Shown here one piece after another: positions 1-57,963 of a DNA stretch of 57,963 nucleotides (position 1 is the stretch's first letter; every line of letters starts with the position of its first letter). Position numbers and translations under genes: made by a program. Source of the stretch: Nitrospirales bacterium. GTDB taxonomy: Bacteria > Nitrospirota > Nitrospiria > Nitrospirales > UBA8639. The notes under the pieces are model-generated. The model was not told where the DNA came from. It saw only the letters and a program-made list of their open reading frames with translations, and made no database searches. The DNA is taken from positions 1 to 57,963 of the forward strand of contig JAHRAK010000123.1 in assembly GCA_020027535.1 (NCBI GenBank), given 5' to 3'.

Positions 1-1
1 G

Positions 2-487
2 CAACTGCAAAAACTGACAAGCCAGGATCCTCAGGACGCCAAGGCCTGGCTCCTGTTGGCCCAGTTGGCCGAAAAGTCCATGCGTGAGAAGCAGGCGATC
101 GAGGCGTACCAAAAGGCCTTGGGAATCTCACCTGACCTGCTTGAGGCCCATTACGCCTTGGGGTATCTCATGCAAGCCCAGGACCAACCGCAACAAGCGG
201 TGAACCACTTCCAGGAAGTGGTCCGCCTGAATCCGAATCACGCTGAAGCGCAGCTCAACCTGGGCGTGCTCCTGGCGAACCTCGACAAGCTCGATGAAGC
301 CGAGCAGGCCTATCTGGCCGCCCTGAAGTTGAACCCGAAGCTGGTCGAAGGCTATTACAACCTGGGGGTCTTCTACGAGTTTCACCGCAAGGATACGGAT
401 CGCGCTCTCGAACAATACCGTAAATACATTGAACTCGGCGGCCAGGACGACCGGGTTCGAAAGCTGCTGAAAAAAGTCGGGTCGTGA
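2..487 (+). CDS. TPR-repeat protein, 5' end cut by window edge
   Basis: The frame is open from base 2 to a TGA at 485-487, so the gene begins before the window and only its last 161 residues are seen. About four 34-residue tetratricopeptide repeats are visible, with typical pieces such as AHYALGYL, AEAQLNLGVLL and EGYYNLGVFYE and a proline at the repeat ends. TPR proteins are binding scaffolds; no catalytic motif is present. The stop overlaps the GTG start of the downstream TonB gene (GTGA), so the two are probably translated together. It may help assemble or recruit partners for the TonB-ExbB-ExbD complex encoded next; that role is inferred from position only. Confidence 0.85.
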   Translation, partial: QLQKLTSQDPQDAKAWLLLAQLAEKSMREKQAIEAYQKALGISPDLLEAHYALGYLMQAQDQPQQAVNHFQEVVRLNPNHAEAQLNLGVLLANLDKLDEAEQAYLAALKLNPKLVEGYYNLGVFYEFHRKDTDRALEQYRKYIELGGQDDRVRKLLKKVGS

Positions 488-1389
488 ACCACGTCGCCTC
501 CATGAATGCCTTCGGGCAGGACTCGTCCTTTCTGCGATTCGGGACGTGGTCCGTTCTGCTGCACGTCCTCTTTTTCGTGCTCGTCAGTCTCGTGCATTTT
601 TCGCTCGACGTGGAAAAACCCCCGCCAACGGTCAAGGTCACCTTCGTTGAAATCCCGCCACCCTCCCCACCTCAACCCGAACCTGAGGCCCAGGCCCCGC
701 CCATGCTCCAGACTCAACGGCTGCAACCGCAGCCTGTCCAACGGAAACAGGTTCAGCCTGCACCGAAACCGCCCGACATTTCTCAACCGGTCGAGATGCC
801 CAAGGTCGTCTCCACGCAACCACCGCCCCAACAACCGCCTCCGCAGCCGTTAAAACGGCGAATTCTTACGGATAACCGTGCCACGGACACCTTAAAAGCA
901 CGAGACCTGACCAAAGTCGCGTCACGCAGTACCCGCACGACGGCGACAACCAAGGTTGACGATTCACCAGCGATGTTCATCCCCGGGTTTTCAACCGTCG
1001 CCGCCCTGGAAGGAGCCGCGAAGCGGCACATCGTACGCGCGTCGTTACCGCTCACGACTCCGGGCGGTTCAAGGAGAACCCTGCAGGCCGCTCGTGGCGA
1101 AGCTCAAGCCGCGACAAGCGTCGGGGTGTTACGCTCCATTCATCCGGTGTATCCATTGGTTGCCAAGAAGGCCGGGTGGGAAGGGACGGTCCTCGTTCGC
1201 GTGACGGTTGAGACGAACGGCCGGGCCAGCAAGGTCGTCGTGTCACGGAGCAGCGGACGTAAAGTCCTGGATGACGCAGCGGTCAAAGCCATCAGGAGAT
1301 GGGCTTTCCGCCCTGCACGGGATGGGAACATCCCCATTCGTAGCGAAGTGGTCATTCCCCTCAAGTTTTCTTTAAGCAAACAAGGCTAA
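484..1389 (+). CDS. tonB: TonB family energy-transducing protein
   Basis: 301 residues. After a short cytoplasmic lead there is one hydrophobic segment (about residues 21-40, LLHVLFFVLVSLV), then a long proline/glutamine-rich spacer (about 50-130), and a C-terminal TonB domain (about 210-300) with the usual YPLVAKKAGWEGTVLVRV start and a final PLKFSL strand. TonB spans the periplasm and passes proton-motive energy from ExbB/ExbD to outer-membrane receptors. The GTG start overlaps the TPR gene by 4 bases; an ATG at 502 is an alternative. exbB and exbD follow directly. No TonB-dependent receptor gene is in the window, so the substrate cannot be told. Confidence 0.88.
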   Translation: MNHVASMNAFGQDSSFLRFGTWSVLLHVLFFVLVSLVHFSLDVEKPPPTVKVTFVEIPPPSPPQPEPEAQAPPMLQTQRLQPQPVQRKQVQPAPKPPDISQPVEMPKVVSTQPPPQQPPPQPLKRRILTDNRATDTLKARDLTKVASRSTRTTATTKVDDSPAMFIPGFSTVAALEGAAKRHIVRASLPLTTPGGSRRTLQAARGEAQAATSVGVLRSIHPVYPLVAKKAGWEGTVLVRVTVETNGRASKVVVSRSSGRKVLDDAAVKAIRRWAFRPARDGNIPIRSEVVIPLKFSLSKQG

Positions 1390-1418
1390 CTCCATTTCAA
1401 CCATAAGGATCACAAGCC

Positions 1419-2039
1419 ATGATTGACATGTCCTTTGCTTTCATCAAAGTCCTGATGGCCGGCGGATTGCTCATGCTTCCCATCATCCTGTGTTCGCTGG
1501 TTGCCTTGGCCATTATTCTTGAACGAGGATGGTTTTTTTACCAGGTACCCTCTGCCGTGAAGGCCGATGAGATGATTGAGCTGGTTGCCCAGAAAAAATT
1601 CGACGACGCGCTCGCTCTCGTCGAGGAGACTCCGCATCCCGTGCTTCGGGTGTTGGCATCGGGCATTCGCTCGCGCTCCTCCGCTCCGGAGAAGGCCATG
1701 GAAGCAACCGGCCTGATCGAGGTGAGCCGCATGAAACGAGGCTTTCCTTCGTTGGACACCATCATTACGCTCTCCCCGTTGTTGGGGTTGTTGGGCACCA
1801 TCATCGGGATGATTGATTCCTTCGGCATCATGGCCATTGAAGGTATGGGCAGCCCGCATGCCGTCACCGGCGGAGTCGCCGAGGCGTTAATCTGTACGGC
1901 CGGCGGCATTACCGTTGCCGTGCTGGCCCTCATCCCCTACAATTACTTCGTGGCTCGCACGGAAAACATCACCGAACAGATCGAACACTATGCCACGCGC
2001 AATGAATCAGCCCTGCAAGAAACGGCGGTGATGCCATGA
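1419..2039 (+). CDS. exbB: ExbB/TolQ/MotA-family proton channel
   Basis: 206 residues, typical for the family. There are three membrane segments: near the N-terminus (about 12-30) and a pair around residues 105-130 and 150-170. The family signature is visible as LGLLGTIIGMIDSF and AEALICTAGGITVAVLAL. With ExbD it forms the inner-membrane proton channel that energises TonB. AAGGAT lies 8 bases before the ATG. It follows tonB after 29 bases and overlaps exbD by 4 bases (ATGA), so one operon is likely. A second homologue lies at 22293-23024 in the Tol cluster; the ExbB name here rests on the adjacent TonB. Confidence 0.88.
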   Translation: MIDMSFAFIKVLMAGGLLMLPIILCSLVALAIILERGWFFYQVPSAVKADEMIELVAQKKFDDALALVEETPHPVLRVLASGIRSRSSAPEKAMEATGLIEVSRMKRGFPSLDTIITLSPLLGLLGTIIGMIDSFGIMAIEGMGSPHAVTGGVAEALICTAGGITVAVLALIPYNYFVARTENITEQIEHYATRNESALQETAVMP

Positions 2040-2449
2040 AACTGTCTACGGCCGACAAGAAAAAAGCCAGGATTGAGATTATTCCCATGATCGACACCAT
2101 GTTTTTTCTGTTGGTGTTTTTCATGATCTCCACCCTGTCCATGACTCTGCAGAAAGGCATGGAAGTGAACTTGCCGCAGGCCAGTTCGGCGTCGGATGAT
2201 CTTCCCGAACAAGTCACCCTCACGATCGGCAGTAAAGGCGAACTCTTCTTTAATAAGGATACCTGCACGATCTCGGAACTCGAGCTGCGACTGCACGATC
2301 TCCTGTATTATGGGGAAAAACCCGCGGTGGTGATCAACGCCGATGAAGCCGTTTCGCATGGTCAAGTGATCGAGGTCATGGATGCCGTGAGAGAAGCCGG
2401 CATTTTCGACTTTGCGATTGCGACCAAACCGGACAAGTCCGCTACGTAG
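2036..2449 (+). CDS. exbD: ExbD/TolR-family biopolymer transport protein
   Basis: 137 residues. It has a short cytoplasmic N-terminus, one membrane helix (about 20-38) that starts with the conserved IPMIDTMFFLLVFFM stretch including the proton-relay aspartate, and a periplasmic domain to the end with DEAVSHGQVIEVMDAVREAG, as in ExbD/TolR. It partners the ExbB encoded just upstream and couples proton flow to TonB. The start overlaps exbB (ATGA), which indicates translational coupling. The protein ends about 100 bases before the next gene, where the operon may stop; no clear terminator was seen. Confidence 0.88.
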   Translation: MKLSTADKKKARIEIIPMIDTMFFLLVFFMISTLSMTLQKGMEVNLPQASSASDDLPEQVTLTIGSKGELFFNKDTCTISELELRLHDLLYYGEKPAVVINADEAVSHGQVIEVMDAVREAGIFDFAIATKPDKSAT

Positions 2450-2573
2450 GAAACGTCTCCGCGAAGGCAGTCGACGACCCGTCATTTGAGAAAAGACAAC
2501 GTAGGGAGTAGGCTAAAGGGTATAGGGCAGGGACTCTGTTCAGGGTTGCGTTCTCATGCAGAGGAAGTCATCC

Positions 2574-3143
2574 ATGGCCCGTTTCGGAATACTCCCCGTA
2601 GCGTTCTTGTTGCTTCCTGCCTGTGCCGGGCAATCAATGATCCCGTTGGATCTTGAAAAACAGATAGATCCAACGCTGTCGTTTGCCCGGGTCAAAGAAG
2701 CACCAACGACTCATCAGGGAAAGGTCATTGTCCTGGGCGGTGAAGTCTTGGATGCCACACGTTTGAAAGAGCACACCCGCCTGACCGTGCTTCAGCTTCC
2801 AACTTCACGAAATCACGAACCGGCTATGGACCGTACAAAGTCCCAGGGACGCTTTCTGGCGTTTCAAACCGAGTTTTTGGATCCGGCCACGGTCCCGAAT
2901 GGAACCCGAATCACGATCGTCGGGAAAATTTCGGGAGCAACCACCGAGTTGCTTGATGAAATGGACTATACGTATCCGACGGTGACCATCCAATTCCTCA
3001 AAGTTTGGCCCGAAGCCATGCAACTTCCGCCCAGGTACGGACGCTACGGCTTCCCCTATTCTTATGGGTATCCCTACTGGTATGCCGGACCCTACTGGGG
3101 CCCGTACGGGTTTTACAGGCCATTCGGATTTGTCTATTGGTAA
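2574..3143 (+). CDS. Slp-family outer-membrane lipoprotein
   Basis: 189 residues from the ATG at 2574, chosen because GAGGAAG lies seven bases upstream; an in-frame ATG at 2556 has no ribosome site. A lipoprotein signal ends in the lipobox LLPAC (cysteine about residue 17). The body resembles Slp lipoproteins: LSFARVKEAPTTHQGKVIVLGGEV near the N-terminus, then FLDPATV and a VTIQFLKVWP ending. The last 40 residues are rich in Tyr, Gly and Pro, a tail not usual in enterobacterial Slp. Slp proteins are outer-membrane lipoproteins of unclear function, in some species tied to stationary phase. It is in the same direction as the TonB operon but separated from it by 124 bases. Confidence 0.75.
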   Translation: MARFGILPVAFLLLPACAGQSMIPLDLEKQIDPTLSFARVKEAPTTHQGKVIVLGGEVLDATRLKEHTRLTVLQLPTSRNHEPAMDRTKSQGRFLAFQTEFLDPATVPNGTRITIVGKISGATTELLDEMDYTYPTVTIQFLKVWPEAMQLPPRYGRYGFPYSYGYPYWYAGPYWGPYGFYRPFGFVYW

Positions 3144-3265
3144 GATTCATTCATTCCGGGGACGGCATGCGCCTTGAATCGAAAATCTGATCGTTCCCGT
3201 TTCTCCACCAATCGGTGGAAGAACATTGTGCCCGTTCATTTACATTTCAATGAGGAGGTTTCGTG

Positions 3266-3658
3266 ATGGAGCGTTTTTTCAGAGTGATCCTTTGTGCTTC
3301 TTTCGTTGCATGTTTCGCCATGGTGGGCCTCGGTCTTGGAACGGCCGTTGCCGCCGGCCCACCGGCCCTCATGACCACCGCTGACTCCAAAGCCCACGCT
3401 GCGAACAATGAAGGCATTGAGCATTATAACCAGGAGCATTGGGACGTGGCGCTCGGCCACTTCAAGACAGCGGTCGAAGCCGATCCGGCGTCAGCGGAAG
3501 CGCACTACAACCTTGCGCTCGCGCTGGACAAGACGGAGCAGCACAAGGCAGCAGCCATGGAGTTTAAACAGGCCCAGGACCTCGGCAAAGACAATCCCGA
3601 CATTCAGAATTCCAAAATCCTGCTGGGCCACGTCAAAATGCTTAAGGGATCCATGTGA
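3266..3658 (+). CDS. Small secreted TPR protein
   Basis: 130 residues from the ATG at 3266; GAGGAGG precedes it by 8 bases, and the GTG at 3263 is an alternative. A cleavable signal peptide is likely (hydrophobic VILCASFVACFAMVGLGLG, then AVAAGPP). The mature part has two to three TPR units with HAANNEGIEHYNQ and AEAHYNLALALDK. It is probably a periplasmic protein that binds other proteins. It stands alone between the Slp gene and the tRNA genes, and a perfect 13-base hairpin follows the stop at 3694-3723. Function unknown. Confidence 0.75.
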   Translation: MERFFRVILCASFVACFAMVGLGLGTAVAAGPPALMTTADSKAHAANNEGIEHYNQEHWDVALGHFKTAVEADPASAEAHYNLALALDKTEQHKAAAMEFKQAQDLGKDNPDIQNSKILLGHVKMLKGSM

Positions 3659-3693
3659 CGTTTCGTTTTTCCTTTACGGGAAACCGGAACAGG

Positions 3694-3723
3694 GCAAGCG
3701 GGCAGGAAATCCTGCCCGCTTGC
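3694..3723. repeat. Perfect 13-bp hairpin after the small TPR gene
   Basis: A 13-base stem (GCAAGCGGGCAGG and its exact complement) encloses an AAAT loop. No T-run follows on either strand, so it is not a standard intrinsic terminator; it could still stabilise the 3' end of the upstream mRNA. Confidence 0.6.
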
Positions 3724-3758
3724 GTGACCCGAGAGAAGATCTGACCTGATTGAAAAAA

Positions 3759-3834
3759 TGGTGGGTCGTACAGGGATCGAACCTGTGGCCCGCTGATTAA
3801 GAGTCAGCTGCTCTACCAGCTGAGCTAACGACCC
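3759..3834 (-). tRNA. tRNA-Lys (anticodon CTT)
   Basis: Read on the minus strand, the acceptor arms GGGTCGT and ACGACCC pair fully. There is a normal D arm (TAGCTCAGCTGGTAGAGC), an anticodon stem GCTGA/TCAGC with loop CTCTTAA giving anticodon CTT, and a T arm with GGTTCGATCCC. The 3' CCA is encoded (3759-3761). tRNA-Arg lies 24 bases upstream on the same strand. Confidence 0.95.
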
Positions 3835-3858
3835 ACTCAAGAGGCGGGATGTCTGTTA

Positions 3859-3934
3859 TGGCGCGCCTGGCAGGATTTGAACCTGCGGCACCTGGCTCCG
3901 GAGGCCAGTGCTCTATCCACTGAGCTACAGGCGC
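3859..3934 (-). tRNA. tRNA-Arg (anticodon CCG)
   Basis: The minus-strand cloverleaf has acceptor GCGCCTG/CAGGCGC, D arm TAGCTCAGTGGATAGAGC, anticodon stem CTGGC/GCCAG with loop CTCCGGA (anticodon CCG, reading CGG) and T arm GGTTCAAATCC. CCA is encoded at 3859-3861. It is probably co-transcribed with tRNA-Lys. Confidence 0.95.
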
Positions 3935-4021
3935 TTTCTCTTTCAACTCTGGTCCGTTCAAGACTGAAACGGCCGAAGCGACGCTAGCATCTTTGCATGG
4001 TGATTGTCCAGAGTCGGGCTT

Positions 4022-4051
4022 GTCGGATTACGCTGCGCTAATCCGACCTAC
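4022..4051. repeat. Intergenic palindrome, GTAGG-TCGGATTAGCG family (copy 1)
   Basis: GTCGGATTACGC and its complement GCGTAATCCGAC-type arm flank a short centre, and the unit ends in CTAC. Related copies lie at 54223-54255 and 55273-55302. All three are intergenic. Confidence 0.75.
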
Positions 4052-4090
4052 TGTCTCCTCTCCTTCTGTCGTCCCTCGACCTTCCCCTTC

Positions 4091-4253
4091 TGTCATCCTC
4101 GACGCTTGTCCCCGACATCCTTAATCGGGGATCCAGTCAAGTAAAGGATCCAGAGTTTTTGCTTTTTCCTTCGTCTGTCAAGAGAACGACTCTGGATTCC
4201 TATAAATCGTCTGGATCCCCGATCAAGTCGGGGACAAGCGTCGGGAATGACAG
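4091..4253. mobile_element. MITE/REPIN-like nested inverted repeat element
   Basis: The outer arms (4091-4136 and 4211-4253) are inverted copies of one sequence: CGCTTGTCCCCGA, then TCGGGGATCCAG, each itself a small palindrome. Inside lies a second inverted pair, GGATCCAGAG and CTCTGGATTCC. No protein is encoded. The layout of two REP-like units in opposite orientation around a short core fits a non-autonomous element moved by a transposase in trans; the mobility is inferred. It sits between the tRNA genes and the end of the 4288-5178 gene. The 4022-4051 palindrome lies just beside it. Confidence 0.65.
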
Positions 4254-4287
4254 AAAGAAACTCTTTCCGTATCAATGACATATCCAA

Positions 4288-5178
4288 CTAGTCACACGAC
4301 AGGGCTTCCGCGGCCGTATCTTTGGTCGCCTTGATGACAACGCCTCCTTCATTGACGACGGCATCGGGCTCTTCCAACACGACTCCCAGCAAAAGTCCGG
4401 CGCCTTCCGGGGTCAGCCCGTTGGAGGGCGCGATAAACCGTTTGCGCGCCACCCGGCGTTCCTCCGGGTCGTCCGGTTCGTAATATCCGAGTAATTCCCC
4501 GCTCGTATTGGCCTTCGACAGCAACGCCGCCCAGGCATCAATCAGGGGACCGGTCCACGGGCCAATCCCATTGGCCTGCTGTTCCAGCTTCGTCCAAATT
4601 TGCCATCCGATGAACACCGCCCAGGTCTCGTTCAACACTTCCCAGGCGTCCTCTTCGGAAAGAAACCGGATTTCCGTCATGTCCCGACGCTGGCGGATCG
4701 GATTAATGCGCACGAAACGGTAATGACAGCGCATTTGCTCACGGGCAAACACCAGAACCCGCTTGGCTTGGGGACTCAACGTCTCCGGCCCCGGACCATT
4801 GAACAGATAATCCAGGTAGGAATGGAGTAGTTCATGATACAGGAGACTGATATCATGGTGGGTCATACGTTCCAGATCCATCAACGCCCCGCCGGCCTTA
4901 TTGAACGACAACCGCATGTTCAAAATCATGCGATGATCTTCGGGATGATATTCGGCCGCATAGGTCCGCAGGTCTTCGAACGTCACCGTGACAAAATCGG
5001 GGCCGATCTCCTTGAGGAATCCCGTCGGCAAATCCAGGGATTCGGCTTGTGCAATGAGGTTGATCCAGGTATTCACGGTCCTGTCGGGACCCTGAGCGCT
5101 GTAGGCAAACCTGGTCAGGCCCAGCACGGACCCTAACAAGAGAATCGCGACAATCCATTTTATCGTTCCCGGCATCAC
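4288..5178 (-). CDS. Exported HELLH-motif protein, putative zinc metallopeptidase-like
   Basis: 296 residues; the GTG start lies 9 bases after GGAGG, with an ATG one codon later. An N-terminal signal or anchor (IVAILLLGSVLGL) ends near FAYSAQ. About residues 108-120 read LYHELLHSYLDYL, an HExxH zinc-peptidase signature. No convincing third zinc ligand was placed, so catalysis is uncertain. A second half with NETWAVFIGWQIW and YYEPDDPEERR is unfamiliar. The start lies 7 bases after the stop of the upstream helicase gene, so they may share a transcript. I do not recognise a named family. Confidence 0.6.
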   Translation of the reverse strand: MMPGTIKWIVAILLLGSVLGLTRFAYSAQGPDRTVNTWINLIAQAESLDLPTGFLKEIGPDFVTVTFEDLRTYAAEYHPEDHRMILNMRLSFNKAGGALMDLERMTHHDISLLYHELLHSYLDYLFNGPGPETLSPQAKRVLVFAREQMRCHYRFVRINPIRQRRDMTEIRFLSEEDAWEVLNETWAVFIGWQIWTKLEQQANGIGPWTGPLIDAWAALLSKANTSGELLGYYEPDDPEERRVARKRFIAPSNGLTPEGAGLLLGVVLEEPDAVVNEGGVVIKATKDTAAEALSCD

Positions 5179-5184
5179 GGCTGT

Positions 5185-7185
5185 TTACCTCCAGGGTTCG
5201 CCATGTTCAACCACGCTCCAGGGTTCGACCAGGGAAGCGGGCACGTCGTCGAGAAATCGCGACGGTTTCGAGAGCACCGACCCCGTGACTTTGTCATACA
5301 CCTGGACGGGAAACGTCAGGTAGAGAAATTGCTTGGCCCGGGTCACCGCGACGTACAGCAACCGCCGTTCCTCTTCGAGTTCTTCCTCGGTGAGAAATGA
5401 ATAGGAAGACGGAAACCGTCCATCGACCAGCCAAATGACGAACACGCATCGCCATTCAAGCCCTTTGGCGGAATGGATGGTGGACAACACGAGCCGTTCA
5501 TCATCCCGGTCCGGAGCTTCGATAGCCGTCACACTCTCGTCCGGTGGTTCGAGCGTCAGATCGGCAAGAAATGCTTCCAGGTCCCCATAGCGCTCCGCCA
5601 TGACCATGAGATGCTCCAAATCCCGAATGCGTTTGGGATAGTCGTCGTACTGCTCCTTGAGGATCGGATAATAATATTCCAGGAGTCGATTGACTTGATC
5701 GGCAGGCGATCCGTCCTCCACGTTGCCGACGGACTCCAGTGCCGCGGCCAGGTTGCGCAACCCCAAGGCCGACCGACCGCCCCCTTGCCGTAATACCTCA
5801 TACGGCGCCTCGCTGACCACGAGTTGGGTCATCAGGTCTCTCGACCGCTTTTGTCCCACTCCGTCAACCAAGAGCAACGAACGGTTCCAACTGACGGTAT
5901 CCAGCGGGTTATGGACGATGCGCAAATGAGCCAGTACATCCTTGACGTGCGCGGTCTCAAGAAATTTGAACCCGCCTCGCTTGACAAACGGAACGTCCCG
6001 TTTGGTCAACTCGATTTCCAAATCAAAGGCGTGAAAACTGGAGCGAAACAGGACTGCCATTTCATCCAACGGCACGCCTTCCTCCCGTAACTCCAGAATT
6101 TTCTGCGCGACGAACCGGGACTGCGAGTTTTCACCAATCACTTCGACCAGGGCCGGACGTTCACCCAGCCCTTTTTGGGTAAACAACGTTTTACTGTATT
6201 TTTCCGTTGCGCCTTTAAGGATGTCGTTGGCCAACGCCAGGATGGATTGCGTACTTCGATAATTCTCTTCCAGCTTGAACATTCTGGTCCCCGGGAACAA
6301 CTCGGGAAATTCCATAATGTTTTGAAACGAGGCACCGCGAAAAGAGTAGATCGATTGCGAATCATCTCCGACGACCATCACGTTCTCATGCGTGGCGGCA
6401 AGTTTCCGGACCACGTCCGCTTGAAGCCGGTTGGTGTCCTGATACTCGTCGACCAACATGTAGCGATAGATGGCCGAGATCGTCCGCCGGGCCTGTTCAT
6501 CGACCGTCAGCAGTTCCCGGAGACGGGTCAGCAGGTCATCATAATCGACCAACTGCCTCTGGCGCTTGGTGGATTCATACGCTTCTTGCAGTTTGGTCAA
6601 CTCGCCGAGATATTCTCCAAAATGACTATATTCGGTCAGGAGCACGTCCTCGAGCGGTTGCATGGTATTGGCACATTTGCTGAACAGGTCGGCAATCGTC
6701 TTCTTGCGCGGAAAACGCTTACCGGTCTCGGTGAGACCGGTTTGGGCACGAACGAGGTTGACCAGGTCTTCGGAATCGCCGCGATCCAGGATCGTAAATC
6801 CAGGCTCCAAGCCGATGGTTCGGCCATAGCGCCGGAGCAGCACGTTGGCCACGGAGTGAAACGTCCCTCCCATCACCCGATCGCTTTGCGGACCGATCAG
6901 CAGACCCACCCGCCCCAACATTTCCTGCGCCGCTTTTCGAGTGAACGTCAACAGCAGGATTGAGGCCGGATCGACGCCCATATCGATCAGCCTGGCCACG
7001 CGATACACGAGGACCCGGGTTTTGCCGCTTCCGGCACCGGCAATGACCAGGGCCGGACCATCGACGACTTCCACCGCGGCGAGTTGCTGGGGATTGAGTT
7101 CCTGTGCGTAATCTCGAGAAAGGGGTCTGACCGGCGCCTCGGCGCGCTTCAGCACGTAGACTTTGGAATTGGCATTGGAGTCCAT
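5185..7185 (-). CDS. UvrD/Rep/PcrA-type superfamily 1 DNA helicase
   Basis: 666 residues from the ATG at 7185; 36 more in-frame codons upstream look non-coding. The SF1A motifs are present in order: Walker A GAGSGKT (about 50-56), LLTFTRKAAQEM (Ia), VDEYQDTN (Walker B, II), GDDSQSIYSFRGA (III), LEENYRS (IV), LSTIHSAKGLEW (V) and RLLYVAVTRAK (VI). It is an ATP-driven 3'-5' DNA helicase acting in repair or replication restart. It is slightly shorter than UvrD/PcrA (about 720 residues) and lacks an obvious long basic C-terminal tail. I leave the symbol blank because UvrD, Rep and PcrA cannot be separated by eye. It is followed after 6 bases by the HELLH gene. Confidence 0.88.
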   Translation of the reverse strand: MDSNANSKVYVLKRAEAPVRPLSRDYAQELNPQQLAAVEVVDGPALVIAGAGSGKTRVLVYRVARLIDMGVDPASILLLTFTRKAAQEMLGRVGLLIGPQSDRVMGGTFHSVANVLLRRYGRTIGLEPGFTILDRGDSEDLVNLVRAQTGLTETGKRFPRKKTIADLFSKCANTMQPLEDVLLTEYSHFGEYLGELTKLQEAYESTKRQRQLVDYDDLLTRLRELLTVDEQARRTISAIYRYMLVDEYQDTNRLQADVVRKLAATHENVMVVGDDSQSIYSFRGASFQNIMEFPELFPGTRMFKLEENYRSTQSILALANDILKGATEKYSKTLFTQKGLGERPALVEVIGENSQSRFVAQKILELREEGVPLDEMAVLFRSSFHAFDLEIELTKRDVPFVKRGGFKFLETAHVKDVLAHLRIVHNPLDTVSWNRSLLLVDGVGQKRSRDLMTQLVVSEAPYEVLRQGGGRSALGLRNLAAALESVGNVEDGSPADQVNRLLEYYYPILKEQYDDYPKRIRDLEHLMVMAERYGDLEAFLADLTLEPPDESVTAIEAPDRDDERLVLSTIHSAKGLEWRCVFVIWLVDGRFPSSYSFLTEEELEEERRLLYVAVTRAKQFLYLTFPVQVYDKVTGSVLSKPSRFLDDVPASLVEPWSVVEHGEPWR

Positions 7186-7305
7186 CACGGGTATGCAAGA
7201 AATTGGGTCGCGGGAATGGACTCGAGACCCATTCCATCCGTCGTGTATAACATAGGGTCTGCCCCCGTGCAATGACGGGTAAGCATCCGCCACGTATGGC
7301 CGTGG

Positions 7306-7332
7306 GGGGCGGACACCCGGGTCCGCCCCTAC
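7306..7332. repeat. Intergenic palindrome GGGGCGGAC...GTCCGCCCC
   Basis: Nine-base arms surround ACCCGG and a CTAC tail follows. It belongs to the same style of repeat as the GTAGGGACAGGC units at 8614 and 47.1-47.3 kb. It lies upstream of the 7384-8235 gene. Confidence 0.6.
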
Positions 7333-7383
7333 TTGCGAAGCCTTCCCTCCATTTGTTTAGATACGCTTCAGGTTTTTCAATTC

Positions 7384-8235
7384 ATGAAACATTCCATCCA
7401 AGAGCACGAATCCCTTCTCAACGACTTGTCGAACACCATATTGGATGTTTGCCGGGAATCCGTGACCCTGATTAAACGGAGCGACCATGCCGCGACAGTC
7501 AACCTGAGTCAACAACAAGAATGGGAAATTTACCTGGAATTTCTGAAGGTCCTGTTCAACCTGGTGGATCGCGTTTCCGCGTTCTACGTCTCCATCCAGC
7601 AACAACCCGAATTCATGAATAGTCTCGAAGATCACGTGGGTGAGCGGCTCAAAACCCTGCTGGCTCCCTCTCTGAGTTCCGCTCAAATCGATGAGCAGGA
7701 AATTGTCGTCGCCATAGGCCGGACCGTGGCTGAAAGCCGCGAGACCTATGAACCCTACAAATTTGTGTTTTCGGAAGACACCAAAGAGCGAAATGCCTTT
7801 ATGCAACACGTTGGTGAACGCGTGGCCGGCCGGGCCGGTGCCGTCAACAACCAGGCCATCGTGTCGACGACCACCCTCTGTATCAGTGCCGTGATTCCCG
7901 CATTGACGGCTCTCTTTGAAGGGAAAACCCCGGAACCCGAAGACAAGACGTCGCCTGCGACTCAACCCCAGGCGGCAGAGCAATCATCCGGCCCTTCCAC
8001 CGGAACGTCCGGCACCCAACTGATCAAACTGATCAGCGTGGTGGCCTCAATTTCAGGAGAGGAATTTGAAACCCGGTGGGGTCTGCTCCCGCAATTTCGA
8101 CGCGACCTGAAGCCGGATCAGGTGACAGCCCTTACCGACTATATGAACCGCGTGGCCCGGATCGTGGGCGACCGGTTTGCCATCGAATCCGCCAAGGTCT
8201 TAGGCAAGACCGACCCGCCCGTTGGGAACGCCTGA
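7384..8235 (+). CDS. Hypothetical protein, mostly helical
   Basis: 283 residues from the ATG at 7384; a TTG at 7333 would add 17 residues of unlikely sequence. No signal peptide or clear membrane segment is seen. The N-terminal 170 residues look helical and amphipathic (EFLKVLFNLVDRVSAFYVSI, VGERVAGRAGAV). A low-complexity linker rich in Pro, Thr, Ser and Gln (about 185-225) then joins a final helical region containing RRDLKPDQVTALTDYMNRV. I do not recognise the family and see no catalytic motif. It diverges from the helicase gene upstream. Codon use resembles that of its neighbours, so it is probably a native gene. Confidence 0.6.
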   Translation: MKHSIQEHESLLNDLSNTILDVCRESVTLIKRSDHAATVNLSQQQEWEIYLEFLKVLFNLVDRVSAFYVSIQQQPEFMNSLEDHVGERLKTLLAPSLSSAQIDEQEIVVAIGRTVAESRETYEPYKFVFSEDTKERNAFMQHVGERVAGRAGAVNNQAIVSTTTLCISAVIPALTALFEGKTPEPEDKTSPATQPQAAEQSSGPSTGTSGTQLIKLISVVASISGEEFETRWGLLPQFRRDLKPDQVTALTDYMNRVARIVGDRFAIESAKVLGKTDPPVGNA

Positions 8236-8363
8236 TCAACGGGATTTGTTTCTTCTTTCGTTTTCAAAGAAAAACTCCGCACTCTTTTTTTTTATTCCCA
8301 TAAAGTCCATAATATATCCTCATCTGAACCCAGCCACTCGAATCCACAGATAGGAACCCAACG

Positions 8364-8600
8364 ATGAAAAAATTCTTGGCAATCGTCCTGATCTTGGGAG
8401 CTGTCTTTTTGGCGGGATACTACATGGGGCAACAACCACCGGAGGAGGTCAAAAAACAACTCCGGGAGTTGTCACAAGAAGTGATAGAGCAAACGATCGG
8501 CCCGGAAGAAGAGGAGATGGTCCTTCAAGAAGAATTTATGGATGAAACCGTCACCGATCTGAACGAAACGCTTGACCACTTGAAACAAGCCCGGGAGTAA
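8364..8600 (+). CDS. Small membrane-anchored acidic protein
   Basis: 78 residues. The start MKKFLAIVLILGAVFLAGYYMGQ is a single N-terminal membrane anchor or uncleaved signal. The rest is a highly charged helical region (EEVKKQLRELSQEVIEQ, GPEEEEMVLQEE) with coiled-coil potential. It lies 128 bases after the hypothetical gene and is followed by palindromic repeats. The function is unknown; its plain composition and good start support it as a real gene. Confidence 0.6.
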   Translation: MKKFLAIVLILGAVFLAGYYMGQQPPEEVKKQLRELSQEVIEQTIGPEEEEMVLQEEFMDETVTDLNETLDHLKQARE

Positions 8601-8613
8601 GGGGAAAGGAATT

Positions 8614-8640
8614 AGGACAGGCACAGGGGCCTGTCCCTAC
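8614..8640. repeat. Palindrome GGACAGGC...GCCTGTCC (copy 1)
   Basis: Inverted arms GGACAGGC and GCCTGTCC flank ACAGGG, and the unit ends in CTAC. Related copies are at 47113-47142 and 47252-47280. Confidence 0.7.
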
Positions 8641-8645
8641 ACCTT

Positions 8646-8698
8646 CTCCTATTTCCTGCATTAAGCGGGAAATAGGGAGAGGGCTGGGGTGAGGGGGG
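8646..8698. repeat. GGGAGAGGGCTGGGGTGAGGG-family repeat
   Basis: This unit abuts the stop codon of the HEAT-repeat gene. It shares the GGGAGAGGG-CTGGGGTGAGGG arm with 25497-25539 and with looser copies at 54298-54337 and 55312-55352. Its own inner arms are TATTTCC and GGAAATA-like. Confidence 0.65.
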
Positions 8699-9562
8699 TC
8701 AGGCGTTGGCCGGCTGTTTTTTCCACGCGACGAGAATACGTTCTATCCGCATCCGAACGACAAGGTCCGGATCTTTCATCAACGGCTTGATCGCATCCCG
8801 TCCACGCAAGTCCCCGATTTGTTCCAACGCAGCCGCTGCGGTCAGACGCGTCATCCAATCCTGATCCTGGAGCATGGCGATCAAGGGATCGACCGCCTCC
8901 GAATCCTTAATCTGGCCAAGCGCCAAAATCGCCTGCTTGCGCACGAACTCTTCTCTATCGGTCAAGGCCGCAATCAATCTGGGCACGGCTGGTTTCCCCA
9001 ACTCAATAAGGGCCCTCGTGGCATCATCCTTAAACTCATCGTTGTGCAGCATCGATATCAGAGGATCCAACACCCGCTCATCATTGATCTTCCCCAATGC
9101 CTGGATCACGTACTTCCGGGACTCCCAATCGCGCACGTACCTGAGCAATAACTCGACGGCGGGAGACCCCACTCCGGCAATAGCTTCAACCGCCGCTTCC
9201 CGGACCTGCCAGTCCCCGTCACGAAGCGTTCTGACTATCGGCTCGACGCAGCGTTCGTCTCCCATTTCACCAAGGGTGACAACCGCTTCACGTCGGACGA
9301 CCCAATCCGTGTCCTGAAGAAGGTCGATTTGGATATCGATCTCGTCTTTGACCTTCTCTTCTTCCAGTTCAGGCTCTTCGTCCTCTGCCTGTTCCTCGCC
9401 TTCCCCTTCCTCAGCTTCCGCCGTCGCAACGGCGTCGCCTTCCAACAAGGATTCCGATACTTCGTCCACGAACTCATCAGTCACTTCATCCTGAGAGACC
9501 GCATCGGGTTCCTCTTCTTGCGTTTGAGGATCTTCGGCGGAAGATTTCATATCGTCAGTCAT
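8699..9562 (-). CDS. HEAT-repeat protein with acidic N-terminal region
   Basis: 287 residues, with AAGGGGAA before the ATG. The first 95 residues are strongly acidic and low in complexity. From about residue 100 come five to six HEAT/PBS-lyase-type repeats with the recurring pattern VRREAVVTLGEMGDERCVEPI, VREAAVEAIAGVG and VRKQAILALGQIKDSEAVDPL. Such repeats form a curved solenoid for protein binding; in some bacteria they act as phycobilin lyase-like or regulatory scaffolds. No catalytic site is present and the partner is unknown. The 66-residue basic protein gene lies 57 bases upstream on the same strand, possibly in one operon. Confidence 0.8.
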   Translation of the reverse strand: MTDDMKSSAEDPQTQEEEPDAVSQDEVTDEFVDEVSESLLEGDAVATAEAEEGEGEEQAEDEEPELEEEKVKDEIDIQIDLLQDTDWVVRREAVVTLGEMGDERCVEPIVRTLRDGDWQVREAAVEAIAGVGSPAVELLLRYVRDWESRKYVIQALGKINDERVLDPLISMLHNDEFKDDATRALIELGKPAVPRLIAALTDREEFVRKQAILALGQIKDSEAVDPLIAMLQDQDWMTRLTAAAALEQIGDLRGRDAIKPLMKDPDLVVRMRIERILVAWKKQPANA

Positions 9563-9619
9563 GAACGTTCCCCTTTCACTGAATTCAGCGGGCGTGTTGG
9601 CACCCCCCGGTTTCCGGAG

Positions 9620-9820
9620 TTACGCCGCTTTGGCTTTTTTCCCGGCCGCCTTGGCTATACGTGCCGCCCTGAGACGAATTTTTCGCTGGACCCGTTTGAG
9701 GCGTTTTCGCAACTGTCGCGCGTCCTTGTCCACTTCGAGGTTTTCACTATCGGCTTGTCTTTCCTTGACCTTTTTTTCAAGGACAGCCTTATCATCCTCT
9801 TGCGTTCGCTTGTTTGCCAT
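9620..9820 (-). CDS. Small Lys/Arg-rich hypothetical protein
   Basis: 66 residues, highly basic: RQLRKRLKRVQRKIRLRAAR, then an Ala/Lys tail (KAAGKKAKAA). The N-terminal half is a charged helix (EDDKAVLEKKVKERQ). It has no signal or membrane segment and could bind nucleic acid or the acidic HEAT protein encoded next; both are guesses. A 24-bp repeat lies 20 bases before its start. Confidence 0.55.
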   Translation of the reverse strand: MANKRTQEDDKAVLEKKVKERQADSENLEVDKDARQLRKRLKRVQRKIRLRAARIAKAAGKKAKAA

Positions 9821-9840
9821 TCTTGCACTCCCCTCAATAC

Positions 9841-9864
9841 CCTTCGACTTCGCTCAGGGCAGGC
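9841..9864. repeat. 24-bp mobile-like repeat (copy A)
   Basis: CCTTCGACTTCGCTCAGG followed by GCAGGC. The same 24-mer is at 55721-55744 and, with its first base changed from C to A, inside hflX at 38883-38906. Confidence 0.8.
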
Positions 9865-9935
9865 GTGAGACAACATTTGATCATTGAACAGCCGAGTCTA
9901 GTCAACGGTTCTTACGGGTGTCAACCGGACGTCCA

Positions 9936-10445
9936 TCACTGTGCGCGGTTTTGCCAGTCTTTGCAAAAGCTTCGTTCATAGGCCAATATTTTCCAGGCTT
10001 CTTCTTCCGTAATCGTCACCGGAATCATCGGCACCATGCCGGTCCCCGGGCTGCCGTTCTTGATGATCCAGAACAGTTCGCCGTCGTGTCGTCTCTTTTG
10101 AAACCTGCAATTGGTGAAATTACGAGGACCGGGATTCAGACGCCTGCCGATCGGCCCCTCTCCCAAGCCGGTTTTTCCATGGCACGACACGCAGGCGCCT
10201 TTTCCTTCATACAGGAGTTTTCCTTCGTCAACGATCTCGGGCGAAGCCGTTTTCGTCGAACCGAAGGGCGGGACCAATTTCCTGGCCCATAGTCTTTCAC
10301 TCACGGGCACCCTGGGACGCAACGGTTGCACTTCTTCAGCCAAGCCCGGGGCGGGACCGGCACCCCAACTCATCAGACCCAAGCCCACAACCAGCAGGTA
10401 TCTGCTCGTGGATTTGAATGAGAGAGTGTGTGGTACGGATCGCAC
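9936..10445 (-). CDS. Periplasmic mono-haem cytochrome c
   Basis: 169 residues from a GTG. A signal peptide is likely (RYLLVVGLGLMSWGAG, cleaved near GLAEE). One haem site, CVSCHGKTG, lies at about residue 90, and a probable methionine ligand is in GSPGTGMVPMIP. Two other genes here share the layout PRNFTNC/P, LFWIIKNGSPGTGM and ITEEEAWKxLAYE: 10523-11008 and 47402-47899. It is a small periplasmic electron carrier or a subunit of a respiratory complex. A terminator lies just upstream (10457-10496), so it may have its own promoter or rely on read-through from its sister gene. Confidence 0.85.
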   Translation of the reverse strand: MRSVPHTLSFKSTSRYLLVVGLGLMSWGAGPAPGLAEEVQPLRPRVPVSERLWARKLVPPFGSTKTASPEIVDEGKLLYEGKGACVSCHGKTGLGEGPIGRRLNPGPRNFTNCRFQKRRHDGELFWIIKNGSPGTGMVPMIPVTITEEEAWKILAYERSFCKDWQNRAQ

Positions 10446-10456
10446 GTTCGGTTAAG

Positions 10457-10496
10457 AGAAAAAGCCCCGTTCAGGGTTGAACCTGAACGGGGCTTC
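10457..10496 (-). terminator. Intrinsic terminator of the 10523-11008 cytochrome gene
   Basis: On the minus strand, AAGCCCCGTTCAGG pairs with CCTGAACGGGGCTT and is followed by TTTTTCTC. It is a strong G+C stem with a T-run 26 bases after the stop of the cytochrome gene. Confidence 0.85.
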
Positions 10497-10522
10497 GAGC
10501 ACTGACTCACGTGACAAAACGA

Positions 10523-11008
10523 CTACTTCTTTTTCTTGCGCCATTTCGTACAGAAGCTTCGCTCGTAGGCCAATACCTTCCACGCTTCTTCTTCCGTGAT
10601 GGTCGCCGGAATCATGGACACCATACCGGTCCCCGGGCTGCCGTTCTTGATAATCCAGAACAATTCACCATCTTTCCGTTTCTTGTGGAATTTGCAATTG
10701 GTAAAGTTCCGCGGGCCGGGATTCAACACTTTTCCGGCCGGACCGGCGCCGTCTCCCTTTTTCCCGTGACAATTGACGCAGGTGCCCTTACCTTCAAAAA
10801 TCTTCTTGCCTTCGGCAACGATCTCGTCGGAGGCTTTTTTCGTTTTCTTGTACAACTCGGCGGGTGGTTTGATTTTCTTGGCCTTCCCGCGATCAGACTT
10901 CGGAACCCGTGGCTTCAGCGGGTCTTTTTCGGCTCCGGCAAAGGCCAAGTCGCCACCGGCGAAGGCAAATGCCGTCAACAAACTACAAATCGCTAAAAAC
11001 CGCTTCAT
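10523..11008 (-). CDS. Periplasmic mono-haem cytochrome c, sister of the next gene
   Basis: 161 residues from the ATG at 11008, preceded by AAGGAGGG. Signal peptide FLAICSLLTAFAFAGGDLAFA. One haem motif, CVNCHGKKGDG, is followed by PRNFTNCKFHKKRKDGE and the methionine region GTGMVSMIP; the end is a lysine-rich tail. It closely matches the 9936-10445 protein over the whole mature part, so the two look like a tandem duplication. An extra cysteine (NFTNCKF) is shared by both but replaced by proline in the 47.4-kb relative. It has its own promoter (11142-11170) and terminator. It is a probable electron carrier; the partner enzyme is not in the window. Confidence 0.88.
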   Translation of the reverse strand: MKRFLAICSLLTAFAFAGGDLAFAGAEKDPLKPRVPKSDRGKAKKIKPPAELYKKTKKASDEIVAEGKKIFEGKGTCVNCHGKKGDGAGPAGKVLNPGPRNFTNCKFHKKRKDGELFWIIKNGSPGTGMVSMIPATITEEEAWKVLAYERSFCTKWRKKKK

Positions 11009-11141
11009 GAATCCCTCCTTTGATAATGATTGCATCCTTTGTCTGGAAGGCCGTTTGGATTGAGGGTTAAGGCCCTCAGAGCATCGACGTTTGTATACTA
11101 CACCCTCATCAAGATCAATATCAAAACCTCCAAACCTGTCG

Positions 11142-11170
11142 AACATATCAATGTGATTTTCCCCTGTCAA
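11142..11170 (-). promoter_or_regulatory. Sigma-70-type promoter for the cytochrome gene
   Basis: On the minus strand, TTGACA (11165-11170) and TATGTT (11142-11147) are spaced by 17 bases. The transcript would have a leader of roughly 125 bases before the ATG at 11008. It sits just after the end of the RodZ-like gene, which makes the cytochrome a separate unit. Confidence 0.7.
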
Positions 11171-11187
11171 GAAATCAAAGTCGGTGG

Positions 11188-12105
11188 TTACGGTCTTAAT
11201 TCCAAATTTCGAACCACAATGCCGGATCCACCAAAAGGACCGCGCAACTGGCCATTGAGCCTGACCTCGACCCCTCCGGCGTTCCCGAGCGTCAACAGAA
11301 ACCGTTCATTGGCCTGCCATTGCACGATTTCACCCACCTGCAATAAGGCTTCCTTGGGTTTGTTTTCATCGGAACGAACCACGACCCAGGTTATTTCCAA
11401 CGTCCGTAGTTCAAGAACCAACGGACCATCTTCCGACTCTGTCGTAGGAGAGGGAATTGGCGCGAGGTCCGGATGTGACAAGGAAGACGTAGGCGCCCCG
11501 TCATCAACCGGCGATACCGCAGGAATCTCGGCGACGTCCATCTCTGGGGCCGGCTCCATATTTGTCGTTCCTGAAGCATCAACTTGCCCTTCGATCCCGG
11601 AAGGCGGGCGATCCTCGGCGATTTCGTTGACAGGACCGGGTTGCTCCGGTTTTGATGCCACCTCGTCGCGAGGGTCAACGGCCTGTTGCGAAAAACGGGA
11701 AAATACGGACGTTGAAGGAGATTGTTGTTGGAGGAGCACCATTCCTCCAAGCAGGAGGAGCCCGCTAACGAGAAGGACAACCATGGTTCGGCTGGTTTTC
11801 CCTTTATACTCGTCTTTCTTCAGCAGAAACATTTTCCGCAGACCCTCGCCCTCTTTTCCTTTTTTGTAGAACGATGCGGAACCTTCTGCAAACAACCGCA
11901 GACATTCTTCTTCGTCGAGATCGAGCGATCGGGCGTAGGCTCGGACAAAGCCTTTGGTGAAAACCCGTTCGGGTAATTGCTCAAAAGAGCCCCCTTCCAA
12001 GGCCTTCAAATGCGGCTCTTGGATCCGGGTCCTTGAGGCCATCTGCTTCAGGGTCAACCCTTGAGACTCACGGGCGGTTTTGAACTTGTTGCCTAACGAA
12101 TCCAT
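11188..12105 (-). CDS. RodZ-like helix-turn-helix membrane protein
   Basis: 305 residues. The N-terminal helix-turn-helix (about 5-75: LKTARESQG-like start, LTLKQMASRTRI, then LPERVFTKGFVRAYAR) is the RodZ pattern. A basic stretch and one membrane helix follow (TMVVLLVSGLLLLGGMVLL, about 103-121), then a Pro/Ser/Glu-rich periplasmic linker and a C-terminal beta domain (about 220-305: LEITWVVVRSDENK, VEVRLNGQ) of the RodZ C-terminal type. RodZ anchors MreB and sets rod shape. It is the last gene of the mutL-miaA-mtnP-kinase run. No mreB is in the window. Confidence 0.8.
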   Translation of the reverse strand: MDSLGNKFKTARESQGLTLKQMASRTRIQEPHLKALEGGSFEQLPERVFTKGFVRAYARSLDLDEEECLRLFAEGSASFYKKGKEGEGLRKMFLLKKDEYKGKTSRTMVVLLVSGLLLLGGMVLLQQQSPSTSVFSRFSQQAVDPRDEVASKPEQPGPVNEIAEDRPPSGIEGQVDASGTTNMEPAPEMDVAEIPAVSPVDDGAPTSSLSHPDLAPIPSPTTESEDGPLVLELRTLEITWVVVRSDENKPKEALLQVGEIVQWQANERFLLTLGNAGGVEVRLNGQLRGPFGGSGIVVRNLELRP

Positions 12106-12150
12106 ATGCTCCGACGTTGAATGCGAACCGACGACCTCCGGAGAACGTCC

Positions 12151-13065
12151 TCACGAAAGGTCCTCGAAATGGGTGAGTCGTTTGAAATCGCGGAAACGGG
12201 ATTCAATGTCCTGATGTTCCAGTTGCCGCAGGCGGTCGAGACTAAAGCCTTCCACGGTAAAGGAAGCCATGACGCTTCCGAAAATAATCGCCCGCCTCAA
12301 GCCTTCATCTGAAAAATCTCCCGTTGACGACAGATGCCCCATAAAACCGCCGGCGAACGTATCACCGGCACCGGTCGGATCCTTCACGCTTTCCAACGGA
12401 AACGCCGGCGCACCAAAGACGCCTTTTTCATGGAACATCAAAACGCCATACTCTCCTCGTTTGATAATGAAATACTTGGGCCCGCGTGCCAGCACGTCTT
12501 TGGCGACTTTGACCAGACTGAAGTCCTGGCCGAGTTCACGAGCTTCTCCGTCATTGATGATGAGCACGTCGATCTTTTCCAACACGTTCCATAGGGCTTC
12601 CCGTTTTCCATGAATCCAAAAATTCATGGTGTCACAGGCGACGATTCGAGGCCGTTCGACTTGATTCAGTACGTCCATTTGCAGCTCGGGGTCGATGTTC
12701 CCCAGGAACAACGTGTCGGGAGTCCGATAGTGGTCCGGGATTTTGGGACGGAAGGATTCCAGGACGTTGAGTTGGGTATCAAGCGTGTGGGCTTCATTAA
12801 GTTGATAGGTATATTCCCCTTGCCAGCGAAAAGTTCTTCCACTGCGACGTTCCAGGCCGGACAAATCGATTCCTCGACTTTTCAAAAAGGCGACGTGTTC
12901 GTCCGGAAAATCTTCCCCAACGACCGCGATCAAATCAACGCCGGTAAAAAAACTGGCGGCCGTAGAAAAATACGTGGCCGACCCGCCCAACACTTCCGTC
13001 GCTTCCCCGAAAGGAGTGCGAACCGTATCAAACGCCACAGAACCCACTACCAACAATCTACCCAT
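12151..13065 (-). CDS. PfkB-family sugar/nucleoside kinase
   Basis: 304 residues from the ATG at 13065, which has GGGAG eight bases upstream; an ATG at 13080 overlaps the mtnP end more deeply. PfkB features are present: a Gly-rich N-terminal part (LGGSATYFSTAASFF), a central VLIINDGEARELG, and the C-terminal signature DPTGAGDTFAGGF with the catalytic Asp (about residue 240). It phosphorylates a sugar or nucleoside hydroxyl; the substrate is unknown. Being tightly paired with MTA phosphorylase, it could act on a product of methylthioadenosine or nucleoside salvage. That link is inferred from the neighbourhood only. Confidence 0.85.
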   Translation of the reverse strand: MGRLLVVGSVAFDTVRTPFGEATEVLGGSATYFSTAASFFTGVDLIAVVGEDFPDEHVAFLKSRGIDLSGLERRSGRTFRWQGEYTYQLNEAHTLDTQLNVLESFRPKIPDHYRTPDTLFLGNIDPELQMDVLNQVERPRIVACDTMNFWIHGKREALWNVLEKIDVLIINDGEARELGQDFSLVKVAKDVLARGPKYFIIKRGEYGVLMFHEKGVFGAPAFPLESVKDPTGAGDTFAGGFMGHLSSTGDFSDEGLRRAIIFGSVMASFTVEGFSLDRLRQLEHQDIESRFRDFKRLTHFEDLS

Positions 13066-13066
13066 G

Positions 13067-13954
13067 TCATTGACTCCCATTCGATGTTTTCACGTGTTTC
13101 AAAAAGAGGCCGTAGCGCTGCTTCACGGAGGCCGTCACGGCTTTCGGCGCGGTCACGATCGTTTGCCGAAGCGCCGTCGCGCATGGACAGGCTCTCGCCC
13201 CCCCGGTCCGTTGAATGGCGTCCCGGAGCAGGTTCTTGGCCTGAGCCACGTTCGCGTGCATCACGCTCAAAATCGCTTCGACAGAGACGGGCGCTTCACT
13301 CTGATGCCAGCAATCGTAATCCGTCACCAAGGCCAACGTCGCATAACAGATTTCGGCCTCCCTGGCGAGCTTGGCTTCCGTCGCGTTGGTCATCCCGATG
13401 ATATCCACGCCCCATTGCCGATACAGCAATGATTCCGCTTTGGTTGAAAACTGCGGCCCTTCGATACAGAGATACGTGCCACCCACGTGGAACGTGGCTC
13501 CCATCGACCGGGCAGCCTCTCCCAGTTGATCCGCCAAGGCGTGACAAACGGGGTCGGCAAACGTCACGTGCGCCACAAGCCCTTGATCGAAAAACGTACT
13601 CAGTCGCTTGGTTGTCCGATCGATAAATTGATCGGGAAGGACCATATGGCCGGGGTGGATGCGTTCTTTCATGCTCCCCACCGCGCTGACGGAGAAAATG
13701 CGCGTCACGCCGAGTGATTTGAGCGCGTAGACATTTGCCCGATAATTGATCATGGAGGGACTGATACGATGCCCCCGCCCATGACGCGAGAGAAACGCGA
13801 CGCGCCTGCCGGACAAGGTTCCCAGAATCACGGCATCCGAAGGTCGTCCGAACGGGGTGGACACGCGCGTCTCTCGCACCTGTTCCAGGCCATCCATGTC
13901 GTACAACCCGCTGCCTCCAATAACGGCAATATCGGCACGTGGTTTCGCTGGCAC
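13067..13954 (-). CDS. mtnP: S-methyl-5'-thioadenosine phosphorylase
   Basis: 295 residues from GTG, with AAGGGAAA upstream. Family features: the start IAVIGGSGLYDMDGL, the phosphate-site LSRHGRGHRISPS (about 55-67), the purine-site GGTYLCIEGPQFSTKAE (about 160-176) and MTNATEAKLAREAEICY, then the catalytic Asp in VTDYDCWH. It splits methylthioadenosine with phosphate to adenine and methylthioribose-1-phosphate, recycling the by-product of polyamine and similar reactions. A C-terminal cluster (GGARACPCATALRQ) may be a variable tail. The stop lies one base from the kinase start, so the two are probably co-translated. Confidence 0.9.
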   Translation of the reverse strand: MPAKPRADIAVIGGSGLYDMDGLEQVRETRVSTPFGRPSDAVILGTLSGRRVAFLSRHGRGHRISPSMINYRANVYALKSLGVTRIFSVSAVGSMKERIHPGHMVLPDQFIDRTTKRLSTFFDQGLVAHVTFADPVCHALADQLGEAARSMGATFHVGGTYLCIEGPQFSTKAESLLYRQWGVDIIGMTNATEAKLAREAEICYATLALVTDYDCWHQSEAPVSVEAILSVMHANVAQAKNLLRDAIQRTGGARACPCATALRQTIVTAPKAVTASVKQRYGLFLKHVKTSNGSQ

Positions 13955-13972
13955 GGGCTTTTCCCTTGTCGA

Positions 13973-14989
13973 TTATCCTTGAAGGGTGTTCACGAATCGT
14001 TCAATGAGTGTGACGACGCGTTGAGAAACCGATCGAACGGACTCGTCCGGTTGCACCTCGACCCACGTTAGACCCGGTTCCTTTCTGAACCACGTCATTT
14101 GCCGTTTCGCGAAATGACGAGTGTCCCGCTTCAATCGCCTCACCGCTTCGTCGAATGAATACTCTCCTTCCAGATACCCTGCCATCTGACGATAGCCCAA
14201 ACTTCTCATCGAGACAAGGTTTCTGGAGTATCCTTTCGCCAACAGGATCCGGGTTTCGTCAACCAGTCCTTTTGCCAATTCAAGGTCGACTCGATGATCA
14301 ATCCGTTGATAGAGAATAGCCCGCTCCATGGCCAACCCCAATACCAGGGCACGAAAGGGGGTTGCCCGTTCACGATGCTCTTCGTGGGCCTTCGAAAGAG
14401 CAACGCCGGTTTGCCGGTACACTTCCAGGGCCCGCAGCACTTTCACGGTATCGCGAGGATGCAGGCGACGCGCGGTGGCAGGATCCACACGGCCCAATTC
14501 CTGATACATCGATTCCCCTCCCCGGGCACGCGCTTCGTCTTCGAGTTTCCGGCGAAGAGTGCGGTCGCTGGGAGGACCGGCCCATAACCCGTGCAACAAC
14601 GCCCGAACGTAGAGTCCCGTCCCGCCAACCACCAAAGGGAGAAGGCCTTGTTCAGACAGACGGGAGATTTCTCGAAGGGCCCGCCGCCGGAATTCGCCGG
14701 CATTAAACGGCTCATCAGGCTCCACCAGATCAATCAACCGATGGGGGACGCGTTGCCGGTCCTCTTCCGAGGGGGTATCCGTTCCGATATTCATCCCTCG
14801 ATAGACTTGGGTCGAATCCGCGGTCAGGATCTCCGTTCCCAGGGCCTGAGCCACTTCAATGGCAATGCGACTCTTCCCGATGGCCGTGGGGCCCACCAGG
14901 ACGACGAGGGGCTGCAACGCGGTGGAAGACTCTGCCAAGGTGCGGATCCCGTGGTTCGAAGAAAGGCGAGACTCGAGTGGTGGATTCAT
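13973..14989 (-). CDS. miaA: tRNA dimethylallyltransferase MiaA
   Basis: 338 residues. The P-loop GPTAIGKSRIAIEVA lies at about residues 33-47, followed by ILTADSTQVYRGMNIGTDTPS (the DSxQxY substrate site), the PHRLIDLVEP loop, LVVGGTGLYVRALLHG and RDTRHFAKRQMTWFR near the end. It adds an isopentenyl group to A37 of tRNAs reading UNN codons. It overlaps mutL (ATGA), the classical mutL-miaA pairing. It runs toward mtnP with an 18-base gap. Length is normal; nothing odd was seen. Confidence 0.94.
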   Translation of the reverse strand: MNPPLESRLSSNHGIRTLAESSTALQPLVVLVGPTAIGKSRIAIEVAQALGTEILTADSTQVYRGMNIGTDTPSEEDRQRVPHRLIDLVEPDEPFNAGEFRRRALREISRLSEQGLLPLVVGGTGLYVRALLHGLWAGPPSDRTLRRKLEDEARARGGESMYQELGRVDPATARRLHPRDTVKVLRALEVYRQTGVALSKAHEEHRERATPFRALVLGLAMERAILYQRIDHRVDLELAKGLVDETRILLAKGYSRNLVSMRSLGYRQMAGYLEGEYSFDEAVRRLKRDTRHFAKRQMTWFRKEPGLTWVEVQPDESVRSVSQRVVTLIERFVNTLQG

Positions 14990-16767
14990 AGACGCCGAAA
15001 AATTCGATGCAATTCTTCACTGCCAAAACGTAAAGAGATCCTTCGGCCATGGGGGCAGGTCATGGGGCTCCCCTCACGCAGCCAATCGTGCACCACGTGT
15101 TGCATTTCCAGTGCTTCCATCCGGCGGCCGGCCTGGACCGCGCCCTTGCAGGCCATTGACGCCAGGACGGACCGTATCCGTTTGTCGAGGGAATCAACGG
15201 AGTTCCACTCCGACAGGTCTTCCAGGATATCTTCGAGTAGAGAGACATAATCCATCTGTCCGACAAGCGCCGGCACCGATCGAATGACAAACGAGGAAGG
15301 CCCAAAGCACTCCAGTTCGAGCCCCACTTTGGCTAATTCCGGCAGAATCTCAGCCAACGGTGTCGCCGCTGCGATCGGGAGGTCCACCGGTTCGGGAATC
15401 AGGAGCGGCTGAGTCTGGATGTGGCGGCTCTCCCATCCTCTCCACAAGCCTTCAAAGAGCACACGCTCGTGAATCGTATGCTGATCCAGTACGTGCAATT
15501 CATCTCCGATGTGCGCGACGATATAGGTGGCATGGATTTGCCCGAGAATCTGAACTTCAGGCTCCAGCGAATAGAGTGCCGGCGATTCTTTGACCTGATC
15601 CGTTTCGCTTCTTTGCTCTCTCCCGGAACCCCTTTGCACGCCGGTCGCATTGGAAGGGGCCAGCCGGTCGACAAACGGCTCACCCATCCTCACCTGCGCG
15701 GGCTTCGCCTTTTCGACATGATGCGGCACCCATTCTTCGGATCCGGGTGAAAGGGTCGGTGCCGTGACGTTTTTTTGCAGCGGAACACGAACCGCGCCTT
15801 TGATGGCTCGGTGGATCAGGTCGGGATTGCGAAATTTCACTTCCCGTTTTGAGGGATGCACGTTGACGTCCACCTCATGGGGGGCGACGTCCACCATCAG
15901 CACAAACGTCGGATGTCGCCCTTTCGGTAAAAAGGAGCCATACGATTCATACACGGCATGCGCAATCGTCGTGTTCTTGACGGAGCGCCGGTTCACAAAA
16001 ATTTCCTGGGGCGTCCGACCGGTTTTCGCATGATACGGATTGACGATCATCCCTCGCACGTGCGCACCGACCTGCTCATCGTGAATGGGCAGCATGATGT
16101 CCATGACTCGCGGCCCGTATACCTGGAGCAGTCGATCTTCCAATGCGGTGACTTTAGGATAGTCGAACACCACGTGGTCATTGTGCGTCAAGCGCAATTG
16201 CATGTGAAGGTTCGCCAAAGCGGCTTGTTGGGCGACGTGCGCAATATGGGAAAACTCCGTCGCCGTGGTCTTCAAAAAGTTCCGGCGACCCGGGGTGTTG
16301 AAAAACAACTCTTCGACCTCGATTCGTGTCCCGGGTGCGGCGCCGCGTTCTTCGACGGATTGGACGTCTCCTCCCTCGATTGCCACGGCGGTCCCCGTCA
16401 GAGCCTGATGCCGGGCCGTCAGCATCCGAAAACGTGAAACAGCGGCAATGCTGGGCAAGGCCTCCCCGCGAAATCCATAGGTGGCAATGCCGGTGAGATC
16501 GCCTGGATGACTGATTTTGCTGGTGGCGAATCGTTGGCAGGCCAGCGGGGCGTCGGCTCGACTCATCCCTTCGCCGTCATCGATCACCCGGATCAGGGTC
16601 CTCCCGCCGTTGACCACGTCGATGGAGATCACCGTACTTCCGGCATCCACACTGTTATCAAGTAATTCTTTGACGACTGACGCCGGACGTTCCACGATCT
16701 CTCCGGCGGCGATTTGAGAAGCCACAGATTCCGGAAGGACTTTGATTCTGGATTCAACAGACTCCAT
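14986..16767 (-). CDS. mutL: DNA mismatch repair protein MutL
   Basis: 593 residues. The N-terminal GHKL ATPase has IAAGEIVERPASVVKELLDNS, VIDDGEGM, ATSKI and the YGFRGEAL box (about 20-105). Next comes NTPGRRNFLK, then the second fold with VNRRSVKN and VDVNVHPSKREVKF (about 290-310). A variable linker leads to the C-terminal dimerisation domain with LDQHTIHERVLFE and CPHGRRISLRF. The metal-dependent endonuclease motif DQHAxxERxxYE appears in altered form (DQHTIHERVLFE), so nicking activity is plausible. MutL links MutS to downstream repair steps. It overlaps miaA. Confidence 0.94.
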   Translation of the reverse strand: MESVESRIKVLPESVASQIAAGEIVERPASVVKELLDNSVDAGSTVISIDVVNGGRTLIRVIDDGEGMSRADAPLACQRFATSKISHPGDLTGIATYGFRGEALPSIAAVSRFRMLTARHQALTGTAVAIEGGDVQSVEERGAAPGTRIEVEELFFNTPGRRNFLKTTATEFSHIAHVAQQAALANLHMQLRLTHNDHVVFDYPKVTALEDRLLQVYGPRVMDIMLPIHDEQVGAHVRGMIVNPYHAKTGRTPQEIFVNRRSVKNTTIAHAVYESYGSFLPKGRHPTFVLMVDVAPHEVDVNVHPSKREVKFRNPDLIHRAIKGAVRVPLQKNVTAPTLSPGSEEWVPHHVEKAKPAQVRMGEPFVDRLAPSNATGVQRGSGREQRSETDQVKESPALYSLEPEVQILGQIHATYIVAHIGDELHVLDQHTIHERVLFEGLWRGWESRHIQTQPLLIPEPVDLPIAAATPLAEILPELAKVGLELECFGPSSFVIRSVPALVGQMDYVSLLEDILEDLSEWNSVDSLDKRIRSVLASMACKGAVQAGRRMEALEMQHVVHDWLREGSPMTCPHGRRISLRFGSEELHRIFRRL

Positions 16768-16845
16768 GCAAAACGCTTTACGACGGAATCCTTGTGCCTT
16801 GATCCCTCTTCTGCTGGAGGGAACGGACTTCTTGGAGCCAGCCGG

Positions 16846-18639
16846 TTATTTGATCTTCTTGAGGGCCTGCTCTACTTTGATGAGTTGGGATTCGTGTGCA
16901 TCGACCTTGGCGCCCAGCTTTTCGCCCATGGCCTTGAGCACTTCTTTCAACTGCGCGACGGATTTCGTGAGTTCATTGAGCTGCGTGACGTTGGTCTTTA
17001 AGCCCTGCTGAAGCTTTATGACGGTAGAGGACGTTCCCATCGATTTCGACACCCGCTGGGCCTGGGCCTGAATCCGGTTGGCCTGCTCGTTCAGCTTGGT
17101 GGACATCATGTTCTTGAATTGCTCAAACGATTCCCCGACCGACTGCACGCTCGCCGTCACCTCGTTGAGATGGGTTGAGACAGCTTGGGTATTCGATGCC
17201 TGCTCGGCGGCTCGGGTTGATTGTTCTTTTTCCAATCGCTCCATTCTTTCCGTCAACCGGCCAAGCTGATTCATGTGCTGATCCGTGCGGTTGCCCAACA
17301 TACCGGCCATGGAATCCAGCACCTCTCGCATGCCTGCCACCGCTGTACTCAGTTCTTGAACGTGTTTGGCTTGAGCGTCCAATTGTGTTCGAGCTTGAGT
17401 GACGGACGCGGCGCTCGTTTGTTCGACGCGTTGGAGACCGGATTTGACCTTGATGAACTCCTGGGCGACTCGATTCTTTTCCTGATCAAACGCTTTCGCG
17501 ATCGATCCCAAACTCGGCCGAACATCCTTGTCCAAATACCCGTGAAGGCCTTTCAAGTCAGCATCCAGCTTCTTAGCCAACGCCGCATATTGACCCTGTA
17601 ATTGCTCAATCCGTCGTACCGTTTGTTCCAGGCCTTTCCCTTGGCTGTCCAATTTGGTGCCGATTTGGGTCCCGGTCGTCCCCAACACCTCACGGAGTTG
17701 GAATAAGGACAGGGTGATCTCCTCCAGATTCTTGCCGTGAAGGGTATCGGTCTGTCGTAGTCCCGCGAGTTCAGTGCCCAGTTTGGCGTTGAACTCGGAC
17801 AAGCGTGTTGCCTGGGCGTCAATGTCAGTCTTCAAGTTCCGATTGCCTTCATTCAGGGCGGCATTGGTGGATTCGATCGCCGTTTTGACCTCGGTTTCCA
17901 AATAGCTTGTCAACGCCTGAGTATCAGAATCGAGTTTGGCTCCAAAGGCTTGCTGGCGCTTGTCGAAATCTTGCCGTATGTTCGCCTCGGCACTCGCTGC
18001 CCGCTTCCCCTCCTGGTCCACTCGTTTATCGACCTCGGCCAAGGCTTTCTTGAATTGACCTAATGAACCTTGAAACGCGGCAAACTGGTCCTTCACCGAT
18101 TGACCCTGCTGCTTCAAAGCCTGCCCGAGGCTTTTGTCCAAGATGGCGATCTGATTGGACAGTTCGGCCTCACGTTGCTCCCGAAGTTCCTTCAGGGCAC
18201 TGACGTCTTGGCCTTGCTGCTTCAGAACTCTTTCAAGGTTCTTGCGAACCTGATGTACCTGTGTCTCCAAATCACCGACAACCTTGGGCAGGTTTTCCTC
18301 TCGCAGGCTCCGCAACTCACTCTTCAATTGCGCGCGGGCCTTCATGATTTCCTCGTTTAACTCGGCCTTTTGTTGCTCCAAGGCAATATGGGCATCAGCG
18401 ATCTCCTGCTTGGCGTCATCCTTGGCTTGCTTCAGAACCTGGGCCAAGGCTTTTTTCTCCTGATCCAATTTGGTGATTTTTCCCCCAAGATCTTTTTCCA
18501 CTTTCACCAAGTCTGACTGCTGGGCGCAGGCGATCAAGCTGAAGACCAGACAGATCAGGCACAATCCCACTTTCAGGTCACGACCGGCTTTTCGTATTGA
18601 GCCCTTTGGGATCAAGAAAGACACACAATCAATCCACAT
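16846..18639 (-). CDS. Long coiled-coil lipoprotein in the Tol cluster
   Basis: 597 residues. The N-terminus has a basic stretch, then LICLVFSLIAC with a lipobox cysteine at about residue 38, so a lipid-anchored envelope protein is expected. Nearly all the rest is heptad-rich coiled coil, with repeated units of the type LKQQGQDVSALKELREQ, LKQQGQSVKDQFAAFQ and VxQLxELTKSVAQLKEVLKAMGEKL. There is no OmpA-like peptidoglycan domain, so it is not Pal although it sits where pal usually follows tolB. It may form a long periplasmic rod or tether, an inference. The gap to tolB is 137 bases; the mutL start lies 78 bases beyond its end. Confidence 0.75.
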   Translation of the reverse strand: MWIDCVSFLIPKGSIRKAGRDLKVGLCLICLVFSLIACAQQSDLVKVEKDLGGKITKLDQEKKALAQVLKQAKDDAKQEIADAHIALEQQKAELNEEIMKARAQLKSELRSLREENLPKVVGDLETQVHQVRKNLERVLKQQGQDVSALKELREQREAELSNQIAILDKSLGQALKQQGQSVKDQFAAFQGSLGQFKKALAEVDKRVDQEGKRAASAEANIRQDFDKRQQAFGAKLDSDTQALTSYLETEVKTAIESTNAALNEGNRNLKTDIDAQATRLSEFNAKLGTELAGLRQTDTLHGKNLEEITLSLFQLREVLGTTGTQIGTKLDSQGKGLEQTVRRIEQLQGQYAALAKKLDADLKGLHGYLDKDVRPSLGSIAKAFDQEKNRVAQEFIKVKSGLQRVEQTSAASVTQARTQLDAQAKHVQELSTAVAGMREVLDSMAGMLGNRTDQHMNQLGRLTERMERLEKEQSTRAAEQASNTQAVSTHLNEVTASVQSVGESFEQFKNMMSTKLNEQANRIQAQAQRVSKSMGTSSTVIKLQQGLKTNVTQLNELTKSVAQLKEVLKAMGEKLGAKVDAHESQLIKVEQALKKIK

Positions 18640-18776
18640 GGTTTGTCACTCCCTTGCGATTTCCTTTTGCACGCCCCCCATTTCCTGACTTCGGAAGGCG
18701 ACTCGTTAACCGAACTTCGGTCATTGGTGCGCTGTTGGTCCGCCGATGGCCGGGTGCCGTCGGCGGGAAAAAATGA

Positions 18777-20150
18777 TTATTCCAGACCTGGAGACCAAGC
18801 GGGAAAACTGTGGTGGATCCCGCCTTTCGTCAATTGTTCCAATCCCGCGCCATCGAAATGAATCATGTAAATGTGATTCCGCCTGTGACTCTTCCTGCCT
18901 CGCGTCGAACTAAAAACCAAGTGACGGCCATCCGGCGCCCACGAAGGAGAATCATCGATTTCACTGGGGGGGCCGCTCGTGATTCGAAAACGTCGCTTCC
19001 CATCCGGAGAAATCCGGCACAACTTCAGCCCATAGCCGGGTATACGACAAACATAGGCGATCCAATCCCCCCGCGGAGACCAAGCCGGTGCGGCGTTGTG
19101 ACGCCCTTTCCAAGTCAACCGGCGGACATGTGAGCCGTCGGCCTTCATGAGGTAAATCTGCGGTCGACCGGACCGGTCGGAAGTAAAAGCCAATTCTCGG
19201 CCATCCGGCGACCACGTGGGCGACAGTTCCGCACTGTGATGATCGGTCAATTGCTTTTTTATTTCCGTGCTCATGTTCATGATGAAGATATCGGAATTTC
19301 CCTTCGTGGCGGAATCCTTGGCGGAAGCATATGCCAACAACCGACCATTCGGGGAAACCGACGGAGTAATATTCAGCGTCTCGGGAGACACCAGGACTCG
19401 TTTGTTCCCTTTGCCCAACTCGAGCCACACGATTTCCTGATTGTTGCGGCGATAGGTCGTATACACGACGGAGCGACGGTCGGACGACCAGTTCGGCATG
19501 AGACTTAACTTGGGATCCGACGTCACGCGCTTGGGACCGAACCCGTCATAATCCATCATGAACAAATCCCGCCGGCCTGCTTTGTCTTCCGAAACATAGA
19601 CAATCCTGGTCTGGGCAATGCCGGGATCGCCGGTGTAATGCGAGACCAATTCATCAGCCCATCGATGAACCATCGACCGCAGGAGCCTGATGGTAATCGG
19701 AGCACCGGTATACCGTTTACCAACCGCGATCACATCCGTCTCCCCTCCATCGTAGGCACAGACCTCCAGCAACAATTTCCCGTCTTGTCGACCGATTCTT
19801 CCCCAGGTGACCACTGGAGCCGTGCTTTCCCTGGCTTTCTCTATGGGTGCCTTTCCCCGACACCCTGCCTTGGAAAGGGGGAGAATCTCCGTCGATCGAT
19901 CAAGGACCTCGAACACTTGGGTTCGTCGCAAATCAGCCTTGAGAATAGCGTTAACTTGGTCGCTGATGCCGGCATCATCCTGTTGCCGGGTTTCACCATC
20001 GGCGAACCCCATGATCCAGATGGGAATTTTTTGAAATTCCGACCGCTGCGTTTCCAAAAACACCTCGGCATCGTTCTCCTGCGCATCCGCAACAAACGGC
20101 AGAACGAAACAGAAGACAAACAAGACCAACTGCGTGACGTGTTTCATCAT
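18777..20150 (-). CDS. tolB: Tol-Pal system protein TolB
   Basis: 457 residues with a signal peptide (LVLFVFCFVLPFVADAQ). The N-terminal domain (about 40-170) has the TolB pattern IWIMGFADG and VLDRSTEI. The C-terminal six-bladed beta-propeller has recurring SPTWSPDGRELAFTSDRSG, APAWSPRGDWIAYV and SPSWAPDGRHLVFSSTR. TolB is the periplasmic part of the Tol-Pal envelope-constriction machine. The start overlaps the TolA-like gene by 4 bases (ATGA). The protein is of usual length or slightly longer. Confidence 0.9.
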   Translation of the reverse strand: MMKHVTQLVLFVFCFVLPFVADAQENDAEVFLETQRSEFQKIPIWIMGFADGETRQQDDAGISDQVNAILKADLRRTQVFEVLDRSTEILPLSKAGCRGKAPIEKARESTAPVVTWGRIGRQDGKLLLEVCAYDGGETDVIAVGKRYTGAPITIRLLRSMVHRWADELVSHYTGDPGIAQTRIVYVSEDKAGRRDLFMMDYDGFGPKRVTSDPKLSLMPNWSSDRRSVVYTTYRRNNQEIVWLELGKGNKRVLVSPETLNITPSVSPNGRLLAYASAKDSATKGNSDIFIMNMSTEIKKQLTDHHSAELSPTWSPDGRELAFTSDRSGRPQIYLMKADGSHVRRLTWKGRHNAAPAWSPRGDWIAYVCRIPGYGLKLCRISPDGKRRFRITSGPPSEIDDSPSWAPDGRHLVFSSTRGRKSHRRNHIYMIHFDGAGLEQLTKGGIHHSFPAWSPGLE

Positions 20151-21847
20151 CGATTCGGCTTGACCTTAAACTGGTGTTGGACCTGACAGGAGGGTTTGGT
20201 CATGTTCGCGGGAAACGGCGGTAACGGGACGGCCGCCAAGACCGCGCGTTTCGCGACCAAGTCAAATTTGTTGTTTCCCGAGGACCGGACGACGTCCAGA
20301 TCCGCCACCTGACCGTTCCGCAGGACTCGAAAAGTCAGAACCGCCGGGGCTTTAACACGATAATGGTACCGATAAATGTTTCTATGCATTCGATCAATCT
20401 GTTCCTCTACGTTTCCCCAATAAGGATTGTTGGGGGAACAAAATCCCGCCACCTGCAGACCCAGCGTTCCCTCCGAACCACTCTCCGTTTGTTTGGTCAC
20501 CGGCCTGGGAGCCTCCAAAGCTGATAACTCGGGAATAGCAAGTTTGGCGATCTGACTGCCCAGGATATCCGGTTCTGACCGGGTTTTTGGAACCGTGGAT
20601 TTCGCAGAGACCGGGTCTTGCTCCACTGGTACCTTTGCTAGCTGCGGGGCCTGGGGCGCCGCGATAGTTCGAGGGATGTTTCGAGCCTCGACCGCTCTTG
20701 GATGTTTCGGTGACGGTTCACGAATGAGTGGAACCACTTTCGAGTCGGGTTGCGGCGTCTTACTCTTGTGGATTGTCTCGGGTACCCGCACCGACTGAAT
20801 CGCCTGCGTCAACGACTCCACAGTGCTGCTATTCCGCGCAGTTTGCGGCATCGTCTCCTTCTTCGGCACCTCAGGCGTCCGGACGGCCGCCAAGCGAGGT
20901 GCCTGGGAAGGCAAGATAATGCCTGATGAGCGAGGGGTCTCGGTTGTGTCCTGTTTCTGCTGACTAGCTGACGTGACCGTCACGCGGCTGGAAGCCTGCT
21001 TGGGTTTCTTGGGCACGGCAATGGTGTCGACACGCTGCTTCAACTTTTGGGCCAGAAGCTCGGTACGAGGGGAGGGAGTGGGCGTTTCCGACTTCCCGAC
21101 CACCAATTTCGGGGGTTTCGGGGGCGCCTGGACGGGCTGAACGTTCATCTCCAAAGCAGGCGATTGCTTGACAGGTGCAGGGGAAGGAGCAGGGATGGGC
21201 TCCGCCTCCTGGAACAAAGCCGGGGCTTGTGGCTTAGGCACGACCACGGAATCGAGCGCGCCCATGAGCGAATCCGTCACCAGTTCCGGTTTTGGAACTT
21301 CTCCGTCATCTGCCTGGGGAGGAGGAGGGAGCTTGACTGCGTTCTGTTTCAGAATCGGCTTGGGGTCCGTCGAAACCGGTGGCGGAGGCGTAACGGCCTT
21401 GGGAGGTATGGCCGGGACCTGTAGCTTGGGTTCGTTCACGAGAGAATCCGCCACCTGTTTGGGTGCCCTTGCCTGGGGCCGGGGACTGGTAGTCCTGACT
21501 GCTTGTCTTGGAGGACTCACTGCTTTTTTCTGCGGTGCGGCCTTCACGGCTTTATGGGCCTTCGCCTTGGGAGGAGAAACCTTGTCGACGCTTCGTTTCG
21601 GCCTGGACTTGTCTTCCGGTGAAACAGTCGGGGAGGCGGCGATCTCTGAAAGCGTGACGAGCGTCACCTGGTAAGACCCTGAAGATTGTTCGAACGATGA
21701 GGCGAAACGCAAACTCAGAAACGCGATGAACACGAACGCGTGAATGACCAACGAACCGGCAAGGGGCCACGTCAGCCGTTCTTCCGCCGAGTCGTCGCGA
21801 TCCGGCAGATGAAACGACAAAAGACTGAAAGGGGCTGCATAGGACAT
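20147..21847 (-). CDS. TolA/TonB-like periplasm-spanning protein
   Basis: 566 residues. A single N-terminal membrane helix (about 28-48, LAGSLVIHAFVFIAFLSL) is followed by about 400 residues rich in Pro, Lys, Val, Ala and Thr, without the Ala/Lys helix typical of E. coli TolA. The C-terminus (about 480-566) is a TonB_C/TolA-III-type domain with VLTFRVLRNGQVADLDVVRSSG. Its place between tolR and tolB says it fills the TolA role: bridging TolQR to TolB. It differs from the TonB at 484-1389 in length and spacer. It overlaps tolB by 4 bases. Confidence 0.82.
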   Translation of the reverse strand: MSYAAPFSLLSFHLPDRDDSAEERLTWPLAGSLVIHAFVFIAFLSLRFASSFEQSSGSYQVTLVTLSEIAASPTVSPEDKSRPKRSVDKVSPPKAKAHKAVKAAPQKKAVSPPRQAVRTTSPRPQARAPKQVADSLVNEPKLQVPAIPPKAVTPPPPVSTDPKPILKQNAVKLPPPPQADDGEVPKPELVTDSLMGALDSVVVPKPQAPALFQEAEPIPAPSPAPVKQSPALEMNVQPVQAPPKPPKLVVGKSETPTPSPRTELLAQKLKQRVDTIAVPKKPKQASSRVTVTSASQQKQDTTETPRSSGIILPSQAPRLAAVRTPEVPKKETMPQTARNSSTVESLTQAIQSVRVPETIHKSKTPQPDSKVVPLIREPSPKHPRAVEARNIPRTIAAPQAPQLAKVPVEQDPVSAKSTVPKTRSEPDILGSQIAKLAIPELSALEAPRPVTKQTESGSEGTLGLQVAGFCSPNNPYWGNVEEQIDRMHRNIYRYHYRVKAPAVLTFRVLRNGQVADLDVVRSSGNNKFDLVAKRAVLAAVPLPPFPANMTKPSCQVQHQFKVKPNR

Positions 21848-21861
21848 TGCGTCATTCCCAC

Positions 21862-22296
21862 TTACAGAGGCTCAAAGACCTCCTCTTCAACCACGGTCCC
21901 CTGGGGGTTCGTGACCATGCCCAACCGTTCGATTCCCGCCCCTTTGACTTCATCCATGACCTGGACAATCCGGCCATAGGGAACCTGACGATCGGCTCGA
22001 AGGTACACGGACACCAATGGGTTCAGCGCTTTGGCTTCATCCAAACGTTTCCGTAAGTGAAACAACGTGACAAGATCTTTCCCCAGGTAAACCCGTTTGT
22101 CGGGTTCGATGGTAATCACGAGACGCTCCATGGGGACGACCGTATTCGATTGCGAACGCGGGAGCGAAATATCAATGCCCCGGTGTAACATCGGCGTCGT
22201 CACCATAAAGATCACCAACAGCACAAGAATCACGTCAACCAGAGGAACAATGTTGATTTCAGAAAGAAATCGACGTTGCTGGGGTTCAACAATCAC
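21862..22296 (-). CDS. tolR: TolR/ExbD-family protein
   Basis: 144 residues. It begins EPQQRRFLSEINIVPLVDVILVLLVIFM, giving one membrane helix with the conserved proton-relay aspartate (about residue 23). The periplasmic domain ends with PYGRIVQVMDEVKGAGI, usual for TolR. It partners TolQ and energises TolA. Its start overlaps the tolQ stop (ATGA); the TolA-like gene follows after 14 bases. The name TolR rather than ExbD is based on tolB two genes on. Confidence 0.88.
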   Translation of the reverse strand: MIVEPQQRRFLSEINIVPLVDVILVLLVIFMVTTPMLHRGIDISLPRSQSNTVVPMERLVITIEPDKRVYLGKDLVTLFHLRKRLDEAKALNPLVSVYLRADRQVPYGRIVQVMDEVKGAGIERLGMVTNPQGTVVEEEVFEPL

Positions 22297-23024
22297 GAAC
22301 GGCTTCGACCTCTTTTACCGACAGGGGCCGGCGCGTCAAGGACATTCAGAAATTCGATGCTGAAGGCTTCTACGCCGAATATGGTCTTTCGAATTTGTGA
22401 AAGGTAATAATTATACCCGATGACCGCGGGAATCGCAGCAAACAGTCCGGCAGCGGTCGCAAGCAGGGCTTCGGAAAGACCCGGCGCCACCGAAGCGATA
22501 CTGGCCGTGCCTTCGATACCGATTTGCTGAAAGGCATTAATGACGCCGACGACCGTTCCCAATAACCCGATGAAGGGGGTAATGTTTCCCGTGGTGGCCA
22601 GGAAGGGCAGGTACGCTTCCTGCCGGGTGATTTGTTGCTGAATAAGATACTGTATGACTTTTTCCAGATACTGGCGGTCCGGCCGGTGCCCCGTCTTCCG
22701 TGCCGCCACCGTGACGTCGTCCACGTTGAGATCGACAAGATGACCTATACGATTCACCACTTCGAGAAAAACAGAACCGCTGGGACTATGGGGCAATTCC
22801 GCGGCCACGTGTTGAAGGAGGTGTAGCGCTTTTTCGCTGGACGCGTCTTCCTCCTGATAGGCCTCAAGGAACTGTCGCTCCTCTTTCTTGATCCGCCGGA
22901 TCATGCGCCATTTGTACAGAATGATGCCCCATGAAAAGACGGAAAACGCCAGCAAAATCAATAAGACGATGATCGAGATGGTCCCCAGGGAACCAAACAG
23001 TTCAAGAGGGTCGGTTGAAAACAT
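22293..23024 (-). CDS. tolQ: TolQ proton-channel protein
   Basis: 243 residues with three membrane segments: about 12-35 (ISIIVLLILLAFSVFSWGIILY), then about 145-165 and 185-205. Family signatures: YLPFLATTGNITPFIGLLGTVVGVI and LSEALLATAAGLFAAIPAVIGYN. With TolR it forms the inner-membrane channel that drives the Tol system. It is the first gene of the minus-strand tolQ-tolR-tolA-tolB run. Its upstream region contains the tRNA-Asp gene on the same strand 88 bases away, so tRNA and tol promoters are close together. Confidence 0.9.
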   Translation of the reverse strand: MFSTDPLELFGSLGTISIIVLLILLAFSVFSWGIILYKWRMIRRIKKEERQFLEAYQEEDASSEKALHLLQHVAAELPHSPSGSVFLEVVNRIGHLVDLNVDDVTVAARKTGHRPDRQYLEKVIQYLIQQQITRQEAYLPFLATTGNITPFIGLLGTVVGVINAFQQIGIEGTASIASVAPGLSEALLATAAGLFAAIPAVIGYNYYLSQIRKTIFGVEAFSIEFLNVLDAPAPVGKRGRSRS

Positions 23025-23109
23025 TGGATGTGACGCTCAGCCCGAAACGTGATGGAACGCGAAAAACGAAAACTCACCGTGCAAGTGAGAACAGCCACAA
23101 CGACGTGAA

Positions 23110-23187
23110 TGGCGGGGCCGACGGGATTTGAACCCGCGACTTCCAGATTGACAATCTGGCGTCCTAACCTGGCTGAACGACGGCCCC
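23110..23187 (-). tRNA. tRNA-Asp (anticodon GTC)
   Basis: On the minus strand, acceptor GGGGCCG/CGGCCCC; anticodon stem CCAGA/TCTGG with loop TTGTCAA (anticodon GTC); T arm GCGGGTTCAAATCCCGT. CCA is encoded at 23110-23112. Confidence 0.95.
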
Positions 23188-23300
23188 ATTCACGTAAGAG
23201 GGTAGCCCTTTAACTGTGATGTCGAACTGAGCCCCCTGCCTGGGCCACAAAACCCTTCAGGTTTCACGTTCGACACTCTAAATGGATAGTCTGAGATATA

Positions 23301-23376
23301 TGGTAGGCGGAACAGGGCTCGAACCTGCGACCTCTGCCTTGTAAGGGCAATGCTCTCCCAACTGAGCTATCCGCCC
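23301..23376 (-). tRNA. tRNA-Val (anticodon TAC)
   Basis: On the minus strand, acceptor GGGCGGA pairs with TCCGCCT, leaving a G-U pair at the first position. D arm TAGCTCAGTTGGGAGAGC; anticodon stem TTGCC/GGCAG with loop CTTACAA (anticodon TAC). The T arm and encoded CCA (23301-23303) are intact. It lies 114 bases upstream of tRNA-Asp on the same strand. Confidence 0.94.
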
Positions 23377-23561
23377 CACACTCCATGCATTCAAGAATCC
23401 AACGTTTTTCATTATATCAGCCAAGTATACTGTGTCAACCGTAAGGGATACCGACCGTTTCAGGACCGCGTCGGCACAAAAATCGACGGTACCCTTGAGA
23501 AATACCGGTGCGACCCTTTAGAGTGCAACCTTCGTCATGGGATGAACGCCGAGATCGAACA

Positions 23562-24341
23562 ATGACCTACAAAATCAGACACCTCAGCAAACAGGTGGGT
23601 GCCGAGAACCCGCAATTGTTATCCCGAAGCGAACGGATGTGGCTCTTTGCCGAACTCCATCGTCGGGCGCTCATTACCGGAATCATCGTAGCAGTCCTGG
23701 TGATGATCCTTCTCGGGGCCCTTCTCTGGATACAACATCAACAGGAACAGGAAGCGCTGGCCCTTGAACATCAAGCCGCCCAAGTCTACCTTGACCGGTC
23801 CCTTGATGACGTCGATGCCGCAAAAGAGAAGCTGCAAGAAGCCGTGACCCTGTATCGACGGATCATCGAGGAATTTCCGCGTACGGCCAGCGCCCAATCG
23901 GCGTGGTATTTTATTGGAAACGCCTTAGCCGAACAAAACGACCAAGCCGGGGCCATCGACGCGTATCAGCGTTTTATCGACCAGGCGGGAAATCCTCCTG
24001 CCCTGCTCGGATTGGTCTACCAGCGACTGGGATCCAGCTATCTGGCAAACGGCGAACGCGAAAAAGGCATCAACGCCTACATGCAGGTGCTGCAAATGCC
24101 CCAAACGCTCAACAAGGATCAGGTGCTTTTCGAACTCGCAAAACTCGAGGAGCATGAAACGCGCAATGACGAGGCGCTCGCCCGTTACAAACAGTTATTG
24201 GATGAACATCCGAACTCGCCCTATGCGAGTGAAGCCGCCTTACGAGTCAGGATTCTTGAACCGCCCGCCTCGGAACCCGAAACCTCAAAGGAGGGAACCG
24301 GACAAGAAGAGAGGGAAGAGGGGGAAAAAACGGAGGAATGA
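23562..24341 (+). CDS. YfgM-like membrane-anchored TPR protein
   Basis: 259 residues from the ATG at 23562; upstream in-frame codons look non-coding. A cytoplasmic N-terminus of about 35 residues precedes one membrane helix (ALITGIIVAVLVMILLGALLW, about 36-56). The periplasmic TPRs follow (SAWYFIGNALAEQNDQAGAIDAYQRFI; LGSSYLANGEREKGINAYMQV; RYKQLLDEHPNSPYASEAALR), then an acidic low-complexity tail. YfgM/ancillary SecYEG-type proteins share this layout and help periplasmic folding. It converges with the transglycosylase gene 18 bases away. The family assignment is by architecture only. Confidence 0.7.
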   Translation: MTYKIRHLSKQVGAENPQLLSRSERMWLFAELHRRALITGIIVAVLVMILLGALLWIQHQQEQEALALEHQAAQVYLDRSLDDVDAAKEKLQEAVTLYRRIIEEFPRTASAQSAWYFIGNALAEQNDQAGAIDAYQRFIDQAGNPPALLGLVYQRLGSSYLANGEREKGINAYMQVLQMPQTLNKDQVLFELAKLEEHETRNDEALARYKQLLDEHPNSPYASEAALRVRILEPPASEPETSKEGTGQEEREEGEKTEE

Positions 24342-24359
24342 GAAACAGGAGGGGCTTTT

Positions 24360-25760
24360 TCAGGAAGCGATCATCAACATCCGCCCGGCTCGAATCAGAC
24401 TGCTTCGCAAATTATTCAACAGCTTCAAGTCCCGCACCGATACCCGGAACCGTTTGGCAATACTCCAGAGGCTGTCACCGCGCCGCACACGATACCACTT
24501 CGCCTCTCCGACCTCCTTCACGTTTTTGTTGACGCGCAACCGTTGTCCGACCCTGATCAAACTTCCCGAGAGATCATTGAGAATTTTCAATTTCCTGACG
24601 CTCGTCCCGAAGCGATGCGCAATCACCGACAGACTGTCTCCTCTGCGCACGCGATACCACGTCCGTTGAGGCGGCGAGGGCGGCGTCCACGTGTTCATTC
24701 TGGATTTGGCCTGTTCCACCTGACCTGCCATGCCCATGGGGACCTTTAAGGCATAGCCGTCTTGATCCGGTGGAATAACGCTACGACGGAGTTCGGGATT
24801 CAACCGCCGAAGTTCCTCAAAGGCAATCCCCGTCTCCTTGGCAACCGACCGCAAATGGATGGATGCGTCCATGGGAATCTCTTCGTATTGATGCACCGGT
24901 TGGGAGTGGGCGTGAAAACCGAACAGTGCGGGACGCGTGGCGATAATCATGGCAGCCATGAATTTAGGAACGTATTGCCTCGTTTCCCGGCGGATGTAGC
25001 GAGTCCGCGCGATCGTCCAGAAATCCCGGGTGCCGGTTTTTGCAATCGCACGACTGATTTTCCCCGCCCCGGCGTTATACGCCGCAAGCGCCAGGGGCCA
25101 TGAGCCGAAGAGGTCATAGAGATCACGCAAGTGGACGGCCGCCGCGACCGTGGACTTGATGGGATCCCGGCGTTCATCCACGTACCAATTGACCTTCAAG
25201 CCGTAAATCCGGCCCGTGCTCTTGATAAACTGCCAGGGACCCGACGCGCGCGCGCGCGAATAGGCCCTTGGGTTAAATCCACTCTCGACCAACGACAGAT
25301 AAATCAATTCCTTCGGCAGGCCCAACTCGACGAAGATCTGTTCGACCAACGGCTTGTAGGCAAAAAATCTGGTCAACCATTCTTGAAAGCGGTCGTGAAT
25401 CACGTTTTGAAAGTAGTGAATATTGCGTTCGACCGCGGGATTGACGATAACGGGCATATTCTCATACGTCTGGTTTCCGCTGCTCTGGAGATTATGACCC
25501 CCTCTCCCCTGGCGGGAGAGGGCTGGGGTGAGGGGGACGGGAGTCGGAGAGTCAGGTCGGGAAGCCGGAGGAAAATACCTAAGACCCCTTGAGTTCGCCG
25601 GTGAAGGCAGAGCAGACGTAACAGCGGCATTCAGCGGTTGGGGAATTCCGGAAGCGACAACGTCGCCGGCACTAAAGAAAAACCCTGATAGACAGAGCGT
25701 AAAGACGACCTTAGCAGTCAAGAAAGACCCGTTTCTTCCCAACCAGTTGATTTTTCTCAT
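24360..25760 (-). CDS. MltD-like lytic transglycosylase with two LysM domains
   Basis: 466 residues. Signal peptide (VVFTLCLSGFFFSAG); a low-complexity linker (about 45-100); an SLT catalytic domain (about 120-290) with the catalytic Glu in LSLVESGFNPRAYS, then ASGPWQFIKSTGRIYGL and ALAAYNAGAGKI; two LysM modules (about 375-420 and 425-466), each starting WYRVRRGDSL. It cleaves peptidoglycan in the periplasm to anhydro products. The linker includes a stretch (PLTPALSRQGRGG) that is the translation of an intergenic-type repeat at 25497-25539. A strong promoter lies 33 bases upstream. Confidence 0.9.
   Translation of the reverse strand: MRKINWLGRNGSFLTAKVVFTLCLSGFFFSAGDVVASGIPQPLNAAVTSALPSPANSRGLRYFPPASRPDSPTPVPLTPALSRQGRGGHNLQSSGNQTYENMPVIVNPAVERNIHYFQNVIHDRFQEWLTRFFAYKPLVEQIFVELGLPKELIYLSLVESGFNPRAYSRARASGPWQFIKSTGRIYGLKVNWYVDERRDPIKSTVAAAVHLRDLYDLFGSWPLALAAYNAGAGKISRAIAKTGTRDFWTIARTRYIRRETRQYVPKFMAAMIIATRPALFGFHAHSQPVHQYEEIPMDASIHLRSVAKETGIAFEELRRLNPELRRSVIPPDQDGYALKVPMGMAGQVEQAKSRMNTWTPPSPPQRTWYRVRRGDSLSVIAHRFGTSVRKLKILNDLSGSLIRVGQRLRVNKNVKEVGEAKWYRVRRGDSLWSIAKRFRVSVRDLKLLNNLRSSLIRAGRMLMIAS
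25497..25539. repeat. Intergenic-type repeat inside the mltD-like coding region
   Basis: CCCTCTCCC, then GGGAGAGGGCTGGGGTGAGGG. The same arm occurs between genes at 8646-8698. Here it is translated in frame as part of a Pro-rich linker between signal peptide and catalytic domain. Confidence 0.75.
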
Positions 25761-25792
25761 ATTTTCTTCTGAAGTTCCAGCGTTCCCGAGAA

Positions 25793-25821
25793 AATGTAAC
25801 GGGAAAACACGTCTCTGTCAA
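25793..25821 (-). promoter_or_regulatory. Consensus sigma-70-type promoter of the transglycosylase gene
   Basis: On the minus strand, TTGACA (25816-25821), a 17-base spacer, then TACATT (25793-25798), 33 bases before the ATG at 25760. CAGAAGAAAAT precedes the start. Confidence 0.8.
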
Positions 25822-26059
25822 GAAGTTAATTTTTGGCCCATCCATTTAAGTCGACTTTATGCTCAACCACAAGCTGTAGTTATTCGCACAGGGCAACATC
25901 GGAATCCACTCACAAGATGTAGTAGTTTGTTCAGTTAAGTAGGTCATCCCCGTTAATTCAGAATTGATTTATCGGTTATTATCATTAGCTGTTTTTACAG
26001 TTATCAGCGCAAGCCCATATCCGCCTGGTGGCAACGCCGCCCTCGAGCGGAAGTCACTG
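25822..26059. other. Gene-free A+T-richer gap
   Basis: This stretch between the mltD-like promoter and the end of the SUMF1-like gene holds no plausible coding frame, tRNA or clear hairpin. It is visibly A+T-richer than the genes around it. Confidence 0.5.
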
Positions 26060-26905
26060 CTACGGCGTCGGAAGAGTGGCGGCACATCGGAACCCGGTCG
26101 AATGATTCCGGTCGAGCGGATTGCTGGCGATCCGGGTAAAAATTCTCACCTGTGGGGTTTCCACTTGCCACCCGGAACTGCGAATGACCCGGCGGGTCCC
26201 CGTCGAGGGCCCCTGAGGATTCCGGCGTGGGCTCATGGAATAATACGTCGCGTCATACCAATCGGCGACCCACTCCCAGACGTTACCCGCCATATCGTAG
26301 ACCCCGTAGGGGCTTTGACCTTTTTCATAAATCCCAACCGGCACGAAGGTTTTCTCACCTTGCCAGGACTGGTTGAAATTAAGATGCCGATGCGTAGGTT
26401 CGACGTTCCCCCAAGGGAACCGTCGATCATCGGTCCCTCGCCCGGCCTTCTCCCATTCGGCTTCGGTCGGCAACCGCTTACCCGCCCATTGACAATAGGC
26501 ATCGGCGTCAAACCAATCCACGTTGACCACCGGCAAGGAAGCAATAGACTCCGGCATGAGCCCACCCTGCCACAAATTTTTCGATGGATCGGTCGGGTGC
26601 GAAGGCGTTCGATGGCCGGTCGCGCGAATAAATTCCAAATACAGGCCATTGGTCACTTCATATTTGTCAATGGCATAGGCGTCCAATTCCACCTCGTGAT
26701 TGGGGTATTCATCCAACCCGCCGTCTCGTGCCCATTTGGGCACACCCATAAAAAACGGACCGGCAGGAATGCCCACCATGGGTGCGCCATCCCTGCTCGA
26801 AACGGCCGCGTCCGCGTGAGCCCGGTCGATGACGGCATCGTTCCCACCCATTCCCATAAAAATACACGCAGCGACAACCAGCGTCCTTGCAATCTTCGTC
26901 ATCAT
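26060..26905 (-). CDS. Exported SUMF1/FGE-fold protein lacking the FGE cysteines
   Basis: 281 residues from the ATG at 26905, with GAGGAG upstream. A signal peptide is likely (TLVVAACIFMGMGG). The sulfatase-modifying-factor fold is clear: IPAGPFFMG, HEVELDAYAIDKYEVTNGLY, VVNVDWFDADAYCQWAGKRL, PTEAEWEKAGRG, YDMAGNVWEWVADW and the ending STGFRCA. True formylglycine-generating enzymes carry a cysteine pair in the RGGSW...C region; here it reads RVIRSSGWQVETPQVRI with none. It is therefore probably a non-FGE member, such as those found beside respiratory enzymes, rather than a sulfatase activator. It is not close enough to the sulfatase gene at 30.8 kb to imply a link. Confidence 0.85.
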   Translation of the reverse strand: MMTKIARTLVVAACIFMGMGGNDAVIDRAHADAAVSSRDGAPMVGIPAGPFFMGVPKWARDGGLDEYPNHEVELDAYAIDKYEVTNGLYLEFIRATGHRTPSHPTDPSKNLWQGGLMPESIASLPVVNVDWFDADAYCQWAGKRLPTEAEWEKAGRGTDDRRFPWGNVEPTHRHLNFNQSWQGEKTFVPVGIYEKGQSPYGVYDMAGNVWEWVADWYDATYYSMSPRRNPQGPSTGTRRVIRSSGWQVETPQVRIFTRIASNPLDRNHSTGFRCAATLPTP

Positions 26906-26979
26906 ATCTCCTCTGTACGCCAAAACAGTCAGGCCCCGATGTCGAGCGACATGCAGGCGGGCGAACCACGCGTTCTTTG

Positions 26980-27837
26980 TCAGCCCGTGCTTTCCTGCTC
27001 GGCCCGTCTCAACGCGCGCATCAGCACGGGGTCGTTCAACGCCACCTCACTCAGCGCATCCATGACGTGAAGGCCCTTGGCGTCCATCAACTCTTTGGCC
27101 TTGGCATATTGTTTGGCATTGAAGCGGGCGACAGTCGGTTGGTTATTGATCACCTGGCACGCCAGCACCCCGCCTTCAAGGTCCAACGTCCCTCCCTCCT
27201 CCATCAACGTCTGCGCCTGCGCGACCGTGATGCCGTGGAGTTCGGCAAACTCCCCGATCCCGCCGGTTTCGACCATCGACCCGTCCGGCATCGAACACTT
27301 GCGTTTGAAGTAGGGCGACCAGTCTTTACGAAAATCGATATAACGAACGTCTCCCCCTTGAGCCACCGACCGCTCCAGCTTGCTGTAATCAAGCCCGAGA
27401 TTTTTCTGTTTGAGGCGTTCCTGCAATTCCTCGGAGAGCCCCCGGTAAAACACGCGCGTCGCGGCCTCGGGCAAGGGAATATCCGAAAACCTCGCAAGTT
27501 GTTCGGCCTGCGCGGTCTGCTCCAAATCCAGGACCCAGGTCTGCTTGGGTTCCTGTCCGGCCGGATCGACCCGGCACACGAACAACCCGCGCGTCACCAC
27601 TGCTCCGGTTTCCGGATACGTATACAGCCCCCCTTCCGTCAACAGCCGGTGCATCTCGTCAACCGGGATCTCATAACTTTCCCCGAGAACCTTCGCGTGA
27701 TGCTCGATATTCTCCTCACCGGCCATGGCGCACACCATGACGTTCCCCGGAGGATCGAAATCCGTATAATTCTCCAACACGTTATAGAGTTGCGGCTCTT
27801 TGGCCGGTTTAAGCGGCCGTTTTTTTATCTTAAACAT
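26980..27837 (-). CDS. Hypothetical cytosolic protein
   Basis: 285 residues, no signal or membrane segment. It begins MFKIKKRPLKPAKEPQLYNV. Two regions look alike: about 57-75 (IPVDEMHRLLTEGGLYTYPE, then a GLFVCRV strand) and about 210-235 (ITVAQAQTLMEEGGTLDLEG, then GVLACQVI). That suggests an internal duplication of a helix plus short beta unit. I do not recognise the family. Its start faces pyrE, which runs the other way. Composition matches housekeeping neighbours, so it is probably native. Confidence 0.6.
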   Translation of the reverse strand: MFKIKKRPLKPAKEPQLYNVLENYTDFDPPGNVMVCAMAGEENIEHHAKVLGESYEIPVDEMHRLLTEGGLYTYPETGAVVTRGLFVCRVDPAGQEPKQTWVLDLEQTAQAEQLARFSDIPLPEAATRVFYRGLSEELQERLKQKNLGLDYSKLERSVAQGGDVRYIDFRKDWSPYFKRKCSMPDGSMVETGGIGEFAELHGITVAQAQTLMEEGGTLDLEGGVLACQVINNQPTVARFNAKQYAKAKELMDAKGLHVMDALSEVALNDPVLMRALRRAEQESTG

Positions 27838-27917
27838 GATCGTGTCCGGCAGGAGGTGGCATAACGCTGATTTTCATCGTTGTCATTCCCGGTCGTCAAA
27901 TGCTAGATCTGCTTTTC

Positions 27918-28493
27918 ATGGATGCCTCACAACAACTGGCAACCCTGTTCTGGCAATACAAGGCGTTCAAATGGGACCCTGACAACGGCTTTGTGCTCGC
28001 GTCCGGGGAAACCAGCCCGTATTACGTGGACTGCCGGGCCCTGCTTGCGCATCCTGATGCCCGGTGGCTCGTGGCGCAACTCGCGTGCGCGGCCATCCGC
28101 GACCTCTCCCTCGATGTGGTGGGTGGCCTAGAAATCGGAGCCATTCCCCTGGCCACAGCTATATCCGATTATGCCTTTGCAACTCAACCGTCGAAAACCT
28201 ACGACACCTTTATCGTGCGCAAACAGGCCAAGGAGCATGGACTGGGAAAACGAATCGAAGGCGCGGTCAAGGCCAATGATCGCGTGCTGGTCGTCGATGA
28301 CGTGCTGACGAGCGGCGGATCGCTCCTGCAAGCCCTCTTAGCCGCCAGGGACGCGCAACTCCACGCCTCTCACGCCCTGGTGATCGTGGACCGGCAAGAA
28401 CAAGAGGGTAAAAAGATAATCGAAGCGCAAGGGGTCTCATTGATCAGTCTATTAACCTTGGACGATTTAAAAACCGCCCAACCCAACACTTGA
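27918..28493 (+). CDS. pyrE: Orotate phosphoribosyltransferase
   Basis: 191 residues from the ATG at 27918; an ATG at 27900 would add six residues, and neither has a clear ribosome site. Typical elements: FVLASGETSPYYVDCRALLAHP, VVGGLEIGAIPLATAI, FIVRKQAKEHGLGKRIEG (catalytic loop) and the PRPP-binding VLVVDDVLTSGGSLLQAL (about 124-141). It makes orotidine monophosphate from orotate and PRPP in pyrimidine synthesis. It is slightly short but complete. The glycosyltransferase frame opens right after its stop, where base composition changes abruptly. Confidence 0.85.
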   Translation: MDASQQLATLFWQYKAFKWDPDNGFVLASGETSPYYVDCRALLAHPDARWLVAQLACAAIRDLSLDVVGGLEIGAIPLATAISDYAFATQPSKTYDTFIVRKQAKEHGLGKRIEGAVKANDRVLVVDDVLTSGGSLLQALLAARDAQLHASHALVIVDRQEQEGKKIIEAQGVSLISLLTLDDLKTAQPNT

Positions 28494-28514
28494 TTGACAC
28501 CCGAGCAATTACTG

Positions 28515-29582
28515 ATGTCGAGGATCGCCTTGATGCCCGACAAGATCGAAGTGATCGCGCCGAATCTCAAGCGACGCCTGTCCGGTGTCACGGCAACGAT
28601 CGCGCGGTTGTTGCCGGTGCAGGCCCGATCGATCGGGATCGTGGCGACCGGACCGGGGCTGCCAGCGCACGTCCCCTGCATCCCGCTGCGGTCCGTGATC
28701 CGGATGTCCGGGCGGGCGTATCGGATTTGGCATGCGCGGCGCAACACCGAGATGCTCCTCGGTCTCATCCTGCGTCACGTCCTCAGAAAGCGCCTGAAGC
28801 TCCTGTTTACCTCGGCCTCGCAGAGAAATCACACGCGCTACACCCGCCTGCTGATCTCGGGTATGGACGCCGTCGTCGCAACGTCACGAAAATCCGCGTC
28901 CTATCTGCGCCGCTCGTCGCGCGTAATCATGCATGGGATCGACACCGGGACGTTCCACCCACCTCCCGACCGGCGCGCTCACCGGCGCTCGCTCGGTCTG
29001 TCCGAGAACGTGACCATCGGGTGCTACGGGCGCATCCGGCGCCAGAAGGGCACGGACGTGTTTGTCGACGCGATGCTCGAAGTGCTGCCCAAACACGTCG
29101 GGGTGACCGCCCTGGTGATGGGCCGTGCCGCGCACAAGCACGGACGGTTTCTGCAGGATCTGCGCGAGAAGGTGGCACGGGCGGGACTCCAGGACCGGAT
29201 TCTGTTCCTGCCGGAAGTGCCTGTGGAGGAGATGCCGCGCTGGTATCAGGCGCTCGACCTGCTCGTGGCCCCGCAGCGCTGGGAAGGCTTCGGGCTGACC
29301 CCGCTCGAGGCGATGGCGTGCGGTGTGCCGGTGATCGCGACGACTGTCGGCGCATTCGACGAGTTGGTAGTGGAGAGCGAGACCGGGCGACTGATCCCCC
29401 CCGGTGACTCAAAGCGGATGCGCACGGCGGTCGATGCGGCGATGGCCTCACCCGCCACGCTGCAGCAATGGTCGGCGGCAGCCCGCCGCCACGTTGAGGA
29501 AAGGTTTCGGATCGAGGATGAGGCGGCGGCGCTCAACGCGCTCTACCGGGAACTGCTGGACGGCAATGAAGACGGGCCATGA
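28515..29582 (+). CDS. Family 4 glycosyltransferase, G+C-rich, probably acquired
   Basis: 355 residues from the ATG at 28515. GT-B fold: an N-terminal half with IEVIAPNLKRRLSGVTATI and MDAVVATSRKS, then a C-terminal GT4 domain with IGCYGRIRRQKGTDVFVDAM, DRILFLPEV and the nucleotide-sugar EGFGLTPLEAMACGVPVIA (about 262-280). It resembles alphaproteobacterial lipopolysaccharide core glycosyltransferases as I recall them. G+C content is clearly above both sides, and G/C-ending codons dominate. It begins 22 bases after the pyrE stop. Transfer from a G+C-rich donor into the pyrE 3' flank is likely. The sugar and acceptor are unknown. Confidence 0.82.
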   Translation: MSRIALMPDKIEVIAPNLKRRLSGVTATIARLLPVQARSIGIVATGPGLPAHVPCIPLRSVIRMSGRAYRIWHARRNTEMLLGLILRHVLRKRLKLLFTSASQRNHTRYTRLLISGMDAVVATSRKSASYLRRSSRVIMHGIDTGTFHPPPDRRAHRRSLGLSENVTIGCYGRIRRQKGTDVFVDAMLEVLPKHVGVTALVMGRAAHKHGRFLQDLREKVARAGLQDRILFLPEVPVEEMPRWYQALDLLVAPQRWEGFGLTPLEAMACGVPVIATTVGAFDELVVESETGRLIPPGDSKRMRTAVDAAMASPATLQQWSAAARRHVEERFRIEDEAAALNALYRELLDGNEDGP

Positions 29583-29615
29583 CGCTGACACGAACTGCGG
29601 CCCATACTGATTGAT

Positions 29616-29780
29616 CTACCTAATGTGGCAGGACAGCCCGCTATGACTTTTGGCATCCCGTTTCAGCGCGTCAATCAATTCCTTAGGTTGAGAGATGGAA
29701 TATTCGTTCAGGGTAATTTTGCCGCGCCGTTCTAAATCCCGGGTCAAGGCCACCAGGGGCCGGTCTATAACTTCTTCTAT
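29616..29780 (-). pseudogene. C-terminal remnant of an unidentified gene
   Basis: On the minus strand, 54 codons are open between a TAA (29781-29783) and the TAG at 29616-29618, without a credible start. The translation has natural composition: LVALTRDLERRGKITLNE, then QPKELIDALKRDAKSHSG. This looks like the tail of a real protein whose front has been lost. I could not name the family. It lies between the G+C-rich and the A+T-richer glycosyltransferase genes, at a likely recombination junction. Confidence 0.5.
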
Positions 29781-29794
29781 TTATGAGATAGTTT

Positions 29795-30547
29795 CTAGTC
29801 AATCCAGTGCTGTTCTGCCCATTGTGCAGAACGGCATACACGCCGCGGCGACAACTCAAAGTTTCCTTTGACTGCGTGTGAGGGTTTCAATGGTCCGTTG
29901 AATACCATGACCCGTGTTCCAGGGGGCAGGACGGGCGGCCAGAAAAAGCTGAATGGATAAACAGGTCTTCTATGCTTGAAGCTGGATGCCCACTCTGAAG
30001 GCCACCAATTGATTTGATCTCCCACAACGTGGGTGACCCAGTCCTGCTCAAGTTTAATGTTTTTCAAGATCTGTGGCGCCTCGTTCATCCGATCGATAAC
30101 GAATTGCATTGAGTTGGCTTCAAACCTGAAAATCGAAGTATTCATGCCAATTGCCTTATTGAAAAGTCTATTGAATAAGCGCTTATAGGGTGGGAGCCAC
30201 TCGCGGCAAACACAAAACTTGCCCGGCATATATTCGAAAAAACAGTCAATTGATCGGACGATAATGACATCCAGATCGAAGTAGAGACATGGGCCCTCAA
30301 GATCGCCTATCCCATTTTGAAAAAGTCCCAATTTTCGATATTGTCCCAAGTGAGCTGCGGCTTGAAGATTTATTTCCGGTAACGGATACACTTCTACCTC
30401 TGGGCGAATCCCCTGCGAATTGTCAGTAAAGCAGACGAATCTGAATGCGGCGCTTAAGTTTCGTTGAAGCCCCGCATACAAGCGATTGACATAGTGGGGC
30501 CCATAAAGATTATCGCCCCATTTGATTGTGATGACATTAACGGGCAT
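29795..30547 (-). CDS. Glycosyltransferase with DxD-type motif
   Basis: 250 residues from the ATG at 30547 (start MPVNVITIKWG); 17 more in-frame codons lie upstream. A GT-A-like nucleotide-sugar domain: VITIKWGDNLYGPHYVNRL, FVCFTDNSQG, then LGLFQNGIGDLEGPCLYFDLDVIIV, where DLD acts as the metal-binding DxD. Later WVTHVVGDQINWWP and VMVFNGPLKPSH fit the acceptor-side region. It probably adds a sugar to a surface glycan; donor and acceptor are unknown. Composition is A+T-richer than the chromosome around it, like the cassette that diverges from it. Confidence 0.7.
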   Translation of the reverse strand: MPVNVITIKWGDNLYGPHYVNRLYAGLQRNLSAAFRFVCFTDNSQGIRPEVEVYPLPEINLQAAAHLGQYRKLGLFQNGIGDLEGPCLYFDLDVIIVRSIDCFFEYMPGKFCVCREWLPPYKRLFNRLFNKAIGMNTSIFRFEANSMQFVIDRMNEAPQILKNIKLEQDWVTHVVGDQINWWPSEWASSFKHRRPVYPFSFFWPPVLPPGTRVMVFNGPLKPSHAVKGNFELSPRRVCRSAQWAEQHWID

Positions 30548-30631
30548 GATTTTAAACACAAATCGAAGGTGATATTTTTCGTAATCTAAGGGACACAACT
30601 CAGTTTGGCAATAAGAATCAGGATTTTTCGG

Positions 30632-30637
30632 TATAAT
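30632..30637 (+). promoter_or_regulatory. Probable -10 element of the sulfatase cassette
   Basis: A perfect TATAAT lies in the divergent region, 116 bases before the ATG at 30754. TTGGCA is present upstream, but the spacing of about 21 bases is too long, so the -35 is unclear. Confidence 0.45.
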
Positions 30638-30753
30638 CGTAAGCTTCCCCGTTTAAAAGACATGTGATAAGAGGAGCTTTCTGATATATTCGACCTGCAA
30701 CGAAAAGACTTCTCCAACTTTTTTCAGCCGCCAGTACCCATAAGAGAAGAACA

Positions 30754-32244
30754 ATGAATTCAGGCTCAGCTTTTGCGGCTGTTCTTATTGCCATTAATGT
30801 GGTCACGCTATCGTTCATGGTCCCGTTGAATAGTCACATCTTAGCTCATCCCTATGAACCGGTCTGTATTTCCTGCCTTTTAACCGTCTACGGAGGTGGG
30901 ATACTCGTAGTGGGCTTTTCCCTGTTTTTGGCGAATTGGTGGGGAGGTGAAAAGATTGCTTTACGTGTTCAGAAATTTCTAACGGTTATAGGCATCATAT
31001 CCTTTTTGCATCTTATTCAAGTGACTATGGTTCCTTCCGGATGGAGAACCCTGTCTGTCATTCTTTGCGTCGTGGTGCTTGCTCCGGCTGTGATAGGGTT
31101 TTTACGAGGACAGAAAAAGACGGTTATTCTTGTGCATCAATTTTTTTTCCTCCTTTTTTTGTATGAAGTATTGAATTTTGGCCGGGTCATGCTTCAGGCG
31201 CACGAAGTGGAAGCCAACAGCGAGTCTACCCATAACAGGGTAAGACCGGTTGCTTTAAACGAGGATGGGCATCATGTATTTTGGATAATTTTCGATGAAT
31301 TTTCGCTTGTCCAGACTTTGGAGAGAGATAGATTTGACGTTGACGTTGCTCCGAATTTGGCAACATTCTCCCGGACGAGTACGTGGTATCCTCATGCGCG
31401 AACCCTCTTTACATCGACCGAACGAGCCATTCCAGGCTTGCTTTTGGGGAAGAGAGATGTCACCGACTTTAAAGGACAATTTTTATACGACTTCGATTCC
31501 CAAAATTATCTTTCGTCCTTAGCTCAAAACATGGAAGTATTCATCCTTGGAAATTATTTGCCCTATTGCCGTGCTTTTCAGGAGGTAGCTGAGAGGTGTC
31601 GGGTTTATCTTGAAGGAGGGTTTGCTGACTATGTCCACTTGGCCAACAGTGTTTGGCGTAGATCTGTCCCCGGGATACTACGCGATACCAAAATAGGAAG
31701 GAAATTACGAAGACTGATTCTCCTGCAATCTGATCAACGCGCTCTTCAAGGACGCCCAATCACTCGTGCACTCAGCATGGGCCAATCTTTCGACCATCCC
31801 ACGTTTACCTTTATTCATGAGGGCTTGCCTCATTTCCCCTATCGATTTAGAAGTAATGGTGATCTCAGGGAAATAGCATATGATAGTGGTCCCCTACAGG
31901 AAATGAGTCACGACGAGCTCGAAGAAATGCAAGAATTTTACAGAGAACAGGTGACGTATGTAGATTCCTTGTTTGGAGAATTTGTCGCCCAACTCAAGGC
32001 CAAAGAACTATATGACCAATCATATATCGTGATCATGAGCGACCATGGAACAAGTTTCGATCCTGAAAAGCCTGGCCGCCCCCTTGAGCATGAGCAGGTG
32101 GCCCGTGTGCCCTTTTTGATCAAGTCACCCGGACAAACCAGGGGTGCGATGAATCCACGGTCTATTAACACATCCGAGTTTTTTGGGGAATTACTGGATC
32201 AGATGGAAAGTATGAAACAGCAGAGACCGTTGCCGCCCAAGTGA
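30754..32244 (+). CDS. Membrane sulfatase/phosphotransferase-like protein (alkaline phosphatase superfamily)
   Basis: 496 residues. The first 145 hold about four membrane helices. The exposed domain follows: HHVFWIIFDEFS supplies the first metal aspartate (about 178), FTSTERAIPGLLLG (about 223) the likely Thr or Ser nucleophile, YIVIMSDHGTSF the Asp-His metal pair (about 427), and LEHEQVARVPFLI the last His. Lipoteichoic-acid synthases and phosphoethanolamine transferases share this layout, so it may move a phospho-group onto an envelope glycan or cut a sulfate ester. The usual sulfatase Cys site (CxPSR) is absent. The stop overlaps the next frame (GTGA). Confidence 0.8.
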   Translation: MNSGSAFAAVLIAINVVTLSFMVPLNSHILAHPYEPVCISCLLTVYGGGILVVGFSLFLANWWGGEKIALRVQKFLTVIGIISFLHLIQVTMVPSGWRTLSVILCVVVLAPAVIGFLRGQKKTVILVHQFFFLLFLYEVLNFGRVMLQAHEVEANSESTHNRVRPVALNEDGHHVFWIIFDEFSLVQTLERDRFDVDVAPNLATFSRTSTWYPHARTLFTSTERAIPGLLLGKRDVTDFKGQFLYDFDSQNYLSSLAQNMEVFILGNYLPYCRAFQEVAERCRVYLEGGFADYVHLANSVWRRSVPGILRDTKIGRKLRRLILLQSDQRALQGRPITRALSMGQSFDHPTFTFIHEGLPHFPYRFRSNGDLREIAYDSGPLQEMSHDELEEMQEFYREQVTYVDSLFGEFVAQLKAKELYDQSYIVIMSDHGTSFDPEKPGRPLEHEQVARVPFLIKSPGQTRGAMNPRSINTSEFFGELLDQMESMKQQRPLPPK

Positions 32245-32270
32245 CCGTGACTTACACAAGGATGAAGACC

Positions 32271-32471
32271 ATGCGAAAAACGATAGGCGCCTTTTTAATA
32301 GGTATAATTTTGGTCGAGCCTGATTATGCCCTGGCTTACATTGATCCGTCCGCCGGAGGTTTGCTGGTTCAAATATTACTGGGCGGTATTGCCGGCATCG
32401 GGGTCTTGGTCAAACTGTATTGGGGAAAACTCACCAAGCTTTTTCGTAAGGAAAAGAATGACAAGCCCTGA
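32271..32471 (+). CDS. 66-residue membrane protein with YIDPSAGG motif
   Basis: The ATG at 32271 has AAGGA eight bases upstream; a GTG at 32241 overlapping the sulfatase stop is an alternative. The start TIGAFLIGIILVEPDYALA is a signal-like helix, then AYIDPSAGGLLVQILLGG, a second helix (about IAGIGVLVKLYW) and a basic tail KLTKLFRKEKN. The motif YIDPxxGxxLxQ before a glycine-rich helix is one I have seen in small proteins next to envelope sulfatase-like genes; that is memory, not a search. It overlaps the methyltransferase start by 14 bases, so all three genes should be expressed together. It could be an anchor subunit. Confidence 0.72.
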   Translation: MRKTIGAFLIGIILVEPDYALAYIDPSAGGLLVQILLGGIAGIGVLVKLYWGKLTKLFRKEKNDKP

Positions 32472-33888
32472 GTCCATCCCGGATTTCGTGCGGGCTTCAG
32501 GATCCTACCGTGATCCCGAAGGGTTTGTCTTTTTTCAGGGCGACCGGGTGTTTCGGGCACTGACGAAGGATGGGTTAGCCTCGTACCATGACTTTCGCCA
32601 AAGTCCTTTGAGTCAATGGTTGGAGGAGGAAGATTGGATAACTCGAACGTGGGAAACTGATTCAGCGTCTGCGGGTGGCATTGCCGCGAAGTTCCCTGAG
32701 ATTATAGGAGTCATTGAACAGAGCCGAATTCCCTTCATCAGCTATCCCTATGAATGGTCATTCGATATGTTGAAGGATGCGGCATTACACACGCTGGATC
32801 TTCTGCTTCACAGTGGGCAATATGGATTTACCCTAAAGGATGCTACCACCTATAACATTCAATTTTTTGGACGTCGTCCGATTTTTATTGATATCCTCTC
32901 GATGGCGAAATATGTTCCTGGCACACCATGGGCTGGCTATACGCAGTTTTGCCAACAGTTCTTATTCCCCTTGGCTTTGACAGCCCATAGAGGCGTCCCT
33001 TTTCAACACTTCTTGAGAAGTTATCCTGAGGGGATTCCGCTCCATGTGATGAAACCTCTTCTTGGAGGGTTAGGCTGGAGAAAAGCCGGCATGTTCAAAC
33101 ACGTTATTCTCCAATCTTTTTTCCAGACCGGGTTTCAGGCTGATAACCCTGCGCTGAAGTCGAACTTTCAAACGCTGAAATTTTCTCTGGATCATGTGAC
33201 GGCCCTTGTTCGTGCCATGAAAAAGATCATCACCCAATTATCCTCATCGTCCCCCAAAAGTCACTGGGCCGGCTACTCTGAAAATCGATCTTATACGGCT
33301 CCGGAAGTTGAAGCCAAGCAGAGATTTGTAGAAAAACATTTACAGGATATACAGCCAAGTTCCGTTTGGGACCTGGGGTGCAACACGGGCGAATTTTCCT
33401 TGATAGCCCGAAAATATGCTGATCTGGTTATCGCGGCGGACGCTGACCCGGAATCCGTGAATCGCCTTTATCGGCACTGTCGAGAAAATGGAATTTCGGA
33501 GATTTTGCCGTTGGTCCTGGATGTGACGAATCCCTCGCCCGGTTTAGGATGGAACAACCTTGAGCGGCAGGGTTTCCTCGACCGAGGCAAGCCGACCGTC
33601 GTGTTTATGTTGGCCCTTCTACACCATCTCTGTTTCACACACAATGTGCCCTTTGAGTATATTTTCAATTTGCTTCAGGTTATTGAGGCCGAGTACGTCA
33701 TTCTTGAGTTTGTGCCCAAATCGGATCCTATGGTGAAGAAACTCCTTGCCAACCGCGAGGATGTCTATCCGTGGTATACCCTGTCGGCCTTTGAGTCCGA
33801 GGCTTTCAAACATTTTTCACTGGTTGATCGTCATGAACTTCCCACAGGAAAGCGTGTTTTGTATTGTCTGAAACGACGCGGCCATTGA
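32458..33888 (+). CDS. Two-domain SAM methyltransferase, NoeA-like layout
   Basis: 476 residues from the ATG at 32458, with AAGGAAAAG before it. The C-terminal half is a class I methyltransferase: motif I VWDLGCNTGEFS (about 303-314), acidic strand end VIAADADPESV, then FMLALLHHLCF. The N-terminal part (about 1-280) is not a methyltransferase. It holds LKDATTYNIQFF (K127, D128, N133) and PIFIDILS (D145), spaced like a protein-kinase catalytic loop plus metal-binding Asp. The overall layout recalls NoeA of rhizobia. It may modify a surface glycan made with the upstream membrane enzyme. Composition is A+T-richer than housekeeping genes nearby. Confidence 0.78.
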   Translation: MTSPESIPDFVRASGSYRDPEGFVFFQGDRVFRALTKDGLASYHDFRQSPLSQWLEEEDWITRTWETDSASAGGIAAKFPEIIGVIEQSRIPFISYPYEWSFDMLKDAALHTLDLLLHSGQYGFTLKDATTYNIQFFGRRPIFIDILSMAKYVPGTPWAGYTQFCQQFLFPLALTAHRGVPFQHFLRSYPEGIPLHVMKPLLGGLGWRKAGMFKHVILQSFFQTGFQADNPALKSNFQTLKFSLDHVTALVRAMKKIITQLSSSSPKSHWAGYSENRSYTAPEVEAKQRFVEKHLQDIQPSSVWDLGCNTGEFSLIARKYADLVIAADADPESVNRLYRHCRENGISEILPLVLDVTNPSPGLGWNNLERQGFLDRGKPTVVFMLALLHHLCFTHNVPFEYIFNLLQVIEAEYVILEFVPKSDPMVKKLLANREDVYPWYTLSAFESEAFKHFSLVDRHELPTGKRVLYCLKRRGH

Positions 33889-33982
33889 TCCTCCAATACC
33901 AACAAATGTGTGGTTGCGGCGATAGTCGCAGTTGGTCTTGAGCGGTGCTGTTTCCATGGCTCGACCCTCATATCGTTGAGCA

Positions 33983-34459
33983 TCAAAAGCCAAGCAAAGA
34001 ATCAGGCTCACAGTACTCCAGGGAGGAAAGGGAATCCAGGCTGCGGCAGATCTTCTCGGCCGCTGCCGCCTTTCGCCATTCACCCCATTCAAAAAGCCAG
34101 ATTTTGAAACGGGGTATCTCTTCCGTCTTCGTCAAACCCGCTTCCCTTGTCTTTGCAAGAATGATCGTTTGTTCGTCTTCATCAGGCCAGCGGTGAAAAG
34201 CCAGTATGATCCCTATGGCCTGAGGATTGTCCGGGTCGAATTCAGGCAGGGGTTCCGGAAATTTCCTTTCACCAACGGTTAAGAGACGTTGCGAAGACGC
34301 AGATTCAGCCAAGACAGGTCTTGTCTGACCGGCAGCGTTTTGTAAGGAAAAGACCGTTCCGCCGGCCAATTGGGCCAACAACAAACACAGAACAGCAAGT
34401 CGCCAAAAAGCAGCTAAATTGCCCCAAAAATGAGTAAAAAAGTATCTAAAAGTATGCAT
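33983..34459 (-). CDS. Exported protein resembling a subtilisin-type propeptide
   Basis: 158 residues from the ATG at 34459; an ATG at 34513 would add 18. A signal or anchor helix is clear (FWRLAVLCLLLAQLAGGTV). After a Ser/Glu-rich stretch, the C-terminal 80 residues end in LDSLSSLEYCEPDSLLGF, like the I9 inhibitor/propeptide of S8 proteases, which ends in a VxYVEPD-type strand. No protease domain follows; the stop is immediate. It could be a free-standing protease inhibitor or a cut-down protease gene. It converges with the methyltransferase gene. Moderate confidence that it is a real gene, low for the function. Confidence 0.5.
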   Translation of the reverse strand: MHTFRYFFTHFWGNLAAFWRLAVLCLLLAQLAGGTVFSLQNAAGQTRPVLAESASSQRLLTVGERKFPEPLPEFDPDNPQAIGIILAFHRWPDEDEQTIILAKTREAGLTKTEEIPRFKIWLFEWGEWRKAAAAEKICRSLDSLSSLEYCEPDSLLGF

Positions 34460-34596
34460 AACAGCTCCAAAAGTGGTCAAAATGGCTCCAGCTATCACCC
34501 TCTGTCGCGCCATCTCTGCCCAACCTTGTAAATGTTCGTTGACAATTTCCACCAACGGTTAGGGGATCCATCGTCCTGCATAACGCGCCCCATTGG

Positions 34597-34682
34597 TCAT
34601 CCTGAGCGAAGCGAACGGATCTGCTTTTCCAGGCGTTCGCTTGTTGAGCGAGAGATTCCTCTCTTCGCTCGGAATGACCATG
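34597..34682. repeat. GTCATCCTGAGCGAAGCGAA-type inverted repeat
   Basis: GGTCATCCTGAGCGAAGCGAA on the left and the opposing TTCGCTCGGAATGACC on the right are inverted, around a core with ATCTGC and GAGATTCC. It fills the gap before the coaBC stop. It resembles a repeat seen in many Gram-negative genomes. Confidence 0.65.
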
Positions 34683-34711
34683 ATGGCGTAGGCGGATGGG
34701 CGCCGGGGGCA

Positions 34712-35971
34712 TTACTGAATCCGGCGGATTCCTTCATGCGGTTGCTGAGAACGAGAGGGCGAGGAACTGATGCAATGCTCCTGAACCGTATCCAAAATGC
34801 GATCGGCAAGAAGACGTTTCGGCAACCGTTCGACCTCAATGGGTATTCCCTGACGAGGGAGGAGAATGACCTCATTGGTCTCGTTACCGAATGCCGATTC
34901 CGGCCCCGTAATCCTGTTGATCACCAGTAAATCGAGGTTTTTTTGATGCAGTTTTTTGCGGCCGTTGGCGAGCAGGTCCTCGGATTCCGCCGCAAAGCCG
35001 ACCAGCACGTGGTGCGTCCGTTTCCGTGACAACGCTTGCAGAATGTCCGTGGTCCGCTCGAGTTCCAAGGGCTCGCCAGTCCATTCGTGTTTTTTGGCCT
35101 TTGCGGGCGAGGGGTGCCGGGGCCGAAAGTCCCCGACCGCCGCCGTCATCACGAGGACGGTGGCCCACGCAAACCGGGCATCCAACTCTTGATACATCTC
35201 TTCAGCCGTCAGCACCGAGACGCGCGTCACGTTGGGGGGAGACGGCAGCGCCGTCGGTCCGCTGACGAGAAGCACTTCCGCCCCCCGTTGGGCCGCGGCT
35301 TCCGCCATCGCGTATCCCATTTTTCCCGAAGAGGCATTCGTGATAAAGCGAACCGCATCGATCGGTTCCCGCGTGGGGCCGGCCGAGACGAGCACCCGCT
35401 GCCCGGACCAGTCCCGCCGAAGAACGAGACGGGAACGCACCGCCTCCATAATCACGTGTTCGGCAGGCAACCGTCCTTTTCCGAGCAGGCCGGACGCCAG
35501 GGGGCCGTCCTCCGGCTCCAATACCACGATCCCGCGATCGCGCAACGTCCGCGTATGCGCCACCAGCGCAGGATGGTCCCACATTTCGCCATCCATGGCC
35601 GGGGCCATCACGATGGGACATCGTGCGGCCACGAACAACGTGCCCAGCAGATCATCCGCCAAGCCCAGTGCACATTTGGCCAGGCAGTTCGCCGTCGCCG
35701 GGGCCACCAGGATCAGGTCCGCCTCTTCAGTCGCTCTCAGGTGCGGCATGGATGGGGAATCGGTAAAGAGCCGTTGAAGAACCGGCCGGCCGGACAACAC
35801 TTCGAAGATCAACGGCGCCACGAACTGCGTGGCGGACGACGTCAGGACCACTGACACCTCCGCCCCCTCCTCGACAAGCGTCCGAAGCAACGACACGGCT
35901 TTATAGGCCGCAATGCTGCCCGTGACACAGAGGACGATCCGTTTGCCTTGTAATACCTTCTCGCTCATCAT
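34712..35971 (-). CDS. coaBC: Phosphopantothenoylcysteine decarboxylase/synthetase CoaBC
   Basis: 419 residues from ATG 35971 (ATG ATG), after GGAGA. CoaC half (about 1-185): [19 protein letters not shown] flavin site, [10 protein letters not shown], then [13 protein letters not shown] with the substrate-binding motif. CoaB half (about 190-400): [57 protein letters not shown] and a C-terminal [16 protein letters not shown]. Two steps of coenzyme A synthesis occur on one polypeptide. It is the last gene of the hflX-nth-yicC-gmk-rpoZ-coaBC run; rpoZ is 136 bases upstream. Confidence 0.93.
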
Positions 35972-36106
35972 GGGTTCTCCATGTTCGGCCATGCTTTTCT
36001 CGTTACCTCCCCACCAGCCTCTTTCTCTACCTCCCAACTTTTCCCTCTTCGGAAAAAGTTCCCGTCCTTACAAAGGAGGGGAACCGGCGGCGGGCCGCTC
36101 TCACGC

Positions 36107-36475
36107 CTAGGCCTCGGGCTCTGCCTCCACGGCGGGTTCCTTCGGCGAATCGTCGATGTAGACGCTGAGTTGCTGCTTGATTTCCTTGGTGTCTTCATTA
36201 GCCTCTGTCAACAGGGCCGGTTCGAATTCACCGTCCAGGCTTCTCTTGACTTCACGAAGAGCCTGACGCGCTTCCTGTCCCATCAAATATTCCACCTTGT
36301 CTCCCAACACTTCCTCAAGAGCCATGGAGGTTTCCTTTGCAAATTTACTCGTTTGCGATGGCGTGGTCCCGCGCATGAGCTGTTTCGCCCGTTGGGCGGC
36401 GATCAGCACGACCCGATAACGAGAATCGAACTTGCCGTCTCTATCGTCCGGAAGCAGTGGAAGCGTATCAATCAT
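36107..36475 (-). CDS. rpoZ: RNA polymerase omega subunit
   Basis: 122 residues. Omega features: DSRYRVVLIAAQRAKQLMRG (about 17-36), then EDTKEIKQQL and an acidic tail. The usual PxxxxxxxxR pattern is replaced by TTPSQTSKFAKET. Omega helps assemble the core polymerase and bind ppGpp in some phyla. It lies between gmk and coaBC, a classic arrangement. The region between about 45 and 85 (LEEVLGDKVEYLMGQEARQALREVK) is longer than in enterobacterial omega. Confidence 0.85.
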   Translation of the reverse strand: MIDTLPLLPDDRDGKFDSRYRVVLIAAQRAKQLMRGTTPSQTSKFAKETSMALEEVLGDKVEYLMGQEARQALREVKRSLDGEFEPALLTEANEDTKEIKQQLSVYIDDSPKEPAVEAEPEA

Positions 36476-36501
36476 GATCGAAACTCCTTTAGTGACTAAG
36501 G

Positions 36502-37143
36502 TTACGTGGTCATCTTCTTCATTGTCACGGGTTCGACCAACCCATTTTCCACAAGGGATTCAGGGTCCAATCGGTTGATCTTCACCCGCTCGGCCAGAAT
36601 AATGGACTCCAATTCTTTCGTCGCCTGGAGGAGTTCTTCATTCCGAATGAAGTAATGATAGGCTTTAAAATTGGCTATTTCATCACTCGCTTCATGCAGA
36701 CGACGCTCGATGTCCTCCGGAGGATCCGAGTCCCGTCGACAGAGCCGGTTGCGAAGGACGTCGAGCGACGGCGGGGCCACGAACACGTACACGGCCCCGG
36801 CAAAGCGTTCCATGATTTGTTTGGCGCCCTGTGCATCGATCTCCAACAACACGTCGACTCCTTTATGCAGGGCCTCCAACAACGCTCGTTTCGGAGTGCC
36901 GTACTTGTGGCCATACACTTCAGCCCACTCGACGAACGCCTCTTCCTGAACCAAGTCCTGAAACTGTGCATCATCGACAAAACAATACTCAACCCCCTCG
37001 CGCTCGCCCGGCCTCGGGCGCCTTGTCGTATAGGACACCGAAAACGTGGTGCCCGGCACCCGGGTCACGATATTCTTACACAACGTGGTTTTCCCGACCC
37101 CCGAAGGTCCCGACACCACAACCAAGACTCCGTCAGCCGACAT
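36502..37143 (-). CDS. gmk: Guanylate kinase
   Basis: 213 residues from the ATG at 37143; a GTG at 37170 overlapping the yicC stop is an alternative. P-loop VVVSGPSGVGKTTLC (about 7-21), GMP-binding SYTTRRPRPGEREGVEYCFV (about 37-56), YGTPKRALLEAL, and VYVFVAPPSLDVLRNRL with RRDSDPPEDIERRL. It phosphorylates GMP to GDP. The gene pair yicC-gmk, followed by rpoZ, is a conserved order in many bacteria. Confidence 0.94.
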   Translation of the reverse strand: MSADGVLVVVSGPSGVGKTTLCKNIVTRVPGTTFSVSYTTRRPRPGEREGVEYCFVDDAQFQDLVQEEAFVEWAEVYGHKYGTPKRALLEALHKGVDVLLEIDAQGAKQIMERFAGAVYVFVAPPSLDVLRNRLCRRDSDPPEDIERRLHEASDEIANFKAYHYFIRNEELLQATKELESIILAERVKINRLDPESLVENGLVEPVTMKKMTT

Positions 37144-37169
37144 CAGACACGCTTTCTCCGCACGAGGCA

Positions 37170-38048
37170 CTATTCCACATTTTGCACCTGCTCACGAATC
37201 TTTTCCAGTTCACTTTTGAGTTGAATGACGTGCTTCGAAATCTCCGCGTCATTCGCCTTGGACCCTATCGTATTCACTTCACGACCCATTTCCTGCAACA
37301 AAAAATCCACCTGCCGTCCGACCGGCTCCCGTTTTTTTATCATCTCTTCAAATTGCGTGCCATGGCTCCGGAACCGGGTGAGTTCTTCCGTGACGTCACA
37401 CCGGTCGGCAAAAAGCGCCAATTCATGGTTGAGCCGCGTCTCCTGATCATGTGTCGAGCCGACCAACGCCTGTACGCGCGCGCGCATGCGTTCCTGGAAG
37501 CCTTTGACGACGAGGGGCAGACGACGCTGTATCGACCGGTGAATTTCGCGAACCACTTTCAGCCGGTTCGTGAGGTCGACCTGTAGAGCTTTTCCCTCTT
37601 TCGACCGCATGAGGTCAAGGTCCGCAAGCGCACCCGACGCGAGCCGCTTCACCACCCGACTCATGTGTTTGTCATCGAGCGGGGTCTCGGCAACACAAAA
37701 AATTTCCCGGAATGAAGCCAGGAGATCGATGTCGATTTGTCCCCCCAACCGGAAATCCCGCTGCAACGTTTCGAGGGCCTGATAATAGTGCCGCGCCAAA
37801 GAACGATCAAGCGTGACGTGTTTGCCACGTTCATGGCCTCTCCCATAGGCGACAAGAAGCTCGATTCTTCCCCGGCGACATTTTCGGGCCACCAGCGCTT
37901 TCAGTTCCTCTTCCCACTCAAACCCGCCTTTGGGCACCCGGATGACGATTTCCCGAAATCGATGGTTCACCGACCGGACTTCCACGTCCACGGCGAGCCC
38001 GTGACAGGTTCCCTCCCTTTTTCCAAAACCCGTCATGCTTTTCAACAT
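37170..38048 (-). CDS. yicC: YicC-family endoribonuclease
   Basis: 292 residues from the canonical MLKSMTGFGKREG start at 38048. Family features: VEVRSVNHRFREIVIRVP (about 22-40), RRGRIELLV, and the C-terminal YicC region with GRQVDFLLQEMGREVNTIGSKAND and HVIQLKSELEKIREQVQNVE at the end. YicC proteins are RNases linked to stationary-phase control. It overlaps nth by 7 bases and its stop touches the alternative gmk start, so these three genes are closely coupled. Confidence 0.92.
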   Translation of the reverse strand: MLKSMTGFGKREGTCHGLAVDVEVRSVNHRFREIVIRVPKGGFEWEEELKALVARKCRRGRIELLVAYGRGHERGKHVTLDRSLARHYYQALETLQRDFRLGGQIDIDLLASFREIFCVAETPLDDKHMSRVVKRLASGALADLDLMRSKEGKALQVDLTNRLKVVREIHRSIQRRLPLVVKGFQERMRARVQALVGSTHDQETRLNHELALFADRCDVTEELTRFRSHGTQFEEMIKKREPVGRQVDFLLQEMGREVNTIGSKANDAEISKHVIQLKSELEKIREQVQNVE

Positions 38049-38722
38049 GGTCGCAGCAGCTTTCCTTCCCACTCACAGTCTTCATACAGCACGCAGGAGG
38101 CACAGTGGGGTTTCCGCGCCAGGCATACGTAACGGCCATGGAGCAAAATCCGCTGCGAGCCTTCGATCCAATCCCGGGCGGGCCAGACCGCCTGCAAGTC
38201 AAACTCGATTTTCGTCGGGTCGGTATTCCTGGTGAGTTGCAATCGCTGGGCCACGCGTTTCACGTGAGTATCCACGACAATCGCCGGCACGCGGAAACAG
38301 GCACCCAACAGCACGTTGGCCGTCTTTCTTCCAATCCCGGGCAACGACGTCAATTCTTCCATGGTCCCCGGCACGCTCCCCGCAAACTGCGAGATCAGGG
38401 CTTGACTGCACTTCACCAGATGTTGCGCCTTGTTCCGATAAAACCCCGTTGGTTTGATCAGTGCTTCGAGTTGCGCTTGCGACGCGCGGGCTAATTCCCG
38501 GGCCCCGGGATAGGTCGCAAACACCGCCGGCGTCACACGGTTCACCCGTTCATCCGTACATTGGGCCGACAGGATCGTCGCCACCAGTAATTCAAAGGGA
38601 GTGGTGTAGCTGAGTTCCACCGGCGCGTTCGGGCCCTGCGTTCGAAGGCGTTTCAGAATCCGTCCGGCACGGGTTTTCACGGATGCCCCCCCGCCTTTCG
38701 TGAGACCACGAGCCTCATTCAT
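38042..38722 (-). CDS. nth: Endonuclease III
   Basis: 226 residues from ATG 38722, which overlaps the hflX stop by 8 bases; codons upstream of it belong to hflX in another frame. Helix-hairpin-helix: LPGIGRKTANVLLGACF with the catalytic lysine (about 136-152). Catalytic Asp in VVDTHVKR. Four cysteines in the spacing C-x6-C-x2-C-x5-C at the C-terminus (CLARKPHCASCVLYEDC) bind a [4Fe-4S] cluster. It excises oxidised pyrimidines from DNA. The N-terminal 25 residues are basic and extra. Confidence 0.93.
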   Translation of the reverse strand: MNEARGLTKGGGASVKTRAGRILKRLRTQGPNAPVELSYTTPFELLVATILSAQCTDERVNRVTPAVFATYPGARELARASQAQLEALIKPTGFYRNKAQHLVKCSQALISQFAGSVPGTMEELTSLPGIGRKTANVLLGACFRVPAIVVDTHVKRVAQRLQLTRNTDPTKIEFDLQAVWPARDWIEGSQRILLHGRYVCLARKPHCASCVLYEDCEWEGKLLRPC

Positions 38723-40421
38723 GGTTCGACGTCCTGCTTCCGGAAGCCCCGGCAACCAAAGCCAACGACGGTTCCCCCCTCCAGGCCGTCTCCGCCACCG
38801 GCACATTCGATTCCAAGGCGTCGGTAATGGCGTCCCGTAGCGGGGCCATGGTCTCTTTCCGGAGAGCCGAGACACACAGGGCACTTCGACTTCGCTCAGG
38901 GCAGGCCTGAAAACGTCGATCGAGAATGTTCACGTCTTCCGGCGACAATTGATCGCATTTATTCATAACCAGCACCCGGGCCACGTGTTGCAACTCAAGT
39001 TCACGCAAGAGTCCTTCGACAACGTGTATTTGCTGATCACGATCCGACGCAGTCGCATCCACGACGTGCACCAGCACGTCAGCCTGGTGTAGCTCATCGA
39101 GCGTCGTGCGAAAGGCTTCCAGGAGATCCTGAGGCAGGTCTCGAATGAACCCGACGGTATCGGTCAGAATCACGTTCCGGCCTGAAGGAAGCCTGAACCG
39201 TCGATTGACGGTATCCAAGGTTTCAAACGGCTGATTTTTGGCCGAGACTCGGCTATTGGTCAAGGTATTCAGCAAGGTGGATTTCCCGGCATTCGTATAG
39301 CCGACGATCGACACGACCGGAGTACCCTGGCGCAAACGCCTGGGGCGTTGCTGCTCCCGTTGACGACTCAAATCCTTCAATTCACGTTCGAGATGATGAA
39401 TCCGATCCCGTACTCGTCGCAGATCGGTTTCCAGTTTGGTTTCGCCCGGCCCCCGGGCCCCGATGCCTCCTCCCAAACGGGAGAACGCCGTGCTGGATTG
39501 AGACAATCGAGGCAACAGATACTTGAGCTGCGCAAGTTCCACTTGAATTTTCCCGGCGCGGGAATGCGCCCGGCTTGCAAAAATATCCAGGATCAATTGC
39601 GTCCGATCGATGACCTTCAACTCGATCATCTCGGATAACGACCGGATCTGGGTCGGGGTGAGATCCCGATCGAAAATCAATAAGTCAGCCCCGCTTTGAA
39701 GCGCGTGGATGATCACCTCGGTAATCTTCCCCACCCCCAACACGTACTTGGAATTGATACGAGATAATCGTTGAACCACGGTTCCGACCACTTGAATGCC
39801 CTGCGACGTCGCCAGTTCCTGACATTCCCGCAACCGTTCTTCCTGGTCGGCCCGATTCCCCTCCGTGACACTGACCAGCAACGCGCTGGGTTCGCCGTCC
39901 GTTCGGCGAAGCGCCGGGGTTGCCTTGGAAATTTCAGCCTCCAGCGATTGCACGAAGTGATCACACCGGAACTGAAACGTCTGTAAGTTTTGCGGCGCCC
40001 ATGCCTCATACGCTTTCCCTTGCGTGTTGGGCGGCAGCAGGTGCGCTAACGAGATGGAAACGGGTTCTCCCCCGTCTCCCACGCCAAGCACCGCCATCAA
40101 ATCCAAGCGAAGCAGCGCAAGGTCGGTCAGGTCGTCTTTGGTTAACGGTTGATTGTTGAGATGCGTATGCACGAACCGAACGCCGCGCAATAACCGTGGC
40201 CCCGACCGGCTCCGCGCCAGTTGCGGGATCACCAACTGACGGTCCGTTCCGATGATGACGGATTCAATGATGCCCCGTCGATTGATCAACAGCCCGATTT
40301 GCCGTCGAATTTCATGCGACAATTCCGTGCAGGAGCGAGCCAACTCCGGAGAAATGATTTTTTCGACGGGTACGCGCCGGCGATAGAGACGTTCAAGCCG
40401 TGTAACCTGGCTGGGTTTCAA
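38715..40421 (-). CDS. hflX: HflX-family GTPase with an 8-residue repeat-derived insertion
   Basis: 568 residues, longer than usual HflX (about 430) through its N-terminal extension of about 190. HflX core: LDIFASRAHSRAGKIQVELAQL, GGIGARGPGETKLETDLR and the G domain, with GYTNAGKSTLLNTL (P-loop), DTVGFIRDLP (G3), MNKCDQL (G4) and CVSALRKE (G5-like). HflX splits ribosomes stalled under stress. Residues 506-513 (ACPERSRS) are exactly the translation of a 24-base repeat at 38883-38906 that also occurs between genes. It is the first gene of the nth-yicC-gmk-rpoZ-coaBC run. Confidence 0.92.
   Translation of the reverse strand: MKPSQVTRLERLYRRRVPVEKIISPELARSCTELSHEIRRQIGLLINRRGIIESVIIGTDRQLVIPQLARSRSGPRLLRGVRFVHTHLNNQPLTKDDLTDLALLRLDLMAVLGVGDGGEPVSISLAHLLPPNTQGKAYEAWAPQNLQTFQFRCDHFVQSLEAEISKATPALRRTDGEPSALLVSVTEGNRADQEERLRECQELATSQGIQVVGTVVQRLSRINSKYVLGVGKITEVIIHALQSGADLLIFDRDLTPTQIRSLSEMIELKVIDRTQLILDIFASRAHSRAGKIQVELAQLKYLLPRLSQSSTAFSRLGGGIGARGPGETKLETDLRRVRDRIHHLERELKDLSRQREQQRPRRLRQGTPVVSIVGYTNAGKSTLLNTLTNSRVSAKNQPFETLDTVNRRFRLPSGRNVILTDTVGFIRDLPQDLLEAFRTTLDELHQADVLVHVVDATASDRDQQIHVVEGLLRELELQHVARVLVMNKCDQLSPEDVNILDRRFQACPERSRSALCVSALRKETMAPLRDAITDALESNVPVAETAWRGEPSLALVAGASGSRTSNHE
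38883..38906 (-). repeat. 24-bp repeat inserted in frame in hflX (copy B)
   Basis: It covers codons 506-513 exactly on codon boundaries. It differs from the copies at 9841 and 55721 by one base (first base, plus strand, A instead of C). Confidence 0.8.
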
Positions 40422-40465
40422 CCCGGTCAGATGTCCAATGGCATGTGGAATAGAGGTCCTCCTTT

Positions 40466-40600
40466 TTCTTTTCCTCCCCTTTGTAAGGGGAGGTTAGGTG
40501 GGGTAGAAGTCCAACGGCGTCCATCGGGGCCGCTACCTAGCTAGGCACGATCCGCCCAGGCTCTACCTCCCCTGGCCCCTCCTTACAAAGGAGGGGAACA
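40466..40600. repeat. Pair of CCTCCTTACAAAGGAGGGG-type palindromes between tsaD and hflX
   Basis: The left unit has CCTCCCCTTTGTAAGGGGAGG and then GGTGGGGTAGA. The right unit, in the opposite sense, has CTCTACCTCCCCTGGC, then CCCCTCCTTACAAAGGAGGGG. The two halves form a larger inverted repeat across the 257-base gap. Related units occur at 36062-36084, 46393-46426 and 55709-55756. Confidence 0.7.
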
Positions 40601-40678
40601 ACGGCTCTCATTTCCTCAGAGATCCCGTACGTACGTTTGTGTGTGCATATGTAAAACGATAATCCCCTTTAGAATGCT

Positions 40679-41728
40679 CTAGGTTTGTGAAATCAAATCA
40701 TCCCCCGGTGACATGGCCTCGATAGCCAGACTGGGCTGGGCATCCAAGTCCCACGAAGACCACCGCTGTTGTTGGTAGGCCCACCACCCGGCAGCGGCCA
40801 CCATCGCGGCATTATCCGTACAAAAATGCATGGGCGGCAACGCAAGACGAATCCCTTCTTTTTCCGCCCGAGCGTGTAAGGCCGCCCTCAAGCGAGAATT
40901 CGCGCAAACCCCGCCGACCACCGCCAATCCGGCAACGTGATGACGACGCACCGCCCGAAACGATTTTTCGACCAGCACGTCCACGATGGCTTCCTGATAC
41001 CCCGCGGCGACATGCGCCGGCGAGGGCGACGCCTGACGTGACTTCTGATCCCTCAAATAATACAACAACGAGGTTTTAATGCCACTGAAACTGAAATTGA
41101 ACCCTCCCCGGTTCAAGTACGGACGCGGGAAGCGGACGACCGAAGGATCCACCGATTGCACCAGACGATCGAGCGCGGGACCGCCCGGGTAGGAGAGTCC
41201 CAGCATCTTGGCGCCTTTATCAAACGCCTCTCCCGCGGCGTCATCAAGGGTTTTTCCAAGAAGCCGGTATTCACCGCGTTGGGGGATGAGATACAAGTGG
41301 GTATGACCTCCGGACACCACGAGCACGATGCAGGGGGTCACAAAATCAGGATATTCCAACCACGCAGAGGCAATATGCCCTTCCAAATGATGCACGCCGA
41401 TACACGGCACGCCCAAGGCGTACGCCAGGGCTTTTCCAAAACTCACCCCGACGACCAGCGCGCCGGCGAGTCCCGGCCCTTGCGTGACCGCAATCGCCCG
41501 AAGATCCGACCAACGGACACCCGCCTGATCAAGCGCGGCCTGCGTCACCCCTTCAATCCTTTCCAGGTGTTTTCTCGAAGCAAGCTCCGGCACGACTCCG
41601 CCGAAACGGCCGTGCACCTCGTGTTGGGACGCCACACGATTCGACAACAGCTGCCCTTGCAGCGAGAACACCGCGGCAGCCGTTTCGTCACAAGACGTTT
41701 CGATTCCCAGGAGACTCGGGGGTGGCAT
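40679..41728 (-). CDS. tsaD: tRNA N6-adenosine threonylcarbamoyltransferase TsaD
   Basis: 349 residues from the ATG at 41728, giving the usual start LLGIETSCDETAAAV. Farther in-frame starts exist, up to 41812, but that one lies inside the clpC terminator. Metal site GVHHLEGHIASAWL (about 114-127), VSGGHTHLYLI (nucleotide/phosphate), FDKGAKMLGL, PGGPALDRL and VVGGVCANSRLR. It completes t6A37 on tRNAs reading ANN codons, with TsaB/TsaE/TsaC, none of which are in this window. No clear ribosome site was found. Confidence 0.93.
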   Translation of the reverse strand: MPPPSLLGIETSCDETAAAVFSLQGQLLSNRVASQHEVHGRFGGVVPELASRKHLERIEGVTQAALDQAGVRWSDLRAIAVTQGPGLAGALVVGVSFGKALAYALGVPCIGVHHLEGHIASAWLEYPDFVTPCIVLVVSGGHTHLYLIPQRGEYRLLGKTLDDAAGEAFDKGAKMLGLSYPGGPALDRLVQSVDPSVVRFPRPYLNRGGFNFSFSGIKTSLLYYLRDQKSRQASPSPAHVAAGYQEAIVDVLVEKSFRAVRRHHVAGLAVVGGVCANSRLRAALHARAEKEGIRLALPPMHFCTDNAAMVAAAGWWAYQQQRWSSWDLDAQPSLAIEAMSPGDDLISQT

Positions 41729-41790
41729 GCACGAGGGAGGACTCGTGGGGTCTTGGCCGTTTCGACGCATCACCGGAGAAAAGTCGTCAT

Positions 41791-41833
41791 AAAAAACAAC
41801 GACTCTCGCCACGCGGGGTAACGAGAGTCGTTT
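41791..41833 (-). terminator. Intrinsic terminator of clpC
   Basis: On the minus strand, AACGACTCTCG pairs with CGAGAGTCGTT across a 13-base loop, followed by GTTTTTT. It lies 74 bases after the clpC stop and before the tsaD start. Confidence 0.8.
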
Positions 41834-41906
41834 ATCAAGGGAAGGAAAGCAATTCGTGAATGATTAGTTGTCTTACCGCCACCGACGACGCAGCATCAGA
41901 GGTTCC

Positions 41907-44336
41907 TCAGACGCTCGCCATCGCCTCTTCTTCAACAAAAATTGGAGCGTTGTCTCGAAGTGCGACTTTGATTTTCTTGGCATCCTTGAAGCGCCCTCGA
42001 ATGAGTTCATCGGACAAGGGATCACCTAGAAGCTTTTGGATGGTTCGCCTCATGGGCCTGGCCCCATACTGCGGTTGATACCCTTGCGTAATCAGCCATT
42101 GCTTGACGTCGTCGCCGATCTCCAATTGGACGTCACGCTCCGCCAACCGCTCGTTCAACTCGAGAATCAGGATATCGACGATGTTCAGCAGATGCTCTTT
42201 TTCCAACGAATGGAAGACCACGAACTCATCAATCCGATTCAAGAATTCCGGGCTGAAACTCCGTTTCAATTCATCCAGAATATCGTTCTTCATTCGCTTC
42301 CGGGTTTCCGCCTCTTCGACTTTTTGGAACCCGAGAGACACGCCTTTCTGAATGAGTTTCGTTCCCAGGTTGGACGTCATCACGAGAATGGCATTCTTGA
42401 AATCGACTTTCCGCCCCAGGCTGTCCGTGAGCACCCCGTCATCCAAGACCTGCAAGAGGACGTTGAAGATATCCGGATGGGCTTTTTCAATTTCATCGAA
42501 CAACACCACCGAATAGGGCCGCCGCCGCACTTTCTCGGTCAACTGCCCGCCTTCTTCATAGCCGACGTACCCCGGAGGGGCGCCGAACAACCGGGAACTC
42601 GTAAATTTTTCCTGGTATTCCGACATATCGATTCGAATCAGGGCATCCTCGGTATTAAACAAAAAGCCCGCCAAGGCTCGGGCCAACTCGGTTTTCCCGA
42701 CACCCGTCGGCCCCAGGAAGACAAAGGACCCGATCGGCTTGCGCGCCTCCTTGAGACCGGCCCGGGAGCGACGAATGGCGCGACAGACCGCCGAAATGGC
42801 TTCTTCCTGCCCCACGATGCGCTTGTGGAGAAAGTCTTCCATGTGCAGCAGCTTTTCCGACTCTTCCTCTTCGAGTTTAAAGAGCGGAATGCCCGTGATC
42901 TTGGATACCACAAAACTGACTTCTTCAGCCCCGATCACCGGCTTATGCTGCTCCTGGTTCTTCTTCCAATCACGCTTGGCATCCTCCAACAGTTTCCGCA
43001 GTCGTTCTTCTTCTTCCCGAAATTTCACGGCATCTTCAAAGCTTTGCAGCCCGATAGCGACTTCTTTTTCGTGCGCCACGCGCTTGAGCTCCTGTTCCAA
43101 CGATTTCAACTCCGGAGGCAGTGAATAGGATTGCAACTTGGCTCTCGACCCCGTCTCATCAATCAAATCAATCGCCTTGTCGGGAAGAAATCGATCCGTG
43201 ATGTAGCGATCGGTCAATTTTACGGCTTCCACCACCGCGTCATCCGAAATTTCTACCCCATGATGCTCTTCATAGCGGTCCCGCAAGCCCTGAATAATCT
43301 TGATGGTTTCTTCCACGGAAGGCGGATTCACGTAAATGGGCTGGAACCGCCGTTTCAAGGCGCCGTCTTTTTCAATATGTTTTCGGTATTCATCCATGGT
43401 GGTCGCCCCGATGCAGTGAATCTCGCCCCGGGACAACGCCGGCTTGAGCATATTGGCGGCATCGATCGATCCTTCAGCCGCCCCCGCCCCAACCAGGGTA
43501 TGCAACTCATCAATGAACAGGATCACGTTGCCGGCCTGAACGATTTCCTTCATGACCACCTTCAACCGTTCTTCAAACTGTCCCCGATACTTCGTGCCGG
43601 CCACGAGCGACCCCAGGTCCAGGGCAATCACCCGCCGGTTCAGGAGATTATCGGGCACGTCCATCGAGACGATTCTCTGGGCCAACCCTTCCACGATCGC
43701 GGTTTTGCCTACCCCGGATTCGCCGATCAGGGCCGGGTTGTTTTTGGAACGGCGGCTCAAGATCTGCAAGACCCGTTCGATTTCATCGCCACGGCCGATG
43801 ACGGGATCCAACATGGAATCCTGCGCCAATTGCGTCAGGTCCCTGCCGAATTCATCGAGCGCGGGGGTGCTGCTTTTCTTGTCCCGCTCCCGTGTTCCGG
43901 ATTTCCGCAAGAAGGTCACGGTCAATTGACGCGCCGTGAGCAGGTTGCCGCCCAGGCTGCGAAGCACCTTCCCGCCGATCCCTTCCTCTTCCCGCAACAA
44001 GCCCAACAGGAGATGTTCGCTCCCGATGTGATTGTGTCCCAGAAGCCGCGCCTCTTCGACACCGTATTCAATCACCTTCTTGACGCGGGGGCTGAAGGGA
44101 ATTTCCCCGAAGGTGACGGTCGTTCCACCACTGGGCAAACTGCGTTCCACCTCCAAACGAATCTGTTCGGGAGACAACCCCATCTTCTTAATGATCATGA
44201 GGGCAATGCCATCGGATTCCCGGAGAATGGCCAGGACTAAATGCTCCGTGCCGAGATAGTCGTTCTGATGGCGTTCAGCCTCTTCGCGGGCCAGAATGAT
44301 AATCTTGCGACCTCTGTCCGTGAATCGCTCGAACAT
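41907..44336 (-). CDS. clpC: ATP-dependent Clp protease ATPase subunit ClpC
   Basis: 809 residues; the start follows AAAGGAGGGAAA. Two N-terminal Clp repeats ([20 protein letters not shown]-like, [14 protein letters not shown]; about 1-145). The first AAA+ domain has [15 protein letters not shown] (about 213) and [16 protein letters not shown] ClpC middle (M) domain follows with [16 protein letters not shown] (UVR-like). The second AAA+ domain has [17 protein letters not shown] (about 550) and [16 protein letters not shown]. It unfolds proteins for ClpP. No clpP is in the window. It has its own promoter and terminator. Confidence 0.95.
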
Positions 44337-44405
44337 TTTCCCTCCTTTTAGGGTAAAGAATTCACCCTGTACGCGTCAGATCAATCACACCGTCATACGA
44401 TCGTT

Positions 44406-44435
44406 AGTCTATCCATCCCCTCTGAAAACTGTCAA
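44406..44435 (-). promoter_or_regulatory. Sigma-70-type promoter of clpC
   Basis: On the minus strand, TTGACA (44430-44435), an 18-base spacer, then TAGACT (44406-44411), about 70 bases before the ATG. No CtsR- or CIRCE-type inverted repeat was seen nearby. Confidence 0.6.
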
Positions 44436-44646
44436 GGCAAGACCGCGACTGATGCTGATAACGTAAGGTTTCATATTCCGACACCGACGTCAAGAGGAAC
44501 GGAACGCCCGCAACATTTCTCCGTTGACTCCGGATCGCGGTGAACGATATAATTCGGCTTTCGTCACTTCAGAACCGCGTGGGCACGCCTCGACGTTTCA
44601 GTTCCCCTTCACTGACCCATCTTTTCCATAAACGCATGAGTCGCTC
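44436..44646. other. Divergent clpC-nadK spacer, rest of the 310-base gap
   Basis: Beyond the clpC promoter this stretch runs to the nadK start with no coding frame, tRNA or hairpin that I can support. A nadK promoter must lie here, but I could not place one. Confidence 0.4.
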
Positions 44647-45498
44647 GTGACTGTCATCGGCATCCTGACCAAGCCTCAATTTCCCGATATCAGTCCTCTC
44701 CTTGAGGAACTGCTCGACTGGCTCCGACGGAAAGAGAAAACCGTGCTCGTCGGCTCCTCGTCCGGGGAATACTTTCACGAAGGCGCGCAACCGATCGATG
44801 AGCAAATCGCCGATGAGGCCGACCTCGTACTCGTCCTCGGCGGAGACGGCACGATGTTGCGTGCGGCCCGGCTCGTCGAAGAACGATCCGTTCCCATCCT
44901 GGGGGTCAATTTGGGAGGCTTGGGGTTTCTGACGGAGAGCACGATCGAAACGATGTACGACTCTCTGGAAAAAGTGTTTGCGCAAGACTTCTACGTGGAT
45001 CACCGCCTGCGCCTCGATGCCCGGATCCGTCACAAAAACGGAGAACGGCAGCAACGAACGGCATTGAACGACGCGGTCATCAGCAAAGGGATTTCGGGAC
45101 GAATGATTACCACGAGCATTCAGGTAGACAAACAATTCGTGACGACGCTCCGAGGTGATGGGTTGATTATTGCCTCTCCAACCGGATCCACGGCCTACTC
45201 CATGTCCGCCGGCGGCCCGATTTTGGACCCGGGGCTCGAAACCCTGATACTGACGCCCATCAGCCCCCATACTTTAACCCACCGTCCACTCCTTGTCCCA
45301 AGCCAAGTCTCGCTGGAGATTGAATTGACCAGCCAGGAGGGAGGCACCGTGACGTTTGACGGACAAATCGGGATTCACCTGGAGCATGAAGACACGGTCA
45401 CGCTCAGCGCCTCACCTCACAGAACGCGCCTCATCCGCTTTCCCGACCGGACGTATTATGATGTCTTGAGGAATAAACTCAAATGGGGAGACGGCTAA
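44647..45498 (+). CDS. nadK: NAD kinase
   Basis: 283 residues from a GTG. Family motifs: VLVLGGDGTMLRAARL (GGDGT, about 58-73), NLGGLGFLTE (about 90-99), ALNDAVISKG (NE/D motif), then GDGLIIASPTGSTAYSMSAGGPIL (about 172-195) and PHTLTHRPLLVP. It makes NADP from NAD. Normal length. The zinc-ribbon-like gene converges on it with an 11-base gap. A start farther upstream is not supported. Confidence 0.94.
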   Translation: MTVIGILTKPQFPDISPLLEELLDWLRRKEKTVLVGSSSGEYFHEGAQPIDEQIADEADLVLVLGGDGTMLRAARLVEERSVPILGVNLGGLGFLTESTIETMYDSLEKVFAQDFYVDHRLRLDARIRHKNGERQQRTALNDAVISKGISGRMITTSIQVDKQFVTTLRGDGLIIASPTGSTAYSMSAGGPILDPGLETLILTPISPHTLTHRPLLVPSQVSLEIELTSQEGGTVTFDGQIGIHLEHEDTVTLSASPHRTRLIRFPDRTYYDVLRNKLKWGDG

Positions 45499-45509
45499 GC
45501 CGGGTTACA

Positions 45510-45878
45510 TCACGGCTGGCATTCGGGGCATTCGGTGCGTTCCTGCTCGGCCCGAAATTCATCGGACGTCAAAGGGAAAATCTGGTTGCACGTCGCACAG
45601 GGGCGGATTTCGAAAAACGCTTCTCCATCCTCGTGAATCTCGCACGGCAGCAACAGATCCTGCGGGTCATAGCCCAGGGTTTTCCCATCGGGAAACTTCA
45701 CGATAGCCAAGCGCACGTTGAAATGCTGAAAGACGCTTTCTTTGCCTTTCCGATCCTCACCGGACCCGACGACGCAAACGGGTTGCCCGGGTTTGCGTGC
45801 ACGAAGATCTTTTAAGGTGCGATGGGAATCCATCGCCACCTCAAATTGGGTCGCTTCCGGAGCCTGTGGGGTCGCCAT
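45510..45878 (-). CDS. Small protein with C-terminal four-cysteine zinc-ribbon-like motif
   Basis: 122 residues from the ATG at 45878; a TTG at 45905 is possible, and no good ribosome site was found for either. The C-terminus has RPCATCNQIFPLTSDEF, then ERTECPECQP: two CxxC pairs that probably bind zinc. The middle (RLAIVKFPDGKTLGYDPQDLLLP) looks like a small beta fold. Function unknown; such ribbons often bind nucleic acid or partner proteins. Confidence 0.6.
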   Translation of the reverse strand: MATPQAPEATQFEVAMDSHRTLKDLRARKPGQPVCVVGSGEDRKGKESVFQHFNVRLAIVKFPDGKTLGYDPQDLLLPCEIHEDGEAFFEIRPCATCNQIFPLTSDEFRAEQERTECPECQP

Positions 45879-45990
45879 AATCGTGGAAGTTGTGATTTCG
45901 TACAAGAAGGTTAAAGACAGTGTCCAGCTTGTAACACACGCAGAAAAATTCCGTCAAGATAACGAGCAGCCTTCCTGAAAGGGGGAGACG

Positions 45991-46350
45991 ATGGCACCCA
46001 TTATCATCTACCAGAAACCAACGTGTTCGACGTGCCGGCAAGTCGTGAAGCTCGTTCAGGAAAGCGGGCACGCCTTTACGGCCGTCAATTATTACGAAAC
46101 GCCATTGTCGAAAACCACGCTCAAAGCCTTACTGAAAAAGGGCAGCCTCAACGCCCGGGACGTGCTGCGCACGAAAGAAGAGAAATATAAAACGTTACGC
46201 CTCGCCACAACCGACAAGTCCGAAGATGAATTGATCGAACTGATGATCACGTATCCCGATCTACTCCAACGCCCCTTGGTCGAACAAGGCCAAACGGTCA
46301 TCCTTGCCCGGCCGGCGGAAGCGGTGAAGCAACTCTGGGAACAGTCGTGA
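45991..46350 (+). CDS. ArsC/Spx-family thiol protein
   Basis: 119 residues; GGGGGAG lies before the ATG. Thioredoxin-like start IIIYQKPTCSTCRQVVKLVQ with the redox Cys at about residue 12 and a CxxC, then NYYETPLSKTTLKALLKK, then LLQRPLVEQGQTVILARPAE (the conserved Arg-Pro loop). Arsenate reductases use the first Cys and three arginines; here several arginines are placed less clearly, so it may be an arsenate reductase or another thiol-disulfide protein of the family (YffB or Spx type). No other ars gene is adjacent. Confidence 0.82.
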   Translation: MAPIIIYQKPTCSTCRQVVKLVQESGHAFTAVNYYETPLSKTTLKALLKKGSLNARDVLRTKEEKYKTLRLATTDKSEDELIELMITYPDLLQRPLVEQGQTVILARPAEAVKQLWEQS

Positions 46351-46392
46351 GCATGACATCATCACTCAGCCGGCGTCGGCCTCTTATTCCCA

Positions 46393-46426
46393 TCCTTTGT
46401 ATGGAGGGGCAAGGGGAGGTAGAGGT
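46393..46426. repeat. CCTTTGTATGGAGGGG-type repeat
   Basis: TCCTTTGTATGGAGGGG, then AAGGGGAGGTAGAGG. It is a relative of the 40466-40600 repeats, placed between the ArsC-like gene and the end of the J-domain gene. Confidence 0.55.
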
Positions 46427-46438
46427 ATTAGCAGGGCC

Positions 46439-47056
46439 TTACCGTGTTTGATCTTCCGTCCCGTGAGCTTCGGTGCGCGGAATACTGGAATCCGCCCTGA
46501 GAAATTGGTAGGCCTCGATGATGCGCCGCAGTTCGGGTTCGGCGCTACGGTCACCCTTATTAATATCGGGATGGAGCTTCTTGGCTTTTTGACGAAAGGC
46601 CCGGGTCACCGCCGTCATCGAACTCCCGAAGTCCAGGCCCAAAGCCTGATACGCTTCCTGGTGGGAGTTGATTTCGCCTTGCGAAGCCGTGACCTCCCCG
46701 CTTCCCGTCGCCCTCTTGAAGAAGTCAAACAGATTAATCTTTCGCCGGCGTTGCTTGGGACGTTGATAGATTTCGCTATTGAAATCTTCAAAACGATCCT
46801 CAATGAATTCGAGGCGGGCTTCCAAGCGCTGGGCATGGGTCAGTTCCCGGACTTCATCCAATTCCTCTTCGATGAGCGTCACCATCCGATCGATTTCCGC
46901 CAGACCGGTTTCAACCTGAAAGTAACTCTCGGCGCGTTCCAGCATCATCGTGTCGATGGCAACATCCAGACTGCGTTCCGATTGGGCTCGTAATTCGACG
47001 ATCCGGCGACGCATGCCCGAGAAATAGCGAGCCTTGGCCCGCTCGTCAAAAGGCAT
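46439..47056 (-). CDS. DnaJ-domain protein with helical N-terminus and C-terminal J domain
   Basis: 205 residues. The first 125 are helical and charged with coiled-coil potential (VELRAQSERSLDVAIDTMMLE; IDRMVTLIEEELDEVREL). A J domain fills about 132-195: AYQALGLDFGSSMTAVTRAF, then RQKAKKLHPDINKGD with the HPD tripeptide, and ELRRIIEAYQFL. There is no Gly/Phe or zinc region. It is a DnaK co-chaperone of type III; its client is unknown. It stands alone, with no dnaK nearby. Confidence 0.82.
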   Translation of the reverse strand: MPFDERAKARYFSGMRRRIVELRAQSERSLDVAIDTMMLERAESYFQVETGLAEIDRMVTLIEEELDEVRELTHAQRLEARLEFIEDRFEDFNSEIYQRPKQRRRKINLFDFFKRATGSGEVTASQGEINSHQEAYQALGLDFGSSMTAVTRAFRQKAKKLHPDINKGDRSAEPELRRIIEAYQFLRADSSIPRTEAHGTEDQTR

Positions 47057-47112
47057 AGCTACGCCCCCAAGGTATTCGTGTCAGCATCATTTTCCCGGCC
47101 ATAGGGGACGCC

Positions 47113-47142
47113 GTAGGGACAGGCCTGCGTGCCTGTCCTACC
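47113..47142. repeat. GTAGGGACAGGC palindrome (copy 2)
   Basis: GTAGGGACAGGC, CTGCGT, then GCCTGTCCTAC. Inverted arms around a short loop, in the gap upstream of the J-domain gene. Confidence 0.7.
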
Positions 47143-47251
47143 GTCCCGAATGGATTGCGCGGCATTCTAGCACAAAACCTTCCCCTTTCCTCCAAATGGG
47201 ATGACAAGCCTCGTTGTTCCTTCGGTGTTTGGTAGGTGTTCACGTATTCTG

Positions 47252-47319
47252 GTAGGGACAGGCCTCTGTGCCTGTCCTTCGCACCAGCACCCAGGGCAAC
47301 CACAGGGGGTTGCCCCTAC
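47252..47319. repeat. Two palindromes in tandem upstream of a cytochrome gene (copy 3 and a relative)
   Basis: GTAGGGACAGGC...GCCTGTCC lies at 47252-47280. A second unit follows at 47294-47319, GGGCAAC...GTTGCCCCTAC. Along with 47113-47142 these fill most of the 345-base gap between the J-domain gene and the cytochrome gene. Confidence 0.65.
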
Positions 47320-47401
47320 GACGTTGGTTAGAGTAAAAACGTCCAGAGCCTCCGGCCCCGGGGACTTCATCTTTAATACATTCATCGAGGAGGAGAGTGC
47401 C

Positions 47402-47899
47402 GTGAGAAGAAGTATGTTATGCGTCGCGTTGAGTGCCGGGTTGTGTGTGAGTTTTTCAGGAGTGGCCTGGAGCGTGAATCCGACCGGATACGGGCAAGCC
47501 GGCGGAGAGTACGACATCAGGATTCCCCGTGTGCCGGCCGGTCATTTGGCCAAAGCCAAGAAAGTCAAACCACCGTTTGAAGCGACGCCGGAAATACTAG
47601 CAGAGGGCAAAGCCATCTTCCTGGGTGTCGGAGGGTGCATCAGTTGCCACGGCCCCGAAGGCAAGGGGGACGGTGCCGCCGCCAAAAACCTGCCGATCCA
47701 ACCACGCAACTTCACGAATCCGAAATTTCATAAATTACGAACGCCCGGCGAACTGATGTGGATCCTCAAGAACGGAAGCATGGGCCAATCCGGTCGTGTC
47801 CCGGGTACCGGCATGCTGCCCGTTGTCCAACCCAAGGGGTTCATTACCGAAGAGCAAGGCTGGAAGGCGTTGTTATACGAACTGAGCTTGGGGAAATAG
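47402..47899 (+). CDS. Periplasmic mono-haem cytochrome c
   Basis: 165 residues from the GTG at 47402, with GAGGAGGAG upstream. Signal peptide (MLCVALSAGLCVSFSGVAW). One haem motif CISCHGPEGKGDG (about 79-91), then PRNFTNPKFHKLRTPGELMWILKNGS and the probable methionine ligand in VPGTGMLPVV, ending ITEEQGWKALLYELSL. It is the third member of the set that includes 9936-10445 and 10523-11008. Compared with those it carries a short insert (MGQSGRV) before GTGM and lacks the extra cysteine. Electron partner unknown. dnaE follows after 151 bases. Confidence 0.88.
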   Translation: MRRSMLCVALSAGLCVSFSGVAWSVNPTGYGQAGGEYDIRIPRVPAGHLAKAKKVKPPFEATPEILAEGKAIFLGVGGCISCHGPEGKGDGAAAKNLPIQPRNFTNPKFHKLRTPGELMWILKNGSMGQSGRVPGTGMLPVVQPKGFITEEQGWKALLYELSLGK

Positions 47900-48050
47900 C
47901 CGCAACGTTCAATCTGTTCACGATCCCGTCGCCTCCGGGAGACCGGTTGGGACGGAGACCTTCATTGACATCACCCGGACCCAGGGTTAGAATTTTTCTG
48001 ACTCCGGGAAGCTCTCTTGGGCCTGTCGTCAGCTAAGGAATGATCCCCCC

Positions 48051-51000
48051 TTGTCTTCTCAATTCGTTCACCTGCACCTCCACACCCAATACAGCCTGCT
48101 GGACGGCGCCAATCAACTGAATCCGCTTCTGAAACAAGTCCGTGACTTTCAACAACCCGCGCTTGCCGTCACGGACCACGGCAACCTCTTCGGAGCCATC
48201 GACTTCCATGAAAAGGCCACTGCCCACGGGGTAAAGCCCATCATCGGGTGTGAAGCCTATCTCGCTCCCGGCAGCCGGCGACAACGCGAAGGCTTGCTGG
48301 CCCATAACGACTACTATCATTTGATTCTCCTGGCCACCAATCTCAAGGGCTACCATAACCTCATCAAGCTATCGAGTAAGGCCTATCTCGAAGGGTTTTA
48401 CTACAAACCCCGGATGGATAAGGAACTCTTGCAGGAACACCATGAAGGCCTCATCGCCTTATCCGGGTGTTTGAGCGGGGAAGTGCCGTATCTTATCGGC
48501 CAACAGGATATGGAAAAAGCCGCACAAACAGCCGGACAATACCGCGAGATCTTCGGGAAAGACCATTATTATCTCGAAGTCCAGGCCAATGGGCTCGATC
48601 ATCAATTGATCGCCAACCGGGGCCTCGTGGACATCCATAAGAAACTCGATATTCCTTTGGTGGGGACCAACGACTGCCACTACCTGAAAAAAGAGGATGC
48701 GCGCCCGCATGAAATCATGCTGTGCCTGCAAACCGGCAAAACGTTAAGCGACACCAATCGCCTGAAGTTCGACACCGACCAACTGTACGTCAAGTCCACG
48801 GAAGAGATGATCGCGGAGTTTTCCGAACTGCCGGAAGCCGTGTTGAACACCTGTCGCATTGCGGAACAATGCAATCCGGACCTGAACTATGGCACGTTAT
48901 CGCTCCCTCACTACCAGGTGCCCGAGGGATTGACCCATGAAACCTACCTGGAAACCTTAGCCAAGGAAGGCTTGGCCGAGCGCCTGGCGGCCCGGCCTTC
49001 GAGCTTGCCGCCGGAGGCCTACCAACTGCGCCTTCAAGAAGAACTGGCCGTGCTCACGCAGATGGGCTATGCCGGCTATTTCCTGGTGGTCTGGGACATC
49101 ATCAAATTTGCCCGGTCCCGCGGCATTCCAGTGGGGCCCGGCCGGGGGTCGGCAACCGGGAGTTTGATTGCCTATGCCCTCTCCATTACCGACTTGGATC
49201 CACTCGCGTACAACCTGCTCTTCGAGCGGTTCCTCAATCCCGAACGCGTGAGCATGCCAGACATCGACATGGATTTCTGCATGGACCGCCGGGGAGAAGT
49301 CATCAATTACGTGATCGAGAAATACGGGGAAGACCACGTGTGCCAGATCATCACGTTCGGGACGCTGGGCGCCAAAGCCGCCATCCGGGACGTGGGACGC
49401 GTGATGGATATTCCCTACGCCGAAGTGGACCGCGTCGCCAAACTCGTGCCGACACAACTCAACATCACCTTGAAAGAGGCTTTGACCCAAGAGCCACGCC
49501 TGCAAGAGTTGGTCGACGGTGACACACGGATGAAGGAACTCATGACGACGGCCCAAGCCCTCGAAGGCCTGGCACGCCACGCCTCCACGCACGCGGCTGG
49601 TGTGGTGATTTCACAGAAGCCCCTCATCGAACACGTCCCGTTGTACAAAACGGGCAACGACGAAATCGTCACGCAATATTCGATGACGGACATCGAAAAA
49701 GTGGGCCTGGTGAAGTTTGATTTTCTCGGACTGAAAACCCTCACCATGATTCACCAGGCGGTGGCCATGGTGAACCAAAGACGGGCCCCGGAAGAACACC
49801 TCGATATTGAACGGCTTCCTCCGAATGACGCAAAGACCTATGCCCTCCTGGCCTCCGGCAAAACCTCCGGGATCTTCCAACTGGAAAGTTCGGGCATGCG
49901 CAATTTATTGGTCCGCATTAAACCGGAATGCTTTGAAGATCTCATCGCGATCCTCGCCCTCTACCGGCCGGGACCTTTGGAAAGCGGCATGGTGGACGAC
50001 TTTATCAAACGCAAACACGATCCCTCGAAAATTGCGTACGACCCGCCGGAGTTGGAATCCATTCTCAAAGAAACCCACGGGGTCATCGTCTATCAGGAAC
50101 AAGTCATGGCCATTGCCAATCGCATGGCCGGGTTCAGTTTGGGGCAAGCCGATTTGCTTCGCCGGGCCATGGGAAAGAAAAAGCCGGAAGAGATGGCCAA
50201 GCAAAAAGAATTGTTTCTCGAAGGGGCCAAGGCCAACGGGTTCACGGAAAAGAAAGCGGAAAAAATCTTCGACCAAATGGCCTACTTTGCCGGGTATGGA
50301 TTCAATAAATCCCATTCGGCGGCTTATGCCCTGGTGACGTTCCAAACGGCCTACCTGAAAGCGCATCATCCCACGGAATTCATGGCCGCGCTCCTCACGA
50401 GCGAAATGGGGAATACGGACAAGATGGTGGGCTATTTTACCGAATGTCGTGAACGCGGGATTCCCATCCTCCCGCCGGACGTGAATGAAAGCCAGAAAAA
50501 CTTTACCATCGTGGAGGGAGGCATTCGATTCGGGCTGGCGGCCATCAAGAACGTCGGCGGCAGTGCCATCGAATCCATCATCGCGCGTCGGGAAGCAGAG
50601 GAGCCCTTCTCGTCATTTTTCGATTTCTGCTGCCGGATCGACATGCAAAAAGTCAACAAACGCGTGCTGGAAGGCTTGATCAAGGTCGGTGCATTTGACT
50701 CCACGGGGACCAAACGGGCTCAATTGATGGCGGTGATGGAACAAACGCTGGATGAAGCTGGCGCCATTCAAAAGGAGCGCGCCTTGGGACAGACGTCCTT
50801 ATTCGAGGCCGTCGAAGCGGATGACTCGAACTCGCCTGCCTTGACTCGACCGCTGCCCGCGATCGACGAATGGCAACAGGCCCAAATCCTCCAATTTGAA
50901 CGGGAACTCACCGGATTCTATATCACCGCCCATCCGTTGGCCCAACACGCCGAAGCCATCCGCCTACTGTCGACGCATACCACGGCCACCCTCCATGAGG

Positions 51001-51509
51001 CGCGCGAAGGCCGGGAGATCAAAATCTGCGGCGTGATCGGCAGCATCAAAGTCACCACCACCAAAAAAGGGAACCGGATGGCCTACGTCCAATTGGAAGA
51101 CCTGCAAGGCTTGGTGGAAATCATCGTGTTTCCCGAACTCTTTCAAAACTGTTCGGAGTTTCTGAATACGGATACCGTCATCCAGGCCATGGGCACGGTG
51201 GATCACATGGATTCCGGCGCCCGTCTCAAGGCCACCAAATTGGAGCCCCTGCACGACTTGCAAACCAGAACGGTGAAACGGGTCACGATACGCCTCGCGG
51301 AAACGCCGGAAACGTGGGGCAAGCTCCCGAAACTGCAGGAAGTGTTACACCGTCACCCGGGGCCGGCCCCGATCGCCTTTCACTTCCATCTCGATTCCCA
51401 GGTGCAAGCGGAGAGTGCCCCGTTACCGAATGTCAGCGTCTTGCCGAGTTCGGACCTGGTATATGAAGTGGAGCAAATTCTCGGAAAAGAGACCGTGACG
51501 TTTCACTGA
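48051..51509 (+). CDS. dnaE: DNA polymerase III alpha subunit
   Basis: 1152 residues. PHP domain start HLHLHTQYSLLDGAN (about 6-20) with KPIIGCEAYL. Polymerase core: RGIPVGPGRGSATGSLIAYAL, SMPDIDMDFCMDRRGEV with catalytic aspartates (about 402-410), then QEQVMAIANRMAGFSL, the beta-binding region QTSLFE (about 915), and an OB-fold with KICGVIGSIKVTTTKKGNRMAYVQLEDL (about 985-1025). The TTG start has AAGGA 12 bases before it; no ATG is in frame nearby. It is the main replicative polymerase. accA follows 21 bases later. Confidence 0.95.
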   Translation: MSSQFVHLHLHTQYSLLDGANQLNPLLKQVRDFQQPALAVTDHGNLFGAIDFHEKATAHGVKPIIGCEAYLAPGSRRQREGLLAHNDYYHLILLATNLKGYHNLIKLSSKAYLEGFYYKPRMDKELLQEHHEGLIALSGCLSGEVPYLIGQQDMEKAAQTAGQYREIFGKDHYYLEVQANGLDHQLIANRGLVDIHKKLDIPLVGTNDCHYLKKEDARPHEIMLCLQTGKTLSDTNRLKFDTDQLYVKSTEEMIAEFSELPEAVLNTCRIAEQCNPDLNYGTLSLPHYQVPEGLTHETYLETLAKEGLAERLAARPSSLPPEAYQLRLQEELAVLTQMGYAGYFLVVWDIIKFARSRGIPVGPGRGSATGSLIAYALSITDLDPLAYNLLFERFLNPERVSMPDIDMDFCMDRRGEVINYVIEKYGEDHVCQIITFGTLGAKAAIRDVGRVMDIPYAEVDRVAKLVPTQLNITLKEALTQEPRLQELVDGDTRMKELMTTAQALEGLARHASTHAAGVVISQKPLIEHVPLYKTGNDEIVTQYSMTDIEKVGLVKFDFLGLKTLTMIHQAVAMVNQRRAPEEHLDIERLPPNDAKTYALLASGKTSGIFQLESSGMRNLLVRIKPECFEDLIAILALYRPGPLESGMVDDFIKRKHDPSKIAYDPPELESILKETHGVIVYQEQVMAIANRMAGFSLGQADLLRRAMGKKKPEEMAKQKELFLEGAKANGFTEKKAEKIFDQMAYFAGYGFNKSHSAAYALVTFQTAYLKAHHPTEFMAALLTSEMGNTDKMVGYFTECRERGIPILPPDVNESQKNFTIVEGGIRFGLAAIKNVGGSAIESIIARREAEEPFSSFFDFCCRIDMQKVNKRVLEGLIKVGAFDSTGTKRAQLMAVMEQTLDEAGAIQKERALGQTSLFEAVEADDSNSPALTRPLPAIDEWQQAQILQFERELTGFYITAHPLAQHAEAIRLLSTHTTATLHEAREGREIKICGVIGSIKVTTTKKGNRMAYVQLEDLQGLVEIIVFPELFQNCSEFLNTDTVIQAMGTVDHMDSGARLKATKLEPLHDLQTRTVKRVTIRLAETPETWGKLPKLQEVLHRHPGPAPIAFHFHLDSQVQAESAPLPNVSVLPSSDLVYEVEQILGKETVTFH

Positions 51510-51530
51510 CGCGTACAGGACGAATCCGCC

Positions 51531-52484
51531 ATGCGTGATTTTTTGGAATTTGAAAAGCCGCTGAAAGAACTCGAAGAACGGCTGGAAAAGCTGAATAAAT
51601 CGGGTTCCGAGAGAAAGGCCGTCCCGCGGCTGATTCGCATTCTCCAGGCCCGGTTAGCCAAGACGGAGCAGGAAATCTTCGGCAACCTGACCCCCTGGCA
51701 GCAAACGCAAATCGCCCGCCATCCCCAACGCCCGTCGATCCTGCACTATACGAATCGCCTGTGCGAAGATTTTCTCGAACTCCACGGCGACCGAACTTTC
51801 GGAGACGACAAAGCCATTGTCGGCGGATTTGCGACGTTCCGGGGCCGATCCATTTGCGTCATCGGCCATGCAAAAGGACAAAGCTTCAAGGAACGGGTGA
51901 AACGAAATTTTGGCATGCCCAATCCTGAGGGCTATCGAAAAGCCTTGCGACTGATGCAGTTAGCCGAAAAATTCAAACGCCCGATCGTCACGTTTATCGA
52001 TACGCCGGGCGCCTACCCCGGCATCGGAGCCGAGGAGCGGGGCCAAGCCAGGGCCATTGCCAGAAACCTGTTCGCGATGTCCCGGCTCAAGGTTCCGATC
52101 GTCGCCATCATTACGGGAGAAGGAGGAAGCGGCGGAGCCTTGGCTTTGGGGGTGGCCGACCGGATCGTGATGCTGGAACACTCGATTTACTTGGTCATTT
52201 CCCCGGAAGGGTGCGCGGCGATTCTCTGGGAAAATTCGACCAACACGCAAGCGGCCGCCGCGGCCTTGAAAATGACGGGTGCGGAACTGCTTAAATTAGG
52301 AATCGCCGACGAAATCGTTCCCGAACCGCTCGGTGGCGCGCATCGCGACGTGGACAGCGTCTGTCAAGCGATGGCCCAAACCCTCCACACCCAACTGAGC
52401 CAACTGCTCGCCACGTCCACGGAACAACTCCTGGCAAACCGGCACGAGAAATTCCGCCAAATGGCCGCGTTAAGTGACGTCTGA
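51531..52484 (+). CDS. accA: Acetyl-CoA carboxylase carboxyltransferase alpha subunit
   Basis: 317 residues. N-terminal helical region FEKPLKELEERLEKL, then HPQRPSILHYTNRLCEDFLELHGDRTFGDDKAIVGG (about 65-100), FVDTPGAYPG-type FIDTPGAYPGIGAEERGQA, GEGGSGGALALGVADRIVMLEHSIYLVISPEGCAAILW (about 200-237) and LGIADEIVPEPLGGAHRD. It forms the carboxyltransferase with AccD for fatty-acid synthesis. dnaE-accA is a common gene order. The last housekeeping gene before a change in composition. Confidence 0.95.
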   Translation: MRDFLEFEKPLKELEERLEKLNKSGSERKAVPRLIRILQARLAKTEQEIFGNLTPWQQTQIARHPQRPSILHYTNRLCEDFLELHGDRTFGDDKAIVGGFATFRGRSICVIGHAKGQSFKERVKRNFGMPNPEGYRKALRLMQLAEKFKRPIVTFIDTPGAYPGIGAEERGQARAIARNLFAMSRLKVPIVAIITGEGGSGGALALGVADRIVMLEHSIYLVISPEGCAAILWENSTNTQAAAAALKMTGAELLKLGIADEIVPEPLGGAHRDVDSVCQAMAQTLHTQLSQLLATSTEQLLANRHEKFRQMAALSDV

Positions 52485-52643
52485 TCAACGTCAGCACATT
52501 CCTGATGTAACCATAGACCTTCTAAGTTCGTTTGCAGACAATATGTGACTTGACCACATGCCTGCAGTTGCTGACCTTGGTTCCATAATTGAAGTGGGTA
52601 TTTTCCGGTCCGCTATAGGCTAGTTTTATATGCCACACGGCGT

Positions 52644-52671
52644 TTGCAGATATTGTGGTTGTTTCTATATT
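52644..52671 (+). promoter_or_regulatory. Possible promoter of the PD-(D/E)XK-like gene
   Basis: TTGCAG (52644-52649), a 16-base spacer, then TATATT (52666-52671), 35 bases before the GTG at 52707. Spacing is one base short of ideal. Confidence 0.5.
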
Positions 52672-52706
52672 CACTAGTTGAGCAGTGAGGAACAAAGAAA
52701 GGACCA

Positions 52707-54176
52707 GTGGCAAACATCTACTTCTCAGATTGGTTTGGTCTTCCGTCGGCTAGGGTCGAGGAATACGGAGCTTTTGACATTTCTCTTGTCAATGACCTTC
52801 CTTTATTCGTGGATTCGTTCCTTCTGTTCAATAGTGAGGATCCCGAATATCAAGCCCTACACAAGGAGATCATCCAATACATGCGCTTCCTAAAGGGAGT
52901 CTCCCTCGACGGCCCGATCCCGCAGCCGCTTGTAGACGCGTGGTTCACTTTTCCCGAAGTAAAGCAGAACTGGCTTGGTTTTAGCCATCAAGGCAACGAT
53001 GGGCATGGGCTCGGCAAAGATTTCGCGCGGGCACTTAACAAGAATCTGAAAGACATATTCAAAGATTTCGGAGAGGAAACCGTCACACGCAGCAGTCATC
53101 TAGAAAAGTTATGTCTCATACGAGAAGGGGTCGGCAGAGACAATATCAGTGATTTTGCGACAAATCTAATCAAAAAGTTCCTCCTCGACTACACGCAAGA
53201 GTTCGCACAGACGCATCTTGCAAAACATCAAAGACGCCGTGTTCCCGTTAGAAAGGTCAAATTCAACTATGGCACGAGAAGTTGGGTGACGGAAACATTT
53301 GACCTACCCTTTGTAGATGGCGATTTTGTTCTTCTTACACCAAAGAACATGTTGACGAAGGACGAAGCATGGATAAATCGTCTTGATCTGTTGGATAAGC
53401 TACCTGATATCGCAGACGCTCTACCAGATGCCGTTCTGCGCGCTCAGGTAAACGACTATCTTTTCAAAGTCATGCCAGATGACCCCAAAACAACAAAAAA
53501 AGAAAAACGAGATGCAGCTAGTCGCGTAGCAGGGAAATTCCCTGAAGTTCTCGATTACTACATACGTGAAAGGGAGGATTCCGGAGACCGAGCAACGTCG
53601 ATTGCGGAAGCGCGAGTCCATGAAGTCGAAACCAGATTCGTTTTCCAGGTTCGACACCTCGTCGCTCAATTTTTGGACCCATGTGGATTCTACAGAACGC
53701 GAGGCAATACCTACGACGAGGCACAGGAACGTCTTAACTTTTTGAAGGACATAATCGAGAATAAGGGCGGCCATAAGATCTTTTATATGGATGGGCAACC
53801 AATTGAGCGAGAGAGTGATTTACACATTCTCTACCGACTAACGTGGCATGCAACACCTTCAGATGTCAGTCGCGAAGTGAATGACGGCAGGGGACCAGCT
53901 GATTTCAAGGTGTCGCGTGGAGCTGCTGACAAGACAATCGTGGAATTCAAGCTAGCCAAGAACCCCCAACTTGAGAGGAACTTGGCGAAACAAGTCGAAA
54001 TTTACGAGAAGGCGAGCGACGCAACCCACCCATCTCTCAAGGCAATTATTTACTTCAGCCACAGCGAGTACGAGCGCGTGCTGCAAATTCTGAAGAGACT
54101 GAAACTGGAAGGCAACCGAAACATCTTCCTAATTGATGCGTCGAATGACAATAAGCCATCGGGGTCGAAAGCATGA
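52707..54176 (+). CDS. Large hypothetical protein with C-terminal PD-(D/E)XK-like nuclease motif
   Basis: 489 residues from GTG with AAAGGA upstream. The C-terminal third holds NDGRGPADFKVSRG, then TIVEFKLAKNPQL: a spacing of Asp (about 395) and ExK (about 412-414) as in PD-(D/E)XK nucleases, with a later QVEIYEKA helix. The N-terminal two-thirds (about 1-330) is unfamiliar, with FDLPFVDGDFVLLTPKNMLTKDEAW. It may cut nucleic acid, perhaps as a defence gene; that is inference. Its composition is A+T-richer than accA and the hydrolase gene on the other side, and it stands alone. No methylase or partner is next to it. Confidence 0.6.
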   Translation: MANIYFSDWFGLPSARVEEYGAFDISLVNDLPLFVDSFLLFNSEDPEYQALHKEIIQYMRFLKGVSLDGPIPQPLVDAWFTFPEVKQNWLGFSHQGNDGHGLGKDFARALNKNLKDIFKDFGEETVTRSSHLEKLCLIREGVGRDNISDFATNLIKKFLLDYTQEFAQTHLAKHQRRRVPVRKVKFNYGTRSWVTETFDLPFVDGDFVLLTPKNMLTKDEAWINRLDLLDKLPDIADALPDAVLRAQVNDYLFKVMPDDPKTTKKEKRDAASRVAGKFPEVLDYYIREREDSGDRATSIAEARVHEVETRFVFQVRHLVAQFLDPCGFYRTRGNTYDEAQERLNFLKDIIENKGGHKIFYMDGQPIERESDLHILYRLTWHATPSDVSREVNDGRGPADFKVSRGAADKTIVEFKLAKNPQLERNLAKQVEIYEKASDATHPSLKAIIYFSHSEYERVLQILKRLKLEGNRNIFLIDASNDNKPSGSKA

Positions 54177-54222
54177 ATTCCAGCCTTCAGCCATCTCTAC
54201 CTTACTCCTGTATGGTGAACCA

Positions 54223-54255
54223 GGTAGGTCGGATGAGCGTAGCGTAATCCGGCAT
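54223..54255. repeat. GTAGG-TCGGATTAGCG-type palindrome (copy 2)
   Basis: GTAGGTCGGATGAGCGTAGC, then GTAATCCGGC. Imperfect compared with 4022-4051. It follows the nuclease-like gene. Confidence 0.65.
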
Positions 54256-54297
54256 CCTTTCTATTCGTGACCAATCTTCTCGTCAACAGATAGGGCC

Positions 54298-54337
54298 TCC
54301 TCTCCCTTGATGGGAGAGGATTGAGGTGAGGGTGAAA
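54298..54337. repeat. CTCTCCC-GGGAGAGG repeat (third copy)
   Basis: CCTCCTCTCCCTTGATGGGAG, then AGGATTGAGGTGAGGGTGA. Relative of 8646-8698 and 25497-25539. Confidence 0.6.
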
Positions 54338-54407
54338 AATAGCAGGTCGGTCGAGATTTCCAAACCCTCAATGGAATTTCCGATAACGGCAAGGTTCGGT
54401 GCGCCGG

Positions 54408-55226
54408 TCATTGGTCGAGTACCGTGGCGAGGGCGGCATCGAACGCTTGAGGCTGGTCGATCATGATGAAGTGGCGGCTGTTTTCCACGACGAGGATTCT
54501 GACGTTTGGCGCCTCGGCGTACTGCTCCCTGAAGAGCGATTCTCGTTGAGCCTTGGTTATGCTCATGGCGGGATACCAGGCAGCCAACACCGTGACCGGC
54601 TGGATGACGTCCTTGAGCTCCTGGCGAAAATCCGTGGACAGCGATTCCTTAAAGGCTGTCTTCGAGGTCGCCAGATCGGAGGCGTCAGCCCATGCCTTGA
54701 GCGTGGCGAGAAACGACGGCGATGAGGTCAAGGTCGACAGCAACCTGACCCGCCGGTTACCGTCGAGCATCCATTGTACTACCGCTGCCGCCTGCTGGGC
54801 CGCCTGCCAGGGCGTCGCACCGGGCATGAACGTTTCGGCGAGGTACGGCAGGCTGTCCACCACGAACACGCTTCCTACGCGTTCCGGCTCGGCCCGAGCC
54901 AGCATCAGGGCGATCAAGCCGCCGAGCGAGTGACCGACGACTGTCGCCCCCTGCGCCCCTTCCGCAGCCAGGAGACGGGACAAAGCGGGAACCAGGCGCT
55001 CGCAAAAACCGTGTTCGAGTCCGGCGGCTTCGACCCCGGCGAAGCCCGCCGGCGTGACCGCGATAAGCCGTTTGCCGGCTGCCAGAGACTCCATCCAAGG
55101 GCGCCAGAGGTTACCGTGGGTGTTCAGTCCGGAAAGGAACAGGACCACCGGGCCCGCTTCGCCAAGGCGATCGACCTGCATTGGCTCCGCAGACGTAACG
55201 TGAGAGGTGTGGACCATGACGAGCAA
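54408..55226 (-). CDS. Alpha/beta hydrolase, probably exported
   Basis: 272 residues. Fold features: VVLFLSGLNTHGNLWRPWME (oxyanion region), VVGHSLGGLIALMLARAEP with the nucleophile Ser (about 98), and a late His in ENSRHFIMIDQP. A catalytic Asp is likely in the region after residue 220. In-frame codons before the start continue as a signal-like LNALLLVMVHTSHVTSA, with CTG codons but no ATG, so the real start may be upstream and unusual, or the original start was lost when the repeat at 55273-55302 arrived. It is an esterase, peroxidase-like or other hydrolase; the substrate is unknown. Confidence 0.75.
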   Translation of the reverse strand: MLVMVHTSHVTSAEPMQVDRLGEAGPVVLFLSGLNTHGNLWRPWMESLAAGKRLIAVTPAGFAGVEAAGLEHGFCERLVPALSRLLAAEGAQGATVVGHSLGGLIALMLARAEPERVGSVFVVDSLPYLAETFMPGATPWQAAQQAAAVVQWMLDGNRRVRLLSTLTSSPSFLATLKAWADASDLATSKTAFKESLSTDFRQELKDVIQPVTVLAAWYPAMSITKAQRESLFREQYAEAPNVRILVVENSRHFIMIDQPQAFDAALATVLDQ

Positions 55227-55272
55227 AAGAGCATTCAGGGCAGGCTTAACCCAACACTATTCTCACGGAATT

Positions 55273-55302
55273 GTTGGATTACGCTACGCTAATCCAACCT
55301 AC
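55273..55302. repeat. GTAGG-TTGGATTAGCG palindrome (copy 3)
   Basis: GTTGGATTACGC, then TACGCTAATCCAAC and CTAC. It is close to 4022-4051, with C to T changes on both arms that keep the pairing. Confidence 0.75.
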
Positions 55303-55311
55303 AAGCTTTCT

Positions 55312-55352
55312 CACCCTCACCTTTGTCCTCTCCCGTCAAGGGAGAGGAGAGA
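55312..55352. repeat. Inverted CTCACCTTTGTCCTCTCCC-type repeat
   Basis: CTCACCCTCACCTTTGTCC, then CTCTCCCGTCAAGGGAGAGG. A reversed member of the GGGAGAGG family, placed after the ThiS/MoaD-like gene. Confidence 0.55.
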
Positions 55353-55368
55353 ATGAGTCGAAATCCCG

Positions 55369-55647
55369 TTACGGGTTATGCCACAGGGCCCCTTCGTGTT
55401 CCGGATTAAACTGGTGCGTGAATTTCACCACGTCGCCATCTTTGATTTTCGATTCCACGGTACTGACTTTTTGATTCACCGTGACCATCAGTTCGCTTTT
55501 TTGCAGGAATTCCATTAACCCGCCCAGGGTTTCCGGATTTCCTTCCAATAATTCCCGCACGCTGACCGGCGCGGAAATCTCACATTGAATCTCCGGCTCG
55601 TCCACGCAAGGGAGCAGGACCTGCCCAAACACTCGTATCGTGACCAT
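55369..55647 (-). CDS. ThiS/MoaD-like ubiquitin-fold protein without terminal Gly-Gly
   Basis: 92 residues from the ATG at 55647, which has GAAGGAGG nine bases upstream; the ATG three codons earlier is too close to it. VTIRVFGQVLLP starts the first strand, VSVRELLEG a helix, and LMVTVNQKVSTVESKIKDGDVVKFTHQF the ending, as in ThiS/MoaD sulfur carriers. The true carriers end in GG; this ends WHNP, and 14 residues follow the last fold strand. It may be a non-carrier member, or it may need processing. A ThiF- or MoeB-like partner is not in the window. Confidence 0.65.
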   Translation of the reverse strand: MVTIRVFGQVLLPCVDEPEIQCEISAPVSVRELLEGNPETLGGLMEFLQKSELMVTVNQKVSTVESKIKDGDVVKFTHQFNPEHEGALWHNP

Positions 55648-55680
55648 GGTAAACATCCTCCTTCGATAAGACGGGCGGCC

Positions 55681-55756
55681 CTCTCACCCCGGCCCTCTCC
55701 CTCACCTCGCCCCTCCTTACCCTTCGACTTCGCTCAGGGCAGGCAAAGGAGGGGAA
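55681..55756. repeat. Composite repeat: palindrome with nested 24-bp insertion
   Basis: Left part CTCACCCCGGCCCTCTCCC is from the GGGAGAGGG family. Then GCCCCTCCTTAC (55709-55720) and AAAGGAGGGGAACA (55745 on) are the two halves of the palindrome seen intact at 40.57-40.60 kb. The 24-mer at 55721-55744 separates them. Confidence 0.8.
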
Positions 55757-55762
55757 CAGAGG

Positions 55763-57963
55763 CTACGGAAGGCTCGGCGGCAGTCCGGGGGATTCGTCCA
55801 GGACCTGAGCAATATGCTTGACGGCGGTGCCGTCGGGCAAGCCGTTCTTCAATTGAATCATGCAAGCTGGGCAACTCGTCGCCACAATATCCGCGCCACT
55901 TTGTTCGATCGCCCGTCGCTTTCGTTCGAAAATTTGTTGTGCGGTGTCATACTCCTTCATGATGTAGGTTCCCGCTCCGCCCGCACAGCGGTCGGCGTCC
56001 TGCATTTCGACGTAGTCGAGACCCGGGGTCGTAGCCAACAAATGCCGGGGCTGGGAAGCCACCCCCGCCGCGCGCAGATGACAGGACGAATGATACGTGA
56101 CCTTGCGCGTCTCCTTCGCCTGAGCCGGTTTCGAGCGCTGAGGGTCCAACTCCATGACGTATTCCGCGATATGCTTCACGTTTCGGGAAACCCGCCGGGC
56201 TCGTCCCTCCTCGGGTTCACCCTGGAAAAGCTTGGCGTAATCCTTGAGCGCCAGCGTACAGGAGGCACAGCCCGTGACGATCACGTCATACCCGGCAAGA
56301 TTGTCGACGTTGTAACGAGCTCCTTCCTTGGCCAAGGCACGATGCCCATACGTTTCAATGGGCGTCCCGGAGCATCGTTGCGGCGGGAGGTCCGGGGTCA
56401 CGCCGTATCGCTTCAGGACGTTGATCACGGCGTCACCCACTCCGTCATCAAAGTAATTGGCGGCGCACCCGTGAAAATACGCGACCTTCGGTGGGGAGCC
56501 GGCTTCCCTCGTTCCGTGACCGTCTTCGTCTCCCGGAACGAGAGCGGGAGGAGACGACACACAAAGCGCGTGATGCCGTTCACGCAACAGCGACGTCGCC
56601 AGGCGCGGCAGTTTCATGTTCCAGGGAAGCCGTGCACGCTCGGAGAGTCGCGCCAGGAACGGGCGCAACACCACTTCACCGATTTTCCGAATAAGAGGCC
56701 GATCCCAGAGCGCTTGCGTTTTCGCGGCCAGCTTGATCAACCTGCCAAAACGCTCCTGTTGCGTGTGCAGGGCAAAGATTTTCCCGGCGAGCGCGTTCGG
56801 ATGGTCCGCCCGTCGTTGCAGGATCAGCTCGGACACGTCCACGTCCGCCGGGCAGATGGTCCGGCACGATTTGCAATTCAAGCATGCTTCCACGACGCGC
56901 TTGGACTCCAGATAGCTGTAGTCCGGGGCGGTCACGATTTCATACCATCCCCGGGAACTCATGTCCTCGGATTGAAACACGTCGTACACCGGGCAGACCG
57001 AATTACATTTCGCACACGTGGCACACGATTTCCCCAACCGCTCAAAGTCGATGTGCTCGGTAAACGCGGTCTCACTGATTTTCACGCCGGGATTCAAAAT
57101 CCCGGCCGGGTCCATCGCGTGCTTGACCTGCACGAAGAGACCATACAATTCTTCTCCGAACATCCGCCTGACCATTTCGGCACGGACACGGCCATCCCCA
57201 TGTTCCCCGCAAATGGAACCTTGGAACCGATTGAGAATCGTGTCATGCACCTCATAATATGTTTCCACCATGCGCTGAAAATCCCCCTCGTCATTCACGT
57301 CCAACAACGGCACGACGTGGGCATTGCCGTTCCCGATATGTCCGAAAATCGCCACCCGGACCTTCGCGGGACCGAAGACCCCGTCCAGATAGCGAATCAA
57401 CTCGCCCATGTGTTCCGCGGCCACGACCACGTCATCGACGTAGTTGATGGGCTTCTTCCTGGCGTCGTACCGGTATAACGTGGGATAGAGAGCTTTTCGA
57501 GCTTTCCAAAGATTCCGTTGGTGCTCCAAGTCGGTCGCGACGACGGGATCACCGGTCAGACGATAGTGCCGGCAGGCCGCCTGCAGTTGCGCAATCCCGC
57601 CGTGGTCTCCCGCTTGATCGAATTCAATGAGCAGGGTTGCCGCGGCGTCGCCGGGAATCCGGTACTGCGACCGGCCGATGAGGTCCAACGTGTTGGCATC
57701 CATCACTTCCAGGGCCAACGGATCAAGCCGCAATAAGTGATGCACCGCCTCGCCCATTTCTTCGAGATGCCGGAAATGAAGCATGCCGGTCACGGTCGAG
57801 CGCGGGCGATCGACGAGCCGGATCGTCGCCTCGCTGAACACGCCTAACGTACCCTCACTCCCTACAAACAATTTGGGAAGGTCAAAGATCCCTTGCGTGA
57901 GGCCTTCCGCCACGTCAAAGAGGTTATACCCCGCGCTGTTTTTACTGACGTGTGGGCGCTTGG
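55763..57963 (-). CDS. GlcD/D-lactate dehydrogenase-type FAD oxidase fused to Fe-S/CCG domains, N-terminus beyond the window
   Basis: At least 732 residues; the frame is open to the window edge (KNSAGYNLFDVAEGL before the first start-like codon), so the FAD-binding PP-loop is missing. FAD-oxidase C-terminal half: LPKLFVGSEGTLGVFSEATIRL, GNGNAHVVPLLDV, CGEHGDGRVRAEMV. Then two [4Fe-4S] ferredoxin sites, CATCAKCNSVCPVYD and CLNCKSCRTICPADVD. Then two CCG-type regions, altered to RCSGTPIETYG and RCAGGAGTYI. It is a 2-hydroxyacid dehydrogenase of the glycolate or D-lactate type on one chain, passing electrons to the membrane. Members with all parts fused exist. Upstream context is not visible. 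Confidence 0.85.
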   Translation of the reverse strand, partial: KRPHVSKNSAGYNLFDVAEGLTQGIFDLPKLFVGSEGTLGVFSEATIRLVDRPRSTVTGMLHFRHLEEMGEAVHHLLRLDPLALEVMDANTLDLIGRSQYRIPGDAAATLLIEFDQAGDHGGIAQLQAACRHYRLTGDPVVATDLEHQRNLWKARKALYPTLYRYDARKKPINYVDDVVVAAEHMGELIRYLDGVFGPAKVRVAIFGHIGNGNAHVVPLLDVNDEGDFQRMVETYYEVHDTILNRFQGSICGEHGDGRVRAEMVRRMFGEELYGLFVQVKHAMDPAGILNPGVKISETAFTEHIDFERLGKSCATCAKCNSVCPVYDVFQSEDMSSRGWYEIVTAPDYSYLESKRVVEACLNCKSCRTICPADVDVSELILQRRADHPNALAGKIFALHTQQERFGRLIKLAAKTQALWDRPLIRKIGEVVLRPFLARLSERARLPWNMKLPRLATSLLRERHHALCVSSPPALVPGDEDGHGTREAGSPPKVAYFHGCAANYFDDGVGDAVINVLKRYGVTPDLPPQRCSGTPIETYGHRALAKEGARYNVDNLAGYDVIVTGCASCTLALKDYAKLFQGEPEEGRARRVSRNVKHIAEYVMELDPQRSKPAQAKETRKVTYHSSCHLRAAGVASQPRHLLATTPGLDYVEMQDADRCAGGAGTYIMKEYDTAQQIFERKRRAIEQSGADIVATSCPACMIQLKNGLPDGTAVKHIAQVLDESPGLPPSLP

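Follow-up and report, generated by a model that had tools for sequence, protein, structure and literature searches.

In the window, the whole 57,963-nucleotide stretch of Nitrospirales DNA analysed here, two palindrome halves that are directly joined at one place are separated by exactly 24 bases at another, which raises the question whether the 24-mer is a mobile unit in its own right and, if so, what moves it. The source genome (G000; metagenome-derived, 2.23 Mb in 140 contigs) belongs to a genus with the records Nitrospira sp. bin75, SB0677_bin_15 and Nitrospirales bacterium, a Nitrospira-like group that is probably sponge-associated, to judge from these record names.

The split palindrome and its empty sites

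As first split, the filled site reads GCCCCTCCTTAC (55709-55720), 24 bases and AAAGGAGGGGAACA (55745-55758), while at about 40575-40599 intact GCCCCTCCTTAC is joined to AAAGGAGGGGAACA, and in this respect the sequence matches what the earlier note had described. In G000, where copy counts derive from sequence searches and stretches, the 24-mer core gave 65 matches with at most 2 mismatches compared to 1 for a reversed-pattern control, and the 46 exact copies of the outer palindrome, termed A, compare to 0 matches for its reversed control. Three further G000 contigs carry the identical filled structure, the insert having the same position and a length of 24 bases in each, and together with the control counts this shows that the structure did not arise by chance.

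Outside the repeat, the flanks of the 40.6-kb and 55.7-kb sites are unrelated. The two sites are paralogous copies of one dispersed repeat rather than alleles, so that the empty/filled pair proposed within a single genome does not stand in that form; a true empty site is instead found in the congener G006. The 95-aa gene to the left of the 55.7-kb site is present in 14/14 genomes of the genus, and the same two-gene interval of G006 contains CCCCTCGCCCCTCCTTACAAAGGAGGGGAACA followed by a flank homologous to that of G000, the alignment being shorter by exactly 24 bases at this point. Since the left flank beyond the repeat has diverged between the two genomes, orthology leans on the right flank and both neighbour genes, and judged by these anchors G006 holds the orthologous empty site. 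The other two copies in the window, at 38.9 and 9.8 kb, likewise have exact -24-bp counterparts there. The proposal that the 24-mer inserts as a unit is thereby upheld, since aligning the flanks to relatives yielded clean empty sites for all three window copies, the gain being 24 bases each time and nothing being duplicated.

Table 1. Features of the window that bear on the 24-mer
Feature	Position	Strand	Remarks
Left half of host palindrome A	55709..55719	+	GCCCCTCCTTA
24-nt element	55720..55743	+	hairpin CCCTTCGACTTCGCTCAGGG then CAGG tag; reverse strand: CCTG + hairpin
Target C and right half of host palindrome A	55744..55758	+	CAAAGGAGGGGAACA
Uninterrupted palindrome A, paralogous empty copy	40575..40599	+	46 exact copies genome-wide
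Neighbour gene on the left, 95 aa; ThiS-like, under the Pfam cut-off	55369..55656	-	synteny anchor
Right neighbour gene, FAD-linked oxidase/Fe-S protein	55763..57913	-	synteny anchor
Second window copy of the 24-mer	38882..38905	+	in frame in HflX-type GTPase gene, +8 aa (ACPERSRS)
HflX-type GTPase ORF, 568 aa	38715..40421	-	PF13167, PF16360, PF01926; carries in-frame 24-mer
Third window copy of the 24-mer	9840..9863	+	upstream of small conserved reading frame

One C can be assigned to either side of the insert, an ambiguity pointed out earlier that covariation helps to settle. Bases 1 and 20 of the unit vary together, as C-G or T-A. Among 37 distinct copies from viral contigs, the base 5' of CCTTCG and the base 3' of CTCAGG form C-G 20 times, T-A 9 times, C-A 8 times and T-G 0 times (Fisher p = 2e-4); copies within the genus point in the same direction, though less strongly, at cluster level (p = 0.045), C-A being common. 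Covariation thus assigns the C to the unit, for which YCCTTCGACTNCGCTCAGGRCAGG (24 nt, 55720-55743) is the best delimitation; it is placed 5' of a target base, in most cases C (here 55744), and leaves no target duplication.

Tag, fold and candidate transposases

The element is composed of a 20-nt imperfect hairpin, YCCTTCGACTNCGCTCAGGR, and the 4-nt tag CAGG (CCTG on the opposite strand). With 24 nt and 65 copies it resembles REPs, which are palindromic repeats of 20-40 bp in high copy, although its fold energy is weak, and its precise empty sites without target site duplication are as expected for a product of IS200/IS605-type single-strand transposition. Folded alone as single-stranded DNA, the unit reaches -0.8 to -1.6 kcal/mol, no better than shuffled sequences, hence the assignment of the hairpin leans on symmetry and covariation and not on energy. 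Instead of the terminal GTAG or CGTC tag of REPs, well-preserved copies carry CAGG/CCTG. The base preceding CCTG is G, which is not an obvious outcome of a simple GTAG-style guide rule, under which the guide tetranucleotide predicts the cleavage dinucleotide (PMC8266576). Rfam returned no match to the 24-mer above gathering scores and two chance matches. A MITE of a DDE insertion sequence was also considered and rejected, since terminal inverted repeats with a duplication of at least 2 bp would be expected, whereas the net gain is exactly 24 bp with none duplicated.

Two of the repeats that host the 24-mer, B and C, are GTAG-tagged REPs in this genus. In congeners, REP B flanks genes that match NF047646, the model for REP-associated tyrosine transposases (RAYTs), above the cut-off (L123, L163), and REP C flanks a divergent RAYT type matching below it (L161, L162); kind-1 RAYTs occur in G008, G010, G012 and G013 and are broken in G006. 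The presence of genuine RAYTs in congeners means that such machinery exists in the genus. REP B is also found inside the RAYT open reading frame of L163 (at ~1844), as is REP C inside that of L162 (at ~1482), both apparently in frame. The search for RAYT/TnpA_REP genes proposed in the earlier note was thus successful in the congeners but neither in G000, where Y1_Tnp gave no match even at E <= 5, nor for a RAYT flanked by the 24-mer, none being found among the RAYT/Y1 loci examined in the genus and family. Inverted flanking of a RAYT gene is accordingly a property of REPs B and C and, at these loci, not of the 24-mer. At the same threshold of E <= 5, Y1_Tnp matches are also missing from G001, G003 and G005, though these genomes hold many 24-mers. 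Between inverted pairs of 24-mers no RAYT was found, the intervening genes in L015, L021/L022 and L366/L367 being unlike transposases.

On balance, these observations tip modestly in favour of a non-autonomous, REP-like mobile element that is moved by a single-strand (HUH/Y1-type) transposase and whose composites with other repeats spread via their hosts. The 24-mer inserts as a unit, usually beside a C and without target duplication, and this would happen by single-stranded-DNA catalysis through a RAYT-type HUH/Y1 transposase that acts in trans and has since been lost or not yet been recognised. Given the anatomy and the absent duplication, the simplest assumption is a HUH enzyme that acts in trans or has been lost. 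Against it count the copy-rich genomes free of Y1, the lack of a RAYT flanked by the 24-mer, the CAGG/CCTG tag, the weak hairpin and the pattern at 9.8 kb described below. The distinct insertion mechanism that a fixed 24-base gain had been thought to support was not demonstrated, as a hairpin with a 4-nt tag and no duplication is the expected product of REP/IS200-type single-strand transposition.

Like the GTAG palindromes of RAYT (TnpA_REP) systems, to whose type B and C with their flanked RAYT genes belong, the 24-mer is a short, multicopy palindrome that ends on one side in a 4-nt tag, lies mostly outside genes and has no coding capacity of its own (PMC2817692; PMC3733652; PMC8266576). It differs from them in the CCTG/CAGG tag, the lack of a flanked RAYT among those found, the weak hairpin, its movement as a single unit and its nesting in other REPs. 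A tentative alternative would make CCTG-tagged hairpins a third REP tag class, present in several lineages and in viral contigs and moved singly by an as yet unrecognised enzyme that prefers the loops of other REPs, with precise exit being possible. Among the genomes searched, the 24-mer reaches high copy numbers in this genus only; elsewhere in the phylum its occurrence is sporadic and at low copy, with 24 of 296 genomes positive overall, and it is also present in 38 viral contig stretches.

Host repeats, composites and loop position

At 55.7 kb the 24-mer sits within the loop of another dispersed palindrome, A. Since the stem of A is intact, the composite could itself spread, which would explain why A[24] recurs and why comparable composites exist in REPs B and C, and this spread would be carried out by the host repeats' own transposases. 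A survey of insertion points covering 157 copies from five genomes places the 24-mer at recurrent, fixed points: in A between CTCTACCTCCCCTnnCCCCTCCTTAC and AAAGGAGGGGAA, in the related A', in B at two separate points on either side of the GTAGC in GTAGGTCGGATTAGC-GTAGC-GTAATCCGACA, in C between CGGGACGGCAC and TCCGGCCGTCCCCTAC, and in E, which is not obviously palindromic, between TCATTC and GTTGACAAT. Insertions into its own kind lie between CTTCGCTC and AGGGCAGGC, and about 60 copies fall outside the named host classes by the criteria used.

Other arrangements of these repeats were observed as well. More REP B copies lie near the 55.7-kb site (window positions 54223-54253 and 55271-55301), and at 36036-36081 a different palindrome, AACTTTTCCCTCTTCGGAAAAAGTT, is nested in a copy of A. 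An A variant with a C-to-G change, CCCGTCCTTAC, is frequent in the genome and accompanies the AACTTTTCCCTCTTCGGAAAAAGTT insert in those few copies for which the flanks were inspected. In L227 and L230, both from G008, inverted REP B copies contain the hairpin of the 24-mer minus CAGG, which replaces part of the loop in a manner resembling loop exchange.

The 24-mer occurs in the internal variants ACTA, ACTT, ACTG and GCTT, and the variant goes with the host class: ACTA is found in 25 of 26 copies at the first point in B, ACTT in 6 of 6 at the second, and ACTG in 9 of 12 in E. None of 5000 permutations reached the observed association, in a test that pools copies, including any inherited jointly by different species. 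This coupling points to few founding insertions that spread as composites with their hosts, a weaker alternative being that the variant is coupled to target choice. Loop occupancy would accordingly appear to reflect a set of composites spread as units rather than one event, and the many identical filled sites would not be independent insertions.

Whether the loops were chosen by the mover is a separate matter. Five of the six non-self insertion classes (A/26, A'/11, B/15, B/20 and C/11) fall within the terminal loop, with A'/7 as the sixth lying 2 nt off, which could mean that the mover prefers unpaired hairpin loops in single-stranded DNA and that nesting in REP loops is repeated target choice; since the B loop was entered at two distinct points, a single event would not suffice. 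There are precedents for such positions. REPs inserted within palindromes are mentioned in passing for A. variabilis, T. roseum and H. neapolitanus (PMC3733652, section 7), where likewise a REP-class element sits inside another palindrome, whereas here the targets are themselves REPs, drawn from several families, and empty sites are shown at orthologous positions. Mobile DNA also enters the centre of REP hairpins when IS elements insert at the symmetry axis, as in the case of ISPsy8 with a 3-bp duplication (PMC1525189), but those are full insertion sequences, in contrast to the non-coding 24-mer, which duplicates nothing. For unique sites, a general rule of hairpin targeting is nevertheless contradicted by the 21 single-copy target clusters, which show no hairpin enrichment compared to random C positions in the same stretches (combined p = 0.50), and self-insertions lie at the base of the 3' arm, outside the loop. 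Moreover, insertions that spare the stem leave the host still able to spread, so that the loop position in host repeats may be a matter of survivorship rather than targeting, which accounts for the same data. Loop-targeted insertion is thus rather doubtful, though far from negligible.

Gain, loss and recombination

Within the HflX-type gene, the 24-mer is found at an identical codon position in G000, G004, G005, G010 and G012, has undergone partial deletion in G013 and G008 and additional invasion in G003, G001 and G011, and is absent from G006 and the outgroups G007, G002 and G009. With the outgroups empty, the copy is read as a gain, and a tree of three proteins that places G006, with weak support (56), basal to the copy-rich clade agrees with a single gain here. 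The 9.8-kb interval, 110 bases when filled and 86 when empty, is filled in G000, G005, G003, G004 and G001, exactly 24 bp shorter in G006 and also devoid of the copy in G010 and G012, a distribution that requires losses in the latter two or repeated gains. In L135, an intergenic stretch orthologous to the 55.7-kb site, the centre of the 24-mer holds yet another palindrome (CCTGAGCG-TAAGGCGCAACACGCCTGA-AGTCGAAGG), and a related palindrome lies inside the 24-mer of the same orthologous stretch in L139, giving a third level of nesting in both.

Could the 24-mer then be ancestral at these sites and have been excised precisely in G006 and others? The copy missing from G010 and G012 within a mostly filled clade suggests some precise losses, and the 55.7-kb site is compatible with either polarity among the species compared. 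As a general account this is nonetheless improbable, since every outgroup species is empty at the HflX-type gene and G006 has only 3 exact copies of the 24-mer. No better placed is the idea that repeats acquired the nesting from one another through template switching, gene conversion or recombination instead of transposition of the 24-mer: the composite copies are nearly identical, the variants follow the host class and conversion could also yield both, but the exact 24-bp differences in unique sequence, in the HflX-type gene and at 9.8 kb, lie where there is no repeat partner, making this explanation very improbable. An assembly artefact, for which the 140 contigs of a metagenome-derived genome and the shortness of the repeats might speak, can be practically dismissed because genomes assembled independently of G000 contain this composite as well (22 stretches), the insertion in the HflX-type gene is common to several species and ordinary reads span a 48-bp structure.

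In-frame insertion into a protein gene, here that of the HflX-type GTPase, recalls the Rickettsia palindromic elements as summarised in PMC3733652, although these, compared by that description, belong to another host and the 24-mer is mostly extragenic. In the literature searched, with its limited share of subscription journals, no paper containing the 24-mer motif or its variants was found, nor a description that combines a REP-like unit lacking GTAG, its nesting in true REPs and empty sites at orthologous positions.

The spread of REPs is described as poorly understood (PMC8266576). The genus offers clean filled/empty pairs for single palindromes, one of them in frame in a protein gene, as well as sets of composites with one REP carried inside another, and so catches repeat spread in the act. 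With its exact junctions, the defined 24-nt unit provides a testable single-stranded substrate, and if a dedicated enzyme were found, the REP/RAYT scheme would be extended to a new tag.
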